From positions 187,405 to 251,404 of the forward strand of contig CACVBU010000520.1 of assembly GCA_902728285.1 (NCBI GenBank): DNA of 64,000 nt. The letters run 5' to 3'. How positions within the stretch are numbered: position 1 is the first letter of the stretch; each line of letters starts with the position of its first letter. Below the pieces are notes generated by a model. It ran no database searches. It was not told where the DNA came from and worked only from the letters and a program-made list of their open reading frames with translations. Shown piece by piece: positions 1 to 64,000 of this stretch. The position numbers were made by a program, and so were the translations under genes. The DNA is from Clytia hemisphaerica. Its lineage: Eukaryota; Cnidaria; Hydrozoa; Leptothecata; Clytiidae.

Positions 1-63
1 CCCGGACAGTATATCCTCCACCCCCAATGTACAAACATTTTCTGGAAAAGCCCATTCTCTTAC

Positions 64-3000
64 CCCATCTTTGTTTTGATTGACGATTGAACCACCTCCA
101 AGTCCGATTGACCTAACGTCCGGCATCCGAAAATTCGTGTTCACGCCTGCTACCTAAGACGGAAGACATCAAAGTTACAGCTTTAATAACAACCTTTTTA
201 CAGTACAATATATCATCTGGATATATCAACAATTATCATTGCACTTCAAATGGCCGATTGACTTAACTATAATGATTACACCTAAAGTGTAAACTGAAAA
301 ACAACATAAATAGAGAAGGCTCGTGTTTGCGATACCGTCATAGAAAGAAGTTTTCTTGGGAATTCATTACCGGTCCCCCAAAAGCTCACTCTCTCAGGCA
401 AGACATCTTTTGTTCAACAAACTTCTGAACCTAGACATAAATATTTATCCACTAAGCCCTTCTAAGCTCTTCAACCTTTTGTTGTACTGTGATCCAGAAT
501 TACCTTTCAACATAAATAACATAATAATTAATCTTGTCATTGAATTTATTCTTGACTCTGAAAGGTTTAGCGGTGCCTTATTTTAGTTTGATTATCTCCT
601 TACATAGCTCTAATATATATTTTTTCTTTTAGAGATGGTTTTTTCTTTAAGTTTTTCTTTTATTTTATAGTTTAGTACCCCTGGCGATATCACTTAGTGC
701 CTTGCGGGGGAGGAGCTATCTATTTTTCTGTGTTCGTTTTGTAAGTAGTATATGTTCGTAAGTGTAATGTAGTTTCTCAAATTATAAAGAAAAAAAGAAG
801 AAAAAAAAAAGGCTCACTGCGCCACTAGGGTAGATAGGTGTATTGAGAAGACTCACCTTGACTCTTGTTGAAGCTTCACGGGGGAAACCGTTGACTAAAA
901 CACCGACATCTGTTGACGTACCACCGATGTCGACGATAATTGCGTTTTTAAGTGACGATAAATGTACGGCACCTCGCATACTGTTCGTGGCACCCGATGA
1001 AAAGGTGAAGACTGGAAAGTCCAACGTCTGCTGCTCACTGTTGAGGAAGAAAACTTCATAAAAAAAGAGGTATTACAATCTTAATCCAATCACGATTATC
1101 AAAAATCAAAACATTGCAAAAATTATTTCAGTTTACATTTTAGTGCACACCATTTGCAGGATACCCTTGGGATTACTATAATCAAAGACGTTTGGTCTTA
1201 TATATTTTTCAGAAAAGAGCCCAAATTACCTGATAAGTGTACCATCGTTTTGTGTGAAAAAAACCGGACACTTCAAACCAATATCGGACAAAGCTGTCCG
1301 AAAACCGGATATGGTTTTACGACACAACTCTTTCAAACTTTCATTCAAAATGGTAGCATTTTCACGTTCTAACAAACCAAGGTAACCAAGGGAACAGGAT
1401 GTTGTGTATGTCAATTCTGGTGCATGCGTTTTGATCAAGTTTTCGACAACTTTCTCTTGAGAATCATCCATAGGGGAAAAGATACCTGGTTGAGAGTGAG
1501 AAATGAGATACATCCGATATGACAGTAAAAAGGTAAAATACACAGGTTGCAAAATTAAAGTCTGAAGACAAATTACGCTTTTACTCGAAATTTTTATGTG
1601 CTTTTTACATGACATTTATTTCTGATTGGTTCGAATTTATTGAAACTAATAAAATTATCAGCTGTAATCGTATATTGTATATTTTATCTTTAGACCAAGT
1701 TCAGACATTACTGCTCCGTATCGTTCCAAAACGAAACGGTTCCGAAACTTTTGTGAGCGTCAAAATTCGAAACGTCAAAAAAGAACACGTTACAAAGCAA
1801 AACAGATCGAAACGGCTTTGCTTAACTATCTTATCGGAACGGAACTGTTCCGTTTTCTTGCTCCGAAACGTTCCGAAACAAATACCAACACTCTCGATCC
1901 TTAAAGGAAACCGTACCGGAACGAAACGGAACCGAAACGTCTGAACATGGGCTTAAACAGCACTTACCAGAGATGGCAACATGTTTGACACCGTTTTGTT
2001 GAATCTTTTTGATAACATCAATAATTTCTTTTTCATCAATTTGTGTGATGACTCTTCCATCGAACTCAAAACCACCATTCACCAAATAACATTCACCGTC
2101 TATCTGCAAATGAAGATTTTTGTTGAGAGAAAACCAAAGGTTACAATCATGGTCGAAATATATTGAAATTTTAGTGTATTTTCACGTTTTTCAGAATTTA
2201 AAGTTCAGACGAGAATTGCTATTTTAACACTTCCACATTCTTTCATTGAATAATTCGATTTTGGAGGGGTTCGTTGGCTTCTGGGCTATATTCAAAGCCA
2301 TGTTGGAGCAAATTGTTGAGCTTTTAAATCCTGAGATCCTAAGGTCCTAGTCTTGGATCTAAAGTCTCGTGTTAAAACTCTACTTTTCAACTGTAGTTTA
2401 ACACGCTTAAAAATCATTTGTGGTGTTTAAAATTTCACAGGGAAATCCCCTTTGTCTCAAATATTTTGATGTGACTTAAGGCTTTTTTACCCTGAAAATA
2501 AAGTGAAAAGTAAAATTCTTATTTTTCTAAAAGCTTAAAATTAGGCCACTTTAGGTGGTTTGTGATGGATTTAAGCCAAAAAATCGATAAAAAATGGGGT
2601 GCAAAGCATCGGTATGGTCATAACTCAATTTCCAGAAAATGGACTTAAAAAAGCTTTTTTATTTTGATGCGACGACATTTTCTAAAGTGGTTATTATATT
2701 ATGCTTACTTTTTCCTTGAGGTCTTTTGGAAAATCTGAAAAAGGTGGAAGGGCTTGCGAAGACACTCCACATAATCTGATACATGTTGTTTTTGTTAAGC
2801 CAGTCCGTTTAATGACGGCGTTGATGAAGTGGGTTGTACCTATGAAATATGAATAAATAAAAATTTGGGGAATGATTTGAAAAGTCAAGATCATCCTATA
2901 GTCAAGTAAAGAGCTTCCAAAATAAATAATGCAAGATTTCAACCCATTCTTAGCACACAAATCATTTTTGAAAAGTTGTTTTTTGTTTTTGTTTTGTTTT

Positions 3001-3860
3001 CAAAATTCAAAGTAGCATCAAAGCTTTTTACAAGCCAAAAAATGAATCTGGCTGAATCTAGTATCATGGACTATGGAGAGCTAGTTTTTATAATATTTAT
3101 TAGGCCAGAAGCTTTACAGTGTGATTTAAAAGATTCAGTCTTCAAGATAAATTATCATTTATAAAAGTTAAAATTTAAAACAATAATATTAATGCAGATC
3201 ACAATTTGCTGAAATTTGAGACAAAATGTCACTTTCTGATATGTGACAAACAGAAACCCTGTCAAAAACTGATTAAGAACTTCTTATTCTGAATGAATTC
3301 TTAAATAAATATTTATTTGTAAGTCTGATGATTGTCGTTGGGCATGAAACTTAAAGTAATGCACTTTTCTTAACTTCGAAATTTTGAAATAATTTATGAA
3401 TTTCGCTCTACATAGTATTGAACACTCTCATGAATGATGTTCAAAAACAATATATGAAGTCTCAAAACTCACCAATACCGATCCTGTGTTTTTTTTTTTT
3501 TAACATTATAATTTTGATTAATTAGCTCTAAGTAGTATCGAGCACTCTCATGAATGATGTTCATAAATATTATATTAGACGGAGGATCGAGACAAAAATA
3601 CCATTAGATGCTAGAAATTCTCGAAAACAATACACAAAGTCTCAACACTCACCAATACTGATTCTGGTGATTTCATTTCGAATATTTGGATGGCCATTCT
3701 CTTCTGTATTCTTCAACGATTTCTCAATGGATTGAATAACACCGTCAATGATGTTTGGAGTTGTTGATGATTTGTTCCAACCGACAACTTTGTGACCTTG
3801 AACGATCGCCACATCTGTGTTTGTCCCTCCTACATCTATCCCAATCACGAATGATGACAT
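64..3860 (-). CDS. Hydantoinase/oxoprolinase-family ATPase, N-terminal part (6 exons, continues past left edge)
   Basis: Exons in transcript order: 3860-3653, 2839-2709, 2103-1968, 1485-1230, 1037-857, 153-64. All have GT..AG borders and matching phase, giving 334 uninterrupted residues. Start ATG is at 3860-3858, followed at once by the hallmark motif GIDVGGTNTDVAIV (phosphate-1 loop of the actin-like ATPase fold). Later landmarks are IGTTHFINAV, LCGVSSQALPPFSDFP, VAISGIFSPMDD, VDIGGTSTDVGVL (second phosphate loop) and FRMPDVRSIGLGGGS, in the order expected for the HyuA-type family. Known members use ATP to open or carboxylate cyclic amides or ketones (5-oxoprolinase, hydantoinase A, acetone/acetophenone carboxylases). 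The N-terminal wording is closer to microbial HyuA-like proteins than to animal 5-oxoprolinase, so the substrate is unknown. The catalytic C-terminal half lies left of position 1. Introns hold a LINE fragment, a GGAACG-rich MITE and a Q-family repeat. Confidence 0.9.
344..811 (+). mobile_element. 5'-truncated LINE (CR1/L2-like) 3' end in intron 5 of the hydantoinase-like gene
   Basis: Positions 344-586 read openly and end in residues resembling the C-terminus of CR1/L2-type reverse transcriptases (LLLYCDPELPFNINN, then a FILDSERF ending), where family members typically end with LYG(N/D)xxLPxxxN and a final xxRF. A stop lies at 341-343 and nothing upstream continues the frame, so this is a 5'-truncated, dead copy. 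The following ~220 bases would be its 3' UTR, ending in an A/G-rich tail around 786-811. It lies antisense to the host gene. Family assignment rests on about 30 residues. Confidence 0.5.
1690..1957. mobile_element. MITE-like inverted repeat rich in GGAACG/CGTTCC (intron 3)
   Basis: The two ends are imperfect inverted copies (GTTCAGAC near 1699 against GTCTGAAC near 1939), and the interior is a run of GTTCCGAAAC / GGAACGAAACGG words readable on both strands. Non-coding. The right end lies within about 15 bases of the splice donor of exon 3 at 1967. Confidence 0.55.
2141..2402 (-). repeat. Family Q repeat, partial copy (intron 2)
   Basis: Starts ACAATCATGGTCGAAATATA and carries, in inverse order, the segments also found at 16966-17306 and 48747-49362: an ATTCGATT block, the AGCCA/ATATAGCC block, a GGATCC-type block and a TTAAAACTCTAC block. 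Diverged, non-coding. Confidence 0.5.
3401..3490 (-). repeat. Decayed duplicate of the exon 1/intron 1 junction
   Basis: This segment repeats 3521-3670, sharing CACTCTCATGAATGATGTTC and the block that holds the exon 1 splice donor. On the minus strand it still reads ATCGGTATTG|GTGAGT, so an intact-looking donor plus a few exonic bases survive about 190 bases into intron 1. About 65 bases present in the 3521-3670 copy are missing here. Confidence 0.65.
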
Positions 3861-5496
3861 TTTCAATATTCTTTATAACTATTTGGAAAATCTCTTATTT
3901 ATTTTGCAATGAAAATGTACTAAAAATCAACTCTTTTAAGAACAAGGATCTTGAAAAAGGTCAAAATATTGAAGAATTTATGAACAACACTTAGCATGGA
4001 ATGACTGAAATTTTTAACCAATTTAAGCACTAAAGTGGTAAAATAGAGGCCTTTAAAATACTTAAATATTGCCCTTTAAATTAGAACAGGATTGGAAAAA
4101 TTTGAAGTCCAAAGTGCATAGTAAATAAGAACAGCCTGGCCTCAGTAAGGTTTATGATGAAGAAGTGTAAAAAGTGTTGTGGTCTATCACAACAGCCAAT
4201 TGTAGAAGAAATCACCAAACAACCAGTATTCATGATATGCACCACTGCAATGAATTCACGAAATTATGCAACTTTTCTGTTTTGTTCTACCCAATACGTC
4301 ACTTTTTCTATTGTTTAAGTGACGTATTGGGTGGAATATTGTCAAAGTTTTCAGAAGACTCTCCAGTGGTGCATATCATGAATTAAAACATAATCACAAT
4401 ACTTTAACATGATAAAATTTCTTTCTTCTATTCTAAAATCAAGCTCTTCTGAGTCAATAATTGTTCAAACAAACTGATATTATATTATCCCTAGGAGCCT
4501 GAATAATTCATGTCTTTAAAAACACATTGCTTGTATACCTGATTTGCAGAAAACACTTTTGAACAGTTTTTACAATTTCTAGAAGCACCGAAGGTCCTGT
4601 TGAAGCCCACTGTTAAAACATTTTTTCCCGATTTTCACACTCAATTTTTATCTGATTGGTTCTGACAGGACAGTGCAAGAGCTTCGAAATCATCTTGAAA
4701 AATACCTTGAACACCAGAGGAAAGACTGAATGGTTCAGAAACTTGCTGGTGTTTCAGGTAATGCATTTTGGCTTGGATTTTGTGGAGAAAATTGAGATTG
4801 ATTTATGGAAATCCCAAGAACACAAAAAATGCTGAAAACGCACCACCTCGAGAGGAGGTAAGGTGTTTTTGGAAAACTTTTTTGCCAAAAACACCAAAAA
4901 AAGCATGAAAGGTTCCGAAAAAGTGTTTCAGACAAAGTGTTTCAGGGATTTTGGGACTTTTTGGACATGAAAGGTTCAGGCTCTAGCTTTTATCAGTGAA
5001 GATCTTATCCTGATTCTAAGATTTAGAGAAAACATCAGCTTTTTGCTGATTTTGGCCTTGATTGACAAAAACCCATACACGTTTTTTTTAATAAGGAACA
5101 CGTTTATGAGGAACTTGAGGCTGAGAATAAGAAAACACATCAAGGAATGGAAAGTTAGACTTGAACTTGCACACAAGTATGGACGAAACAGCATTCAATA
5201 AACGTATTTTTCTGTACTGTAGTAAATTGTTATAATTATACAAAAGTTACATACTTAGCAAACCCAATCTCAGCAGCTTTTCCGAGATTTGTAAAATAGC
5301 TAAGTCGGCAAAAAAACAATTAAATAAATACTTACAAAATCAGATACTGTAGTTTATCATTGTAACAGCCCCGTATTTGGATCATTATATCATGGGCGCA
5401 AAATAAGGCGGTTAACAGGTTAACTAAGTAGCGCCCTTGGCCATGATTGCCGTCTCATATCTGTATTCACCCGCGCGAGAACGCAAGTTAATCATT
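3861..5496. other. Intergenic stretch with one strong hairpin, no gene seen
   Basis: Upstream of the hydantoinase-like gene. AT-rich, all frames broken. Apart from the inverted repeat at 4228-4383 and a short GGTGTTTTTGG / CCAAAAACACC dyad near 4860-4900, I see no coding or RNA signal. The motif AGGAACNTGAGGCTGAGAAT near 5103 recurs in diverged form near 23970-24040. Confidence 0.5.
4228..4383. mobile_element. Short palindromic MITE (hairpin)
   Basis: The outer arms ATTCATGATATGCACCACTG (4228-4247) and its perfect complement (4364-4383) enclose a second perfect 15-bp stem, ACCCAATACGTCACT / AGTGACGTATTGGGT. The two stems are separated by non-palindromic sequence, as in a MITE with a nested hairpin. 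No target duplication could be delimited. Confidence 0.6.
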
Positions 5497-6014
5497 TTTT
5501 CTCACGCACTAAAGGGGAAAACGAAAGTGATCGATATTCTTTGAAGGAAGAACATCAGAAAAAAAACCCATCGACCAAAATGATATATTTTGTGGTTGGT
5601 TGAGAATTGATCCTATGAAGATGAAAAATTTTACCAATGCATTTTTTTTGGAACTCTAAAAAACTCTATTTTTGATCTTCCTTAAGCTAAAGAGGTTGTG
5701 GGATTTGGGTTAGCGAGGCAAAAATTGCTAAAAAGCTGGTAAAATTGTAATCCTCAAATATTGAAGTTCCAGCTGCACTGAAATTCTCTGGAAAAATAAG
5801 GAACTCAAGGCGAACTTAAGGTTCCTTATTAAAAAAAACCTGTAATCTTTTTTAGCTCACGGGAAGGACAAAAAGAATTGTCAATTTTTTTCTACTTCAC
5901 AGGAGCCATTCTCAACCTCAAACGACATCTTTTTGTTGATGGGCTTTTTTAGTAAGTTTTACCTTCGGAGAATATCGATCACTTTTGTTTTCCCCTGAAG
6001 TCTGTTAGAGAAAA
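5497..6014. mobile_element. MITE with ~90-bp imperfect terminal inverted repeats
   Basis: The ends match in inverse orientation: AGGGGAAAACGAAAGTGATC with ATATTCT on the left, AGGGGAAAACAAAAGTGATC with ATATTCTC on the right complement. The match continues inward through the GAAGG, CCCATC and TTGAGAAT blocks. Non-coding, about 0.5 kb. Confidence 0.65.
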
Positions 6015-6253
6015 TATATTAGGCTTGGGCTCCCTAGGCTGGCGGCCTGAACTCATAGACTTGCTTTTGTTTTGTATAATTTAATATAAGGTAACATAAT
6101 TTATGAAAAAATAATAAATTTTTTGTTTATATTTTCAGGTATATACCGTAGCATTGTGTAATGTCGACATACCTTGTCTTATTCCACCATAGCAACTATC
6201 TGGTCTGCAAAGTAGCTACGAGTAGTTAGAGTGATTTTTCAAAACAGCTTATT

Positions 6254-6950
6254 CCTCGGGCAACTTAATGCATGTCCCGGAATTGCATTAATTTTTCCGC
6301 CCCAGTTCCAGTCCCTAAACCATAACCAACTATACATTTTTGGAAGCGTATTTGGATGTACAATACCGTATTCGGTGTAACTTAAATTCTTTCTCAGTAT
6401 AATTAGAGATATCTTAAGAAAACCTGATTATGACGTCATAATTGATGACGTCATAAATACAAAAAGTTGAATATCTCGAGGAATATAAATCAAAACTTAA
6501 TGAAATTCGGACCAGTGATAAAGTACATTAAGATGTTTCAAAAAGTTTTAAAAGTATTTCCTAAAATTAATGACGTCAGCAGAAATTGCAAGAATTCGAA
6601 CTTTTGCGATAAAATGCTGACATCAGCAAATTTTCAAATTTTTTAAAATAAATTCTCCTCTTCTTGATGAGTTCTATCATTGGTCCAAATTTCATAAAAT
6701 TTTGAATATTATTTCTTGAGATATTCAACTTTTTAAAATTATTACGTCATAAATAATGACGTCATAATCACGTTTTCTTAAAAAAACTCAAATTCTTCTG
6801 AGAAAGAATGTGTAAGTTACATCGAATACGGTATTCTTCATCCAAATACGCTTCCAAAAATGTATAGTTTGTTATGGTTTAGGGACTGGAACTGGGGCGG
6901 AAAAATTAATGCATTTTTGGGACATGTATTAAGTTACCCGAGTCAAGAGG
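6254..6950. mobile_element. Foldback element with ~200-bp arms inside A0
   Basis: The arms begin CCTCGGGCAACTTAATGCAT (left) and CCTCTTGACTCGGGTAACTT (right complement). They share GCATTAATTTTTCCGCCCCA, the phrase TATACATTTTTGGAAGCGTA and TCGAATACGGTATT-type words almost to the centre. The middle carries several TGACGTCAT palindromes. Non-coding. Confidence 0.75.
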
Positions 6951-6975
6951 TTTTATCCATCTTAACAACCAGATA

Positions 6976-7191
6976 CCGTAAATTGGTCTAATATCAACGT
7001 CCCTTGTCTAATTCCAACACCCTTCTTTAGAGACAGGAATAATATGAAAGCTTGAATCACTGATTGAAAAAGAATTATTTCTCTCTGACCCATTAAGCAA
7101 AGTAAAAACGTTTCAACCTTTCTATCAATTTCAGCTAATAAAAAGAGTGTTGAAATTAGAGGAGGGATGTCGACATTAGACCAAGTTACGG
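6976..7191. mobile_element. Family A MITE (A1), TA target duplication
   Basis: Left terminus CCGTAAATTGGTCTAATATC, right complement CCGTAACTTGGTCTAATGTC, flanked by TA at 6974-6975 and 7192-7193. The subterminal region has two direct boxes, GTCTAATRTCRAC and GTCTAATTYCAAC, 20 bp apart. 216 bp, non-coding. Confidence 0.8.
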
Positions 7192-7220
7192 TAGTTACTA
7201 TGGCAGAATTAGACAAAGTA

Positions 7221-7431
7221 CCGTGAGATTGGGTAACTTGCATCAATGGAGGCTAAAATGCATAGCTCTCAAATGAATGATATAAACCTAAATCAAAATA
7301 AAAATGGTAGAGAAGAGCTGCGAGCGGAGCAGCAAAGTTAATTTGTTTTGAAGTTTTGCTGCTTTGATTGGTCAGTCATTTGATGGCTATGCAAGTTTCC
7401 CTCCACTGATGCAAGTTAACTGACTTCACGG
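7221..7431. mobile_element. Family B MITE (B1), TA target duplication
   Basis: Left terminus CCGTGAGATTGGGTAACTTG, right complement CCGTGAAGTCAGTTAACTTG, flanked by TA (7219-7220, 7432-7433) and inserted into the right arm of A0. On the right side the box AACTTGCAT occurs twice 20 bp apart. A second copy lies at 29472-29722. Non-coding. Confidence 0.8.
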
Positions 7432-8095
7432 TATGTCATCATTACACGAAGTTACGGTATGCCACCAAAACATTGACGTCATCATGTGTCATGTAAAGAT
7501 TTTGCATGTAAACAATAGAACTGACAGACTTTAGTGAAAAAAAATAAATAGGAAGCTCTAAGAATCTTACAATGAGGACGCTGAGTCTCAACCTCACGTG
7601 AGGTGAGAATATAGTGATCACAGAAAAATAAGACGCAATCTAAAAATGGTAAATCATATCTTTTTATAAGTGTTCATCAGTTCATTTTGCGAAATAAAGT
7701 GTAGGGGGGGGGGGGATTTGTAGAAATTAACTAGGAACAGGTTCAGCCATTTTCCCAGCTGAGATAATCCAGGCGTAGTTAATCGATATAATCAATAATC
7801 TTGAGTAATTGTTAAATAATTGATAAGTAATCAATGGATTAGATATCGATTAACCGATAGAATCGATAGGTAATCGATACTCAAGATTTTTTCAAAGCTC
7901 GATTATTTATCGATCAATTTTGTCATTGATTGTTTATCGATTATACTTCGATTAAATTAAGTATCAATTAAAAATTGATCGGCTATCGATCACAGCTTTT
8001 GATCGATTACATATCGATCAAAAATTGATTAATCATCGATCAAATAGTTAATCGATCAACTATCGATTTGTGATTGATTATTTATCAGATTTTAG

Positions 8096-9100
8096 GGAGT
8101 GGTACTTTAATTGGATTAAATTTTGCCTTCGCGAGATTAAATTTCTTGAATTTTTGCCATTTTCGCAAAATTAAAAGCAACATTTTTCGCTGATCTTGAT
8201 TGGGATGTACTTTTGAATTGAATCCAGCATAGGGCCTAGAAAAGCTACTACACTCATTTTTTTATAAGCATAGTTTGCCTTTTTTGAGGAGCATTATTAA
8301 TTCGAAAGCGGGCGTTTATTCAAAGTAATACGATCGGTATGAGATTTGGCGAATTCCAGAAATTTTCTTTACTTCATTAAATAGCTTATCTTGGCCCTTT
8401 TCACGCCGGACCTTATTAGCGTTATTTTTGGGCTTGTTGGTGGAATAAGGCCCAGCGTAAAAAGGGCTGGTAATGTCAGTTAGTCACACTAGCGTCCCGC
8501 CAAAATGCGTATCAAAGATTAATGATGCGAAAGCGCTATATCGTTTACTTGACTCTCAAGCGAAGAAATGAGCCGCAAAACTTCTAAGGGGATTCATGAA
8601 AAAATAACCCGGCGCTTTTTAATGAAATTAACATTTTCAAAAACTTTGAGAAATTGCCTAAAATTTGAGCCATAGATGAAAAAATTTGAGCCAAGCCAAC
8701 CTTGAAAACTAATTTGAAGATCAACTTCCCAAGAAAAAGATCTACGGGGGAGGCGGAACCCACCTAGATCCGCGCACCACCGGATAGGCTATCTCCCGGA
8801 AATTTCGCCGGACCTCAAACAATGACCCATTTACATGTGCGGAATTGTTTTTACTTTAGCGTATAAACAAGGTCTTAAAAATCGAAGCGCTGTCTCGGGA
8901 ATTGAATGACAAATTTTGGTTGGTTGATTTTGGCTGCTGCACGTTTTATTTTGTTTCCAACTTTCAATTTTTAATTAATATTGTCTTGCGAACTTGATTC
9001 AAGTAACTCTCATCCTTGTTGTTGAAATGTATCCTGTAGATGACTGATGTTGTTTTTTCTGAAAGCTTAATTTCCTAGTGTGACTAACTGAATGTAGTCA
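8096..9100. other. Interior of M1, no gene seen
   Basis: Starts with a TACTTTAATTGGATTAA block related to the MITE ends at 10016-10281. Then comes mixed sequence with no frame longer than about 60 codons and no recognisable transposase motif. A GC-richer patch at 8745-8815 has no identifiable content. Confidence 0.45.
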
Positions 9101-10015
9101 ATAGTCGGTCACGATCGATATATAATCGATAATGATACGTGATCGAAGATAAGTAAATAATTGATAAGTAATCAATGCATGAACGATATAAGTAATTGAT
9201 GATTGTTAACAATCGATACATGATTGATAAGTAATCAATAGGTTGTATATAGTCGATATGTGATTGATAAGTAATCGATAGCTAGGAAATAATCGATCGC
9301 TGATCAATACTCAAGATTTTTTGAAGGTCTGATTACCTATCGATTCTATCGGTTAATCGATATCTAATCCATCAATTACTTATCGATTATTTATCGATTA
9401 CCGTAAGTTGGTCTAATGTCGACATACGTCTTCTAATTTCGACACCCTTCTTTAGAGATAGGAACCGTAAACGGCCATAACTTGCAACGAAAAACAGCGT
9501 TTTTTGACTAAACGATGCTATATCTTTTAACCTAGAAAAGTTATAGCAATGAAACTTTCACAAAATAAGCTTCTACCTTATTCCTTTTTAGATTACCATA
9601 CATTGATCCAAACAGAAACTTCAATCGAAAACGTCGTTAATCCAAAGATGACCAAAAAATTTTCTTCAAAGTCCACAACTTGCAACGGTGCTAATTTCAT
9701 AACAACAACATACTGAACACGCGCCAACTCTATCACATGAAAAAAATTTGATTTCAACAAATTTTAATAGCATAATTAAAAAATGGCACAACGATGGAGT
9801 GCGTTGTTGTAGACAAAAGACGGATCAATTTGTGAATTACGATTACTTCTCACACATGCAAATTCATAATTGGTTTGGCTTTTTTATGACGATAAGGGAA
9901 CATTTGCAAAAACATCGATAGAAAGACGGGGGGCATTACTAAGCGGAGAAGCTCAGTGTAACGAAGATCTGGGATTTCGTACCCTTCGACGAGTTGAATG
10001 ATTTTTCTACACCCC

Positions 10016-10281
10016 CATCTCAATTAAAGCAAAATAAAGTCTACTTTAATTGGATTAATTTTCGCGAATTTATATTTTCGCTTTTTTGCAAATGTTTGCC
10101 TTTCATTCACGAAAATAAAATCTTGCTAAATTGCGAGAGAAAACTGAGTTGCGAAATTCAATACACGCAAAACTTTTGTTTTGCAATCGCCGATTAGTGA
10201 ATATAAATTCAAAAAAACGAACCTTTTGCCTCGCAAAATTACAGCTTACGAAAATTAATCCAATTAAAGTATGCTGAGATG
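10016..10281. mobile_element. Palindromic MITE, CATCTCA...TTTAATTGGATTAATTTTCG ends
   Basis: The left end and the complement of the right end share CATCTCA and then ACTTTAATTGGATTAATTTT; the left copy carries a ~20-bp duplication of the AATTAAAG block. The interior is composed of TTCGC/GCGAA words. A related terminus lies at 8108. Confidence 0.6.
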
Positions 10282-10498
10282 AAAACGAAATAAAATATTG
10301 AATTAAAAGTTGGGATTACGACGGCAGGTTACGGTAACAAATCAAGGACCATCATCTGTACCTTATCAAAAAATTGGAAATAGCGTATAGATGGATTTCC
10401 ATGAAAATTTTTGAGTGAAAAATGTTGCCGAATTCGCCAAATTTGTAAGGCAAGAAGTCTTCCCTTAACAAAATGGAAAGTTTTATAGAAATATAGTA

Positions 10499-11514
10499 CT
10501 AAAGTCTGTCCAGATATAATTGGCAGTGGAAACAAGAATGCCTGTAACTTTTGATAGTCAAATATAGTTATGGAATTTTTTTTTGCTTGTTTTAGAGAAT
10601 CAAAAGCGCTATATTTGAATGTATTTTTGGTTCAAAAATTCGCGATTTTTAGCGGTTAAATTTGCAATTATAAAATTTGAGCTTTTTTTCTACTTATGCT
10701 ATAATGTTCATTTTTACACCAGTGGTAGTTCAACCTTAGGTTAAAAAGTTTGGTAAATTTCAAGGCAAACAGAAAGGTTCTTCGGAAGATATGGGACCCG
10801 AAATACCCCTTGGTAGCACTTTTCTGTGAAATATCAAATCTCCAACTTATTACTAAAAACGGGGGTAGAGATATGATTGATAAAACAGTTTTTTGATCAT
10901 AACACATTTTATGGGTGATCTCTTTAATGACCCCATAGTCAAACTGTGTTTAGTGTTTTGGGAATTAGCAAAGTTCTTTAATGACTTAAAAATAACAACG
11001 GCAATATAAGTTCATGCTTATCTTTTCAATAAAAACAATTATACTGTAATTCACTTCGTTTCGAAATAATCAATGATACTGTACCAATAATACCAATGCA
11101 CCAACACATTTTCCAACTTTTAATTGCACTGTTCAAAAAAGATAACATAACCCCCGTTTTTAGTAATAAGTTTGGAGATATTTCACAGAAAAGTGCTACC
11201 AAGGGGTATTTCGGGTCCCATATCTTCCGAAGAACTTTTCTGTTTGCCTTGAAATTTACCAAACTTTTTAACCTAAGGTTGAACTACCACTGGTGTAAAA
11301 ATGAACGTTATAGCATAAGTAGAAAAAATGCTCAAATTTTATAATTGCAAATTTAACCGCTAAAAATCGCGGATTTTTGAACCAAAAATACATTCAAATA
11401 TAGCACTTTTGGTTCTCTAAAACAAGCAACAAAAATTTCCATAATTATATTTGACTATCAAAAGTTACAGGCATTCTTGTTTCCACTGCCAATTATATCT
11501 GGACAGACTTTAGA
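10499..11514. mobile_element. Large foldback element, two ~366-bp arms
   Basis: Left arm 10499-10866 and right arm 11150-11514 are inverted copies with only scattered differences, from CTAAAGTCTGTCCAGATATA at the tips to AAAAACGGGGGT at the inner ends, around a ~283-bp loop. The open frames at 10668-10907 (minus) and 11096-11344 (plus) read nearly the same peptide because they lie in mirror-image arms; they are not evidence of a gene. Confidence 0.85.
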
Positions 11515-13390
11515 TGTTGTTGACTGGAGAGATCATATATAATATATAATAATATCAATCGTATATAATATATACTTTCATAGGGATAGAACACTAAAAA
11601 CGTAAAAAATTTCTCGGGAAGAATCTTTAGCGAATATTATTGGGTATCACTATTTGCGTGTTTCCACAAAAAAACAACCACCTTGCTCTTTCAAATTTCA
11701 AGTTTGACACATTTTTTTGGTGGTGATAAAACACAAAATGAAAAGACATTCGAGGAAGATTATAGGCTTGGGAAAGCTTATACGTTTAAATAACGGTTTA
11801 ATATATTATTTGTTTTAAGTCTTTCGTCTTCTACCGTTGGAATCCCCGATCCTCGTCATAGTATGCCAAATTCATTCATCGTTTTGCTATTGAACTTTAC
11901 TTCCGGGGTGAGAGAGGAGAGAGAGTGTTTTCGATCTTATGTATTATATAATTCCAGAATCTAATTTTTGCATTGAATCGTTGAATAGATACAAAAAAGT
12001 TCGTCCCCGTTGATTTCATCCCCATTCGAAATCCATCCAATGTAAAAAATTGCACTCCAAAACCATCTTCATTGTGTATTTTAAAGCTTGGAACAATAGA
12101 ATTCCTATCCCCATAGAGATTTTGATAGAAATTATTGGCTCCGTTATGGGAAAAAATTCCACCGGGGCTTTGAGACAGGTGTTTCGGCATGACATGATTT
12201 ACCGTATTTATATATAGGAGATTTGTAAAAATTCGAGAAGAAAACGGATATTTACTTTTTACCATGTATCCCGTCACTGTCTGCCCGGAGTTCTGCGTTC
12301 GCAAAGAGTGACACCTCTTAGACTGAGAAATGATTGTCTAATACGCTAATCCTTCTCTGGTTCCCATTGACAAGATACCGAAATATTCATCAGAATACTC
12401 ATCTCATCTTCATCAGAATACTCATAACGCTCATTTGACGTTGACTTTGCACACACCCCTGTCTCACAATCTATATAGATCGACGAAACGTCCATATACA
12501 GTGTTACATATACTTTCTTTTACACCCCTGTATCTTAACTAAATTCGGAACAGGTTTGAAGGAAAAATAATCACTTTTGATTAAAAAAGTTCTTAAGAAA
12601 AATTCAAAATTAGCGTTGTACAGGGTGTGTTTTTCTTTTCCGAAGCTCTTATCCTTCTTGCATTTCTTATACTCTTACAAAATTGGCTCTGATATTTACT
12701 CCTCATTCCTGAAGGGTTGCTTTTTTTTATCCGTCCTGTCTTTAGGTCATTCTTTTTCCGTAAATCCAACGAATTGTAGAACTTATTTCAATTAAATTTT
12801 TCTTATAAAAGAAACGCACTTGAACAATTCTTGACCCCCTGATCGTAAAATTGATGATTACAGTTTAACGACGAATGATTTTATTGATTCCTTTTGAGGC
12901 ACTTTTATGACACCAGTCTTGTTATTACAGGATTGTTTTCGTATGGACATTAGAAGCAGATTCCGCTGAGATCTTTCCGTTACAATGGTTGATTGATTTA
13001 ACATGTAAGCATTGGTAATTATCCAATTTATGCATCGAAACGTCTCTTCGTTGTGAAATGTAATCTAGCAACTTCAATCGAAGAATACGGAAGAACGAAA
13101 AACTGTACGAGCTGCGGATTTCGACCCAGCAAGGCCTTGTCTTTCTTCTTTCGAACTTTCTAGAAATCGCATCGTAAGAGAACGTCAATCGCCCAAGCGT
13201 GGGGGTTTATTGGAGTGACCTAATTATTTTCACTTTTTCATCTTCATCTTCGCAACAAATTATTCAATCGGGCTTGTTTTGCTTGATTAACGTGTAGTTT
13301 ACCATTTCGAACATTCCCTGAAAAAATGAAAGAAAACGAAGCAATCAACGTGGAGAAAACGTAAAAAAACAAAGCTGTTGCAAGTTAAGT
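11515..13390. other. Interior of the 3.95-kb CCGT element, no confident gene
   Basis: Contains a degenerate family C copy (about 11905-12184, minus orientation, ending in CCACCGGGG and GAGACAGGTGTTT), a short ATCAGAATACTCATC tandem near 12390-12430, and ATATAT runs near 11545. One minus frame at 12925-13188 is open for 87 codons and rich in R, K and S but unrecognised. Confidence 0.4.
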
Positions 13391-13622
13391 CCGTGTTGCA
13401 AGTTATGGCCGTTTACGGAACAATAGAAACTGAGGAAGGTCGGAATCGCTGATTGACTTTGATTAGCGCGATGAGAGGAAAAAATCTTTAGTCTATCAGT
13501 GATTTCGATCTTCTTATTATTCCAATCTATAAAGAAGGATGTCGAAATTAGAAGACGGATGTCAACATTAGACCAACTTACGGTACTCAAGATTATTGAT
13601 TATATCGATTAACTACGCCTGG

Positions 13623-14157
13623 GATAATGGACAGTTTATGGGCCTCCTGGAATGTGCATGGAACCCCGGGGACACAGAGACTGGCATTATTCAAAATACT
13701 TCAAAATAAGGTAATTGAGAACGTTTCATAAAAATTCAAACGGTTCAAAACATAATAGATAATACTGATGACTGAAAGAAGAAATACTTAGTACACACGA
13801 ACCAAAAAGGCATAGCTCTTCTATAGAAGTAGACACCAAAAATGAATAAAAAATATTTCTAAAACATCACCATACACTTCCTGCACACACACCCAGCCAG
13901 CCAAAGGAAAATGCGAAGTAAAACATAATGGCTTTCATTTCTCGGAAATTCATGTAGACTCGGCCCAGTCTCTTTAGTCTGGCCGGTGAGAACTTGTGGG
14001 GAACGAAGAACAAGTGCATGTATTATCTCAATCTGAAATTCGGATGGCGGAAGGAGCGGATCAATATAATATAAATTAAAATATTGAAATATGCCCGACC
14101 TCTTCAGAGCAAAGCGTGCTGTAGCATATTTCCACATCTGGTACCAGATAAAAGTGT
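13623..14157. other. Short intergenic stretch, nothing recognised
   Basis: Between the right target duplication of M1 and the hAT-type MITE at 14166. A minus frame at 13859-14137 is open but shows no family resemblance. Confidence 0.4.
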
Positions 14158-14165
14158 GTACGGAC

Positions 14166-14464
14166 CATTGAGTTTAAAGCCCGAAGGGCTAGAGTTCAAT
14201 CTCCAACCCTTCTCAGGAAAGAAAAAGTGAAGCCTTAAAAAATGCGCCGTATTTTTGACGACAGATTGAATCTAGCAATTCCTTTGTTAACGATTGATAT
14301 TTTTTTTCGAAATTTAGCGGTAAATTTTAGTTTCAATCTGTCATTTAGGTAAAAACCAGGCAAGCCGCTCAAGGCCGCGCAACTTTAGTAGGATTTGTTG
14401 GCTTCAAGTCCTACCATACCACCAAAGAGATTGACTTCTAGCCCTTCGGGCTTATACTTCATTG
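14166..14464. mobile_element. hAT-type MITE, family D (D1)
   Basis: Ends CATTGAGTTTAAAGCCCGAA and CAATGAAGTATAAGCCCGAA (right complement), each followed by a self-complementary AGCCCGAAGGGCT hairpin. Flanks GTACGGAC / GTACGACC are a decayed 8-bp target duplication. The interior includes AGGATTTG..AAGCCAAC and TGACAGATTGAAACTAAA on the complement, shared with copies at 17820, 48857 and, more distantly, 55147. Confidence 0.75.
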
Positions 14465-14878
14465 GTACGACCACTGACTTCCAAGACTTAGACTCAAGAC
14501 TCCTGGATGTTAAATGAAGCCATTATTTCCATCCCGCGCATGGTTTTTATAAAAACACTAGACGATGCTATCGTCCGTTTAGAGGTCAGTAAACGCGGGA
14601 AAGAGTTAGGGCGTCAGGGTGGTTTACGGGACAAAAGTGGCGGTAGAGTTTTGGAACAAAACACTGTAAACATCTCCGCCACTGCTTACTCCACCTGAAT
14701 TTATCACGCCTCTCCTAAACTATTCCATTTTTTAGTGATCGTCTATACATATACCAGATTGAAAGTAGAATCTATCGCTAGATTTCAAAGAATGCAGTCC
14801 TCAAAAACAAAGAAAACCGCTCGATACGTCGTCATGATTGCGGCGCGTGTTCTGGATGAGAAATAAGTGACATAAAAG

Positions 14879-15164
14879 ACACCCCTGTCTCAGTGCCCCG
14901 GTAGAACTTTTTCCCTCAGTAGGGATGAAAATTTCTATCAAAATGCCAATGAGGATAGAAAATCTATTGTTTCCAGCTCGAAAATTCCAGTGGGGATGGT
15001 TTTGGAGTGCAATTATTTACATTCAGTTTTCAATGGAGATAAAATCATAGAGCAATTTCGCAGTGGGGTTGAAATTGTAGGATATTTTTTCCACTGGGGA
15101 CGATTTTTTGGCCTATTTTCCACCGGGGTGGGGGGGGTCCACCGGCTCTGTGACACAGGGGTGT
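14879..15164. mobile_element. Family C element (C1), 6-bp TSD TAAAAG
   Basis: Ends ACACCCCTGTCTCAG and, as complement, ACACCCCTGTGTCACAG. TAAAAG lies immediately outside both ends (14873-14878, 15165-15170). The interior repeats a CCASTGGGGA-like box at irregular 35-50-bp spacing. Non-coding, 286 bp. Confidence 0.8.
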
Positions 15165-15880
15165 TAAAAGGCATTTACAACATTTACTTTTGTTGATTTA
15201 CATAAAAAATATTGTGCCAACCACCCCCTTCTCCAATAAATAAAATGACTTGAAATTGAATGTTCCTAACTTTTTCTTTATCGCTTCTACTTCTAGAAAT
15301 TTATAAAAAATTGTAAATATATATTAACTACAGTGTGATACAAAACATAAAAAAATTTCATTCTTTAAAATACCAAATTTCCCAGTATATTTGACAAAAA
15401 AATAAAAACAAATTGAACAGCAGAATTTAAATAAACTTTAAACTGATTATGCATAAAAAACCTATAGATTGGAAGACAACATAAATTGGGACTTAAAGTA
15501 AAGCATGAAAAAGGGGTTTGACATATCACATCTTCTCGCTAAATTCCAAATAACAATATGATAATAGTCATATTTTCAAGTCTGGATATTCAGGCTGTAA
15601 ACACTATTTTTTTTATCTTTAATGCTTCTGGTTTACCGCCTGGTCTTCCCTAATTGATTTGCATTCCAACTTCAGAAGGCAGACTTATATTAATTCAAAT
15701 ATTGTGCAAAGTTAAGTATTCGCCGACACTGTGTTTACAAGCATCTAGATAGAACAAGTTATAGAAGCAGGAAGAGCAGGAAAAGTATAATAAAGAAAAA
15801 AATTCACTACTTGGATATCCATGCTAGCCCTAATGTGACCTTAAAAACTCAAAATCTCGAAATCCTTAATTAATCCACAT
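15165..15880. other. Intergenic, nothing recognised
   Basis: Very AT-rich sequence between the C1 element and the 3' end of the cystinosin gene. It has no frame of note, no terminal repeats and no RNA-gene signal. AATAAA occurs near 15236 on the plus strand without a gene to serve. Confidence 0.4.
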
Positions 15881-15887
15881 CTGGCGT

Positions 15888-15960
15888 GCACAACATTGTT
15901 TGTACGATCAAAACGTTCATCTAACGTTATTTGAACGTTAATTGGATGTTGTGTGCTGTC
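15888..15960. mobile_element. Family E mini-palindrome (AACGTT boxes)
   Basis: GTGCACAACATTGTTTGTAC at the left pairs imperfectly with TTGGATGTTGTGTGCTGTC at the right, with AACGTT boxes in between. Related copies lie at 20957-21054 and 57751-57845. Confidence 0.5.
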
Positions 15961-16027
15961 TGATCTGTCAACATGGATGGGATCTTGTCAACAAACTATT
16001 GTCTAATTTTTGGATCCAAGTGGTCTC

Positions 16028-16193
16028 ATTCTTGATATGCGTAAGTCATTTTTCTAGCGGTAACACCCTAAAAAAGCCGGGATTTGACCTCTCTCTGTTA
16101 CCAAAAATAGAAACACAGAGGTCAAAAACCGGCTTTTTTGGGTGCTTCCGTTAAAAAATATGACGTCATCTTGACTTACGCATATCAAGAATT
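16028..16193. mobile_element. Palindromic MITE, ATTCTTGATATGCGTAAGTCA ends
   Basis: The left arm starting ATTCTTGATATGCGTAAGTC and the complement of the right arm agree at the tips. They then share the AAAAAAGCCGG block and TTTGACCTCT around a short loop. 166 bp, non-coding. Confidence 0.7.
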
Positions 16194-16357
16194 TCTACTC
16201 TGTGCATTTAGACAATCTCGATTTCCCCCAAAGTGAACCATGTTGCATGCTAACCTTTAAATCTTCAACTTGAACAAAACATGCCGCGTGTATTATCTGC
16301 TATCTAACTACCAATCCAAATAAGAAATGTTATTGACAATGTAAATGTGGTCCTAAA

Positions 16358-19300
16358 TCAAATTGCCGATACGGGTTTGTTCACATTTGCATCTTTATGA
16401 TCGTCATGTTGTTTTTCGTTGTCTTCAATCGGGGTGTATTCTCTTGAATGTCGGTACAATATGTAATGTTGAGTCATAAATAGAATGTCGAATAAAATGG
16501 AGAAAAATCCGAGACCGAACTTTGTGAAATCTCCGAAGATTGAATTCCATTCATCTGAAAAAAAGGATGAGAAAGTTTGTGAAAACCAAAAAGATTAAAT
16601 TTTATGAATTTTACAAAAATCTCCACCACTTGAGACTGAAATACCAAACATTCAAAATTTCAGACAAACAGAATACCATTATGAAGGGAGCAATCAGTCC
16701 TGATTACCCATGATTCCTTTCGATCATTACATGTCTTATGAAACAAAACCCACCCTAAAGATATCTATCAAACTTACTGTTATTATAGGCGAGGAAGAAC
16801 ATTTGGATTAAGCTGAACGAACCACCAGTGAAGTCCAACAAAACATTTCCGATACTCCATCCAACAGTCGATTGACGTCGGTAGTTCATCACCGCCTACC
16901 AAAGAAAAGTAATGCTTATACAAAGCATTTTGCACACACAATTCGGAATTGGCACCAAACTTTCATATAAGTCATAATATTTGAGAAAAAAGGGAAATTC
17001 AGCAGGAATTTTTGAATAAATCAATCGATTTGTAAGTGCTATATAGTAGGTTCGAAGAGTAGAGTTTTAACTCTGAGTTTTAACACTAGACTTAAGACAT
17101 CTTACCTTAGGATCCGAGGATCCAAAAGTTCAAAAATAGTCCAATAAGGCTCAGAATATAGCCTGGAAGTCTGCTAACCTCTCCCAAATTGAAATATTCG
17201 ATTAAATTAAAGAGATAGCCCAAAATCGACTTTCTCACCGGAACTTTAAATCTTGAAAAACGTTAAAATAATCGGAATTCTCAATATATTTCAACCATGA
17301 TTGTAGCTAAGGAAATGGAAATTCTAAAAAATGTATATTCTAATAGTCTTTTAAAATCTTTTTTAAAGCTTATATTTAAGTAACTAAAGTAAGTAAGTCC
17401 ATTGGTTCGCTTTATGATGATTCTGATAGCGCTAACGGTTGTACCTACGTCCATCTATAAAATCAAAAAGTGGTGTAAGTGGCTCTGGGTATTAGGAGAA
17501 TTTGTCATGTTTTTCACTCGCTTACCTGCGGGATGTACTTTATAAGTGTGATTCCAAGCTTGATATAGGAGAAGAAGTTAAGATAGGTGTACCAATTAAT
17601 TTTTCCAGTGAGTGTGACCACAAGGGAAATACCAGCAAACAACCAGGCTACAGACGTCAATCCTTTACAAATGTTCGAAATGCGTTGATCACCTCTCTGT
17701 GAAGAGAAAATCTTGTTGTGAGTGTTCCGGTGGAAATTACGTGAGCAATGCAACTAGCCTATCTAGTGTGTGAAGGCATATAATATCTGTGATAAAAACT
17801 ACTCTCTGGTACCTAATAGCAATGAAGTATAAGCCCGAAGGGCTAGAAGTCAATCTCTTTGGTAGGATTTGAAGCCAACAAATCCTACCAAAGTTGCGCG
17901 GCCTTGAGCGGCTCGCCTGGTTTTTACACAAATGACAGATTGAAACTAAAATTTACCACTAAATTTCGAAAAAAATATCAATCGTAAACAAAGGAATTGC
18001 TAGATTCAATCTGACGTCCAAATTACGGCGTATTTTTTAAGCTTCACTTTTTCTTGCCTGAGAAAGGTTAGAGATTGAACTCTAGCCCTTCGGGCTTTAA
18101 ACTCAATGCCTAATAGCCATCCCCCCCGCTAGTTAATTTTTCGAAAATTTTCCACCCAGGACATTCTTATTCCAGCCCCCCCCCCTTCGCTTATTAATTT
18201 TTGGGAAAATGTTTTTGAAAGTTCCCCTCTTTTGTCCTAATTCTCCTATATTAGCCTCCTTTTCAAAAATTTTCCACCCAGGACATTTTTATTCCACCCC
18301 CAACTTATTAAGTTTTGAGAGTTTTTCCAATCCCCCCGGCTATTAGGTACCCGAGAGTAACACTTTAGGCTTATAAAGTTTCGCAATTCTCGCACGAGTT
18401 TTGGGCTTTTCCACGAATGTTAAAATGTAAGACTTATTGCACTTTTTAGCCTGTTTAAGCCTCATAAGTCAAAAGACAAAAATTACAACCCGTATTTATG
18501 TTCCTCTAAACTATTGTTCTTGTGATTCGTATTGATTCGTGAAACAATTTTTCCTTGCATTCGCAAAAGTTTATGTCGTAAAAATTCACGATTTTACGGC
18601 GTCGCAAAACTTTTCGCCCGCGAAAATTTGTAAACCTGAAGTAGAAAAATTGTGTGTTGAACGATGAAAAAGAATGTGGTTATTATATTTTGGTTTTTCT
18701 TTAAGTAAAAAAGTTTGACTTACATCGAAGAAGAAGCATTGTGTTATCGTGACAATGGTGAGGACGACAGCGTGTAATGCGAAGAAAACGTCGTTCGGTT
18801 GAACGGGAATCACCGAACCGCCGTATTGCGCAAAATATTCGTCCTACGGCGTGGAAAGAGAAGGGATAGTTTGATGTGTTTGATTTAAATTTGAATGCGT
18901 TCCTATAGTTTGGAAGGGAAGCTTCAGAGGAAATAAGTTTGAGATTATAGTCCAGTTTTACGACTTAAAAGTCAAAGGCGACTCAAAAGCTCCCTTTTCT
19001 GTGGCTATCTACCTGAAGTTAGGGGAGGTCACAACTTTTCCCCCATGATTTAGCATGATAAAGGATATTCTAGGCAAAGAGGAGTCAAAAAAATTAAAGT
19101 GACAAAAAGTAAAGAACATTCTTGCCACTCTTATTAGCCAAATTCAGGAGCCGCTCGCTTCGCTGCAAAACGGCGTTTGTAGGGACAAAATTCAGCGGCA
19201 GCCATATTTGTTTAAGTTTTCTAGGTGGAAAAGGCTGCAAAACTGTTGAAAATGGAAGATGTAAATTGTAGTTCATCACTTTGCTTCAACAACGTCAGGA

Positions 19301-22300
19301 CCAAAATAAATGCAGTGTTAATAAATATATAGACTGTCTTTATCGAAGAAAACTCAATCCATATATACAAAAATTAGTTTGTATATGACTGGTGAATGAC
19401 CTACGAATTGGAAACATGAACATTTATTTATTTTGTGTTGTGGAGTGGACCAGAGTGGAGTTTGTGAAAAAGTATGAAAAACTTGAACTCAAGACTGCAA
19501 GACAAGCCAACTACTGAACATGTTGATCGCAATTCAGAAAACCATGAACTTTTGGAGTTGATTGAGGAACAAAAATACAAGTCCTTGTATATTATAAAGC
19601 TACAGCAGGCTGATCTGACAGGGCATCATTATTCATCTATCTTTAAAGAAGCTTCTTCACTTAGGAAGACCTGATTAATAAACCAAAGACCTTTAAACTT
19701 CTCTGTGGAATTACAGTCGAGGGATTTCAAATGCTTATGGACTATGGAGTCATGTGTTTCTCCATATAATCAATGTTTTGAAAAATTACGACACCCAAAC
19801 AATTTGGATGGGAAACACAGTATATATGGCGCAACCACAACAATTTGTCATCATTCGTTGCATTTTGATTTTATGTCATTTGTAATGGGAACATCCTTGA
19901 CAACTATGCAACCATTTGGTAATAATTGGATAAACGGTACTTAATAATAGAATTGATTTGGAACCAGAACGTCAAAATCAAGAGAACGATCAATTCTCAA
20001 AAACTGATAATCAAAGAAATTTTAATATTGCCTCAACACAGGTGTATTCATGTAGAACATTATATTGGTTGTGCTCGAAAATGGAAATTTTTAAATTACA
20101 TTTGGCAAATGAACCGTGTTGATATTCTCACTTGTGTTTGGCAAATATTTTGTGGCATACAATAAATCTCACGTGACCACTGGGAAACCCGACCACTGAT
20201 TGTGCCAAAAGACTGAAAGAATGAGGCAACATTTTTAACAATTTTATACGTCACTATTTGTATTTATAAGTTTTTTTATGAACAAATTTTAACACAAATC
20301 AAAATATGAGCAGACCTAATTAAAACCAAACACGAATAAGAATAAACATGTTCGTACTGTATCAAATTTTAATGATAGTATTCATTATTTATATTTTGTT
20401 TAAAATTAGAATTATCTGGGACAGCCTGCACTGATAGCTTTTTCCTTCTTCAGATTTAAGCTTTAGATTAGCTCATTTTAACATACTCAGGAACTGATCC
20501 ACCTTGCCTTGTTTCACCAGTCTGGGAAACATGTTTCAAATATAACACAGTACAATACACGTGACAGTATAATAGGCACTACCACCGACGGGACAGTCAC
20601 AGTAGACTTTTACAGGGATATATTTTCAAAATAAAAGAACAGCAGGTCTAATTTGTGTGTCCATAAGACATAAGATTTTTAGATCATAGCCAAAGTTATA
20701 GCCATGATGTGGGGCACTTCATTTGACTTAATCAGGCTATTAATAAAACTGGAGTTTTGTTCTCAATTTCAGTTTTTTGGGTAAACTTTGGGTATTTGAG
20801 ATATGTTTTAATGCGTGAAATCAGTTCCTCTTTTGTCCTTGAGCATCCTCGAAAACGAAAGTGAAAATGCGCCATCTTTGATTTTTGTGCCTAAAAGCGT
20901 CATTTTGCAGCGAAGCGAGCGGGTCCTGAATTTGCCTAATACGGTACTTCATCACCAAGCGTCACACAACGTTGTTTCAACGTTCATCTAACTGATATAT
21001 CTACGTAATATGGACGCCATGAAAGTTAGGTGAACGTTGAAACAAACGTATCAATAACGGTACTTACTTGGACGGATTTGACATAAAAGAGACCAACATT
21101 GAAGAACGAGTAAGCCAAGAAGCCCGTAAGATTGTAGCAAAGAAAATCAAAATTCAATCCAACAACACTGAAAGAAAGTCGACAAAGTAAAAGATTGGAT
21201 CTTCTCGTTCACATATTTACTAATTTTACATATATCGATATATAATTTTACATATATCAATCGTGGCCGGGTAGCTTAGTCGGGAGAGCATTCGCCTTAC
21301 AATCCAAGGATTGTAGGTTCGATCCCCCGTCACCGCCAACTCAGCGGATGAGTAGCTTAGATTGGGTAATCTGATCTAGGCGGTAAGTTACTGGGAGCTG
21401 AGAGTAGGTGTGCTGCTCCACCTCAGCATTCGATCTCCCAGGTCTAGCGCAAAAAGAAAAGGGGATAGACTCCCTCACTGCCGAATTTTTCTGTAATTCG
21501 AACTAAAATATGGGTCCGATCAGCTGGAAATTCGTATGAAATACCATCTGTAATTCGAATCTTTCTGTAATTCAGAGAGTCGGATGAAAAGAAAAAGAGA
21601 AATGGGCTTTTCCGGAAAAAAATTGAATATGGGGGGGGGGGGTGGTGGTCGCTACCCCCGGACAATATAACACCTTTCCCGAATTGTTTGGTATTTTTCG
21701 AAGGTCTTCAAACCATATTGAAAACTATATATTTGTATTCCTCCTATAAGGACAAGTGCATGCTGAAGATTTGAGCTCAAAAGCTTTTTTCTATCAACTT
21801 TTATAACTGTTTTTGTTCACGGTGAAATCCCTTATAAAAATTGAAACATACAGCCCGGCCTCGTTTCCATGTTTGTAATTCTATTGTTTATAAAAAAGAA
21901 ATTTCAAATCAAAATAACTCAAGAAACGGAAGTGCTTTTTTCATAATTCTTTTTTTATTTGTTTAGTTTTGCAACATACAATTTTATGAAACTAAATAGA
22001 AACACCCAAACATTAAAACCAAAAAGTCAAAAAGCATGAATAACAATTCGGCAAATGTGTATGAATGAAAAAAGAAAAAGAAATGATTAGCAAACCTTCT
22101 ACGACGGAAATTTTCGATTGTTTGTGGGTAGAAGGAGATTGACCATGCCAAGAAATATACCCAACCAATCACAACGTTGATAGATTGTAACGTCAGAGAA
22201 TGTACGACTCTCACTTGCACTTCTTTACTGCGAAGGAAAAATTACATGTTTTTTATAAGAGCATGGGGAAAATACACGTTGCTTATAAGCACAAGGGAAG

Positions 22301-25300
22301 AAATTTTGGCGGGAATTTAATTTGGTGGATGACGGATTTTTAAATCTGAAATCATTGATATCGGGGAAAAATTGTGAAAAATCGGACATAAAAAGAAACA
22401 AATTAAATTTGGCAGGAATTTAATTTGGCGAATGACCGAAAAAATTTAACTTGACGGGAACTTAATATTTGGCGGATTTCAGACAAATCCACCAAATCCG
22501 TCAAATTTTCTTCCCACCAAAATTTCTTCCCTTAAGGTACACTTTTTTATAAGAACAAGGGGAAAAAATACACGTTTTCTATAAGAACAAACTATATATA
22601 CCATAATTCTAGTTCTTCTTAGTTCCAAAAGTGCTCGATGATATCTAGTTGTTAAGAATGAGAATTGTAGTGTTTGGTAAATAAAGTTTCACGCCATTTT
22701 TATGGACGACAATCATCAGCCAAATAAAAATGAAACTTTAAATCTACAAGTCTCATTTTTAACAACTTAAGAACAAACTATATAAGAACATAAAGCCTCG
22801 ATTGCCAAAACTTGAAACGTTTCGTCAGCCTTTTCAGCCAACAGCCTCAGTGAAAGTAAATGAATTTATCTTAGAATTTATCAGTCAAGAATAGAGACAA
22901 ATTTATTTTCCGATACTTGGAGTTTCGTGCCGTTTCAGGCAGTCTTCGGTCAGATTTCTTAGAATCTTAGAACTTACGTACTTTGCAATTGGATGTGTAC
23001 CGTCCGGTAGAAGGGAGACATTTCTTCCATCCGTAACATTGATGTGTGTTGAACCAACTTCGTTCCCATAAACAAAAACTATCTGTGGCATGGTACCATG
23101 TCTGGTAGAAATGTGAACTAAAGAAAGAAACAAGTGATACTTTTTATGGACCTACCTCGTTTATCTATAAAACATTGAACATGAAATTGAACCTCTCCCA
23201 AATTGAAATATTCGATTAAATTAAAGAGACCAAAATCGACTTTCTCGCCGGAACTTTAAATCTTGAAAAACCAAAATTCTCAATTTATTTCAACCATGCT
23301 TGTGTATAAAACGAAATGATTGAAATCACTTGTCATACATCAGCCTTTGAATGTTCTTAACTTTTTGAGTTTTAAACCTAGAAATGTCCTCAGAAAGTAA
23401 AACAAGAACGTAATAGGGAATATAAGAAGGGAAACAATTTTTTTGTAGCATAATCTTTATACTTACATTACTTTTCAAGGGGAATGCTATGCTTTTCTCG
23501 TCACTCTCTAGTTTCAAATTGATCGGTTGATCGATGTTTTCACTGAAAGGTAAAATATTGTTTTTCAAGTTCTTGTGTAAAAAGGAAACTCAGCCATCCT
23601 ATTGGTTACATTCGATTTTTACGTCACTTCTAACCAATAGAATGGCTTGGTGGTTGATATTTTCACTGAAACACAAAAGATTGTTTTTTAAGTCCATATG
23701 TAAAAAGGAAATTCAACTTTTAAGACCTGATGCTAAATGTCAATAAAACATACAAAAAGAACCTAACAAGAAATTGCCGAGTTTTTTATCTATTTTTTTT
23801 CCGCAAAGGAGAAACTTTTGATTTGTTTAGAATACTGACTAAGGACGACGGTAAATCAGCACCCTTTCTGTCCTCGATTTTGCAGGTCAGAACTGCAGGT
23901 TGTTTCAAAAATAGTTTCGCCATCCTCAAAAGTGCAAAATACAAATACACCTTTTTTTTAAGAAACACACTTTTAAGAAACATGAGGCTCAGAATGTCTA
24001 AAAACTAAGAAACATCTAAGAAACATGCTGAGGCTGAGAATCTTCAAATCAAAACAAATGTTTTTTTGCATGAAAAATATGCTGATTATGTCAAAAAGTT
24101 TAGAAACATGTAAGAAACATTTAAGGCTTAAAAGGCCGATTTCTTAAGAAACATCGAGGCTGCTTGGTAAAACTAGTTTCTTAAAAAACATTAGCTATTA
24201 ATCGAGAACACAAGGAAAAAAAACACCCCAGGGAAGCAAATAATTTTTGATTGCTTAAAAAGTTATTAGTTTCTTAATCTTACAAGCCTTACTTTCAGCA
24301 AAAGTTGTAACATTTCTGGGCACTATACTATCATGGCATGGTCGAAATATATTGGGATCCGGGCGAGAATTTAAGCATTTAAGCAATTTAAGCATTTCCA
24401 CTTTTATTTAATTAGATATTTCTATTTGGAAAGTATTTATTCATCTATTTGGCAATATCTTTATTCTTAATGGAACATTTTTTGTTTTTGAAATCTTTAG
24501 TTTAAGGTTGCCAGCCTTAAATGAAACTTGAATTCCAGGGCTTTCAAGGATTTTCCAGGGTATTATTGTGATTTACCAGGACTTTTCAAGCCCTTTTTCC
24601 AAGATTTTTAGGGTACTTAAACCGAATTCTAGGACTTTTAGGCTGGAAAAATTTATGTATGGATTGAATGAATGAATGAATGAATTATAAGAGTAGCTGA
24701 CACACAGAACAATTTAAACCGTTAGTATAAAATAATTTGCATCAAGCACCAAAATTGAGAAGATTTTCCGAAATAATTACTAGTATGAAATAAAGATGAT
24801 TCAAAAGTTTTCAACTTCCAGGATTTCCCAAGACATTGGGAAAGGTTGCACTGTTTAGCCTACTTGTTCTTATCATATTGTTTCTTACCTGAGTTTCAGT
24901 GTGAACATGGTAACATGAAATTCCAATTCCACAGTCTGACAATCTGTGACAATAATCTCAACTGCTGAAATGAAAAGCAGAATTCAATTCACTTACTTAC
25001 TTTGATTATCCTGAAATAACTATGTTGTCAGCTATACATTAGTAGTGAATAATACCAGGTGTCCCTGGATGTCCCAGAAAAAAGTCCCCCTCTTTGAAGT
25101 GAATTTTCTCGAGTTCTATGAACTTTGAAAGCATCAATCCTTTTGCATTGGAAAAAGGAAGGATAAACTTAAAATTTGAGGGGTCATTTTTAGTCAACTA
25201 GATAAAAAGTTATGGTCTAAATGCTAAAAAATTACTTTTAAAAAAAGTCGAAAAAACGCGAAAAATGAGGGTATTAAATTTATTGTAAGACAAAGACACA

Positions 25301-28300
25301 AAAATGTATTTTTATTCATCAGGAAATGTATTTCCATTTTTTCCAAGGCACGAATCAACAAGATTAACAATTCCTGCAAAAGCCACCTTGAAGGTAGGCT
25401 ACTGTCTATTGTGTAGTCTACCTTAAAGGACAACATAGAAAAACTTGATCGTTAATAAATTGATAATAGAAGTGCTTTCTTTGATGATTTGATACAGTTG
25501 ATACCCTCATTTTTCGCCTTTTTTGAAAAGTAATGTTTTAGAATTTAGGCAATAACTTTTGGAAATTTGTGAATCGAATGTAGCCTATAATCTAATGTCA
25601 GATTCATACTCTTTCCACCAGGGTTAATGCAGTGGATATACTATTCAAAGGGATTTTTATATGGTTTACCCTAATATAAAAGTGTGTTCAGGTAGCCAGT
25701 TGGCAGGCTACTAAAAATGCGTATTGATTTCTTCGCACTTAATTTTCATCTTCATTGATTTTGCAATACAAGTGTCTAGGTATATGTACTAGTTATTGCA
25801 TGATTTCGAGTGCAATACGAGAAATATTTTACGAGTTCCGAGATTTTTCCGTAATATTTTTCTGAGCCTTTAGGCGAGGAAAAATATCGGTAAAATCTGG
25901 GAACGAGTAAAATATTGAGTATTGCACGAGAAGTCATGTGATAACTAATTTATTGTCGACTCAAAAAATTGTCCTCTTTTTGTTTTAATAAAACTTACTT
26001 CTGCCTTCTTCTGCTTCTGTGTAGTTTCGAATGTTTTTATTCGAAAATCTAATTCGAACGTTAGATTCGAACAAAAACATTCGATAACTTCCCGCCGAAA
26101 ATATTCACACAAACAAAACTTTTCGATCATTTTCGATCCAGAAGTTTTGTTTTGAAAAGTTACAGATTTTTCAAAGATGTATTTGAAAATTTCTAGATTG
26201 ATAATTCAAAATGCAGATGATGTACAGTATTGTTTCGATAGAGAAGAAACCCTCCATCATTGGATTAATCAGATTGATAACATTCAGTCTTTTTCGATGT
26301 TTTTGTTTCGATGACATGGCCATGGTAAAGAATAGCAGAGGAAAGGAGTCCCAGGATGGAAATGTATGCTTGTGATAATGGTTAAAGAACAACATTTGGA
26401 TACTTTCTTGATTATCGTCAAGCTCTAAATGTTTCGAATTTTAGAAGGAAGATGTAATGATTGTTGAGTTGAAAAGTCATGGACGTACGTTGTTGTCGAG
26501 AACGAGAATTAGGAGAGAACTTTTATAAAAATTACTCGTCATTTGGTTTAATACAAGACATTACACTTCCCTTGTTATGTTATGAGAAATTTTATTGGCA
26601 AACATTCAAGAATCTCAAGTTTTTTGTATGCATTGATAAAAAACTGTTTGGTTACCACACGGACAAATTTGCCAAAAGTTGAAAATATTTGGGTGGTGTC
26701 AAGTAGTTTTATAATTTCTTAGTTCATCAGATTTGATTTTAGTGTCTTTTATGGAAGAACTCCAAAGTAAAAGTTAATCTGAACATACTTTTGTTGCGTT
26801 TTTCCCTTTGATTCCCAAGACAGTTTCTCCGAAAGTCAGTTCTTTTCGGCTGTTTTGTTTTGATTTTTCTCCCGCCGCTTACCTAGTCCCCCAAAAGTCA
26901 ACGCGGTCATATTTCCAGACTAAAGAAATATGAAATATCGCAAATATCTCGATGCTCTCGACCAATCAAAACACTGATATTTTTTTGGGTCGGCAATAAA
27001 TATTAAGCTACAGAGTACAAACACAGTAAATAGGCACATTTTGTAACCTTTTAATTCCATGTATACTTTTGGACACGCTGTTTGGACACATTTTTAAGAT
27101 ATACAGTGAGATAAAAATCAAACAGGTAGAAATTGATCCATTGCTAATTTTGTGGAGTGTTATAATGTAATATTTTTGCCTCTAATTTATGGAGCCCAAA
27201 TGGTATATAATGAATAGCAAAAGGTCTATTATACCAGGAAATACATTAGAAAAGCGAAAGAAAGATTGCCTGACAGTTATAATGTCTCTCAATGTTAATA
27301 TTAAGAAATCAAATAGACCTTTCCCTAGTCCTAACACCATAAGTTGTTCTAATGGCAACATCCCACATCTTATTCTGAAACCCTTCTTTAAACCTGGGAA
27401 TAATAGAAAAGTCAGAATTGCTGATCACTAATTATTATAGCAATCAGAGAGAAGATCATATATTTTTTCAAATTTCAGTCCCACTAAGGGTAGGAGAAAT
27501 AGGTAAATTTCAACTTTTTACCCCCAGAAAGATTGAAAATTGGTCGAAATTGGTCAAATTTGTCCCAGTAAGGGTCGTAAAATTCACAAAATTTCCAAGG
27601 GTTGAAAGTCGGGCGGCTCCCCCCGGGAAGGGGAAGGGTGTTGGAATTACATGTCTACATTAGACCAACATACAGGGCAGTACAAATTAAAATTAAAAAT
27701 GTGCAAATTGATCTACAATCAGACTACAATCGTGTGGAGTCATTGAGTAATGGTTTTTTTACCACATAAATGGTATCGTGCACAGCTGTCACCTAGGGAC
27801 AAGATAAATTTATCCTGTTTGTAACTGCCGAGGCACAGCAGGGAAACCTGGCTGCTCTTGTGCTTGGTTTACGTCATCTTTTGGTCTTTTGTTTTTTGTT
27901 CCGTGTCTCTTTTGTCTCGTTTCTGTTGCTCTTGGTTTCCTTTGTTTTTTGTGTCATTCATTTTGTCTTGAGAATTACGTTCCGTTTATTATACACATTT
28001 TCTTTTATTAGAGTAATTAATTTGTACATACGGTAATTATCTAGTAATTAATATAAAAACTAGGAGTTGTCAGTAGAAATCATTCATTCACATCATTTGT
28101 TTTTCTGAGTGCCTTTTTTCTGTTCTACAGTACCTGCTGGTCTTACTGGATTAGAGATTTTCTATAGTTTTGTACATTTTTCTAAAGTAGTTTTGTATTT
28201 TTTTGTTCTAGCCTATCGTTTCAATATATTGTTTTATCGGAGCGATTGAGTCCATTTCCTGATTTCCTGAGATAAGTTTCTTCGGCATCAACACTATTCT

Positions 28301-30035
28301 ATCTATCTATTTCGTTAAGCCAGACGTCCGCGCTCGATAGGATCGATCATCGGAACGGCTCGATGACGGATCGATATGTGATCGATGGATTACTTAACGA
28401 TTCGGATGGGAGATCGATAGAGGATCGATACTCAAGATTTTTTTAAGCTTATGATTAGTTGATCCATTATCGAGCTAGTATTTCAATCGTGTAAACCGAT
28501 TCGTCATCGATCGTCAATCGATTCGTCATCGATCGTTAATCGATTTGTTATCGATCGTAAATCGAGTATGAGTCGATAGGGTCATAAGATCGATACAAGA
28601 TCGATGATAGATCGATAAATAATCGATACTCAAGACTTTTTAATGGCTGAATCTTCCATCGATCTCCCATCCAGTTACATCAAAATGCCTCGAAAATGTC
28701 AATATGAAAATTGCGTAATCAGAGAACGTATGTCTCGCTCATTATAAAAAGGCCGACACAAACTTTCAATAATTGGATTGTAACATCGAGTTAAGTCTCT
28801 TTTGTTAAGTCACCAGGGGGTAAATAAAATAGACCTTGATACATTTATCATTCGTTTCAACTTGACCATTTGTTTAAAACTCAGCCTCCTAAATATTTGG
28901 GGTAGGTAAAATATGTACAAAGAAATTCATACTTTTCCAACCCGGCCAATCTTTAAAAAAGAAGCGAACAATAAAATGTCATTACCCTTTCCAAATAAAC
29001 CTCTTTGGTGGCGAGCGTAGTCTACTCTGACCCACTCTGACGTAATTGTAAAATTTATGTAATGGGAGTTTGACATAGTAATGTAATGTTGTTTGGGGAA
29101 TTATGAAGTTCTCTGGGATTTCGATTGCATTTATTCAGGTCTATTTTTTATGACTTCTAATGGTACTTTTTCTAACGAGTTTGATTACTCTGTTCTCACA
29201 CTTATGTCTTTTATTTACGCGTCCTTTTCCGTGATTACTTTTATTTATATTTTTAAAGACAGGTAAGAAGGCATATTGATGTAACTGCCATCTGGATCGT
29301 TAAGTAATCCATCGATCACATATCGATCCGTCATCGAGCCGTTCTGATGATCGATCCTATCGAGCGCAGACATCTGGGTTAAGTTGCAGGCAATAGGCTT
29401 TAAGGCCCACTTTCACAACTATAGACGCTTTCATGGAGCACCCCTTTGCCTTTAGCACCTTGGACTGACTATCGTGAGTCGGGAAACTTGCATCAGTGGA
29501 GGGGAACTTGCACAGCCATCAAATGACCTCAAATGACTGACCAATCAAAGCAGCAAAATTTCAAAACAAATGAACTACACAGCTCTGATCGCATATAGAC
29601 TTTAAACATTAGACTACTTTACCATTTTTGTTTTGATTTAACTTTGTATTTTAATGAACAGACAGGTTATTCATTTAAGGGCATGTTTGCCCTCCACTGA
29701 TGCAAGTTACCCGATCTCACGGTACCCTAACCCTATTCCCCTCCTCCTGCTCACATGGCATTATGGGTTGACATGAAGGTTCATTCACTTGTGAGCTGCT
29801 GCGATTGTTGGAATCAAACAGAAATTCTATTGTTTAATCTGTTTGTTAGTATAGAGGCACGCCTCCTTTCTATACTATATCATTAAGGCAAAGATCTTCA
29901 CAAGAGAAGACAGACACAAGACTGAATTTTATAAAAATATGAGAACAATTTTTTCTTACCTCCAGAAACATTCAGAAAGAAAGCAAAACATAAAACCAGG
30001 ATAAAGATATTCTTTCCACGAGCTTGAAGAGCCAT
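16358..30035 (-). CDS. CTNS: Cystinosin, lysosomal cystine/H+ symporter (10 exons)
   Basis: Exons: 30035-29960, 24964-24889, 23542-23472, 23117-22982, 22227-22096, 21167-21068, 18843-18724, 17696-17526, 16895-16778, 16554-16358, giving 398 residues (human 367). Exon 1 is a signal peptide (MALQARGKN, then a hydrophobic run ending NVSGG). Exons 2-4 form the luminal domain with NVT/NVS glycosylation sites. Then come seven membrane segments of the PQ-loop fold: [20 protein letters not shown] (first PQ loop), [43 protein letters not shown] (second PQ loop), [20 protein letters not shown] and [15 protein letters not shown]. The acidic residues that couple protons in human cystinosin (Asp in NDVFF, LLDFTGG and the last helix) are all present. 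The cytosolic tail has YTPI, a YxxPhi lysosomal sorting motif, in place of human GYDQL. It exports cystine from lysosomes. The exon 3 donor (GTAATG) was chosen because only it keeps phase; exon 5 has an unusual GTTTGC donor. Introns are stuffed with transposons. Confidence 0.95.
16966..17306. repeat. Family Q repeat (Q1), uninterrupted copy in CTNS intron 8
   Basis: Runs from AATATTTGAGAAAAAAGGGA to TTTCAACCATGATTGTAG. The ends are inverted relatives (ATAATATTTGAGAA on the left, CATGGTTGAAATATATTGAG on the right complement). It contains AGAGTTTTAACTCTGAGTTT, the unoccupied version of the site into which a family D MITE inserted in the Q2 copy at 48747-49362. Confidence 0.7.
17800..18359. mobile_element. 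Family N element (N2), interrupted by a hAT-type MITE
   Basis: Left end TACTCTCTGGTACCTAATAG, right complement TACTCTCGGGTACCTAATAG. The D2 MITE inserted within the left end. The interior has C-rich runs and two related blocks around TTTTCCACCCAGGACATT (near 18150 and 18270). Another family N element lies at 58947-59203. Confidence 0.65.
17820..18108. mobile_element. hAT-type MITE, family D (D2), perfect 8-bp TSD
   Basis: Flanked on both sides by CCTAATAG (17812-17819, 18109-18116). Ends CAATGAAGTATAAGCCCGAA and, as complement, CATTGAGTTTAAAGCCCGAA, with the AGCCCGAAGGGCT hairpins. Inserted in the terminus of the N2 element; the opposite N2 terminus shows the empty-site sequence. Confidence 0.85.
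19137..20936. mobile_element. Decayed IS5/ISL2EU-like DNA transposon in CTNS intron 6
   Basis: About 50-bp terminal repeats (GCCAAATTCAGGAGCCGCTC / GGCAAATTCAGGACCCGCTC, both continuing GCTTCGCTGCAAAA) are flanked by TA (19135-19136, 20937-20938). Inside, on the plus strand, broken frames at 19474-20165 include [16 protein letters not shown], resembling the segment that precedes the catalytic core in DDE_4-type transposases. [18 protein letters not shown] resembles the conserved RxHVERxIGRxKxFxIL C-terminal motif of IS5/ISL2EU transposases. The catalytic middle is not recognisable and stops interrupt every frame. A dead copy on two motif-level matches; superfamily is tentative. Confidence 0.6.
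20957..21054. mobile_element. Family E mini-palindrome (AACGTT boxes)
   Basis: GCGTCACACAACGTTGTTTC at the left with AACGTTCATCTAAC, mirrored by GTTAGGTGAACGTTGAAAC at the right. It ends only about 15 bases from the donor of CTNS exon 6 at 21068. Confidence 0.5.
21262..21449 (+). mobile_element. tRNA-derived SINE (CTNS intron 5)
   Basis: The head carries a type-2 Pol III promoter: A box TAGCTTAGTCG (21272-21282) and B box GGTTCGATCCC (21316-21326), 33 bases apart. The surrounding text TTCGCCTTACAATC resembles a tRNA-Val anticodon arm, but the T-stem and acceptor stem no longer pair, so this is not a working tRNA gene. A ~110-bp tRNA-unrelated body follows, containing GGATGAGTAGCTTAGATTGG and TGGGAGCTGAGAGTAGGTGT, and it ends in an A/G-rich tail near 21449. 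Confidence 0.7.
22286..22536. mobile_element. Family F MITE (F1), left end worn
   Basis: Contains AAGGGAAGAAATTTTGGCGG at the left and its complement TTCTTCCCTTAAGG at the right, with GGCGGATTT / AAATCCACC words between. A clean copy lies at 53647-53904. Confidence 0.65.
23188..23302. repeat. Family Q repeat, partial copy (CTNS intron 3)
   Basis: Shares CCTCTCCCAAATTGAAATAT, TTCGATTAAATTAAAGAGA and TTTCTCGCCGGAACTTTAAA with Q1 at 16966-17306. Truncated at its left. Confidence 0.6.
23645..23715 (-). repeat. Decayed duplicate of the exon 3 splice acceptor of CTNS
   Basis: Aligns with 23523-23590: both read GTTGATCGATGTTTTCACTG or a close variant, then AAAAGATTGTTTTTTAAGT and GTAAAAAGGAAA. On the minus strand it keeps GTGTTTCAG|TGAAAA, a copy of the true acceptor at 23542, about 110 bases upstream in intron 2. 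The exonic part has drifted. Confidence 0.6.
24000..24888. other. CTNS intron 2, mostly unique sequence
   Basis: Holds scattered repeats of TAAGAAACAT (24005-24195), a Q-family relic near 24335, several CCAGG(A/G)NTTTNCAAG phrases near 24535-24625 and a short (GAAT)n microsatellite at about 24666-24685. No gene seen. Confidence 0.4.
25195..25565. repeat. Inverted repeat around a ~220-bp loop (CTNS intron 1)
   Basis: CGAAAAATGAGGGTAT with the preceding AATTACTTTTAAAAAAAGTC at the left is mirrored by ATACCCTCATTTTTCG and TTTTGAAAAGTAATG at the right. It may be a worn foldback element; ends not defined. Confidence 0.45.
25789..25950. mobile_element. Palindromic MITE (AGTTATTGCATGATTTCGAG ends)
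   Basis: The left arm and right complement share TAGTTAT(T/C)(G/A)CATGA, TCGTGCAATAC, ATTTTAC(G/T)GTT and CGAGGAAAAATATCGG-type words down to the loop CTGAGCCTTTAGGCG. 160 bp, non-coding. Confidence 0.65.
26400..27334. other. CTNS intron 1, nothing recognised
   Basis: Frames at 26479-26682 and 27189-27431 are open but resemble no family. I see no terminal repeats. Confidence 0.35.
27335..27676. mobile_element. Worn family A relative
   Basis: Has CCCTTCTTTAAACCTGGGAA at the left and GGGTGTTGGAATTACATGTC followed by TACATTAGACCAACATACAG at the right, matching the inner and outer boxes of family A. The terminal CCGT is lost. Confidence 0.5.
27677..28313. other. CTNS intron 1, T-rich tract
   Basis: Contains TAACTGCCGAGGCACAGCAG and a long TTTTGT/TCTCTTTTG-rich stretch that could be the 3' UTR of a retrotransposon, but no reverse-transcriptase coding text is readable. 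Confidence 0.35.
28320..29377. mobile_element. Family M element (M2), intact ends, 6-bp TSD GTTAAG
   Basis: Ends CCAGACGTCCGCGCTCGATA and CCAGATGTCTGCGCTCGATA (right complement). They agree for about 85 bp and are flanked by GTTAAG on both sides (28314-28319, 29378-29383). The left subterminal 370 bp contains many ATCGAT/GATCGATC words with the phrase GATACTCAAGA(T/C)TTTTT twice, exactly as in M1. 1058 bp, non-coding. Confidence 0.85.
29472..29722. mobile_element. Family B MITE (B2)
   Basis: Left end TCGTGAGTCGGGAAACTTGC, right complement CCGTGAGATCGGGTAACTTG. TA flanks both sides. Both ends have AACTTGCATCAGTGGAGGG; the left continues GAACTTGCACAGCC, the second box. Confidence 0.75.
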
Positions 30036-30515
30036 GTTTCCAAGTAATATACTGTGAAGTTAAATTATGATTGATGAATTTTGAAACTTGGTGTAAAAGT
30101 ATGTGATATTTTTGGGTTTCAAAATTTTATTTGTTTTGATCATGTGAAAGGTCTTGCCTTTTCACGTGATTTCATAATAACCTGTCTACACTACAATCTG
30201 AAAAAATGCTCCACCTGGTGATCGTTGTGAGGGAAAATAATCTCCGATTAGTGTAGAAAGAGTGTTATAAGAATTAAAAGCCCGTGTACATGGTAAAAGG
30301 TCAAAATTCTCGGAACTTGATTGGCTTAAAGTCAGCTCTCGTCTAGACAGGGCTTTAAATTATGCTAGGAGGTTCAAGTTCAAGTTCACTTTTCAAATCA
30401 ACAAGCAAGGCCACGGGAAAGTCAGACAGTCAGAATTCAATTCTTCAGCCATTCTGCCATTTGCTGAAAAAAGAGGTGAAATAGTTCTTCGTTTTTTTTG
30501 AATAAACAATTCGAG
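30036..30515. promoter_or_regulatory. Shared divergent promoter of CTNS and the sorting nexin
   Basis: 480 bases separate the two start codons, which point away from each other. The interval includes both 5' UTRs, with no obvious TATA box at a fixed place. A small dyad TCATGTGA...TCACGTGA (30140-30147 and 30162-30169) lies near the CTNS side. TCACGTGA is the core of the CLEAR/E-box bound by TFEB/MiT factors at vertebrate lysosomal genes. The same 8-mer occurs elsewhere in this window, so its presence alone is weak evidence. Confidence 0.6.
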
Positions 30516-33500
30516 ATGGAAGCAGAAGACTCTAACCCTTTTCTATCAGATGAACCTTCAGAAATCGATAGCAAGAACCCTTTTGATGACACAGGCGACT
30601 TCATGGATGGGGGAGGAGATCTTGATGAAACACCAGATTTTGACTTTGAAGCTTCCAAACCAACACTTCAGGTATAGCTAACCAATCTTTTTTCATGTTA
30701 AGGAAATGTGGGAAGTTGAGGGTTATGATTGGAGAACAAACAAGGAAATTGGATTGAGGAACATGGAAAAATAATGACAGAGGGGAAATAGTAATTAAAA
30801 ATAGACCTTTTTTCAAAGAGGACGTCCTGTTGAATAATTATGTAGTCCAGCCATAAGAACAATGATAGAGCCATGCATAATTACTGTATCATGTATATTG
30901 TAATAATTATGCATGGTTTTATCATTGTTTTTCTGCTGGACTACATAATTATTCAACAGGGTGGCCTCTTTGAAAAAAGGTCTATTTATTTATAATTAAT
31001 GTCGACATCCCTCAGTCAGAGGATTAACCGCCTAAATAGGAAGAAATTTTTTGATTTCACAAATACTCTTATCTAGGATATAGGTACTTATCTAGGCATA
31101 TTTTTTATTCTAAAAGATAAGAATATTTTATAAAGATTTTTATTTTACACTAAAACTAAAAAAAGTCGCATGTATCAATTATTATATATGTTTTCATATA
31201 GGTATTTTCTAACTGTGTTCTAAATTTCAGAAAGATTCATCAATGCAGTCAGTATAGACTTCTCGTATATCAAGATTACGGGATTTCGAGTATATACGGG
31301 CCGATTTTACTTTTGTTTTGATTGAGTGTTTTCATTTTCTATTTCAAACCAACATCTTTGCAACGGGGGCTCGCCCATAGTTAGAGGGGTTTGTGCAAAA
31401 AACTAAACATAGAAAATTTTCCAAATCCCCCATTTCCATTAGCTAATGCAATGAAAAATGAAACTTTTCTATGTTTCACTTTTTTGCACCTATTCTTCAA
31501 AATGAAAATATTTAAGATTCTTCTTTTATTCAATGATTTTTTACGGCGCTTTGTTGACAAACTTATCTCTCGCATCAAATTCCCGCCTTCTTCAGTATAA
31601 TTGAAGATGAGAAAAAATCTAAGCCACGGATCACAGATTGAAACAAATATATGAAGGGTGGGATTTTACAGCTGTCCATCGTGCAAGGCACTGAAAGGCA
31701 GTACGGTCAAGTATCGCTTTTTTTTGTATTACGGAAAACGCGAATTAGAGCTACGCTTTCGTGTTTTCACTTTCGATTTCGCCTAATTTCATAGCAAACC
31801 CATAGCAACGAGGTGCACAGGCATAGTTACGAGTGACTGCGCAAAAATCCCAACATAAGATTGATTTTAAAACTGTTTCATTAGATAAAGCATTTAAAAA
31901 TACACCTTCTCCATGCTGGATTTTTTTCTCGAGTTAATAAATCTCAAGATATTGTTCAAAAGATTTCCCCTTATTTCACAGATAAGAAAAAGTAAAGCTT
32001 ACTATACTAACGCGAGCGCTCAAAATGAAGAATCACGTGACATTTTACTCTGTAATTAGATTTTGCGTATACGTCAATAATAAAATAAGAAGTCCGTGAG
32101 GAATTACTGGCTGATTGGAATAATTTCACAGTTTATAATTCATTAAAAGCAAAAATGACATAATCAAAGAAATTGTGCATATTAATATATTTAAATCTTT
32201 TAGGAAACAAAACACAAAATTAGAATGTGTTCGTAGCTTTAGCGAAGAAGCAATTATAAAATACAACCTTTTTACCCCAAGAGAATCGACAAACTATGTT
32301 ATGATTTCAACAATGATAGCAAGACTACTAATGTTAGCGGAACTCTCTAGGGAGTCTTGTTGTGATGTAACAGTAATTGTCTATGGAAAATATCATTGCA
32401 AACTAATGGTAATGTACTGATTGAAAAAATGCAGAAAATGTCATATCTAGATCAATTTTTGGGTGTGTTAGAATGTGTTGAACATTATAATCGAATTATC
32501 TAAAGACGTTTTTCGTTGGTTGATGGAATAGCTGTTTGCGATTAGGTAAGTACCAAATGTTGATTTTTAACACCAAGAAACGCGGTCTACGTCGTACGAG
32601 GGGTAAATCGATTGAGAATAGGGTCACCTGATTTTTTTACATGCTTCAGCTTTTTTCACATGCACGTAAAATTCTACTGAAAGTATTACAAAACACCTCT
32701 GGTAGAGTTTTTCCTCGTTGTCAAAAAAGATGTACGTTTAATTTACGTAATGCCTTTACGAAAAATTTTACGTGCACGTGAAAAAGCTTAATCTTGGCTT
32801 TTTACGTAAACACTTCGAAATTTTTTTCCATCCTTTTATTATTTTTGACATTTCAAAAAATGGACACGTGAATTGACTTGACTTTACCCCTCGGAGATCG
32901 TTATATTTGTTAGCCAGGAAACACTGTCTAACCTTTTTCTTTTTTCCTGCAACATCCAAAAGAGAAAATGCTGAACAAGGAGTTTTTTCGAGATTTCCGC
33001 AGTGAAGCGATAGACGGGATTCCGGTCTATATATTTGTCTGTTACGGAAATCTAAATGGGACAGAAATAAACTGTCCAAAACTAAATATTCAGTTGGAAT
33101 GGTTTTTGCAATTTCTGATATTGAATTTTGAATGGGGACGAAATGAAAGTGAAAGTGCGGCTGGAATTGTAAGGCTTTTATGCTAAAGGGGACGAAACTT
33201 TTATTAAGCTTTCCAGTGTGTCCACCGGGTCTGTCACACAGGGGTGTATAATTATTTGCCATCTGGTTTGTGTATTACTAATATCATAATGAATGTACAA
33301 AACATCAAGATGAATATAACACCCCTGTGTCACAGACCTGGTGGATCCCCCACCCCGGTGGAAAAATAGGCCAAAAAATCGTCCCCGGTGGAAATTGCTC
33401 TATGATTTTATCCCCATTGAAAACTGTATGTAAAAAATTGCACTCCAAAACCATCCCCACTGGAATTTTCGAGCTGGAAACAATAGATTTTCTATCCCCA

Positions 33501-36500
33501 TTGGCATTTTGATAGAAATTTTCATCCCCACTGAAGGAAAAAGTTAGTGAAAAAGTTCTACCGGGGCACTGAGACAGGGGTGTAATATACAAATTTTTGC
33601 TTTTAGATGAATCATGGCTGATCGTTGCGGGTACAAACAGAATTCTACGGTTGGAAGCACTTATGACGAGAAAGATTTTAAAATATTACTGGCAAAGATT
33701 TTAGATTGTGAAAAGAAATATCTTCATCCACTTAACGGGTAACACAGAAAGCTAATACCTTGAAAACAGAATAGAAATCACACATCGTCAGGCTTACCGT
33801 TTGAAGTATTCATTTTTTGGTTCCATGTGAATCATATTTCTTTTATTTATCAGTAACTGCTTAATTCAAACTTAAGAGACCTACTTTACTCTTTTTTAGT
33901 TTCGCTGGCTTAACATGATCAGCCGCCAAATACCAATTTGCACCAGAAATTAAATATGTGTATTTATTGGGGGGTTATATGTTGATAACGAAGAATGCAA
34001 AAGAAGCGGGGTTTCCCGATTTGAAGATACGGGAAACAAAGTTTCTTTTAGGATTCTGGCAGTGCAGTGCGCATGAGCAAAGTCTCAGTGGCATAAATGC
34101 CACGCTGTTCCAAGATGGTACCATCTCGGCTCATCTGGTTATCGTGTATACTTAAGCATTTCCTAATAATCTTATATTTTCCTTTCATGTCTCGTCTGTT
34201 TACATGATGTTGGAAGTTCACGCTGAAGTCAACTAACCTTCGGAGGACATTCGGAGAATCGCCACAACCAAGAAATCAGGCTACCCATATCAAATCTATC
34301 GCCTGTTCTTTCCATTGATGTGCTGCGTCAAGTTTTGACACCTTTAGAATGAACCCGTTTTATTTCATTTTCCTTGTTGATCACACGCTGTAACACTTCC
34401 AGGAAGGATTTATCCTACGATATATTGCACGCTTAAAAACACTCAAGGACTATTGCACTTCAAAGATGATCTCAACTCGTCGTATTCAAAAGGACTCTTC
34501 TTCCGTTGTCATTTTACAAGTTAATTTTATGAACAGCTTCCGTTACATACGAAAGAAAAAGAAAGCTAAACCCATGTTTTGTCGCAGAAGTTTATCGAAA
34601 TGTTTATACGATTTAGGTTAAACGTAGTATTATAATATTATTGTTATCTCAAGTAATTGTATTATCGAGGGTAGGAACGTAGGTAGCGGACTGGGCTTCA
34701 ATCTTAAGGTTTTTCCTTGTGAAAACATCATAAAGCACCTCTGTTTGGCAGACTAAAACAACAAGAGAACACAAGGTTTTCATCCTGGGTAGGAGTGAGT
34801 TGCACACTTTCCAAAAGCAGCTTTACTTTGTGCCTATGCCCAGACGCCCGCTCCTACACAACTTTGTACGTAACGATGTCACCTCACATGATCAGCCGCC
34901 AAGTACGGTTTATTTATTGGATCTTATATATAAAAAAAGGCTGATAAGCTCTAACTTTTGGATAGATTTAACAAGAATTACATAGAATTGGGAATCGACA
35001 GTGCAATATGAGAAATATTCAAAACAGGTTACTTTAAGAGTACGTGAAATATTTACAACGTACTTCAAATTCGAATAACCTAGACACACCGACACACGGA
35101 GGGGACTAGGCAAATATATGGTACGGGTATGCGAACAGAAAAAAATTTATTTCAGTCGCCAATGAGTTACGGAAAAGAGCTAAATTGCCAAATTTTCTGA
35201 ATAGTTTCTACGGTTTTGCCCTCCAAATTTCTGATTACCAAACATCGAGCGGGCCAGCCCGTCTTCCAGCAAACCTAGTTCCCGCCGCAAATTTATTTTC
35301 CGTAAGCGGCCCAAGCCCTGATTTAGTAGCACAAGCCCTGTTTTAGCAGCCCAAGCCCTGATTTAGCGGCCCAAGACCTGAATTACCGGCCCAAGACCTG
35401 GGAAACTTTGCGATTTTTGAGACTTTAAAAATAAAATTGACGAAATTGCGAAATTGGGTTACGGTTATAGAGGGAATTAAATCCACATTAAACGTGTTTT
35501 TACCACGCCCTCCAAGAAAGAAAACGTAGACAGAGAATCGATATACTAAAAAACTCATTACAAAAATTTAAAGTCCTAGTTACATTTGCTGAAAAGAATT
35601 TACTTTTAATAAATATACCTTGCCAGAAAAATTAAATCATAATAAATATTACGTGTTTTGCTTTGCATAATTAACGGCTCTTAATCACTGCAACAATTTT
35701 CGGATGGCTGCACTGAATCTGTTGTCGGATCTCAAGGGAGTAACGCTTCGTTATCATTTTGTTAAATGTCAAATGAAGAGAAATTGCGTGCTGACAGTAT
35801 ATGGTTTGACTTTGATGTGAAGTGGTATTCTGAAAAGAGAAATAACAACAAAGGTAAGCTAGCCGTCACTTTTCCTAATACAAAATATTTTTAAACTTGA
35901 CTTCACTGAAAGGCCACGGGTGCCAAAAGGAAGGGCCGTTTGAAATGCAGCAACCTCGTTGGTGGAAATTAGATAAACAGCTGCGAAGGAGCGCTGGGAA
36001 GCAATCAGTAGAAGAGCCCACTTTCATTTTTGTTGCAGATTTCTATAAAAACTTCTCTCATGGATTACTTGTCAATGTACATGTACACATGTGTCGTGTC
36101 AACTTGTCAGCATTGTATTGTTGTACCGTAGGTTGGGGAAACTTCGGACAGATTTTCAAGTTTTTTCTTTATTTCTCAAGGAATATGAAAAATAGATCAA
36201 CCAAACTTACTGTACATAACATTTGTGTTATTGCCTTTCAGAAAACAAACGTTCCAAGTGAATCAGCCAAGTCATCATGAAAGAAACATGATCTCAATTT
36301 CATAAAGGTCAACTTCGTAAAATGTTAAACTTCGTAATGATTTGCCGTCACTCCAACGATCTAGCTACCATCATGACTGGATGCTGCGCTATTTCAAAAC
36401 AAAAACATTGAATTTGAAGTGCCATTTGTTGAAAAATACCAAGAGACAAATTCGTGTGAGCCGAGAAATTAACAACATAAAGATACGAGTTGCGCTTAAA

Positions 36501-39500
36501 TTGGTCATTAATTTTCTGGGCGTGCGATGGAAGTGTGAATAATAAAACTCATCAACCGATCATTAGTTTTTGCACGTAACTTTTTATGGACGCTAAACAC
36601 ATGATGAGAGCGGGTCTTCCTCAGAGTAAATTGGTGAAACAAACACGTTTTATAAGAACTATTTCAATTAGACTGTCTCGTTTCCTTATGTTACTATCAT
36701 ATTTCATTAGATATTTTTCTTATTTTTCACGGGACCTTCGGATGCTAAGTTCTGGGTATTATTTTTTTTTCGGAAGCACATAAACTTTTCGGCTTTCAAA
36801 TAAAGATAACAACGGTCTTTTTAAAACACCCCTGTGTCAACTCCCGCTCCACTTGAAAAATTAGGCCATGAGATTTCGTACCCGGTGTGGAAACATCTTT
36901 TTTCAATTTCAACCTCAATAGGAACTTGAAAAAAAACATTTGAAACGACCCCAATAGAATTTACGAGAGAACAATAGAATTCAAACCCAATTTCGATAGA
37001 GAATTTCAACTCTGTTGTTTTGGCTGAAGTTCCACCGGGGCTGTGTGAAACATGGGTGTTATAGACATATAAGCGAGAGAGCTAAATGTTCATTGTGAAA
37101 AAACTGTTTCAAGTTTTATTTTTCGCAATATGAGAGTTTAGTTTTGATTCCCGTATTTATCCAATAATAGGGGCTGTAGCGTACTTTAAATACATATACT
37201 TAAGTAGTTTTAATGAAATCGGAATCAAATCAGCAAAAAGCTGTCGCTGTGGACAAATGGCTGTTTTATACAAGTCAAGTGATATTTAATGTTTGCTAAA
37301 AATATCGTTTTAAATAACTTGAGTTACTGTAGACGTAGTAGACTACAATTTTGATTTAGATGATTGTTCGACGACAGCACCAACGATGGACCAGATGGAT
37401 CGGATGTGCGAGGAAGTTAGCGCGATCAAGATCATGGTCGAAAATAATAAATCATGCCTTAGATAAGTGAAAGAAATTGGAACAAAACGCGTACTGTAAA
37501 TTGCGAATTAGATACGATTTAAATATTTTGTTACCAGTGGGACTAAGGGCGGTTCACAAGTTTGTCGATGCAGGTTTCATAGATTAGATCAAAAAGAGAG
37601 GAAAAGAAATAAATGCAAAATACCTACCGAGTAAGTAAAAAAACTTCAATGGTAGAAACATAATAAATGTATCTAATTCTGTTTCATTACCGCTGTATAT
37701 AAATGTCTTTCCCCTCGTCTTACCCTACTTTAAATAAGACACTCCTATCTTACAGCGGCCCCGGTGGAATTTTTGCCAACAGAGGGGATAAAAATTTCCA
37801 TCACAGCCATTTAGTGGAAAGTGGAAACACCCCTGTCTCGACTACCGAGATGATAAAAATGTTTAACCAACTAGCTATCGTTAAGGGGCTGAATGATAAT
37901 AACTTAGGAGTAGTTTTCACATCAAAGCCACAATAGACAAATTATCCCTATTTTGGAGAAATTCGGCACCTGGATCTGCTGAAATCACTGATCACTTTAG
38001 GCGTACAAACGAGCACAAAGTTTTGCGAGACTGAAAGAGCGCAAAGTTTACAACAAACTTTCACGAATCGTTAAATTTAAAATGTTTACACAAAGAATGG
38101 CTTATTAAAGGGACAAATACTTCTTGAATATGAATTGGATTGCAACCTTTGTCTTTTGACTTACGAGGCTTTATCATCAGGCTAAAAGTGCAATGAATCC
38201 GTGTGAATCTTAGACTAGTCTATGTGAATCTTATATTTATTACAGCTTTTTACAGATTTTCTATTTTGTCAAAAATATTTCGTCTGCATAAACTTTCGCG
38301 AATGGCCTGAAAGAGAAATTTCAAAGACATCAAATCTTGCGAAAAGACCAAATTCGCGAAAAGTGCAAAAGTTTCTGCTCGCTAAAGTTTATAAGCCTAA
38401 AGTAGGGCATAAAAGAAAGAAGGAGATTCTACGGAATACCACAATGCAAAATCAATCTTTGAGACAGGGTTGTATGACAAGACAATATTTTCAGTAGACA
38501 TGCACTATTATCACACCACCATGGAAAGAGCATGACAAATGCGTGACTGATGGTGACTTACAAGCAAGCATTTTCCAAGAATTGTTTGACATATTCTAAT
38601 GTTCTAATGAAGAAAATCCACCATCATCGACTTCTAATAAAAATAGGGTTTTCCCTTTACCTTACGTTATACTAATAAAGCACCAAATTATCTGCACGTT
38701 TATCATTAATGTCTGGTGACGTCAGAACAAAGTTCTTATAATTGCTTCGAAATCACATTATGTTTCTCTTGGGATTCGTTTAAAGAAGATCTTTCTCGGC
38801 TGACGGTAAAGCTATTCTCGCAGCGACTTTCTCGGCGAATTTATGGAGCAACTTTGAAGAGCTATTGAAGATTGAGGAATGCATATTTTTAGCCCAAATA
38901 TCTTTTAACGTGACGTTCAATGTCTCTTATTTTCATCACGTAGATAAAATTATGAGGTCGCCGCTTTAGATATCTAACAAATCTCTTTACAATGGAAGAT
39001 GGTAAAATATCGTGGTTTTCTTCAATTTCTTCTTCGTTTTTCTTTTGGCGTTCTGTCGCTTGATATGTATAGTCGAGTGTACTTCATTTCTGAACTGTGA
39101 AAGAAAAAAGTACGATAAAATGTTAAATCCTCGCGAAGTAATCACTTGTTAAAAGATTTCAGTCCGAAGTTTCCTTCGTTCCGAAGTTTCCCCGACCTAC
39201 GGTATAGGAAAAGATAAAAGAGGTAAGAATAGCCTACTTTCTAATGCTGATATAAGAGTTTAAGTTTAGACTGGTAGTATTGAATTATTGCATTTTAAAG
39301 TTTCCAGGCAGATTCCACTGCTTATTAATGGTCTATTTACACATCAAACCCCGTTTTTTTAGTAAAGAGAGCCTTAAAATGTTCCTATTTAAGATATTTT
39401 TTACAAAAGCTAAGATTTTTCACCCTTCCACCCATCAAAAGTGCTGATTTTTGGAAAAAGAAATTATTATTACATCTATTAGTCATAACTTGAACATGCG

Positions 39501-42500
39501 ACTTTGTTTTGAAATGAAAAATTTGGAGAAGAAAGAAAATGTTCCTAGCTTAGAATAAAAATATGCCTAGATAAGTGCCTATATCCTAGATAAGAGTATT
39601 TGTGAAATCGAAAAATTTGTTCCTATTTAGGCGGTTAATCCTGACTGTCCCTCCCTCGTGTAATACCAACACCCTTCTTTAGAGCTGGGAATAATAGGGA
39701 AGTTGGAATTGCCAGTTGCTGACTAGCAGTCAGATAGGAAAAATATTTTTTCAATCAGTGATTCCAAACTATACCTTTTTAAGAATTGCATATTTGAACT
39801 TTGTACCCAATGCAATGCTGCACGCAAGCACTTACGCTAGCTAAGTCCTGAGGAGAAGGGACAAAAATCAGTTTTTTTCATGCATTTTTCCTTTTTTTGC
39901 AAAAGTTCCGTAAATGAAAATAAATTATAATTATGGAAATAGACCTTTTTGCCTTTCCATCTGCCATATTGAATTGTATGCAAAAATTATGGTGGCCGAA
40001 TTGCCGTGGTGAAATTCCCTTATAAAGTATGCAAAACATATGCAAAAAGAAAGTATTAATATAAAACTTACATGCATAATTGGCATTATATTGAAGTGTA
40101 ATCTCGTAGAAGAAAGATTAAATAATTTGCTTCTCTTGAAAACTAAAAATAATTATATTCACTCATCTCTTAGAACAACCACTTCAAAAAACCATAACAT
40201 TAGACATAAACTCAAGCTGAAAAATCACCAGCGAAGGTAAAAAACAATCCTTATTCGGCTGACGGCAAATTATTCTCCTGGGAATAGAGCCGCCAAATGA
40301 TCAAATCAAAACATTGATAATGTGTGACGTCATAATTACTGCTTTCAGTTTGCGTGTTTTGAAAGTTTGATGTGTGTACTCCGTCTTCATGGATTTTTTT
40401 GATGGCATGAAAACAGAATATGCTTTGTCTTTAAGAACAAATTTCTAAAAGGCTTTTGTTGCTCTGTAAATATTTCTTTTTGGATTAAGGAATTCCATCT
40501 TTTATTGTTCTAATGATTATAATATTTATTTATAAGATGCTTTGTTGTCTTTTTAATCTTTGTGTAAACTTGCATATGTTTTGCATGCTTTCCTGTATTT
40601 TTGGATTACAATTCAAGATGGCGGATGGAAAGGCGAAAAGGTCTATTAAAAACTATTTAAAAGAAACTAATAAAAGATCAAAGCGAAAAGCCGTAAGTGG
40701 TCAAAAATGATTGTCTGCCAATCTTGGGGTTTGCCAAACTCAAAATTAAGTTAGCAGCTATCATGAGCTTTCCTATGATATATAAATGAAGACTCCCCAG
40801 ATTGGCAAACATGAAGAAGTAGAAGAAAAAGTCCATGGGAAATATCTAAATTGTTTAATTTTGTTCAATCTTAGACGCTCGTTGCAAAATAGTTGCAATC
40901 ACTGTGATATCAACTGTTTTATCTTGTCCTTTCAAAAAATTGCTGTGGGATTGTTTAAAAAGAAGTATCCAATCAAATGAAGTAAAGAGCTTTCATCCAA
41001 TCGGAAACGGTTCTTTGAAAATATAACGCTCAAATCAAATTCCCGCTTTTGTTTGAGAACTAAAGATAATTTTTTTATTTTATTTTTTTTATTTTCCAAT
41101 TATTTTACGTTGGTCTGACATAGTTATAATTAAATACTAATTAATACCAACTATGAATTATATAGAATACAATAATATAGTATAGAATAATAAATTTGGA
41201 CTTCTGACCTTAAAAATTGTGCAAAATGTCTCAATTACAGTAGGTTAAATTTTCATAAAAAAACACTACATCTTGAATTTTCTGACTTTGACATTTGATG
41301 CCCTGCCCAAGCAATGGGAAGGAACTCGTGAAATTTTTTCCTTCTTCTTTCCCCCTTCTTGGCATTCCCCAACCTTCTGAACTACAGTGTCTATTGTGAC
41401 CAAATGGCTACCCCATTCTAAGCATCAATACCCTTGCTTTCCCTTTCTAGTGAAACTATACTAAACAGTAAGGAAAATACAGAGCTTGTACCGGGTGCCT
41501 CAGAAAAATCTTTGGACGTTTGGCGAGCCACTGAGGCCAAGCAAAGTCTTTTTTGAACTCAAAACCATTTTTATTAGAAAGAAGATAGTCTAACTTAAAT
41601 TTTGCAGTATAGCTTTTTAAGTTTGGTCGAGTAGTTGTCAAGTTATATGCTTTTGAAGTTAAAATTCAAGGAAAAAAAATTCAGTTAAATTTAATACACC
41701 TTTTTTTACGTGTTTTTTACACTTTTCGAAAAGTGAATTTTGACTTCAAAAGCTTATAACTTGGCAACTACTTGACTAAACTTAAAAAGTGATACCGCAA
41801 AATTTAAGTTATAGCATGTCCTCTTTCTAATAAAAGTGGTTTTGAGTCTAAACAAGACTTTGTTCGGCCTCAGTGGCTCGCCAAACGTCCAAAGTTTTTT
41901 CTGAGGCACCCGGTATAAGAAAATAGTCAGCCCCTCCCCCTTCTTGAATAGTACCCCTTCCTTTCTATCCCCCTCCTTCAGATTTTGGAAGGTGTCATCA
42001 CCCCTTAAAGAAAGGCGGGTTCGAACTATGTTATGAGAAGGTTATTTAATGAGTTGAGAACTTCCAAGAAATTTAAAGTATCAGGTCAGATCAAGTTGAT
42101 TTCTTATCATGGTAGCTGTATAGCTTTATTGTCTACTCGTTTCCCTATATCTTCTGGCAGCTGGTTAGCTTTCTTATATAGACAGATTGAGTCAAGAAAA
42201 CACGGGTATGGGCTTGGTTATCTATGATCTAAACAGATATTCGAAGGAGTAAATTTTTCGTTCACAAATTTATTCGTTTGTAAGACTGGCTATCTATAAT
42301 CTGAACAGATATTCGAAGGAGCAGGGATTCAAAAATGTGAAGTCTGCTGGCTCAGGCACTAGAAACTAGATCAATAATTATTAATTTGGAGAGGAAACAA
42401 TTTGGAGGAAACTGGAAATTTTTATAGGCTTGCTTTGCATATGAAACGTTCCCATAGATAAAACAAGCAGATAAACGTCATTTGAAGGCTAGCAAAATAA

Positions 42501-45500
42501 AGTCTTTTGGGTGTAGCTCTCTTTAAATGCATTAATTGATTTTTAAATTTAATTTGTCAGGTTGAAGAGAAGTCACCACCAGCAAACCTCCCAACATACA
42601 CGTCACTTGAAGAGGAACAGGTTCACACCATCATGCGGTCCGTCTCCATGGAAGATACAGATTCGTTAGAAGACCGCAAGAAAGCGATGTCTGACTCACA
42701 GGATTTGTTTGTCAAAGTAGACAGTCCTGAAAAACATGTTGAAGGATATGTCAGCTATGGTGTTATAACGCAGGTTTGAGTTTTTTGTCTCCTGAGCTTC
42801 AGTTAATTTCTAGCTTGCCAATTCAAATGTAAGGAAGTTTAAACCAATATGAAAGTCTTGTTTATAATTGTTTCCCAAAAACAGTTGAGAGGCAAGAGTT
42901 TTTCTGCTTATTAAAAGGTTTTCCCCTCAAATAATTTAATTTCCATCTTTACTTCTCTCTATTTTTTAGACAACACGTACTGAATTTGAAAAAGCAGAAT
43001 ACAAAGTGAGACGACGCTACCAAGACTTTTTATGGCTTCGTCATAAACTGGAAGAAAGCTACCCAACACATATCATTCCTGTGAGTTTGATAGATTCTGT
43101 CATAGGTGTTTCAATATAATATCAATACTCTTAGGTGCTAAATAAACACCTCGTACCTGTTTGTTGATTTTGTTTTGATTTGTTTTTTCCATCTCTTCAG
43201 ACTTTTTTAAGGACCCTTCTTTATTAAACTTTTGCAAATAATGTTTTCAGCTGTCAAAATTTTCAATTTGCTCTAAATAGCCTGGTTTTAGTCTATAAAT
43301 ACTTTTTTCTGGGGTATTCAGAGGTACAATTTCCAATCTCTCTGGTAATTAGGTCCCCTGGTTTATTCCAATCTGCGATTCACTTGGTTTTAACTTATAG
43401 AAAACGGGTTGTATTGAGGCGAGTTTGTAGTTTTTGATTGTTGAGCCAACTTTTGAGTATTTAGTCAAAAGTATGCTATGAAGAGGTTTCGAATTGCCCT
43501 TTTCTATTTAAAAATCTTCTCTTTTTTCAGCCACTTCCAGAAAAGTTCTCTTTCACAAAGAATTTGACAGACAAATATGATGCTGATTTCTTAAAGACAC
43601 GTCAAAAAGCTTTGGACAAGTTTATGTGCAGAGTTGTGGACCATCCAGTACTCTCCTTCAATCAAAACTTGAAAACGTTCCTCAGTGCAAAAGCTTGGGT
43701 AAGGAAGATCCATCCAGCTGGAATAGACTTTATCGGAGTTTTTTATTTTTCTAAAAAAGCGATACATTGTGGGATTTTTTCGGGAGTATTACAATAGAGT
43801 TCCCTCGAGAAATTCCTAAGAGATTTCTATTGTAATACTCCCGAAACAATCCCACAATGCATCGCTTTTTTAGAAAAATCAAAAACTCTGATAAGATCTA
43901 TTTTAAGTAGCCAGCCAGGGTGTTAGGCTTGCTGATGTATAACCTCCATTATATCTTGATATAGACATTCTCCCAGTGTTAAGTATTGTGCTCAAACATC
44001 ACTCTTCTTAATTCTTTATTGCCAAAAATCAAGTTTTCAACACATGTTTTTTTTAAGCCTTCTTTGTTGTTGTAACAGTCATCAAATCATGTTGCCTAGT
44101 TAACTAAGCCCGTATTCACAAGGCTAAGACACACGGCTTATGGCAATATAGCATTTTCAGCACTTTAAAGATTTTTTTTATATTTACGGATTTTAAGTTT
44201 GCTTTGGAATACTGGCTCGTCCTCGCCGCAAACTTTGAATTGTCGTTGTTGTCATTTGATAAGCTACAGAGTTTACTTTTCTTAAGCTAGTTATTCAATC
44301 ACAACTTACCATCAGATTTACCCTAGTGACTGAATCAAACTAGCTTAAATTTCTAGGCTACAAATCATGATGGGTTTTTTCTGCACCGTTTTCAGGAGAT
44401 GACAACAGCACGTAAGAAGGCACCAGGTGCTGCATCAAAAGTTGGTGGATCGGTGAAAAACACAGCAGCACAACTGATGATGAAGAATCGGGATGAATTG
44501 TTCACCGAGCAAAACCAATACAACACAGCTTTCCAAGCTAAAACCAAGTCCTTCCTTACCATTGCTGATATGATTGCACAAGACAGATTCTGTAAGCATA
44601 TTGTCACCTGAGATAACCATGCTACTTTCTCTTGAGCATTTTTGGACCTACCTTGGAGGTCCTTTAAATTAACCTAATGTTCGTCCGTTTGTCTGTTTGT
44701 CTGTTTGTCCGTTCGTCTGCTCGTCTGTTACCAGCTTTTCTCTTTGAGATAACCATGCTATTTCTCTTGAGCAGCTTTCTTTTCCATTGTTCCTTGAACC
44801 TGTTCATGTGACAGACACTTTACTTTATAATATACTCCCGGATATATATATTCTTACCATCATCATACGATTAAAATATACAAAAATTAAAAAAAAATTA
44901 AAACAATACGAACAACCTTCTCATAAATAACACGCATGTCTAGAAAAATTTCGAAATTAAAAGTTCAATAAGAGTAATTATCGTCCACCTCTAGGCAAAA
45001 CGCACTGTCGAATATTTTTAGATATCCGATAGCAAAATATCTCTTCTGTAGCAGCAAGCATAAAAAAATAGTTTTTTGATCAAATAATTATTTAAATGTC
45101 ACATATACAAAAACAGATAAAAAGAAAGTTCTTTTTAACAAAAGAGAAAGGAAATTCGAACGTTCTGTAATTAAAGAGAAAAAACAATGAAATTGACATT
45201 CTTAAATAAGATAGTAAAACGTTCGAAAATGTCATAAAAAGAGAGAAAGACTGAATGCAATACGCAATAGGGAAAATTAGAATGCTTTCATGCTAATTGG
45301 TGGACGATAAACCATATATTCGACTTGAAAAATCGGATATCGAAATTATTCAGTCTCGCTTTAATGATATTCGACTCAGCTTCGCTTCGTCGAATATCAT
45401 CAAGCTCGACTGAATAAGTTTTGATATCCGATTTTTCTTGTCGAATATCTGCTTAATATAAAAACATTAAATTTTCAGCACTATTAGTATGCGGCTTTTG

Positions 45501-48500
45501 TGTTCCTCCTTTGTATAAAGCTAAGTTTCTTGATCGTTGATGATCGAAGCTTCGAGTGCCATTAAAGGATTTGTTTTAAAAAAAGATTGATATCGTTTGC
45601 TTACTCATCAATTTCAATTCACAAGCTCTTTCACATTGAATTGACACGGATGTAGAGCAAGATTGGTCAGAAAGAGGAAAAGAAAAACAGTTTTTGCTTA
45701 TATCAGCATAATATGATAATAGAGAGACACTGTCCTGCTATGAAATATGTGTCTGATATGAAACGGGAACACTTAAGTAAAAACAAAACCTTTAAGTTTC
45801 GTCCATCCTTGGATTTGGTTTTAATTATACTTTTTCTCTTCATTTTATAGTCCTGTTAGAAGACTCAACCGAATACGGATCTGCATTCAGGTTATGGGCC
45901 AACAGTGAATCCAAATTGGCTGAAACATTGAACGGAGTATCTGAGAGTATTGACAAAAGTTGTGTAAACCTTAAATCTATTGTAAGTGTTTCCCTTCAGT
46001 GTTTTGGACGCTTTGACTTTATTACATATCTGTTACTTTACTTGTACAAACTTTTGTAAGCAAAAACGTTTACGAGGTCGAAGAATCAGAAAATTTACGT
46101 CTTAAACTGTAGCGTCCGAGGGGGGGGGGGAATTATGGTCGCGTTGGGTAAAATATAAAAAATATTTAACGATGGAAACATTCTTTGAATCTGATAAAAC
46201 AGCTGCTCTTAAATTTAAAAAAGTGTTGAAGACAAAAATTGTACTTGAATTTTGATATTTCCACAATTACATTATAGATTTTTTATTCTATTTTTTTCAT
46301 AGCGTCAGCCTGGGTTTAGGTCCCAGGCAAAAATTAGGTCCCACGTGAGTTTGAAGTCCCCAAAGATTTATGAATTTTTTGTTAGCCCCCAGGACTTTTG
46401 ACCCTAGACACTTTCAAAAGATTGATCCAATAAAAAGGGTTTTCCAATGTAAATTGCGTGCAGGTCTAAGATTAAGATAAATTATTTGGCACACTTTCTA
46501 TAAAAATATTGCGCCGCAGGGGAAAATTTTTCAGATTCATGAGCTTCAATTTGAGGAATTGAAGCCAACTATTACGCTGAATTCTTTTAGCCCCCATGTT
46601 TAGTGATGAGATTTTAGCTCCCCCAAGTGACGCTATGTTTTTGTGTGCATAAACTTTAACAAATTGAATACGTAGGGTTCAAGTACTATTAGATCTCAAT
46701 AATGATATGCTGGAAATATATAATCTAATGTATGGTTGCTAAACCATTCTTAATTTGTATTTCTTTAGCTGCGCATTCAAGAATTGAGGTTTTGCGAACC
46801 AATCAGAGAATACAATCTTTATTGCGACGCCGTCAAGGTATGCACACTTATTTAATTAATTCCCCTGAAAATCGCTAAATTGACGCAAATTTAGGTTATA
46901 AAAATCCCCAACTTAATTTTTTTTCTTCAGGTGCTTACAGTTCCCCTTCTTCTTTAAAGAAATGTTAGTTTTCAGTTTCATTCAAATAATTTTTTTAAAT
47001 CACAAACAATTTTACAAAATAACGTTGAAAAAGCTCCTACAAAAATGTAAATTACCTTTTATAAAATATCTAAAAATGTATTTTCGAGTATTTATGTGTC
47101 TTCGCATTTGCAGTAGTTATATTCGCTACGTTGGTTGCAATATCGTAATAAATCTTCAAGTTCATTATTGTAAAAGTCAAGCGCACAAAATTCTCTACAC
47201 TCTTCTGGGCAATCAACCCAAACGGAGTCATGGTTTGAATGTGTAATCAACGTTATCAGGTTTTGGGTGTTTCTATTAAGTATTAAGAAGTGTTGATTTC
47301 AGCGCATCAAAAATATTGTCTATTCGTGATAGTCATGACGTAATAGATTATACGAAAGCACCCGAAATACTCCACACTCATTTTTAATTCAAACAACAAA
47401 ACTAGTGGCAAATGTCCGGGCTATTTTGATTGCTTCCATAAAACATTGTGTTACTAATATGAATATCAACCAACAACTAATCTCGACCTTTTCTTATCAG
47501 TTACCACATTTTTATTATAGCATAGGAAGTGTTGTCTAATTTTAAGAATTTTTGGCGATGATTTTCTCCCATCTTTTAATGGTTCGATTGATTTGTATTG
47601 GTGTGTCTTGCGATGGAGTGCTCGCTTGTTGTTGTTTCGGTTGCTTTGGTCTCGCCTCACGCTTCGCCTAAAAGAGAAAAATCCACCTTTTTCAGTAACT
47701 TTTACCTTCAAGATAAATTACATTAACGCGGTGTTTTTCCGCCTCAGACAGATTTCCGTCTCAGCAAAGTCTATAAAAAGGCCTTTCCCCCTCAAAATTC
47801 TGCATAATTCAACAAAAATTTTCAAGAATGTGAACCAAAATTGCTTTCACTGTTCACACTCGGGATAAATGAGGTTGTTGGCCTTCACTGTTAGAATTAG
47901 GAATACGTTCACACGTTTCATTTTCAATCTGTTCTGAAACAAAATGAAGACATTCCTTCGACAAAATTAACTTGAGACCCCATACGTAAGCCCATAGGCA
48001 TAACCACTGACCTTCATAAACCCCTAGAGGAAGGTCCTCGTTTTCTGCAAATCAAAATCTTTTATCTGAGTTTAATGAAGTTGGTACCTTAATGGTAGGA
48101 CTGTTTCTAAAAACTCAGAATGAAGATTTGGTGGCAGTTAGTCCAGGGTTTTATTACAGGTCATTGCCATTACGCCTGAACGTGGGCTCAATCCAAATAG
48201 CAATTTTGAAATTGAACAAGAATTATACGACTATTTATTTTCTTTGCAAGATTGGTGTAGAGAAAAATGTTGGAAAACTTACCGGCTGTTCTTGTTTATG
48301 TTGACGACGCTGCTGCTGTTGTTTAGTAGGTGTGTCATGTCTGGCTTGCGGATGTCGTTGGTCTGGTTGTTGCTGTTTCTTTTGGTTGTTGTTGTTGTTA
48401 TAGTCTTGTCGTTGAGGAGCATCTTGTCTCGCTTGCTGTTTATGATCGCGTTGGTCTCGATTATGGTACGACAAAAGCTCTTCATCATTGGCATCTTCAT

Positions 48501-51500
48501 GGTCATCAATAGTAACCAGCGGTTTCCCTGACAACCAAAGTTCGTTCAAACCATGCTGCTTTTGTTTCAATAGTTGTCGCTGGTGTTCTTTCTCTTCGTA
48601 CGCGCGTATCCGCTCCTCTTGTTGTCGCCTGTCGAAAAAGGAAAAATTAGTGGACCATGTAAACCAGAGCTAATAAATTCTTTCTAACTCAAAAAACTGA
48701 CATCTGCATTCAAAGATTATTATTTTCCGTCAGGAAAGCTCTATATCTACAATCATGGTCGTAATATTTGAGAAAAAGGGAAATTCACCGGGAAGTTTTG
48801 AAACCACAATCGATTTGTAAGTGCTCTAAAGTAGGTTGGAAGGGTAGAGTTTTAACCATTGAGTTTCAAGCCCGAAGGGCTAGAGGTCAATCTCTTTGGT
48901 AGGATTTGAAGCCAACAAATCCTACCAAAGTTGCGCGGCCTTGAGCGACCCGCCTGGTTTTTACACAAATGACAGATTGAAACTAAAATTTACCGCTTAA
49001 TTTTGAAAAATATATCAATCGTAAACAAAAGAATTGCTAGATTCAATCCGTCATCAAAAATCGTCATCAATTTTTCTTGCCTGAGAAAGGTTAGAGATTG
49101 ACCTCTAGCCCTTCGGGCTTGAAACTCAATGGTTTTAACTCTGAATTTTAACATGAGACTTAAGACTTAGGTAGGACCTTAGGATCTGAGGATCCAAAAG
49201 TTCAAAAATGGTCCAATAAGGAACACAATATAGCCTGGAAGTCTATAAACCTGAACCAAATTGAAATATGCGATTAAATTTAAGAGATAGCACAAAATCG
49301 ACTTTCTCGCTCGAATTCCAAATTTCGAAAAACGAGAAAATAAGCTTAATTCCAATAGATTTCGTGTTCTATATAAGATATCTGTTGTTGTTTTCACGCA
49401 CCTTTCGTCTTCCTCAATTCGTGCTTTTTGTTCAAGCAGTTTCAGATATTCTTCTTTCTTCTGTTGAATCTCTCTTTCGATCTTCTTTTTCTTCATTTTT
49501 TCTTCTTCACCTCTTCGCTCCCATGCTTGTGTCAGAGGCTTGATGTTGCTACTATATCCCGTGTTCGGGCTCTTGTTATTGAAAAAAAGATGTAAAGATT
49601 TTGTTAATCAATCATTTCAACCAAAAATCAGGGCAGAGCGACTTTGTGAAATTTAGTCTCTCTCCTTCGCATACTCAGCTTTAAAACTTTCTGTTTGTTA
49701 AAACACTGATTTGACCTAAAAAGGAGGGAGGGGCTCGAACTATGATGTATAGTAAATGACGAGCTCCTCTTGAAATTGTATTTCAAAGAACTACAGTACT
49801 CTGCAACTCGAATGTCTTCTTAACTCGAACAGGTTTTCTCGTCTTAGTTAAAAATGCCTTACAAAATCTTAGTCCACAACTTGAAATTTCGGAACAAAAT
49901 TGTTATCCGCGCAGACTAGAGTTGTAGAGACTTACTTAACTGAATGACGTTTGACATTTTGACGTTTTGGCTTATTGGTACGCAATTGAATAATGCAAAT
50001 TTCTTGTTTACCTTTGTTCGGTGATGTTTTTGTCTTGGTTTGTCATTGCCGTCTATTGGAAGATGTGCTACCAAGTTTTCACGCTCAACTCTTTTTGTGA
50101 TAACCTGGTGACTTTGCTCATCTCCCGCTGCGCGATATTGTTGTTTTGAGGAGCTTGAATCAACCTTATTGACAGCTCGTTGGTGATTTTGTTCTCGTTT
50201 TTGCTGACGCCCTTGCTGGTTTGGTGGAGGGTGTGAAGCAGAAGTTTGTTGGCGTTTTTGTTCTTGATTTGTTGGTTTGTTGTGAACTTCGTTGGCTTTC
50301 TCCGCAGCTACCCTGGCTTCCATCTTTTTGAAGACTTTTGGGATAATAACAGCATTCTGTTTGTCCCTTGCACTTTTCTTCTTTGTTGTTTTATTCTCTG
50401 CTGCGTTCTCATCCTCTGTGCTTGTCCCAAAGAACGCCACTAAATCATCACGTGAGCCAAAGATCGGCTTCTTGGTTAGGATCCCTTGACTTGGTTGTGA
50501 ATCTAGACTAGCTGCTCTGTTTCTCTCTTCATCTTGTGGTTGTTGTGCACGATGATGAGTCGGGTTGAGTGTTCGTTTCTTAAGTAACTCTTTTTCTCGA
50601 GTTTCTAACTCGAACATTTCTTCCCGTATTTTGTCCATCACGCTGACTTGTTCTTCTTCTCTTCCATCCTCACCCTCTGCAACATAATCATTTTCTTTCT
50701 CGAATTCTTCACAACTATCATACGGTTCGTCATACAAAGACTGGCGCTTCTTCAACTCTTTTTCGCGTTCTTTTAACACCTCCATCTCCTCTAAGATCTT
50801 CTCACGTGTGTTTTGTTGCTCCTCATTACCTGAGCGCATGAGTTCCTCATCCCCATCGTCACGCAGTTCGTCCTCTGTTTCTTCTGCTGCTGAATCGTAG
50901 TTGTACCTAAAAGAACACACCGTTAAATCATTTTAAAATGATTCATGAAAAGCTTCGATTGGACAAACGTTTTCTCGAAGATTTATATCACCGGGACACT
51001 TCTCTAGAGCCTATAATAACGTCCCTCTTTTCGTCAAGTCATAGTCATTATAAAAACACTGATCTGGAAGGTTTTTGTCTCTTTCTATTGTTAAAAGATG
51101 GAGCTTATGTGCCGAAATCGATTTATTTTGCAAACCTTTTGATCATGTGATTGGAAAATAAGAAAATAGATCAATCCCAAGAGGAAGTTTTGGTAACGTG
51201 ATCAAAAAGTATGCAAATCGCAAATTGTCTATTGTTTGTAGCAAAAGAAAATTTAACAAAAAGGTAAAACAATACATTGCCAGACCGGGGTTTTTTATAA
51301 TAACTATGGTCAAGTCAAGAAGCAACAATCAGATCCCAATGCACTAAATGAACTTACAGATTTTCACGGCTGAGAGATCGATGAATTTCTTTCAATTCTC
51401 TTTCCTTCATGTTTTGCTCAAATAGCTCTAGTTTGATTTTCTCTGCGGTAGAGAGCTCTTTCCCTTCGACACCCTCCTCCTCGGATTCGTCATCGTAATC

Positions 51501-54500
51501 ATCCAGGCTCTGTATACTCCTTCCCAGACTCCTGCTGCTGTGACGCAAATCCAACTCTTCACTTGTATAACTGACATCAAGGTTACTTCTTCTGGCTTCT
51601 ATATCTCGAAGGTGATCCCATTGAATCTCTTCTCGAATCTTTTCTTGTTGTCGCAATCCTTTATCCTTCGTTTCTTCGTAAAACTCCTCATTCGCCCCCT
51701 CGTCGTAATAATCTTCCTTCAAATCGTGAAATTCGTGGCTCGCTTCTCCGTTCATTCCAATTTCATCGCTAGCTTTCAAAGGGAACTCTTCTCTAGGTTG
51801 TTCAATGAACTCCTCCTTTTTTTCGGTAAACCCTCCACCTCCGTTGCTGTTACTGTTGTTGTTCCGCTCTTCGAAATTCTGCGTTCGCTCCGCTACACTT
51901 TCTCGCCTTTGGAACAAATCGTTTTCGTTTTCCGGGAATTCATCCGCATATGCTCCTCCAGTATGCTCTGGAAACTCGTCACCTTCTGGGAAATAGAATT
52001 CTTCTGCTTCCTCGACGTTCGCTGACGTAGCTTTTCCGCCATATTGTTGATCTTCGTAGATGACGTCATCTTGTAGTGAGCCACGCGATTCGTTCAAATC
52101 GATTCCGTCAGGAAGGTCGATGGATGCTTGGAACGGGTTGCTTTCGTTGCCGAAAAAATCCATTTCGTCCGAGGTGTACTGAGTCGGTTGTGATGTTGAT
52201 GAGTGAATCGGACTGAAAGGGTTGGTATCGTTGAACCCGTTTCTTTGTTTCAAATCACTCTCGTCGAGGTCTATTAACGTGTTCCCGCCATATTGGTTTT
52301 CTAACATGACGAACTGATCGGCAGCCGGTGGTTTGGAATCTGCTTCTTTCAATGTTTTGTCTTTAGACTTCTTACGTCGCGGTGTGGTTGATGTTTTGTT
52401 GGAGTCTATCCTTTTCTTTACCGTGCTCTTACTGGTTGAAGTTTTGGTCCGCGGGCTGGCGCTCACTGTGCTAGATTTTGTACGCGGGCTTGGACTGGTA
52501 GCTGATTTCGTCCGCGCGCTCGTTGCGCCCGATCTTGGTGTGGTTGGCGTTGTTTTCTTTGAAGTTGGTTTCTTCATGTGTAGATCAAGCTCTAAAGCGA
52601 GTTGTTTTTCGCGTTCTCTCATTTCTTCTAGCTTCTTCTTTTTGGCCGACAAATCCGTCTTTGGCTGCTGCACTGGCATGATTTTGATTAACCTTTCTTC
52701 GAAAAATGTTTCGTCTTATTGACAAATGTTTCGTATCAATTTGGTGAATCTTTTGGAAGTGTTGTTTTTCTCTTGACGAGCAACTTTCTCTTTTTCTTGT
52801 TTTTTACACAAAGTTTTTCCTTTCGGTTGCAGTCAATCTCCCAAAATAAATTACTTTTTACAAATCTATTTTGTAACTTTTTCCTTGGAAATTATTTTTA
52901 AATTTTGCTTTCATAAATTAGGAATGGTGTTGCATATTTTTGCATTCGGAATGTTATGTTTTATTTACTTTTTGTTTCATTCTGCTGGGATTCAATTCAT
53001 CCCATTGGTCTATTGAAAAGATTCGATTAATCTGATTGGTTCATTAAAAAAGTTCAGCTAATTTGATTGGTTGAATGAAACAAGACATGAAATATTAATT
53101 TTTTGATCGATTGATCATTTTTTAGCGAAAGATTTTTTCATCTTTTGATGGACACGGCTTTCGTTAAATTATGCAAATAACTTTTCTTTTGCGAATCCTT
53201 CATCTACCGCAAGAAAGAAAAAACGGCTTACCGTTGGTTTGGTATGGAGACATTGAGTTGTCAACAGCAACAACTCTTTGTCGCTAGCCCCGTCTTTAGA
53301 AATATCTTAATGCTCTCACGACTTTCTTCCAATTCCAAGACCTCAAAATATTCGGATCTCTAAGATTTGAAAAACATTGACTTATTGCCTGTCACACAAT
53401 TAGTAAACTGAAATATCTTTAAAATAAGAAAAATTCTTAATGGGGTAAATCCTTGGAAAGCTTTAAACTTTTCTTGAAGTATGAATGCGAGAAACCCTCT
53501 TAAAAATTCCGTTACTTTAATGACCCTTTTTGGTTGACTTTTCTTTTTCGAATAAAGACAAGGAAGCGTAACGCTCACTTAGCCTGTTCGGTAAAATATA
53601 CCCCTTAAAACACAGACAGGGGTAACTCTCGGACGTGAATTTTATACCTTAAAGGAAGAAATTTTGGCGGAAAGAAAATTTGGCGGATTTGGCGGATTTG
53701 ACTGAAATCCACCAAATTAAGTTCCCGCCAAAATTTCTTTTTTCCGCCATCCGCCAAATTAAATTCCCGCCAAATTAAACATTTTCAAAATATGATCTCT
53801 TTTAAGGTGTTTTTGCTATATTTTCGCTGTTTTGACGCCATCCTAAGGTTAAATTTTTAAGCGACCGCCAAATTAAATTCCCGCCAAAATTTCTTCCTTT
53901 AAGGTACATGATATGCATCCATTATATCAAAATCAATTTCGGGGATGCGAACAGTCTATGGATACGAGAGAAACCCTCGTATAAATTACCGTGACCGCTT
54001 CAATACTGATGTGAACTCGTTGTTTAAGTAAAACCTTTGTTAAAACTTTTTTTTTGTTTCTTTACAGTACGCATCGAAACGTCGTGATCAAATCCAAATG
54101 GAACAGGAGCTAGTGACGGAGGAATTGGCTAAACGAAGAGCAGAAAAAGAAGAGGTACGCAGGCTATTTTCTTACCGTCCTAACCGTTTCTTATATTTCA
54201 GTAGAAAGAAGATAACTGTTATAAAAAGCCTAAATTTACCTGCAGAAGGACTTTATTGTTATCTGTAGAAAATTCGTAATCAAAAAGTGACGAAAAACCG
54301 CTCTGTTACGAAACTATTGGCAATGGCAAGTGATGAAATTTATTACCGACGAATACTTTTTGCTGAAGAAATTTTTAACCAATGAATTTTTACTGGTAAG
54401 GCACAGAAGAGAAAATACTGAAACGCTAGTAGCCCTCTAACTTTCTTTCTAACATTCTTTCACAGGTGGAGAGCGGAGAAGCGAAATCTTTTGCTCAGTT

Positions 54501-57483
54501 CTTCGGTAAAGATCCCGAAAAAGCAAAAGAAGAAAGATTGACCAAACTCAACCAACAAATCCGTGACGTAAGCCCTTCTTCTTTTCTCTCTTAGATACAG
54601 TATAGGCAACTCTCTTTAATTCGAACCTCTATTATTCGCATCTTCTTGTTATTCGAAACATAAAACATTGGTTCGAAAAATTGCATAAAGTCCTCTCCAC
54701 AATTCGAATGTTTCTCGTATTCGAAGAAAATTCCTGGCACCTTGAAAATCGAATTAGATTGAGGTAACTTTACAGTAAACTCTCTAATTCGAACTCTCCC
54801 TCTAATTCGAACAAAAACATTGGCCCCTCTCAGTTTTTTTTTTCTTCGTAATTAAAATCCTTCCCTAATTCGAACAAAAACTTTGGTATCTTGAAATTGA
54901 GTTGGAGAGAGATTACTGCTTTACAATCAACAGTGCTTTTTTGTCTTCTTCCTCGACTGAATAATCATTTTCATGGTGGCTTTACGAACGTACATTTTTA
55001 ATTTGCAACAAAGATTTTATTTCCATACGTTCTCAAAGGAAAACTGGGTTAGGGTGTTGTTGCAATACAAGTACTTTTCGAATGGATAAAACCCTGGACC
55101 AAGCTTTATCCAGCATCTTTGATCGGTGTTTTTTAAAAGTGATACCCATAGATTTATAAAGCCCAAAGGGCTAGATGGTGTACTTTTGCTGAAAAGTGTG
55201 CCGTGGTTAGGTAGGAAAGCCTACCTAGGTCACGCAACATCACAATAGCAACAATATTTTTGCCGATATTCACTTTTTTGCCTGCGATAGCTTAAAGCAC
55301 GACATTTAGCCCTTCGGGCATTCTAAATCTATGGTGGTACCCGCTAAGAAGCCAATGTGGTGTTACAATTTTTTCCTAACGACAAACGGCGCTTCATCAC
55401 TAGTGTGCAAGCAAAAGTAAATGCAGCGCTCTCGATGCGGGTACAAACTCCGATCAATTTGATTGAGAAGCTGCCTCCAGGATCTATATAAAAGTCAGTG
55501 GTTAAACCTTTCTCTTTCTTTCCTTTTCACTCACAGTTGACAGCGGAAGTCGAAACGCTGGCTAACAATCGAGCCAAAGCAGACGAAGACTTCAAAGCAG
55601 ACCTTGAGAGGTGGAACGCTAGCAAGAAAAGTGATATCAAAGCTCTTCTCATGGACCTCGCTGATAAACACATCAAATTCTATGAATCGGTAAGTTCATC
55701 GCTCACAGTTATATCAGATATGTTACCTTTGTTTAGCTTAGGCGTCCACTTACCAGACAAAACTTTAAAAGAATTTCCACTATTTTCCTGGGATATTTAA
55801 AAGAGTTTTTTCTCAAAGTACGGAAGATTTTGTGTTGAATAAGGAAACTGCCTAACTTTCCGAATCTCATTTTTCACCACCCAGAGTCCAAGTCTTCTTA
55901 AAACGGGAAGTGGAATCTTACCCCCAAACGACGGATCAATGTAAAAAAATTGGGTTGAATTCAATCTGTTTAAAATTGATATTTTTTGTGCTGTGCACTC
56001 GATACTTTACCCAAATGAAAAGAGTTTTATTCTGCATACTAACCTGTGTAATTATCGTTAGAAGAACTTTGAAACATCGCTGCGTGTCAGCTGGGTTACT
56101 TTACTCGACTACTCGCTCTTTGCAATATAAATTTCTCAATAACTGAGAACGAAATTGTGGCTTTGAGAACGATAACGTTTATAGTTTTTGTATTTGTTTT
56201 GGTTTCTACTCCTAGTACGAACAAAAATGTTTAGCATTGGATTATTAATTGGATAAATGAGCGCTTTGATATAGTGGTCATTGACCTTGGTTAGACAAGC
56301 TACTGAGGTTCGACATGGCTTGGCAGCAGGTTTTAGGTGTCCCCTAAGAATTCAGGTGACCCCTAAGATTTAGGTAACCCCTGGTTGCCAAATATTTTAG
56401 GTGACCCCTAAGCCAATGACACGTCAAATGTTTTTTGAAAATCCTTTTCATTCAAACAATCAAAGAAATACAATAGTTAGTTTAGCTTATTGCTAAATAG
56501 AATAAATGCCCTAAGAAATAGGAAATAAGCTAAGTATTCCAGATTATCAAGGTTTTGTAAGTCAGGATGCAAATCCTTTGCCAGACAGATTTTTTTATCT
56601 AAGTAATATATACAGATAATATATTGGAATACAAAATTTTCAGTTTTTGGGCATTGCTTAGATTGGGCGGTTCAAGTTATGGTCCATTACCCCCCTGTGA
56701 ACGACATGGATTATTCGTAACAATTTACTTTTGAAAAACTTAAGGATTTCCGGATTAACATTCAAGATTTCTTACGGGAATATCTTGAATTTTTCGAAAC
56801 TTGGCAAGAAAATAGAGCAAATTTTATGGATTTTCCAATACATATGACTAAATAATGAGGAAAAATCCTGGATTCTCCGAAACCTTTTTCAAACTTCTCA
56901 GGATTTCCAAGTGAAAAAAAAAATCCCAAAAACCCTGTCGTCCACAACTGTGGTAATGGTTTTTTTCTGGAACTGCCCATTAAAATATAAGATGAGAAAG
57001 TGCCAACCTATGGTCTGGTAGGCTGCTTATGATGAAAAACAAGCTCAGAAAAAAATCACCAAACATAGAATCTAGCCCCCAGGCAGGTCCATTTGAAAAA
57101 ATTTAGGTGACCCCTAACATGGTTAGTGCCCCCTAGCCACAGGCCAAAATCAGGTACCAATTGCTGTTTGACCTTTTAGCCCCCCCCCATCAGGCCAGGG
57201 GGGGTTCCAGCCATGTTCGATTCCCACTGAACCTTCGCCCGTGTGCAATGTGAGTGGAATTGGGTAGTCATTCCAAGCTGGCGCTCATTGACAGTGTCTA
57301 TAGTTGCGAAAATGGGCCTCACAGCTTCCCGAAACTCAACCAAATGAAATGTGATTTATCTTTTAGCAGCAGATTAAACGATGTTCTTCTTTCTTCTTTT
57401 TTTGCTCGCAGAACATCGCGGCATGGCAAGGCTCACTTGAAGTGATCGGCAAACCACGAAAAATGCCCGCAAATATGGAATGA
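30516..57483 (+). CDS. SNX30: Sorting nexin of the SNX7/SNX30 group (11 exons)
   Basis: Exons: 30516-30671, 42561-42773, 42970-43080, 43531-43698, 44396-44591, 45851-45981, 46769-46837, 54068-54154, 54466-54567, 55537-55689, 57412-57483. All phases agree: 485 residues. Residues about 100-215 are a PX domain ([50 protein letters not shown]) with the wording of vertebrate SNX7/SNX30. The basic RRRY patch is the part that contacts phosphatidylinositol 3-phosphate. The rest is a helical BAR-like region ending FKADLERWN...[19 protein letters not shown], again SNX7/30-like, though [20 protein letters not shown] resembles SNX4. Relatives form heterodimers on endosomes and act in recycling and autophagy. 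The acidic N-terminus carries two NPF motifs (residues 7-9 and 21-23), ligands for EH domains. Intron 1 (11.9 kb) contains a large transposon, intron 7 (7.2 kb) a whole antisense gene. SNX7 against SNX30 cannot be decided, so the symbol is provisional. Confidence 0.93.
30804..30982. mobile_element. Near-perfect palindromic MITE, family G (G1), TA TSD
   Basis: The arms start GACCTTTTTTCAAAGAGG and converge almost without mismatch (AATAATTATGTAGTCCAGC, ATGCATAATTA) to a small AT loop. Flanked by TA (30802-30803, 30983-30984). 179 bp. It sits about 130 bases inside SNX intron 1, close to the promoter. Confidence 0.8.
31131..33318. other. Left interior of P, no gene recognised
   Basis: Contains a worn family C half-element whose right end (CCACCGGG...CACAGGGGTGT) finishes at 33247 in plus orientation, facing the inverted copy C2. 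Other frames (32175-32420, 32768-33262 minus) resemble nothing known; the latter runs through the family C relic. Confidence 0.4.
33319..33583. mobile_element. Family C element (C2), inverted relative to C1, TSD AATATA
   Basis: Ends ACACCCCTGTGTCACAG and, as complement, ACACCCCTGTCTCAGTG, with AATATA on both sides (33313-33318, 33584-33589). The interior matches the complement of C1 closely, including CTATTGTTTCCAGCTCG and TGGTTTTGGAGTGCAATT. Confidence 0.85.
33584..35765. other. Middle of P, short coding-like stretches of unknown origin
   Basis: A 41-codon frame from ATG 33615 ([14 protein letters not shown]...) and a frame at 33958-34155 have plausible composition but no family match. TGATCAGCCGCCAA occurs at 33918 and 34890 in the same orientation. 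Four GCCCAAG(C/A)CCTG units are tandem at about 35318-35400. Confidence 0.35.
35766..36280 (+). pseudogene. Unrecognised two-exon coding stretch inside P, apparently cut by another element
   Basis: Exon 35766-35853 ([20 protein letters not shown]...) ends at a good GTAAGC donor. A 59-base intron would join it in phase to 35913 ([19 protein letters not shown]...), which stays open to 36280. However, the inverted-repeat terminus of the 3.1-kb element at 36126-39202 lies inside that frame, so codons after about 36125 belong to the intruder. The basic, tryptophan-rich text matches no family I know. It could be part of a transposase or accessory gene of P, or chance. Confidence 0.25.
36826..37059. 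mobile_element. Family C element (C3), diverged
   Basis: Starts ACACCCCTGTGTCAACTC and ends CCACCGGGGCTGTGTGAAAC followed by ATGGGTGT. Same internal order as C2. The flanking hexamers no longer match. Confidence 0.65.
37060..39165. other. Interior of element L, no gene recognised
   Basis: Includes a coding-like stretch after a TTGATTTAG acceptor-like site at 37363 ([19 protein letters not shown], from ATG 37387) with coiled-coil composition but no extension. Two family C termini lie at 37741-37840. The rest is featureless AT-rich sequence. Confidence 0.35.
39942..40643. mobile_element. Family G-like element (G2), TA TSD
   Basis: Ends GACCTTTTTGCCTTTCCATC and GACCTTTTCGCCTTTCCATC (right complement), continuing TGCCATATTGAATTGTA / CGCCATCTTGAATTGTA. 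Flanked by TA. About 50-bp terminal repeats, non-coding. A short frame starting inside the right terminus (ATG 40618) is a by-product of the repeat. Confidence 0.75.
40990..41480. other. SNX intron 1, nothing recognised
   Basis: Unique AT-rich sequence with a T-rich run at 41068-41100; no repeats or frames of note. Confidence 0.35.
41491..41913. mobile_element. Foldback MITE with ~200-bp arms, TA TSD
   Basis: The arms begin CCGGGTGCCTCAGAAAAA and share TTTGGACGTTTGGCGAGCCA, GACTCAAAACCACTTTTATT-type and GTTGCCAAGTTATAAGCTTT-type blocks nearly to the centre. TA lies at 41489-41490 and 41914-41915. Confidence 0.8.
43726..43898. mobile_element. Hairpin MITE, family H, TA TSD (SNX intron 4)
   Basis: The arms GACTTTATCGGAGTTTTTTA and GATCTTATCAGAGTTTTTGA (right complement) continue through GCGATGCATTGTGGGATT-type and CGGGAGTATTACAATAGA to a short loop. 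TA on both sides. It starts only 27 bases after the exon 4 donor at 43698. Confidence 0.8.
44592..45850. other. SNX intron 5
   Basis: Holds a direct repeat of GAGATAACCATGCTA and CTCTTGAGCA (near 44610 and 44747) around a (GTCTGTTT)n tract at 44690-44735, and an inverted repeat at 45315-45449. No coding signal. Confidence 0.4.
45315..45449. mobile_element. Hairpin MITE (ATATTCGAC arms)
   Basis: ATATTCGACTTGAAAAATCG at the left mirrors TCGGATATCAAAAC and CGACAAGAAAAATCGGATAT on the right complement. The inner stem is GATATTCGAC / GTCGAATATC. 135 bp. Confidence 0.6.
45982..46768. other. SNX intron 6, nothing recognised
   Basis: Has a G run near 46120 and AGGTCCCA/TAGCCCCCA phrases at 46318-46620 loosely resembling those in intron 10. 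No frame or terminal repeat. Confidence 0.35.
47511..47516 (-). terminator. Poly(A) signal of the nested antisense gene
   Basis: AATAAA on the minus strand, about 25 bases past the TAA stop at 47542, giving a very short 3' UTR. Confidence 0.55.
47542..52679 (-). CDS. Unrecognised 952-residue repeat-helix protein, nested antisense in SNX intron 7 (5 exons)
   Basis: Exons 52679-51358, 50906-50012, 49571-49402, 48628-48283, 47667-47542 have GT..AG borders and agreeing phases, no frameshift, and an AATAAA just past the stop. The protein is charged and probably mostly disordered. Residues 40-110 are an S/T/P/K-rich basic tract (SPRTKS-type repeats). NPF motifs sit at 153-155 and 181-183. A short helix with the pattern (E/D)KIxxExxxxxxREKELKK recurs near residues 16-31, 345-364, 412-432, 475-498 and 532-554, with a related [18 protein letters not shown] helix in exon 3. 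Exon 4 ends in a Q/N-rich tract and exon 5 in [13 protein letters not shown]. The repeated helix resembles the IExEIxxxxEREEELRxxRG helices of AKAP2/MISP-type cytoskeletal proteins, but that is only pattern similarity. No membrane segment or enzyme motif. Function unknown; a scaffold role in endocytosis or actin would fit the NPF motifs. Confidence 0.85.
48747..49362. repeat. Family Q repeat (Q2), split by a hAT-type MITE
   Basis: Begins CTACAATCATGGTCGTAATA, matches Q1 (16966-17306) through GTAAGTGCTCTAAAGTAGGT and AGAGTTTTAAC, is interrupted by D3, then resumes GTTTTAACTCTGAATTTTAA, GGATCTGAGGATCCAAAAGT and TTTCTCGCTCGAATTCC. It lies in the intron between exons 3 and 4 of the nested gene. 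Confidence 0.7.
48857..49131. mobile_element. hAT-type MITE, family D (D3), perfect 8-bp TSD GTTTTAAC
   Basis: GTTTTAAC lies at 48849-48856 and 49132-49139. Both ends read CATTGAGTTTCAAGCCCGAA inward, followed by AGCCCGAAGGGCT hairpins. It is in the same orientation as D2. The empty target is visible in Q1. Confidence 0.9.
52680..53640. other. Upstream region of the nested gene, in SNX intron 7
   Basis: Presumed 5' flank of the antisense gene. AT-rich with a CCAAT-type run near 53000-53075 (three GATTGGT words, i.e. ACCAATC on the minus strand, 53030-53070), which could be promoter elements. No other feature. Confidence 0.35.
53647..53904. mobile_element. Family F MITE (F2), clean copy, TA TSD
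   Basis: Terminal repeats CCTTAAAGGAAGAAATTTTG are perfect inverses, flanked by TA. The interior contains GGCGGATTTGGCGGATTTG and AATTAAATTCCCGCCAAA words, one of them repeated three times. 258 bp. Confidence 0.8.
54598..54927. repeat. Two adjacent pogo-like inverted-repeat fragments (AATTCGAA boxes)
   Basis: TACAGTATAGGCAACTCTCT...TAATTCGAAC starts a segment whose other end is the complement of TTACCTCAATCTAATTCGA; a second unit starts at TACAGTAAACTCTCTAATTC. CAGT-beginning termini with AATTCGAAC boxes are typical of pogo/Tigger-like elements. A similar terminus is seen at 49794 and similar boxes at 21490-21570. Boundaries are approximate. Confidence 0.4.
55147..55333. mobile_element. Diverged family D MITE (D4)
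   Basis: Ends CATAGATTTATAAAGCCCAA and CATAGATTTAGAATGCCCGA (right complement) with AGCCC(A/G)AAGGGCT hairpins. Flanks GTGATACC / GTGGTACC are a 7-of-8 target duplication. The interior differs from D1-D3. Confidence 0.7.
55690..57411. other. SNX intron 10
   Basis: Contains several TAGGTGACCCCTAA words (56329-56412 and again 57110-57140) and a C run near 57180. A plus frame at 55910-56146 resembles nothing. No element ends identified. Confidence 0.4.
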
Positions 57484-57750
57484 TTGGATGAACGTTTCGA
57501 ATGCTGACGTTATGCCGTCGAAATGAGCGCAAACAACGTTAAGTGTACAGGTTTCACGGCAAGAAATGATAGAATAGTTTAATTTTAACCTTTTTTAATT
57601 GCCTTTATTTTTGTAGGGATTTTTTTTAAGTAGAATGCCACTGATCTCTATCTTATCCACTATCATTTATGAGGGTGAATACGACACGGGGGTGAGCGAT
57701 CCAGTGGAGTAAAGATATAGATCAGTGACAGAAAGTCATTTTGTATGTAC
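57484..57750 (+). other. 3' flank / 3' UTR of the sorting nexin gene
   Basis: Follows the TGA at 57481-57483. No consensus AATAAA within the first several hundred bases, so the cleavage site cannot be placed. Confidence 0.35.
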
Positions 57751-57845
57751 CCAGCTGGCACACAACGTTGTTTTAACGTTCAAATAACGTTACTTGGACG
57801 TTATGAATGTCACATGGACGTTGTTTTGACGTTGTGTGCCGTCTT
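57751..57845. mobile_element. Family E mini-palindrome (AACGTT boxes), clean copy
   Basis: GGCACACAACGTTGTTTTAA at the left and GGCACACAACGTCAAAACAA on the right complement, with AACGTT/TGGACGTT boxes about every 12-15 bases between. Confidence 0.65.
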
Positions 57846-57907
57846 GGTAAGACTTTGAATATGTAATGTCTCCCATGTCGTACTCCAACTCCATTCACTC
57901 TTACATT

Positions 57908-57913
57908 GATTGG

Positions 57914-57987
<74 letters not shown>
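57908..57987. repeat. (TTGA)n microsatellite
   Basis: About 20 units of the tetranucleotide TTGA/GATT. A shorter tract of the same unit lies at about 59400-59425. Confidence 0.9.
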
Positions 57988-58190
57988 CACACATTCATTT
58001 GCATGACATTTCATCGGGGGTTTTCGTCTTATTTTTCTTACAAATAACAATTATTGTAATTTTTTTGGAATTAGAAAATGGAATTTTTCTTTGTATTTAT
58101 TTATAAAGGAAAATAAGAATCTTTTGTTAAAAAAGAAAAATTGCATTTCATTGACACTTGCTGTGTGGGCCTCTACACCCTTTGGTTCAA

Positions 58191-58382
58191 TACACCTTTT
58201 CGACCGTAGTCGCGCGGTCAGGCGCGTGCCACTTTTATCCCACTAAACTCGATCCAATCCTTTTTTGACACAATTTTCTATTGTCTATAGGTGCGAAAAA
58301 AGGACTGGGACGGTTTTAGTGGGATAAAGCGGACAAAAAAATGCCCGCGCGGCAATTGGCGACTACGGTCGAAAAGGTGTAT
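58191..58382. mobile_element. GC-rich hairpin MITE
   Basis: The arms TACACCTTTTCGACCGTAGT and the complement of ACTACGGTCGAAAAGGTGTA match perfectly. Further in, TTTATCCCACTAAA mirrors TTTAGTGGGATAAA, then TCC(A/C)(A/G)TCCTTTTTT. Loop CTATTGTCTATAGG. Confidence 0.75.
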
Positions 58383-58946
58383 ACAAATAGAAACTAAAAA
58401 GGACTACACGTACGTTTTTTATAAGAACAAACTATTTAAGAGCACATGGCTTCGTTGGCCAAAATATTAAGAGCAGGTTAATAACATTTTAAGGCTTTGC
58501 GGAATCCAAATTACCCGATTTCCTTGGAAAATAGACAAAACTAAAAGAGTTTTTTTGATGTTCGTGTTATAAAACTAGTACATAGCTTACACTAACATGC
58601 CACCGCAGCAATATAATATTTAAAGAATTCTATAATAAATTGTATAATCATAACAATGTCAATTGCAAGATTATAAGAAATGCATGGGGACAAAAAAATA
58701 GTAAGTAACTACACGTTTGGTTAAACGAAGAAATAAAAGATTTTCTTTTTTCCTGAAAATAATAACAATAACACTCCATCTAAATAAATAAAAACGATGG
58801 CCTAGTTATAATTAAGGTTTCGACGAAGACATGAAAAAATCTAATTAAAAAGAAATGACTCTTATGTTTTGCAAGCTAAAGTTTATTCCACTTAAATTGG
58901 CATTCATTTTTGCTATCATGTGGAAACCATATCAGAGTAATTAGAC

Positions 58947-59203
58947 TACTCGAGTACCTAATAAACGTACAGTAGCGAATAAACGTACACGAAAATGGAG
59001 GCATGCAAACCTAATTGAAGGATCTTTTTAATGAGGTTAGGGGGTAAATATTGGGTAATTTGCTTTCTTTTGACGAGTAGAACAAATCTCAAAAGTCAAA
59101 GATGGATATTTATCATTAGAAACAAAAGTAGGCACTTGAAATTGAGGAAAATTTTTGTTAAAATTAATAAACGTACATGTACGTTTATTAGATACCCGAG
59201 AGT
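58947..59203. mobile_element. Family N element (N1)
   Basis: Left TACTCGAGTACCTAATAAAC, right complement TACTCTCGGGTATCTAATAA, each followed by an ACGTAC box; ACGTAC repeats near 58980 and in the palindrome ACGTACATGTACGT near 59171. Confidence 0.6.
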
Positions 59204-61180
59204 ATCTTCCTTGAGAGTGGTTTGTGTACATGGTAGCAAAACAAACTTCCAATTTACATGGAATAGATTTTAAACGTAAGACGGGTTCAAGAAACGAGCT
59301 TGTCGGAACAGGTTGACGAGATAAAGCTTTTAATGCTTTAAAGATTGAAACATAAAAAATAATCAGGAATAATTAATTGATTTGATTATTGATTGATTTA
59401 ATTACTGATTGATTGATTGATTGATTCTCTATTGCTACTTTGCCTAATAAACAATAGTCAAGAGGATACTGTGGATAAAATTTATCAAAAAGTTCTGCGC
59501 CATCTTAAATAGGGCGAAATAGAAACCAATCCTAGCTAAGGCCCGGACTCCACTCGCTTACGCTTTGATTGTACTTCTCAAGCAAAATCTTTTATGTTGT
59601 TGGTCAAAAGAAAAATAAAGATATGCCATTGTGGTCCATTCAGACGTACAGTCGAGAAAAGTTGAAATGCGCCTAATTTTTTTAAAAGTGCATAGTACTT
59701 TTTCATGATGCAATCTTTTCTCCAAACTAAAAGCTGATTGAATCCATTAAGATGATCGCAGCGCAGACAATGAAGAGATGTGCCTTCAGGAAGCTAGACT
59801 TTTTGAGTTTATAGCTATATACTTTCACTTTATGGTGTTTCTGTATGACTGTCTGTGTGCCTAGTCTAACCACCGTTAAATGCCTTCGGGAAGGTCCCTC
59901 CTAACTTGGAAAGCCAGAATTGGAGCTATTTCACCAAACTACTGGAGCGCAAGTTATTACGTAGGCTATCACAACTGAAAAAGTTGAATGTATGCGCCTA
60001 TACAAACTTTTTTCAGGTTTTCCAAATAGATTTACCACACTGAACAAACAGTGAAAACACTCTAAGTGAGGTAAATCTATTTTGAAGACCAAAAAAAAAG
60101 TTTGTTTACATCGATTCACATTCAATTTTGGATTCATATGCTACATTCTACTTTTTTGTACTTTGCCGGCATCTTGTTTTACAGAGTTAAGAAAGATATT
60201 CCCGAGTTACGACCATATAATGGTCTTTAAAGCTTAAGAAGCTCTATAAACAATAAAGGTAGTTATTAATAAAATAACAGACAGACAATATAAATTACAG
60301 TTTGATAAGTTTGAACAAAAATATCAACAAAATGTACATTTGAAAACTTGAGCAAATTTCTTTAAAGATTCCCGAAAAAGAATTGAAATCATTGCTGAAA
60401 TGAACTTCTGACTAAATTACAGTATTTATTCAGTTTTAAAGACAAGAAACAAAATTAGACATACAAAACACACTTTTTTTCCATTCAATGAATCGAATCA
60501 GCTCATCATCATAACCAGTCTGCCATTTTGTTTGTTTTGATTTGCAAAAGTAATATTGTAATCCTTGTTATGGTGTAATTATATACTTTTTCTATAATTT
60601 GCATTTATAACACTCGCTTCAGCTTTTCAATCCTAAATCAAAACTAATGAAATGCAATATATAATAATGGTAATAGAATATAACGTAATATGAAAATGTG
60701 TATAACATTTACCGCTGTATAATTTACCGCCATATTTTTGCGGAACACTTAATTGGCCGGAACATACAATACGAACAAACGCGCGCGCAAAGATTCGAGA
60801 TTCCTGTCCAATATCCTTGCGTGAAGCTATGAAGGCCTCCTCACTCGCTACGCTCGTTGCGGGGGCAAAAACGTGTTTGTCAATGTGGAGAGCACAAATT
60901 TTATAGCTGCCTGTAGCCAATTGATTTATTCAAAGTTTGAAAAATTTTGTACAATTTCGGGGATTTTGGTAATCTGACTGTACGAGCATTATCAATCCGC
61001 AGCCTGGGGGGTGGAGACAAAACGCAGAACGGCGGAATGCCGGAATGCCGGAACCGGAATAGCTGTTCCGGCCGGAATAGCTATTCCGCGGAATATGATT
61101 TTTTTTTATATTTTTAATTTCGCTTAGCGAAAGTATTACGATCAGCGTTCGTGGGTCGCGGGTCGGAAAATTTTTTTGCG
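59204..61180. other. Gene-poor stretch before the Helitron
   Basis: No frame longer than about 95 codons and none resembling a protein family. A cluster of CCGGAAT / GGAATAGCTNTTCCG words at 61031-61092 forms local dyads. Otherwise featureless. Confidence 0.4.
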
Positions 61181-61190
61181 AAATCGAAAG

Positions 61191-61266
61191 TAAAGTATCG
61201 GTGGACTAACTCTCTTAAATATTTTGTAATTGTAAAGTATCGGTGGACTAACTCTCTTAAATATTT
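61191..61266 (+). repeat. Tandem pair, TAAAGTATCGGTGGACTAAC unit
   Basis: Two ~35-bp copies (61191-61225 and 61232-61266) are identical through TAACTCTCTTAAATATTT. It may belong to the 5' region of the Helitron-type element. Confidence 0.7.
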
Positions 61267-61689
61267 AGTGATTTTTTAATATGGGGCGCCATTATGTGAA
61301 AATAATATTGTAAGAACGGCGCCTTAAAAGCGATAGAAAGCAAAGGTAAAAGCAGTTTTAACTGGTTTCTAACTGTCTGAAGAAGCCCGAAGAGAAGTCC
61401 AAGTTGTAAGTACTTTGTATCTTTTTGTCTGTAGGAAAATAGCATTCATAGCTGTGAGGTTATTTTCTGTGTTTTAGCTATATTTTGCTTCTCAGATCCA
61501 TCCAGTTTAATTATTGGACTGGTTCTGTTTTAGAAGTTGTTTTTTTTTATTTTTGCCCTTCAGATTTATCTGAATCTGATTGAGGCAGCTTTTTTTTCGC
61601 CCTTCAGATTTATGCACTACGGGCCACTGAATCTGATTGAGGCACCCCGTGGCCAGGGCAGGTTGTCATCCTGTGCCTGCGACCGTACA

Positions 61690-61834
61690 AGCTGCATTGT
61701 CAGCTCTTACAAACCAAAGCTGCATTGTCAGCTCGATTACAAACCAAAGCTGCGCTGTCAGCTCTTACAAGTCAACTCAAAGCTGCGCTGTCAGCTCTTA
61801 CAAACCAAAGCTGCGCTGTCAGCTCTTACAAATA
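61690..61834 (+). repeat. Five tandem 28-32-bp units upstream of the Helitron ORF
   Basis: Each unit reads AGCTGC(A/G)(T/C)TGTCAGCTC followed by TTACAAACCAA, with small variations. The array ends 60 bases before the first ATG at 61894. Immediately upstream, a CCCTTCAGATTTAT...CTGAATCTGATTGAGGCA segment is also duplicated (61557-61588 and 61600-61644). Position suggests a promoter or 5' UTR array. Confidence 0.75.
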
Positions 61835-61893
61835 TCTAATTGCTGTATATAAGTTCATAATAATTTTGTAGTGCTAATTTTTAAAGTGTAAAA

Positions 61894-62793
61894 ATGATAT
61901 CCATTGAGTCATATCGTTCACGTATAGGATGTTTTGCTTTTACAGCTCAGAGAAATGTTAAAGGTATTTCTAAATCTATTGTTATTGGTTCAGAACTTTC
62001 CAATGATGCTTTTTCTAAACTATTGAGACCAGTTCGCTTTGTAGCACTTTTAACAATCCTTTTTTTTGCAATTCCAAAATCATACGAGATAACGTTTTAT
62101 GAAACACCACTGGATTTTTTGCATCTTTCAAAAAATGGTATATTTGTTAGATATCCCAATGTGACGCATAATTTAGGAGATCCAAATCTTACTTTTCTTA
62201 AAGTTAATTACACACTTTTATTATCAGGAGATATAGAACTCAATCCAGGTCCAAACACTGTAGAAATTAAAAGTGTGCAAGGGTCTTTTCATCAGGGAAA
62301 TTTGGAAAGGTTTGGTGAGACTGCAGGCATACAATGTTCGTCAAATTGTTTTTTTGCTATTTGTTATGCGCAACTTAGAAAATTATCATTGTGGAAGACT
62401 CATGATTTGGATTACGTTTTACATCAAGGTGATCTGAATTTCAAAAAACTTGGCATCACTGGGCAGTCCCCTTATATTGAAGAGTTTTCAAAAACAATTG
62501 AAATAGGAAAAGGAAATAGTACTTGTACACTAGATTTCAATATTTTTGAAGGTTACTTTGTGACCGGAGATAATATTTCAGTAAATTTTATCAGTGAAGA
62601 AATCCTTATGCAGCACTCTGGTGCAGTTTTAGTAATTTCTGGTAATTGTTTAGGTGTGATGCACTACAACAAAAAATATTTTCTTTTTGATTCACACAGT
62701 AGAGACTCAACAGGACGTCAAGTTCCTGGAGATGTTGGCAAGTCAGTACTTTTGGAATTTCACCATGTAAATGAAATCAAGCAGCACACATAA
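61894..62793 (+). CDS. Helitron ORF N-terminus: hydrophobic leader, 2A ribosome-skip motif, C76-like cysteine protease
   Basis: 299 codons from ATG 61894. Residues 48-64 are a hydrophobic segment (VRFVALLTILFFAIP). Residues 113-120 read DIELNPGP, the complete D(V/I)ExNPGP 2A consensus, at nucleotides 62230-62253; in known 2A peptides the ribosome skips the last Gly-Pro bond, so a ~119-residue leader would be released. Residues about 130-290 resemble the ubiquitin-type cysteine protease domain found in transposon proteins and related to peptidase C76. HQGNLERFGETAGIQC gives the probable nucleophile Cys148 with Gln147 (oxyanion hole), and FLFDSHSR (Asp266, His268) the D-x-H pair. Stop TAA at 62791 follows a CACACA run; the next frame continues with sensible residues, so this is a frameshift and not a natural end. 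Confidence 0.7.
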   Translation: MISIESYRSRIGCFAFTAQRNVKGISKSIVIGSELSNDAFSKLLRPVRFVALLTILFFAIPKSYEITFYETPLDFLHLSKNGIFVRYPNVTHNLGDPNLTFLKVNYTLLLSGDIELNPGPNTVEIKSVQGSFHQGNLERFGETAGIQCSSNCFFAICYAQLRKLSLWKTHDLDYVLHQGDLNFKKLGITGQSPYIEEFSKTIEIGKGNSTCTLDFNIFEGYFVTGDNISVNFISEEILMQHSGAVLVISGNCLGVMHYNKKYFLFDSHSRDSTGRQVPGDVGKSVLLEFHHVNEIKQHT

Positions 62794-62799
62794 GATCTG

Positions 62800-63251
62800 A
62801 ATACAACGCAAATTTATTTAACATTATATATCTGAAAACTGCCTTTCAAGAAGTAGAAAATACTAAAAATGTTATTTTGAGGGAAGTATCACGCCGTCAA
62901 AAAAATGCTTCACACAAAAGATCATATGAACAAATAAAAGGTACTGAAAAGCATGAAAAGAAAAATAAAGTTAAGAGACAATTCCGCAAACAAAATAAAG
63001 GTTCTGAAAAACATGAACAAGAAAAAGAAAAAAAACGTCTTTCATGGCAACAAATGAAAGGGTCTGAAAAACATAAAGAAAGAACAGAAAAGAAACGTTT
63101 ATCATATCAACAAAATAAAGGGTCAGAAAAACATGAACAGGAAAAAGAAAAGAGACGCGCAAGGCTTACAAAGACAAAAAAAACAAACCAGGGAAAAGAG
63201 TTGAAAACTTTAAACAGAAAAAACAAGAGGGCCCTTCCTACATCTGTGTAA
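62800..63251 (+). pseudogene. Helitron coding region, basic 20-residue tandem repeats
   Basis: Continuation in a second frame (in-frame text is readable from about 62780; the first ATG-like codon is at 62877). Four tandem 60-bp units (62928-63167) encode variants of KQNKGSEKHEQEKEKKRLSW. Lys/Glu/His-rich repeats at this place are common in Helitron proteins and may bind nucleic acid. The frame ends at 63251 in an A-rich run, and the correct reading passes to the next frame just before GPSYICVMC. Confidence 0.6.
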
Positions 63252-64000
63252 TGTGTAACCGCTGTATGTTTAAAAAATCTGTGTTTGGTTTTGATGAACA
63301 AAAGTTCTCATTGATCAACTTTGAAGAAATAGAAAATTTTAATCCTGTAACCTCGTTTGATGGTAATTTCTACGTATGCACAACCTGTCATAGAAAATTA
63401 ATGAAGGGAGAAATCCCATGCCAGTCTGTTACTAACAAGCTTCAAATTTTTGATCTCCCAGATAATCTAAATGATATACGAAAACTGGAAAGAATTTTAG
63501 TAGCTCAAAGAATTTTATTTTCTAAAGTCATGATCATGCGTAAAGGTGAATTCCCCAAATTGCAAGGTGCAATATGCAATGTTCCTATTGAAACACCAGG
63601 TGTATGTAAAGTACTTCCTAGAGGAAGTGATAGTAGTGGTGTAATAAATGTTGAATTAAAAAGAAAAAATATGCTACAAAAACCCTGTTATTTCGCAGCA
63701 AGTAAGACGACAAAAAGTTTTTGAAACTTTGGACTTTTTAGTGAATAATAATCCTTTGTATCATGATATAAATATTGATATGTCAATAATTGACCAAATG
63801 AATAATGATGAATATGTTGAAAGGGTTTTATCAAATAATGATTCCATATCAAACGCTTCTTCCAATGATATAAGATTTGTTGATGATACAACAGTTACCT
63901 TAATCAAGCCTTTTGAAGAGCAATTAGAGAATGAATTTGATTCTGATGATCCACTCAGTGCGTATCGGACACCAACATGTGAAACAGTCATTGTATCAGA
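63225..64000 (+). pseudogene. Helitron coding region, DUF6570-like domain, broken by a frameshift
   Basis: The frame containing GPSYICVMCNRCMFKKSV (from about 63226) continues to 63724 with VCTTCHRKLMKGEIPCQS, KLQIFDLPDNLNDIRKLER, LPRGSDSSGVINVELKRK. CxxC pairs (ICVMC, VCTTC) and the KLxxGxIPxxxxxNKL pattern are typical of the domain preceding the Helitron Rep region. A stop at 63722 follows an ACAAAAAC run. One frame over, the text goes on (KVFETLDFLVNNNPLYHDIN...) and stays open to the window end. Confidence 0.65.

Follow-up and report, generated by a model that had tools for sequence, protein, structure and literature searches.

A conserved leader and 2A motif ahead of the deubiquitinase of Helentron transposons in Clytia hemisphaerica, with signs of exchange between elements

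Analysis of a 64,000-nucleotide stretch of the Clytia hemisphaerica genome (hereafter the window) revealed an intact open reading frame of 299 aa (61894..62793; this and all further features lie on the + strand), in which a leader peptide and a 2A ribosome-skipping motif precede a VTD (herpes-tegument-like) deubiquitinase domain, and which belongs to a Helentron. We consider it reasonably probable, taking the three parts jointly, that the 2A motif cuts the Helentron frame during translation, that the leader has a selected role of its own, and that leader and 2A motif are swapped between elements.

2A peptides are rare in cells. Because the DNA transposon described here has many copies, falling into several families, evolution itself can show what a 2A motif is used for: whatever lies ahead of it is kept and, apparently, traded as a unit, which offers a testable reason for 2A in mobile elements, namely that parts can be expressed independently and swapped freely, and draws attention to an uncharacterised small peptide kept by different transposon classes. 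The copies also add natural, diverse 2A sequences. No report of a 2A motif in Helitrons was found in the literature searched, the sources being available in part, and the eukaryotic 2A survey of Rao 2025 (cited in PMC12846837) may list cases; 2A in Helentrons may be new in this limited sense.

The leader, 2A motif and deubiquitinase of the Helentron

A first-pass annotation of the window had read a complete 2A motif, DIELNPGP, at residues 113-120, and its presence in the intact 299-aa frame was confirmed. The core (62230-62253) agrees with the 2A/StopGo consensus D[V/I]ExNPGP, follows directly on FLKVNYTLLLSG with a Leu-rich run ahead of the core, and is part of a 2A region, FLKVNYTLLLSGDIELNPGP (62194..62253), with a predicted skip between Gly119 and Pro120. 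The leader, predicted to be a separate product that includes the 2A motif up to Gly119 (61894..62250), is homologous in families 1-4 (defined below). It contains the motif YRxxIGxF (residues 7-14, 61912..61935), which is common to some non-LTR retrotransposon leaders and occurs a single time, inside the leader, in the 127,996 six-frame residues of the window, as well as a hydrophobic segment (residues 47-61, 62032..62076) at the same position in the 8 Helentron leaders tested. A chance or misread 2A motif was ruled out by two controls: a degenerate DNA pattern encoding D[IV]ExNPGP matches the window once and none of 100 shuffles, and that for GD[IV]ExNPGP has 349 exact matches in the 417-Mb genome, while its reversed form has 0. 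The DNA pattern for bare NPGP is not enriched genome-wide (2,495 matches vs 4,030 reversed), so that the evidence rests on the longer motif.

The protease domain behind the 2A motif had been annotated as C76-like, which we take to be the MEROPS family number of the VTD domain, with readable Cys and D-x-H residues, and here family match and triad positions agree. Pfam Herpes_teg_N (PF04843) matches residues 131-273 with E 2e-8 (62284..62712), and the best match among solved structures is PDB 8add (E 1.1e-4 with the single sequence, 1.8e-16 with a 4-row profile), whose alignment sets Cys148 (codon 62335..62337), Asp266 and His268 (Asp266-x-His268, 62689..62697) on the Cys/Asp-x-His triad. Although 8add carries the database title 'ATP-dependent DNA helicase', we infer that it is the zebrafish Helitron VTD whose crystal structure is described in PMC9741609, in the portion of that paper available to us, together with mutational tests of a triad of this kind. 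With both family and triad in agreement, the domain is a predicted deubiquitinase that would cleave ubiquitin chains.

The element begins with TTAATTTCGCTTAGCGAAAG, a 5' end common to 8 copies (the window and 7 loci) with differing flanks ahead of it, and reaches the end of the window (61114..64000), whose last base adjoins a run of N (assembly gap). One of the flanks, at L011, holds a repeat with 79% likeness to window sequence lying farther upstream. Within the element, the 5' non-coding DNA contains about 5 copies of a 28-bp tandem repeat (61689..61832), and the VTD domain is followed by 60-bp repeats encoding a basic repeat of ~20 aa (62929..63157) and, in a different frame of this broken copy, by a Pfam DUF6570 domain (PF20209, 63404..63682). 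Three frame changes lie between the VTD end and the window end, and the window copy therefore probably makes no full protein; the window also ends before the Rep and PIF1 helicase region. Beyond the window, the genome (417 Mb, 951 contigs) holds at least 155 matches to the 299-aa protein, and among the matches listed 13 places lie in open frames of >2,000 aa, one of which (C774) crosses a run of N.

Three of the long frames, of 2,180, 2,200 and 2,289 aa, were read through. All three carry, above Pfam cut-offs, VTD (E 1.6e-8 to 1.7e-6), DUF6570, Helitron_like_N (PF14214, E 1.4e-27 to 2.3e-35) and PIF1 (PF05970, E 2.1e-29 to 7.3e-33), together with a weak C-terminal Exo_endo_phos match (E 1.2e-4, 1.2e-4 and 0.0079, all below the curated 24.5 bits). 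Intact copies run leader-2A-VTD-DUF6570-Rep-helicase-endonuclease in one frame of ~2,200 aa. The proposed order of leader, 2A and protease thus recurs in other genome copies, and the loss of NPGP in intact copies, which the first-pass annotation had named as the result that would speak against it, was not seen in these three frames. Its assignment to a Helitron-type element was borne out and can be made more exact: by the C-terminal endonuclease, itself a weak match, we class the element with the Helentrons as PMC4067079 describes them in its available text. Across >2 kb of common 3' sequence the 3' end of the element was not reached. As side observations, the number of basic 20-aa repeats after the VTD domain differs between the near-identical L040 and L041 (2,180 vs 2,200 aa), and a short palindromic repeat, CCGGAATAGCTATTCCGG, lies at 61054-61088, shortly before the element begins. 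For leader and 2A motif, a viral origin was considered and rejected: a 4-row-profile scan of viral contigs with two leader/2A peptide patterns returned 55 matches, and tblastn relatives numbered 0.

The copies were sorted into families. Family 1 is that of the window, with subfamilies 1, 1b, 1c and 1d set by the leader; family 2 is exemplified by L043; family 3 comprises L047, L048, L049 and L052 (contigs C133, C696, C834 and C794); family 4 comprises L059, L060, L063, L064 and L071, plus L077 by its leader alone, the frame stopping after the 2A motif; and a USP family comprises L081 (C65), L067 and L082 (C37). Including the 2A motif, the leader measures about 119 residues in families 1-3 (116-120 across aligned rows), whereas in family 4 the hydrophobic segment (residues 47-61) runs straight into the 2A motif and 48 residues are absent. 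Family 3 retains leader and 2A motif despite loss of the VTD catalytic triad, Cys148 being replaced by Ser in all 4 copies read and Asp266 and His268 by Asn and Leu in all 3 copies with the frame open there (L049 aligned). Pfam found no VTD domain in family 3 at E 0.1, and BLASTP identified the domain as homologous to that of the window (E 2e-26, 30% identity); one copy, on C133, sits in a 2,261-aa frame, of which the first part was read.

In the USP family the 2A motif is followed by a USP-type ubiquitin C-terminal hydrolase domain (PF00443, E 8.6e-27). In L081 this domain is followed by a stop, beyond which DUF6570 (E 1.7e-12) and Helitron_like_N (E 7.9e-7) lie still in frame, and L082 has an open frame of 1,000 residues that spans both the USP and the Rep-side portion. 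USP and VTD classes seem to fill the same role behind the Helentron 2A motif, which suggests that two enzyme classes supplied the N-terminal deubiquitinase at this position. A separate case is L050 (C55), a family-2-like VTD in a 284-aa frame that has neither leader nor 2A motif upstream; it may be a truncated copy or a host-used gene.

Published Helentrons offer two comparisons, both drawn from excerpts of the respective papers. VTD-carrying Helentrons, DrT1 and DrT2, have been reported from zebrafish and other animals (PMC9741609), and they have in common with the present elements the herpes-tegument-like deubiquitinase, the C-terminal AP endonuclease and the same catalytic Cys and Asp-x-His; in contrast, a leader and a 2A motif precede the VTD domain here, one family has a dead VTD, and no 2A is mentioned in the part of PMC9741609 at hand. 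Helentrons carrying OTU are also published, with the OTU described as additional ORFs (PMC4067079), and resemble ours in bearing a deubiquitinase-type cysteine protease, but VTD takes the place of OTU here and the accessible text of PMC4067079 makes no mention of 2A.

Proposed skipping and the destination of the leader

A 2A peptide interacts with the exit tunnel, and the ribosome releases the upstream peptide and continues (PMC12846837, PMC4981915, both available in part). In the Helentron, the ribosome would release the 119-residue leader at Gly119 and continue from Pro120, giving a deubiquitinase-Rep-helicase-endonuclease protein that lacks the hydrophobic leader and, once freed of it, could reach the nucleus. 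The leader would then be a peptide with its own selected role rather than a mere linker, and because the 2A motif would part leader and enzyme at the ribosome, leader plus 2A would be swappable without having to fit the protein that follows. We infer skipping itself, the destination and action of the leader, and the target of the deubiquitinase.

As to the destination, the leader had been annotated as membrane-type. A hydrophobic stretch is indeed present, with a Kyte-Doolittle value of 2.27 over 15 residues at residues 47-61 of the window leader, but this value was reached in 45 of 500 shuffles of the leader, and hydropathy alone therefore does not establish a membrane leader. Across 6 leaders of families 1-3, the segment does not rise above shuffles (40-200 of 500 as high in a 15-residue window), while two family-4 leaders stand out more (4 and 23 of 500 as high, same window) and 3 of the 4 retrotransposon leaders tested fail to beat shuffles at 15 residues. 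A membrane-type leader is plausible, and membrane binding is put forward as a proposal, since the Helentron segment, though constant in place, beats shuffles only in the two family-4 leaders tested.

The hydrophobic stretch also lends itself to another reading, in which skipping is incomplete and the unskipped leader acts as a signal sequence that sends some of the deubiquitinase into the secretory pathway. The precedent comes from sea-urchin NLR proteins, in which, according to the portion of PMC4981915 available, a hydrophobic 2A leader serves as a signal sequence whenever the skip does not occur, as observed with reporters in HeLa and plant cells. These leaders likewise combine an N-terminal 2A with a hydrophobic stretch, and family-4 leaders, in which this stretch meets the 2A motif (e.g. 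ALYIFIMLLRSGDVEHNPGP), end much like the tested sea-urchin sequence, whose tail we obtained by our own translation of a primer printed in PMC4981915; they differ in that the sea-urchin leaders have 26 residues and belong to host immune genes, whereas those described here belong to a DNA transposon, measure about 71-119 residues and begin with the YRxxIGxF head. Leaders of families 1-3 have 1-3 sequons each behind the segment (vs 0.5-0.8 in shuffles), which would fit such dual targeting as well, although one of these sequons belongs to the conserved N-Y/N-T of the 2A region. Given that, in addition, the segment in families 1-3 is no more hydrophobic than shuffles and the downstream product is a DNA transposition machine without evident use in the secretory pathway, we regard this possibility as unlikely, if still deserving attention, and retain skipping with a separately acting leader as the preferred reading.

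Selection on the leader and its relatives in non-LTR retrotransposons

The case for a role of the leader itself begins with its conservation. In pairs among families 1-3, leader plus 2A shows a pN/pS of about 0.3-0.4, YRxxIGxF is exact in all 34 Helentron leaders, and 10 of the first 14 residues, ~100 residues away from the 2A motif, are invariant in a 4-row alignment with two nearly identical rows. This pN/pS and the invariant first residues show selection acting on the leader itself.

Related leaders were met outside the Helentrons. From the first 100 listed GD[IV]ExNPGP sites, 18 were fetched, mostly with spellings not read before. Helentron leaders accounted for five (L063, L064 and L071 with a VTD start, L077 as a leader alone, and the decayed L074) and a USP Helentron for one; eight carried other leaders, and the remaining four (L065, L066, L072 and L078) showed a leader of the form MG[VI]SL(x)QYRACIGxFN, followed by a hydrophobic stretch and a 2A motif. 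Pfam detected an endonuclease in L066 and L078 and none in L065, the piece of L072 being too short. Two long frames with such a leader, L083 and L084 (1,164 and 1,153 aa), contain Exo_endo_phos and RVT_1 (E 1.8e-30 and 3.4e-28), and on these domains are classified as non-LTR retrotransposons. YRxxIGxF is exact in 5 of the 6 retrotransposon leaders read, L083 having YRACVGNF with Val for Ile. Sorted by spelling, with the classes standing for the loci read and hence a rough guide, the first 100 listed sites comprise 44 of VTD Helentrons, 2 of USP Helentrons, 16 of retrotransposons with a YRACIGxF-type leader and 13 others, besides 25 not read. Among the eight fetched sites with other leaders, Pfam (E up to 0.01) gave an endonuclease in 3 of 7 scanned (L068, L075 and L076), only L075 being over the cut-off. 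Four loci (L068, L069, L070 and L076) have 2A-bearing frames with N-termini that look like signal peptides by eye, and some of these continue with weak matches to a PHD-type zinc finger and an endonuclease.

The resemblance between the two sets of leaders was assessed with the 2A motif removed. A profile built on residues 1-22 of 29 distinct leaders from Helentrons scored 4 retrotransposon leaders at 24.7-12.4 bits, compared with 9.4 bits for the best of 20,000 retrotransposon-leader shuffles, and a profile-profile comparison of 6 family-4 with 6 retrotransposon leaders aligned 17 columns at 92% probability (E 5e-7), while the best of 100 column-shuffled controls reached 31% and the next 2%. 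The reverse profile, built from retrotransposon heads, was weaker: it found all 29 distinct Helentron leaders, of which only 3 outscored the top one of 20,000 shuffles. When one retrotransposon leader, here including its 2A motif, was searched against the genome, leaders of family-4 Helentrons were hit with E between 8e-4 and 0.02. We judge the leader heads of Helentrons and retrotransposons to be homologous, though a convergent need for the same leader head in both transposon classes may also account for the likeness. APE-type non-LTR retrotransposons have already been reported to carry 2A (Odon 2013, cited in PMC12846837, which was available in part); our elements resemble these in having a 2A motif within a transposon frame, and some retrotransposons here carry the related N-terminal leader motif, but non-LTR retroelements use endonuclease and reverse transcriptase whereas Helentrons are rolling-circle elements.

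Tentatively, and with a confidence that stops a little short of even, we go one step further and suggest that leader plus 2A is a mobile protein module that two unrelated transposon classes of this genome, Helentrons and non-LTR retrotransposons, have in common, in which the 2A motif would serve as a joint at which enzymes are freely exchanged (active VTD, dead VTD, endonuclease-reverse transcriptase) and the leader would have a common role, perhaps at membranes, that helps both.

The recurrence of YRxxIGxF in retrotransposon leaders also bears on the idea that the leader is functionless in itself and is mere upstream context for the 2A motif, skipping serving to give the deubiquitinase a clean N-terminus. 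2A activity does require upstream residues (PMC12846837, in the part available), and the leader of the USP-type Helentrons lacks YRxxIGxF ahead of its 2A motif, as judged by eye. However, context for skipping would not readily explain invariant residues so far from the 2A motif, nor their recurrence in another transposon class, nor the pN/pS of the leader, and we consider it quite improbable; a leader with its own selected role remains our preferred reading.

Probable exchange between families and conservation of the 2A motif

Evidence that the leader and the 2A motif move between Helentron families comes from silent-site divergence, calculated per region as pS after Nei-Gojobori with intervals from 500 codon resamples. 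Between families 1 and 2, pS was 0.40 [0.29-0.52] for leader plus 2A (120 codons), 0.75 [0.64-0.86] for VTD (176 codons) and 0.73 [0.70-0.76] for the rest of the frame (1,856 codons). The corresponding values between families 1 and 3 were 0.39 [0.28-0.50], 0.65 [0.53-0.76] and 0.60 [0.46-0.75]; the third is based on 115 codons, and its interval overlaps that of leader plus 2A. Between 1c and 2 they were 0.48 [0.38-0.59], 0.65 [0.52-0.77] and 0.69 [0.62-0.75]. The pairs 1b-2 (0.58, 0.76 and 0.71) and 2-3 (0.46, 0.66 and 0.61) point in the same direction with overlapping intervals. Within family 1 the order of the regions differs, such that no single history fits all parts: 1 vs 1b gave 0.59 for leader plus 2A, 0.53 for VTD and 0.22 [0.17-0.27] for the rest (490 codons of it), 1 vs 1c gave 0.46, 0.60 and 0.20 (0.48, 0.60 and 0.42 with a second 1c copy), and 1 vs 1d gave 0.49, 0.50 and 0.71 (127 codons for the rest). 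For the leader alone, pS of 1-1b exceeds that of 1-2 by 0.19 (95% 0.05-0.34), while VTD identity is 74% between 1 and 1b and 37% between 1 and 2. Since leader and VTD differ more silently than the following part in 1 vs 1b and 1 vs 1c, a second exchange border may lie after VTD. Topology tests did not reject a single tree (AU p 0.47, 0.19 and 0.12), and it is the silent-site distances that carry the case for exchange.

Low silent divergence of the leader could in principle reflect constraint at the nucleotide level, such as RNA structure or an overlapping signal, in place of exchange, and this would suit a leader placed at the transcript's 5' end, a common site of signals. Yet the silent sites of the leader are not slow as such, because between 1 and 1b they diverge more than the rest compared (0.59 vs 0.22), and we attach still less credence to constraint than to a leader serving as mere context. 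Exchange is the reading followed here.

The 2A motif itself changes freely at silent sites. In the 56 loci examined, 6 fetched by the 2A pattern and 50 by similarity to leader and protease, the core or a near form is present in 54 and in 19 DNA spellings. It is kept in 48 of the 50 similarity-fetched loci, 47 with the full form and one (the decayed L053) with Lys for Glu, and the two loci without it, L050 and L051, are VTD-only matches. For the 21 residues around the 2A motif, families 1 and 2 differ by a pS of 0.51 and a pN of 0.02. Kept in so many loci and spellings, the motif is therefore selected as protein, and that it is a relic without skipping, the leader staying fused, is hardly credible, given that the families conserve D-x-E-x-N-P-G-P as protein while their silent sites vary freely, and given the 349 genome matches against 0 in the reversed control.

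The borders of the exchanged part were examined at the DNA level with one copy per family or subfamily, in the 9 between-family pairs that the four subfamilies of family 1 form with families 2 and 3 and these two with each other. In 8 of these pairs the best match begins at the ATG (-2 to +1), the exception beginning at -68. Its end falls no more than 5 nt from the last 2A codon (nt 360) in 6 pairs; in the other 3 it runs past the 2A motif, to 392, 528 and 539 nt. Pairs 1c-2 and 1d-2 have a second, separate match behind the first. Because divergence is fast in non-coding DNA, the 5' border is uninformative by itself; what does inform is the 3' border at the 2A motif, taken together with the step in silent divergence. 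From these comparisons, leader plus 2A seems to be an exchangeable cassette that was traded between Helentron families near silent saturation elsewhere. As a separate observation, pair 2-3 gave several short repeat matches upstream of the ATG, suggesting that short repeats are located there too.
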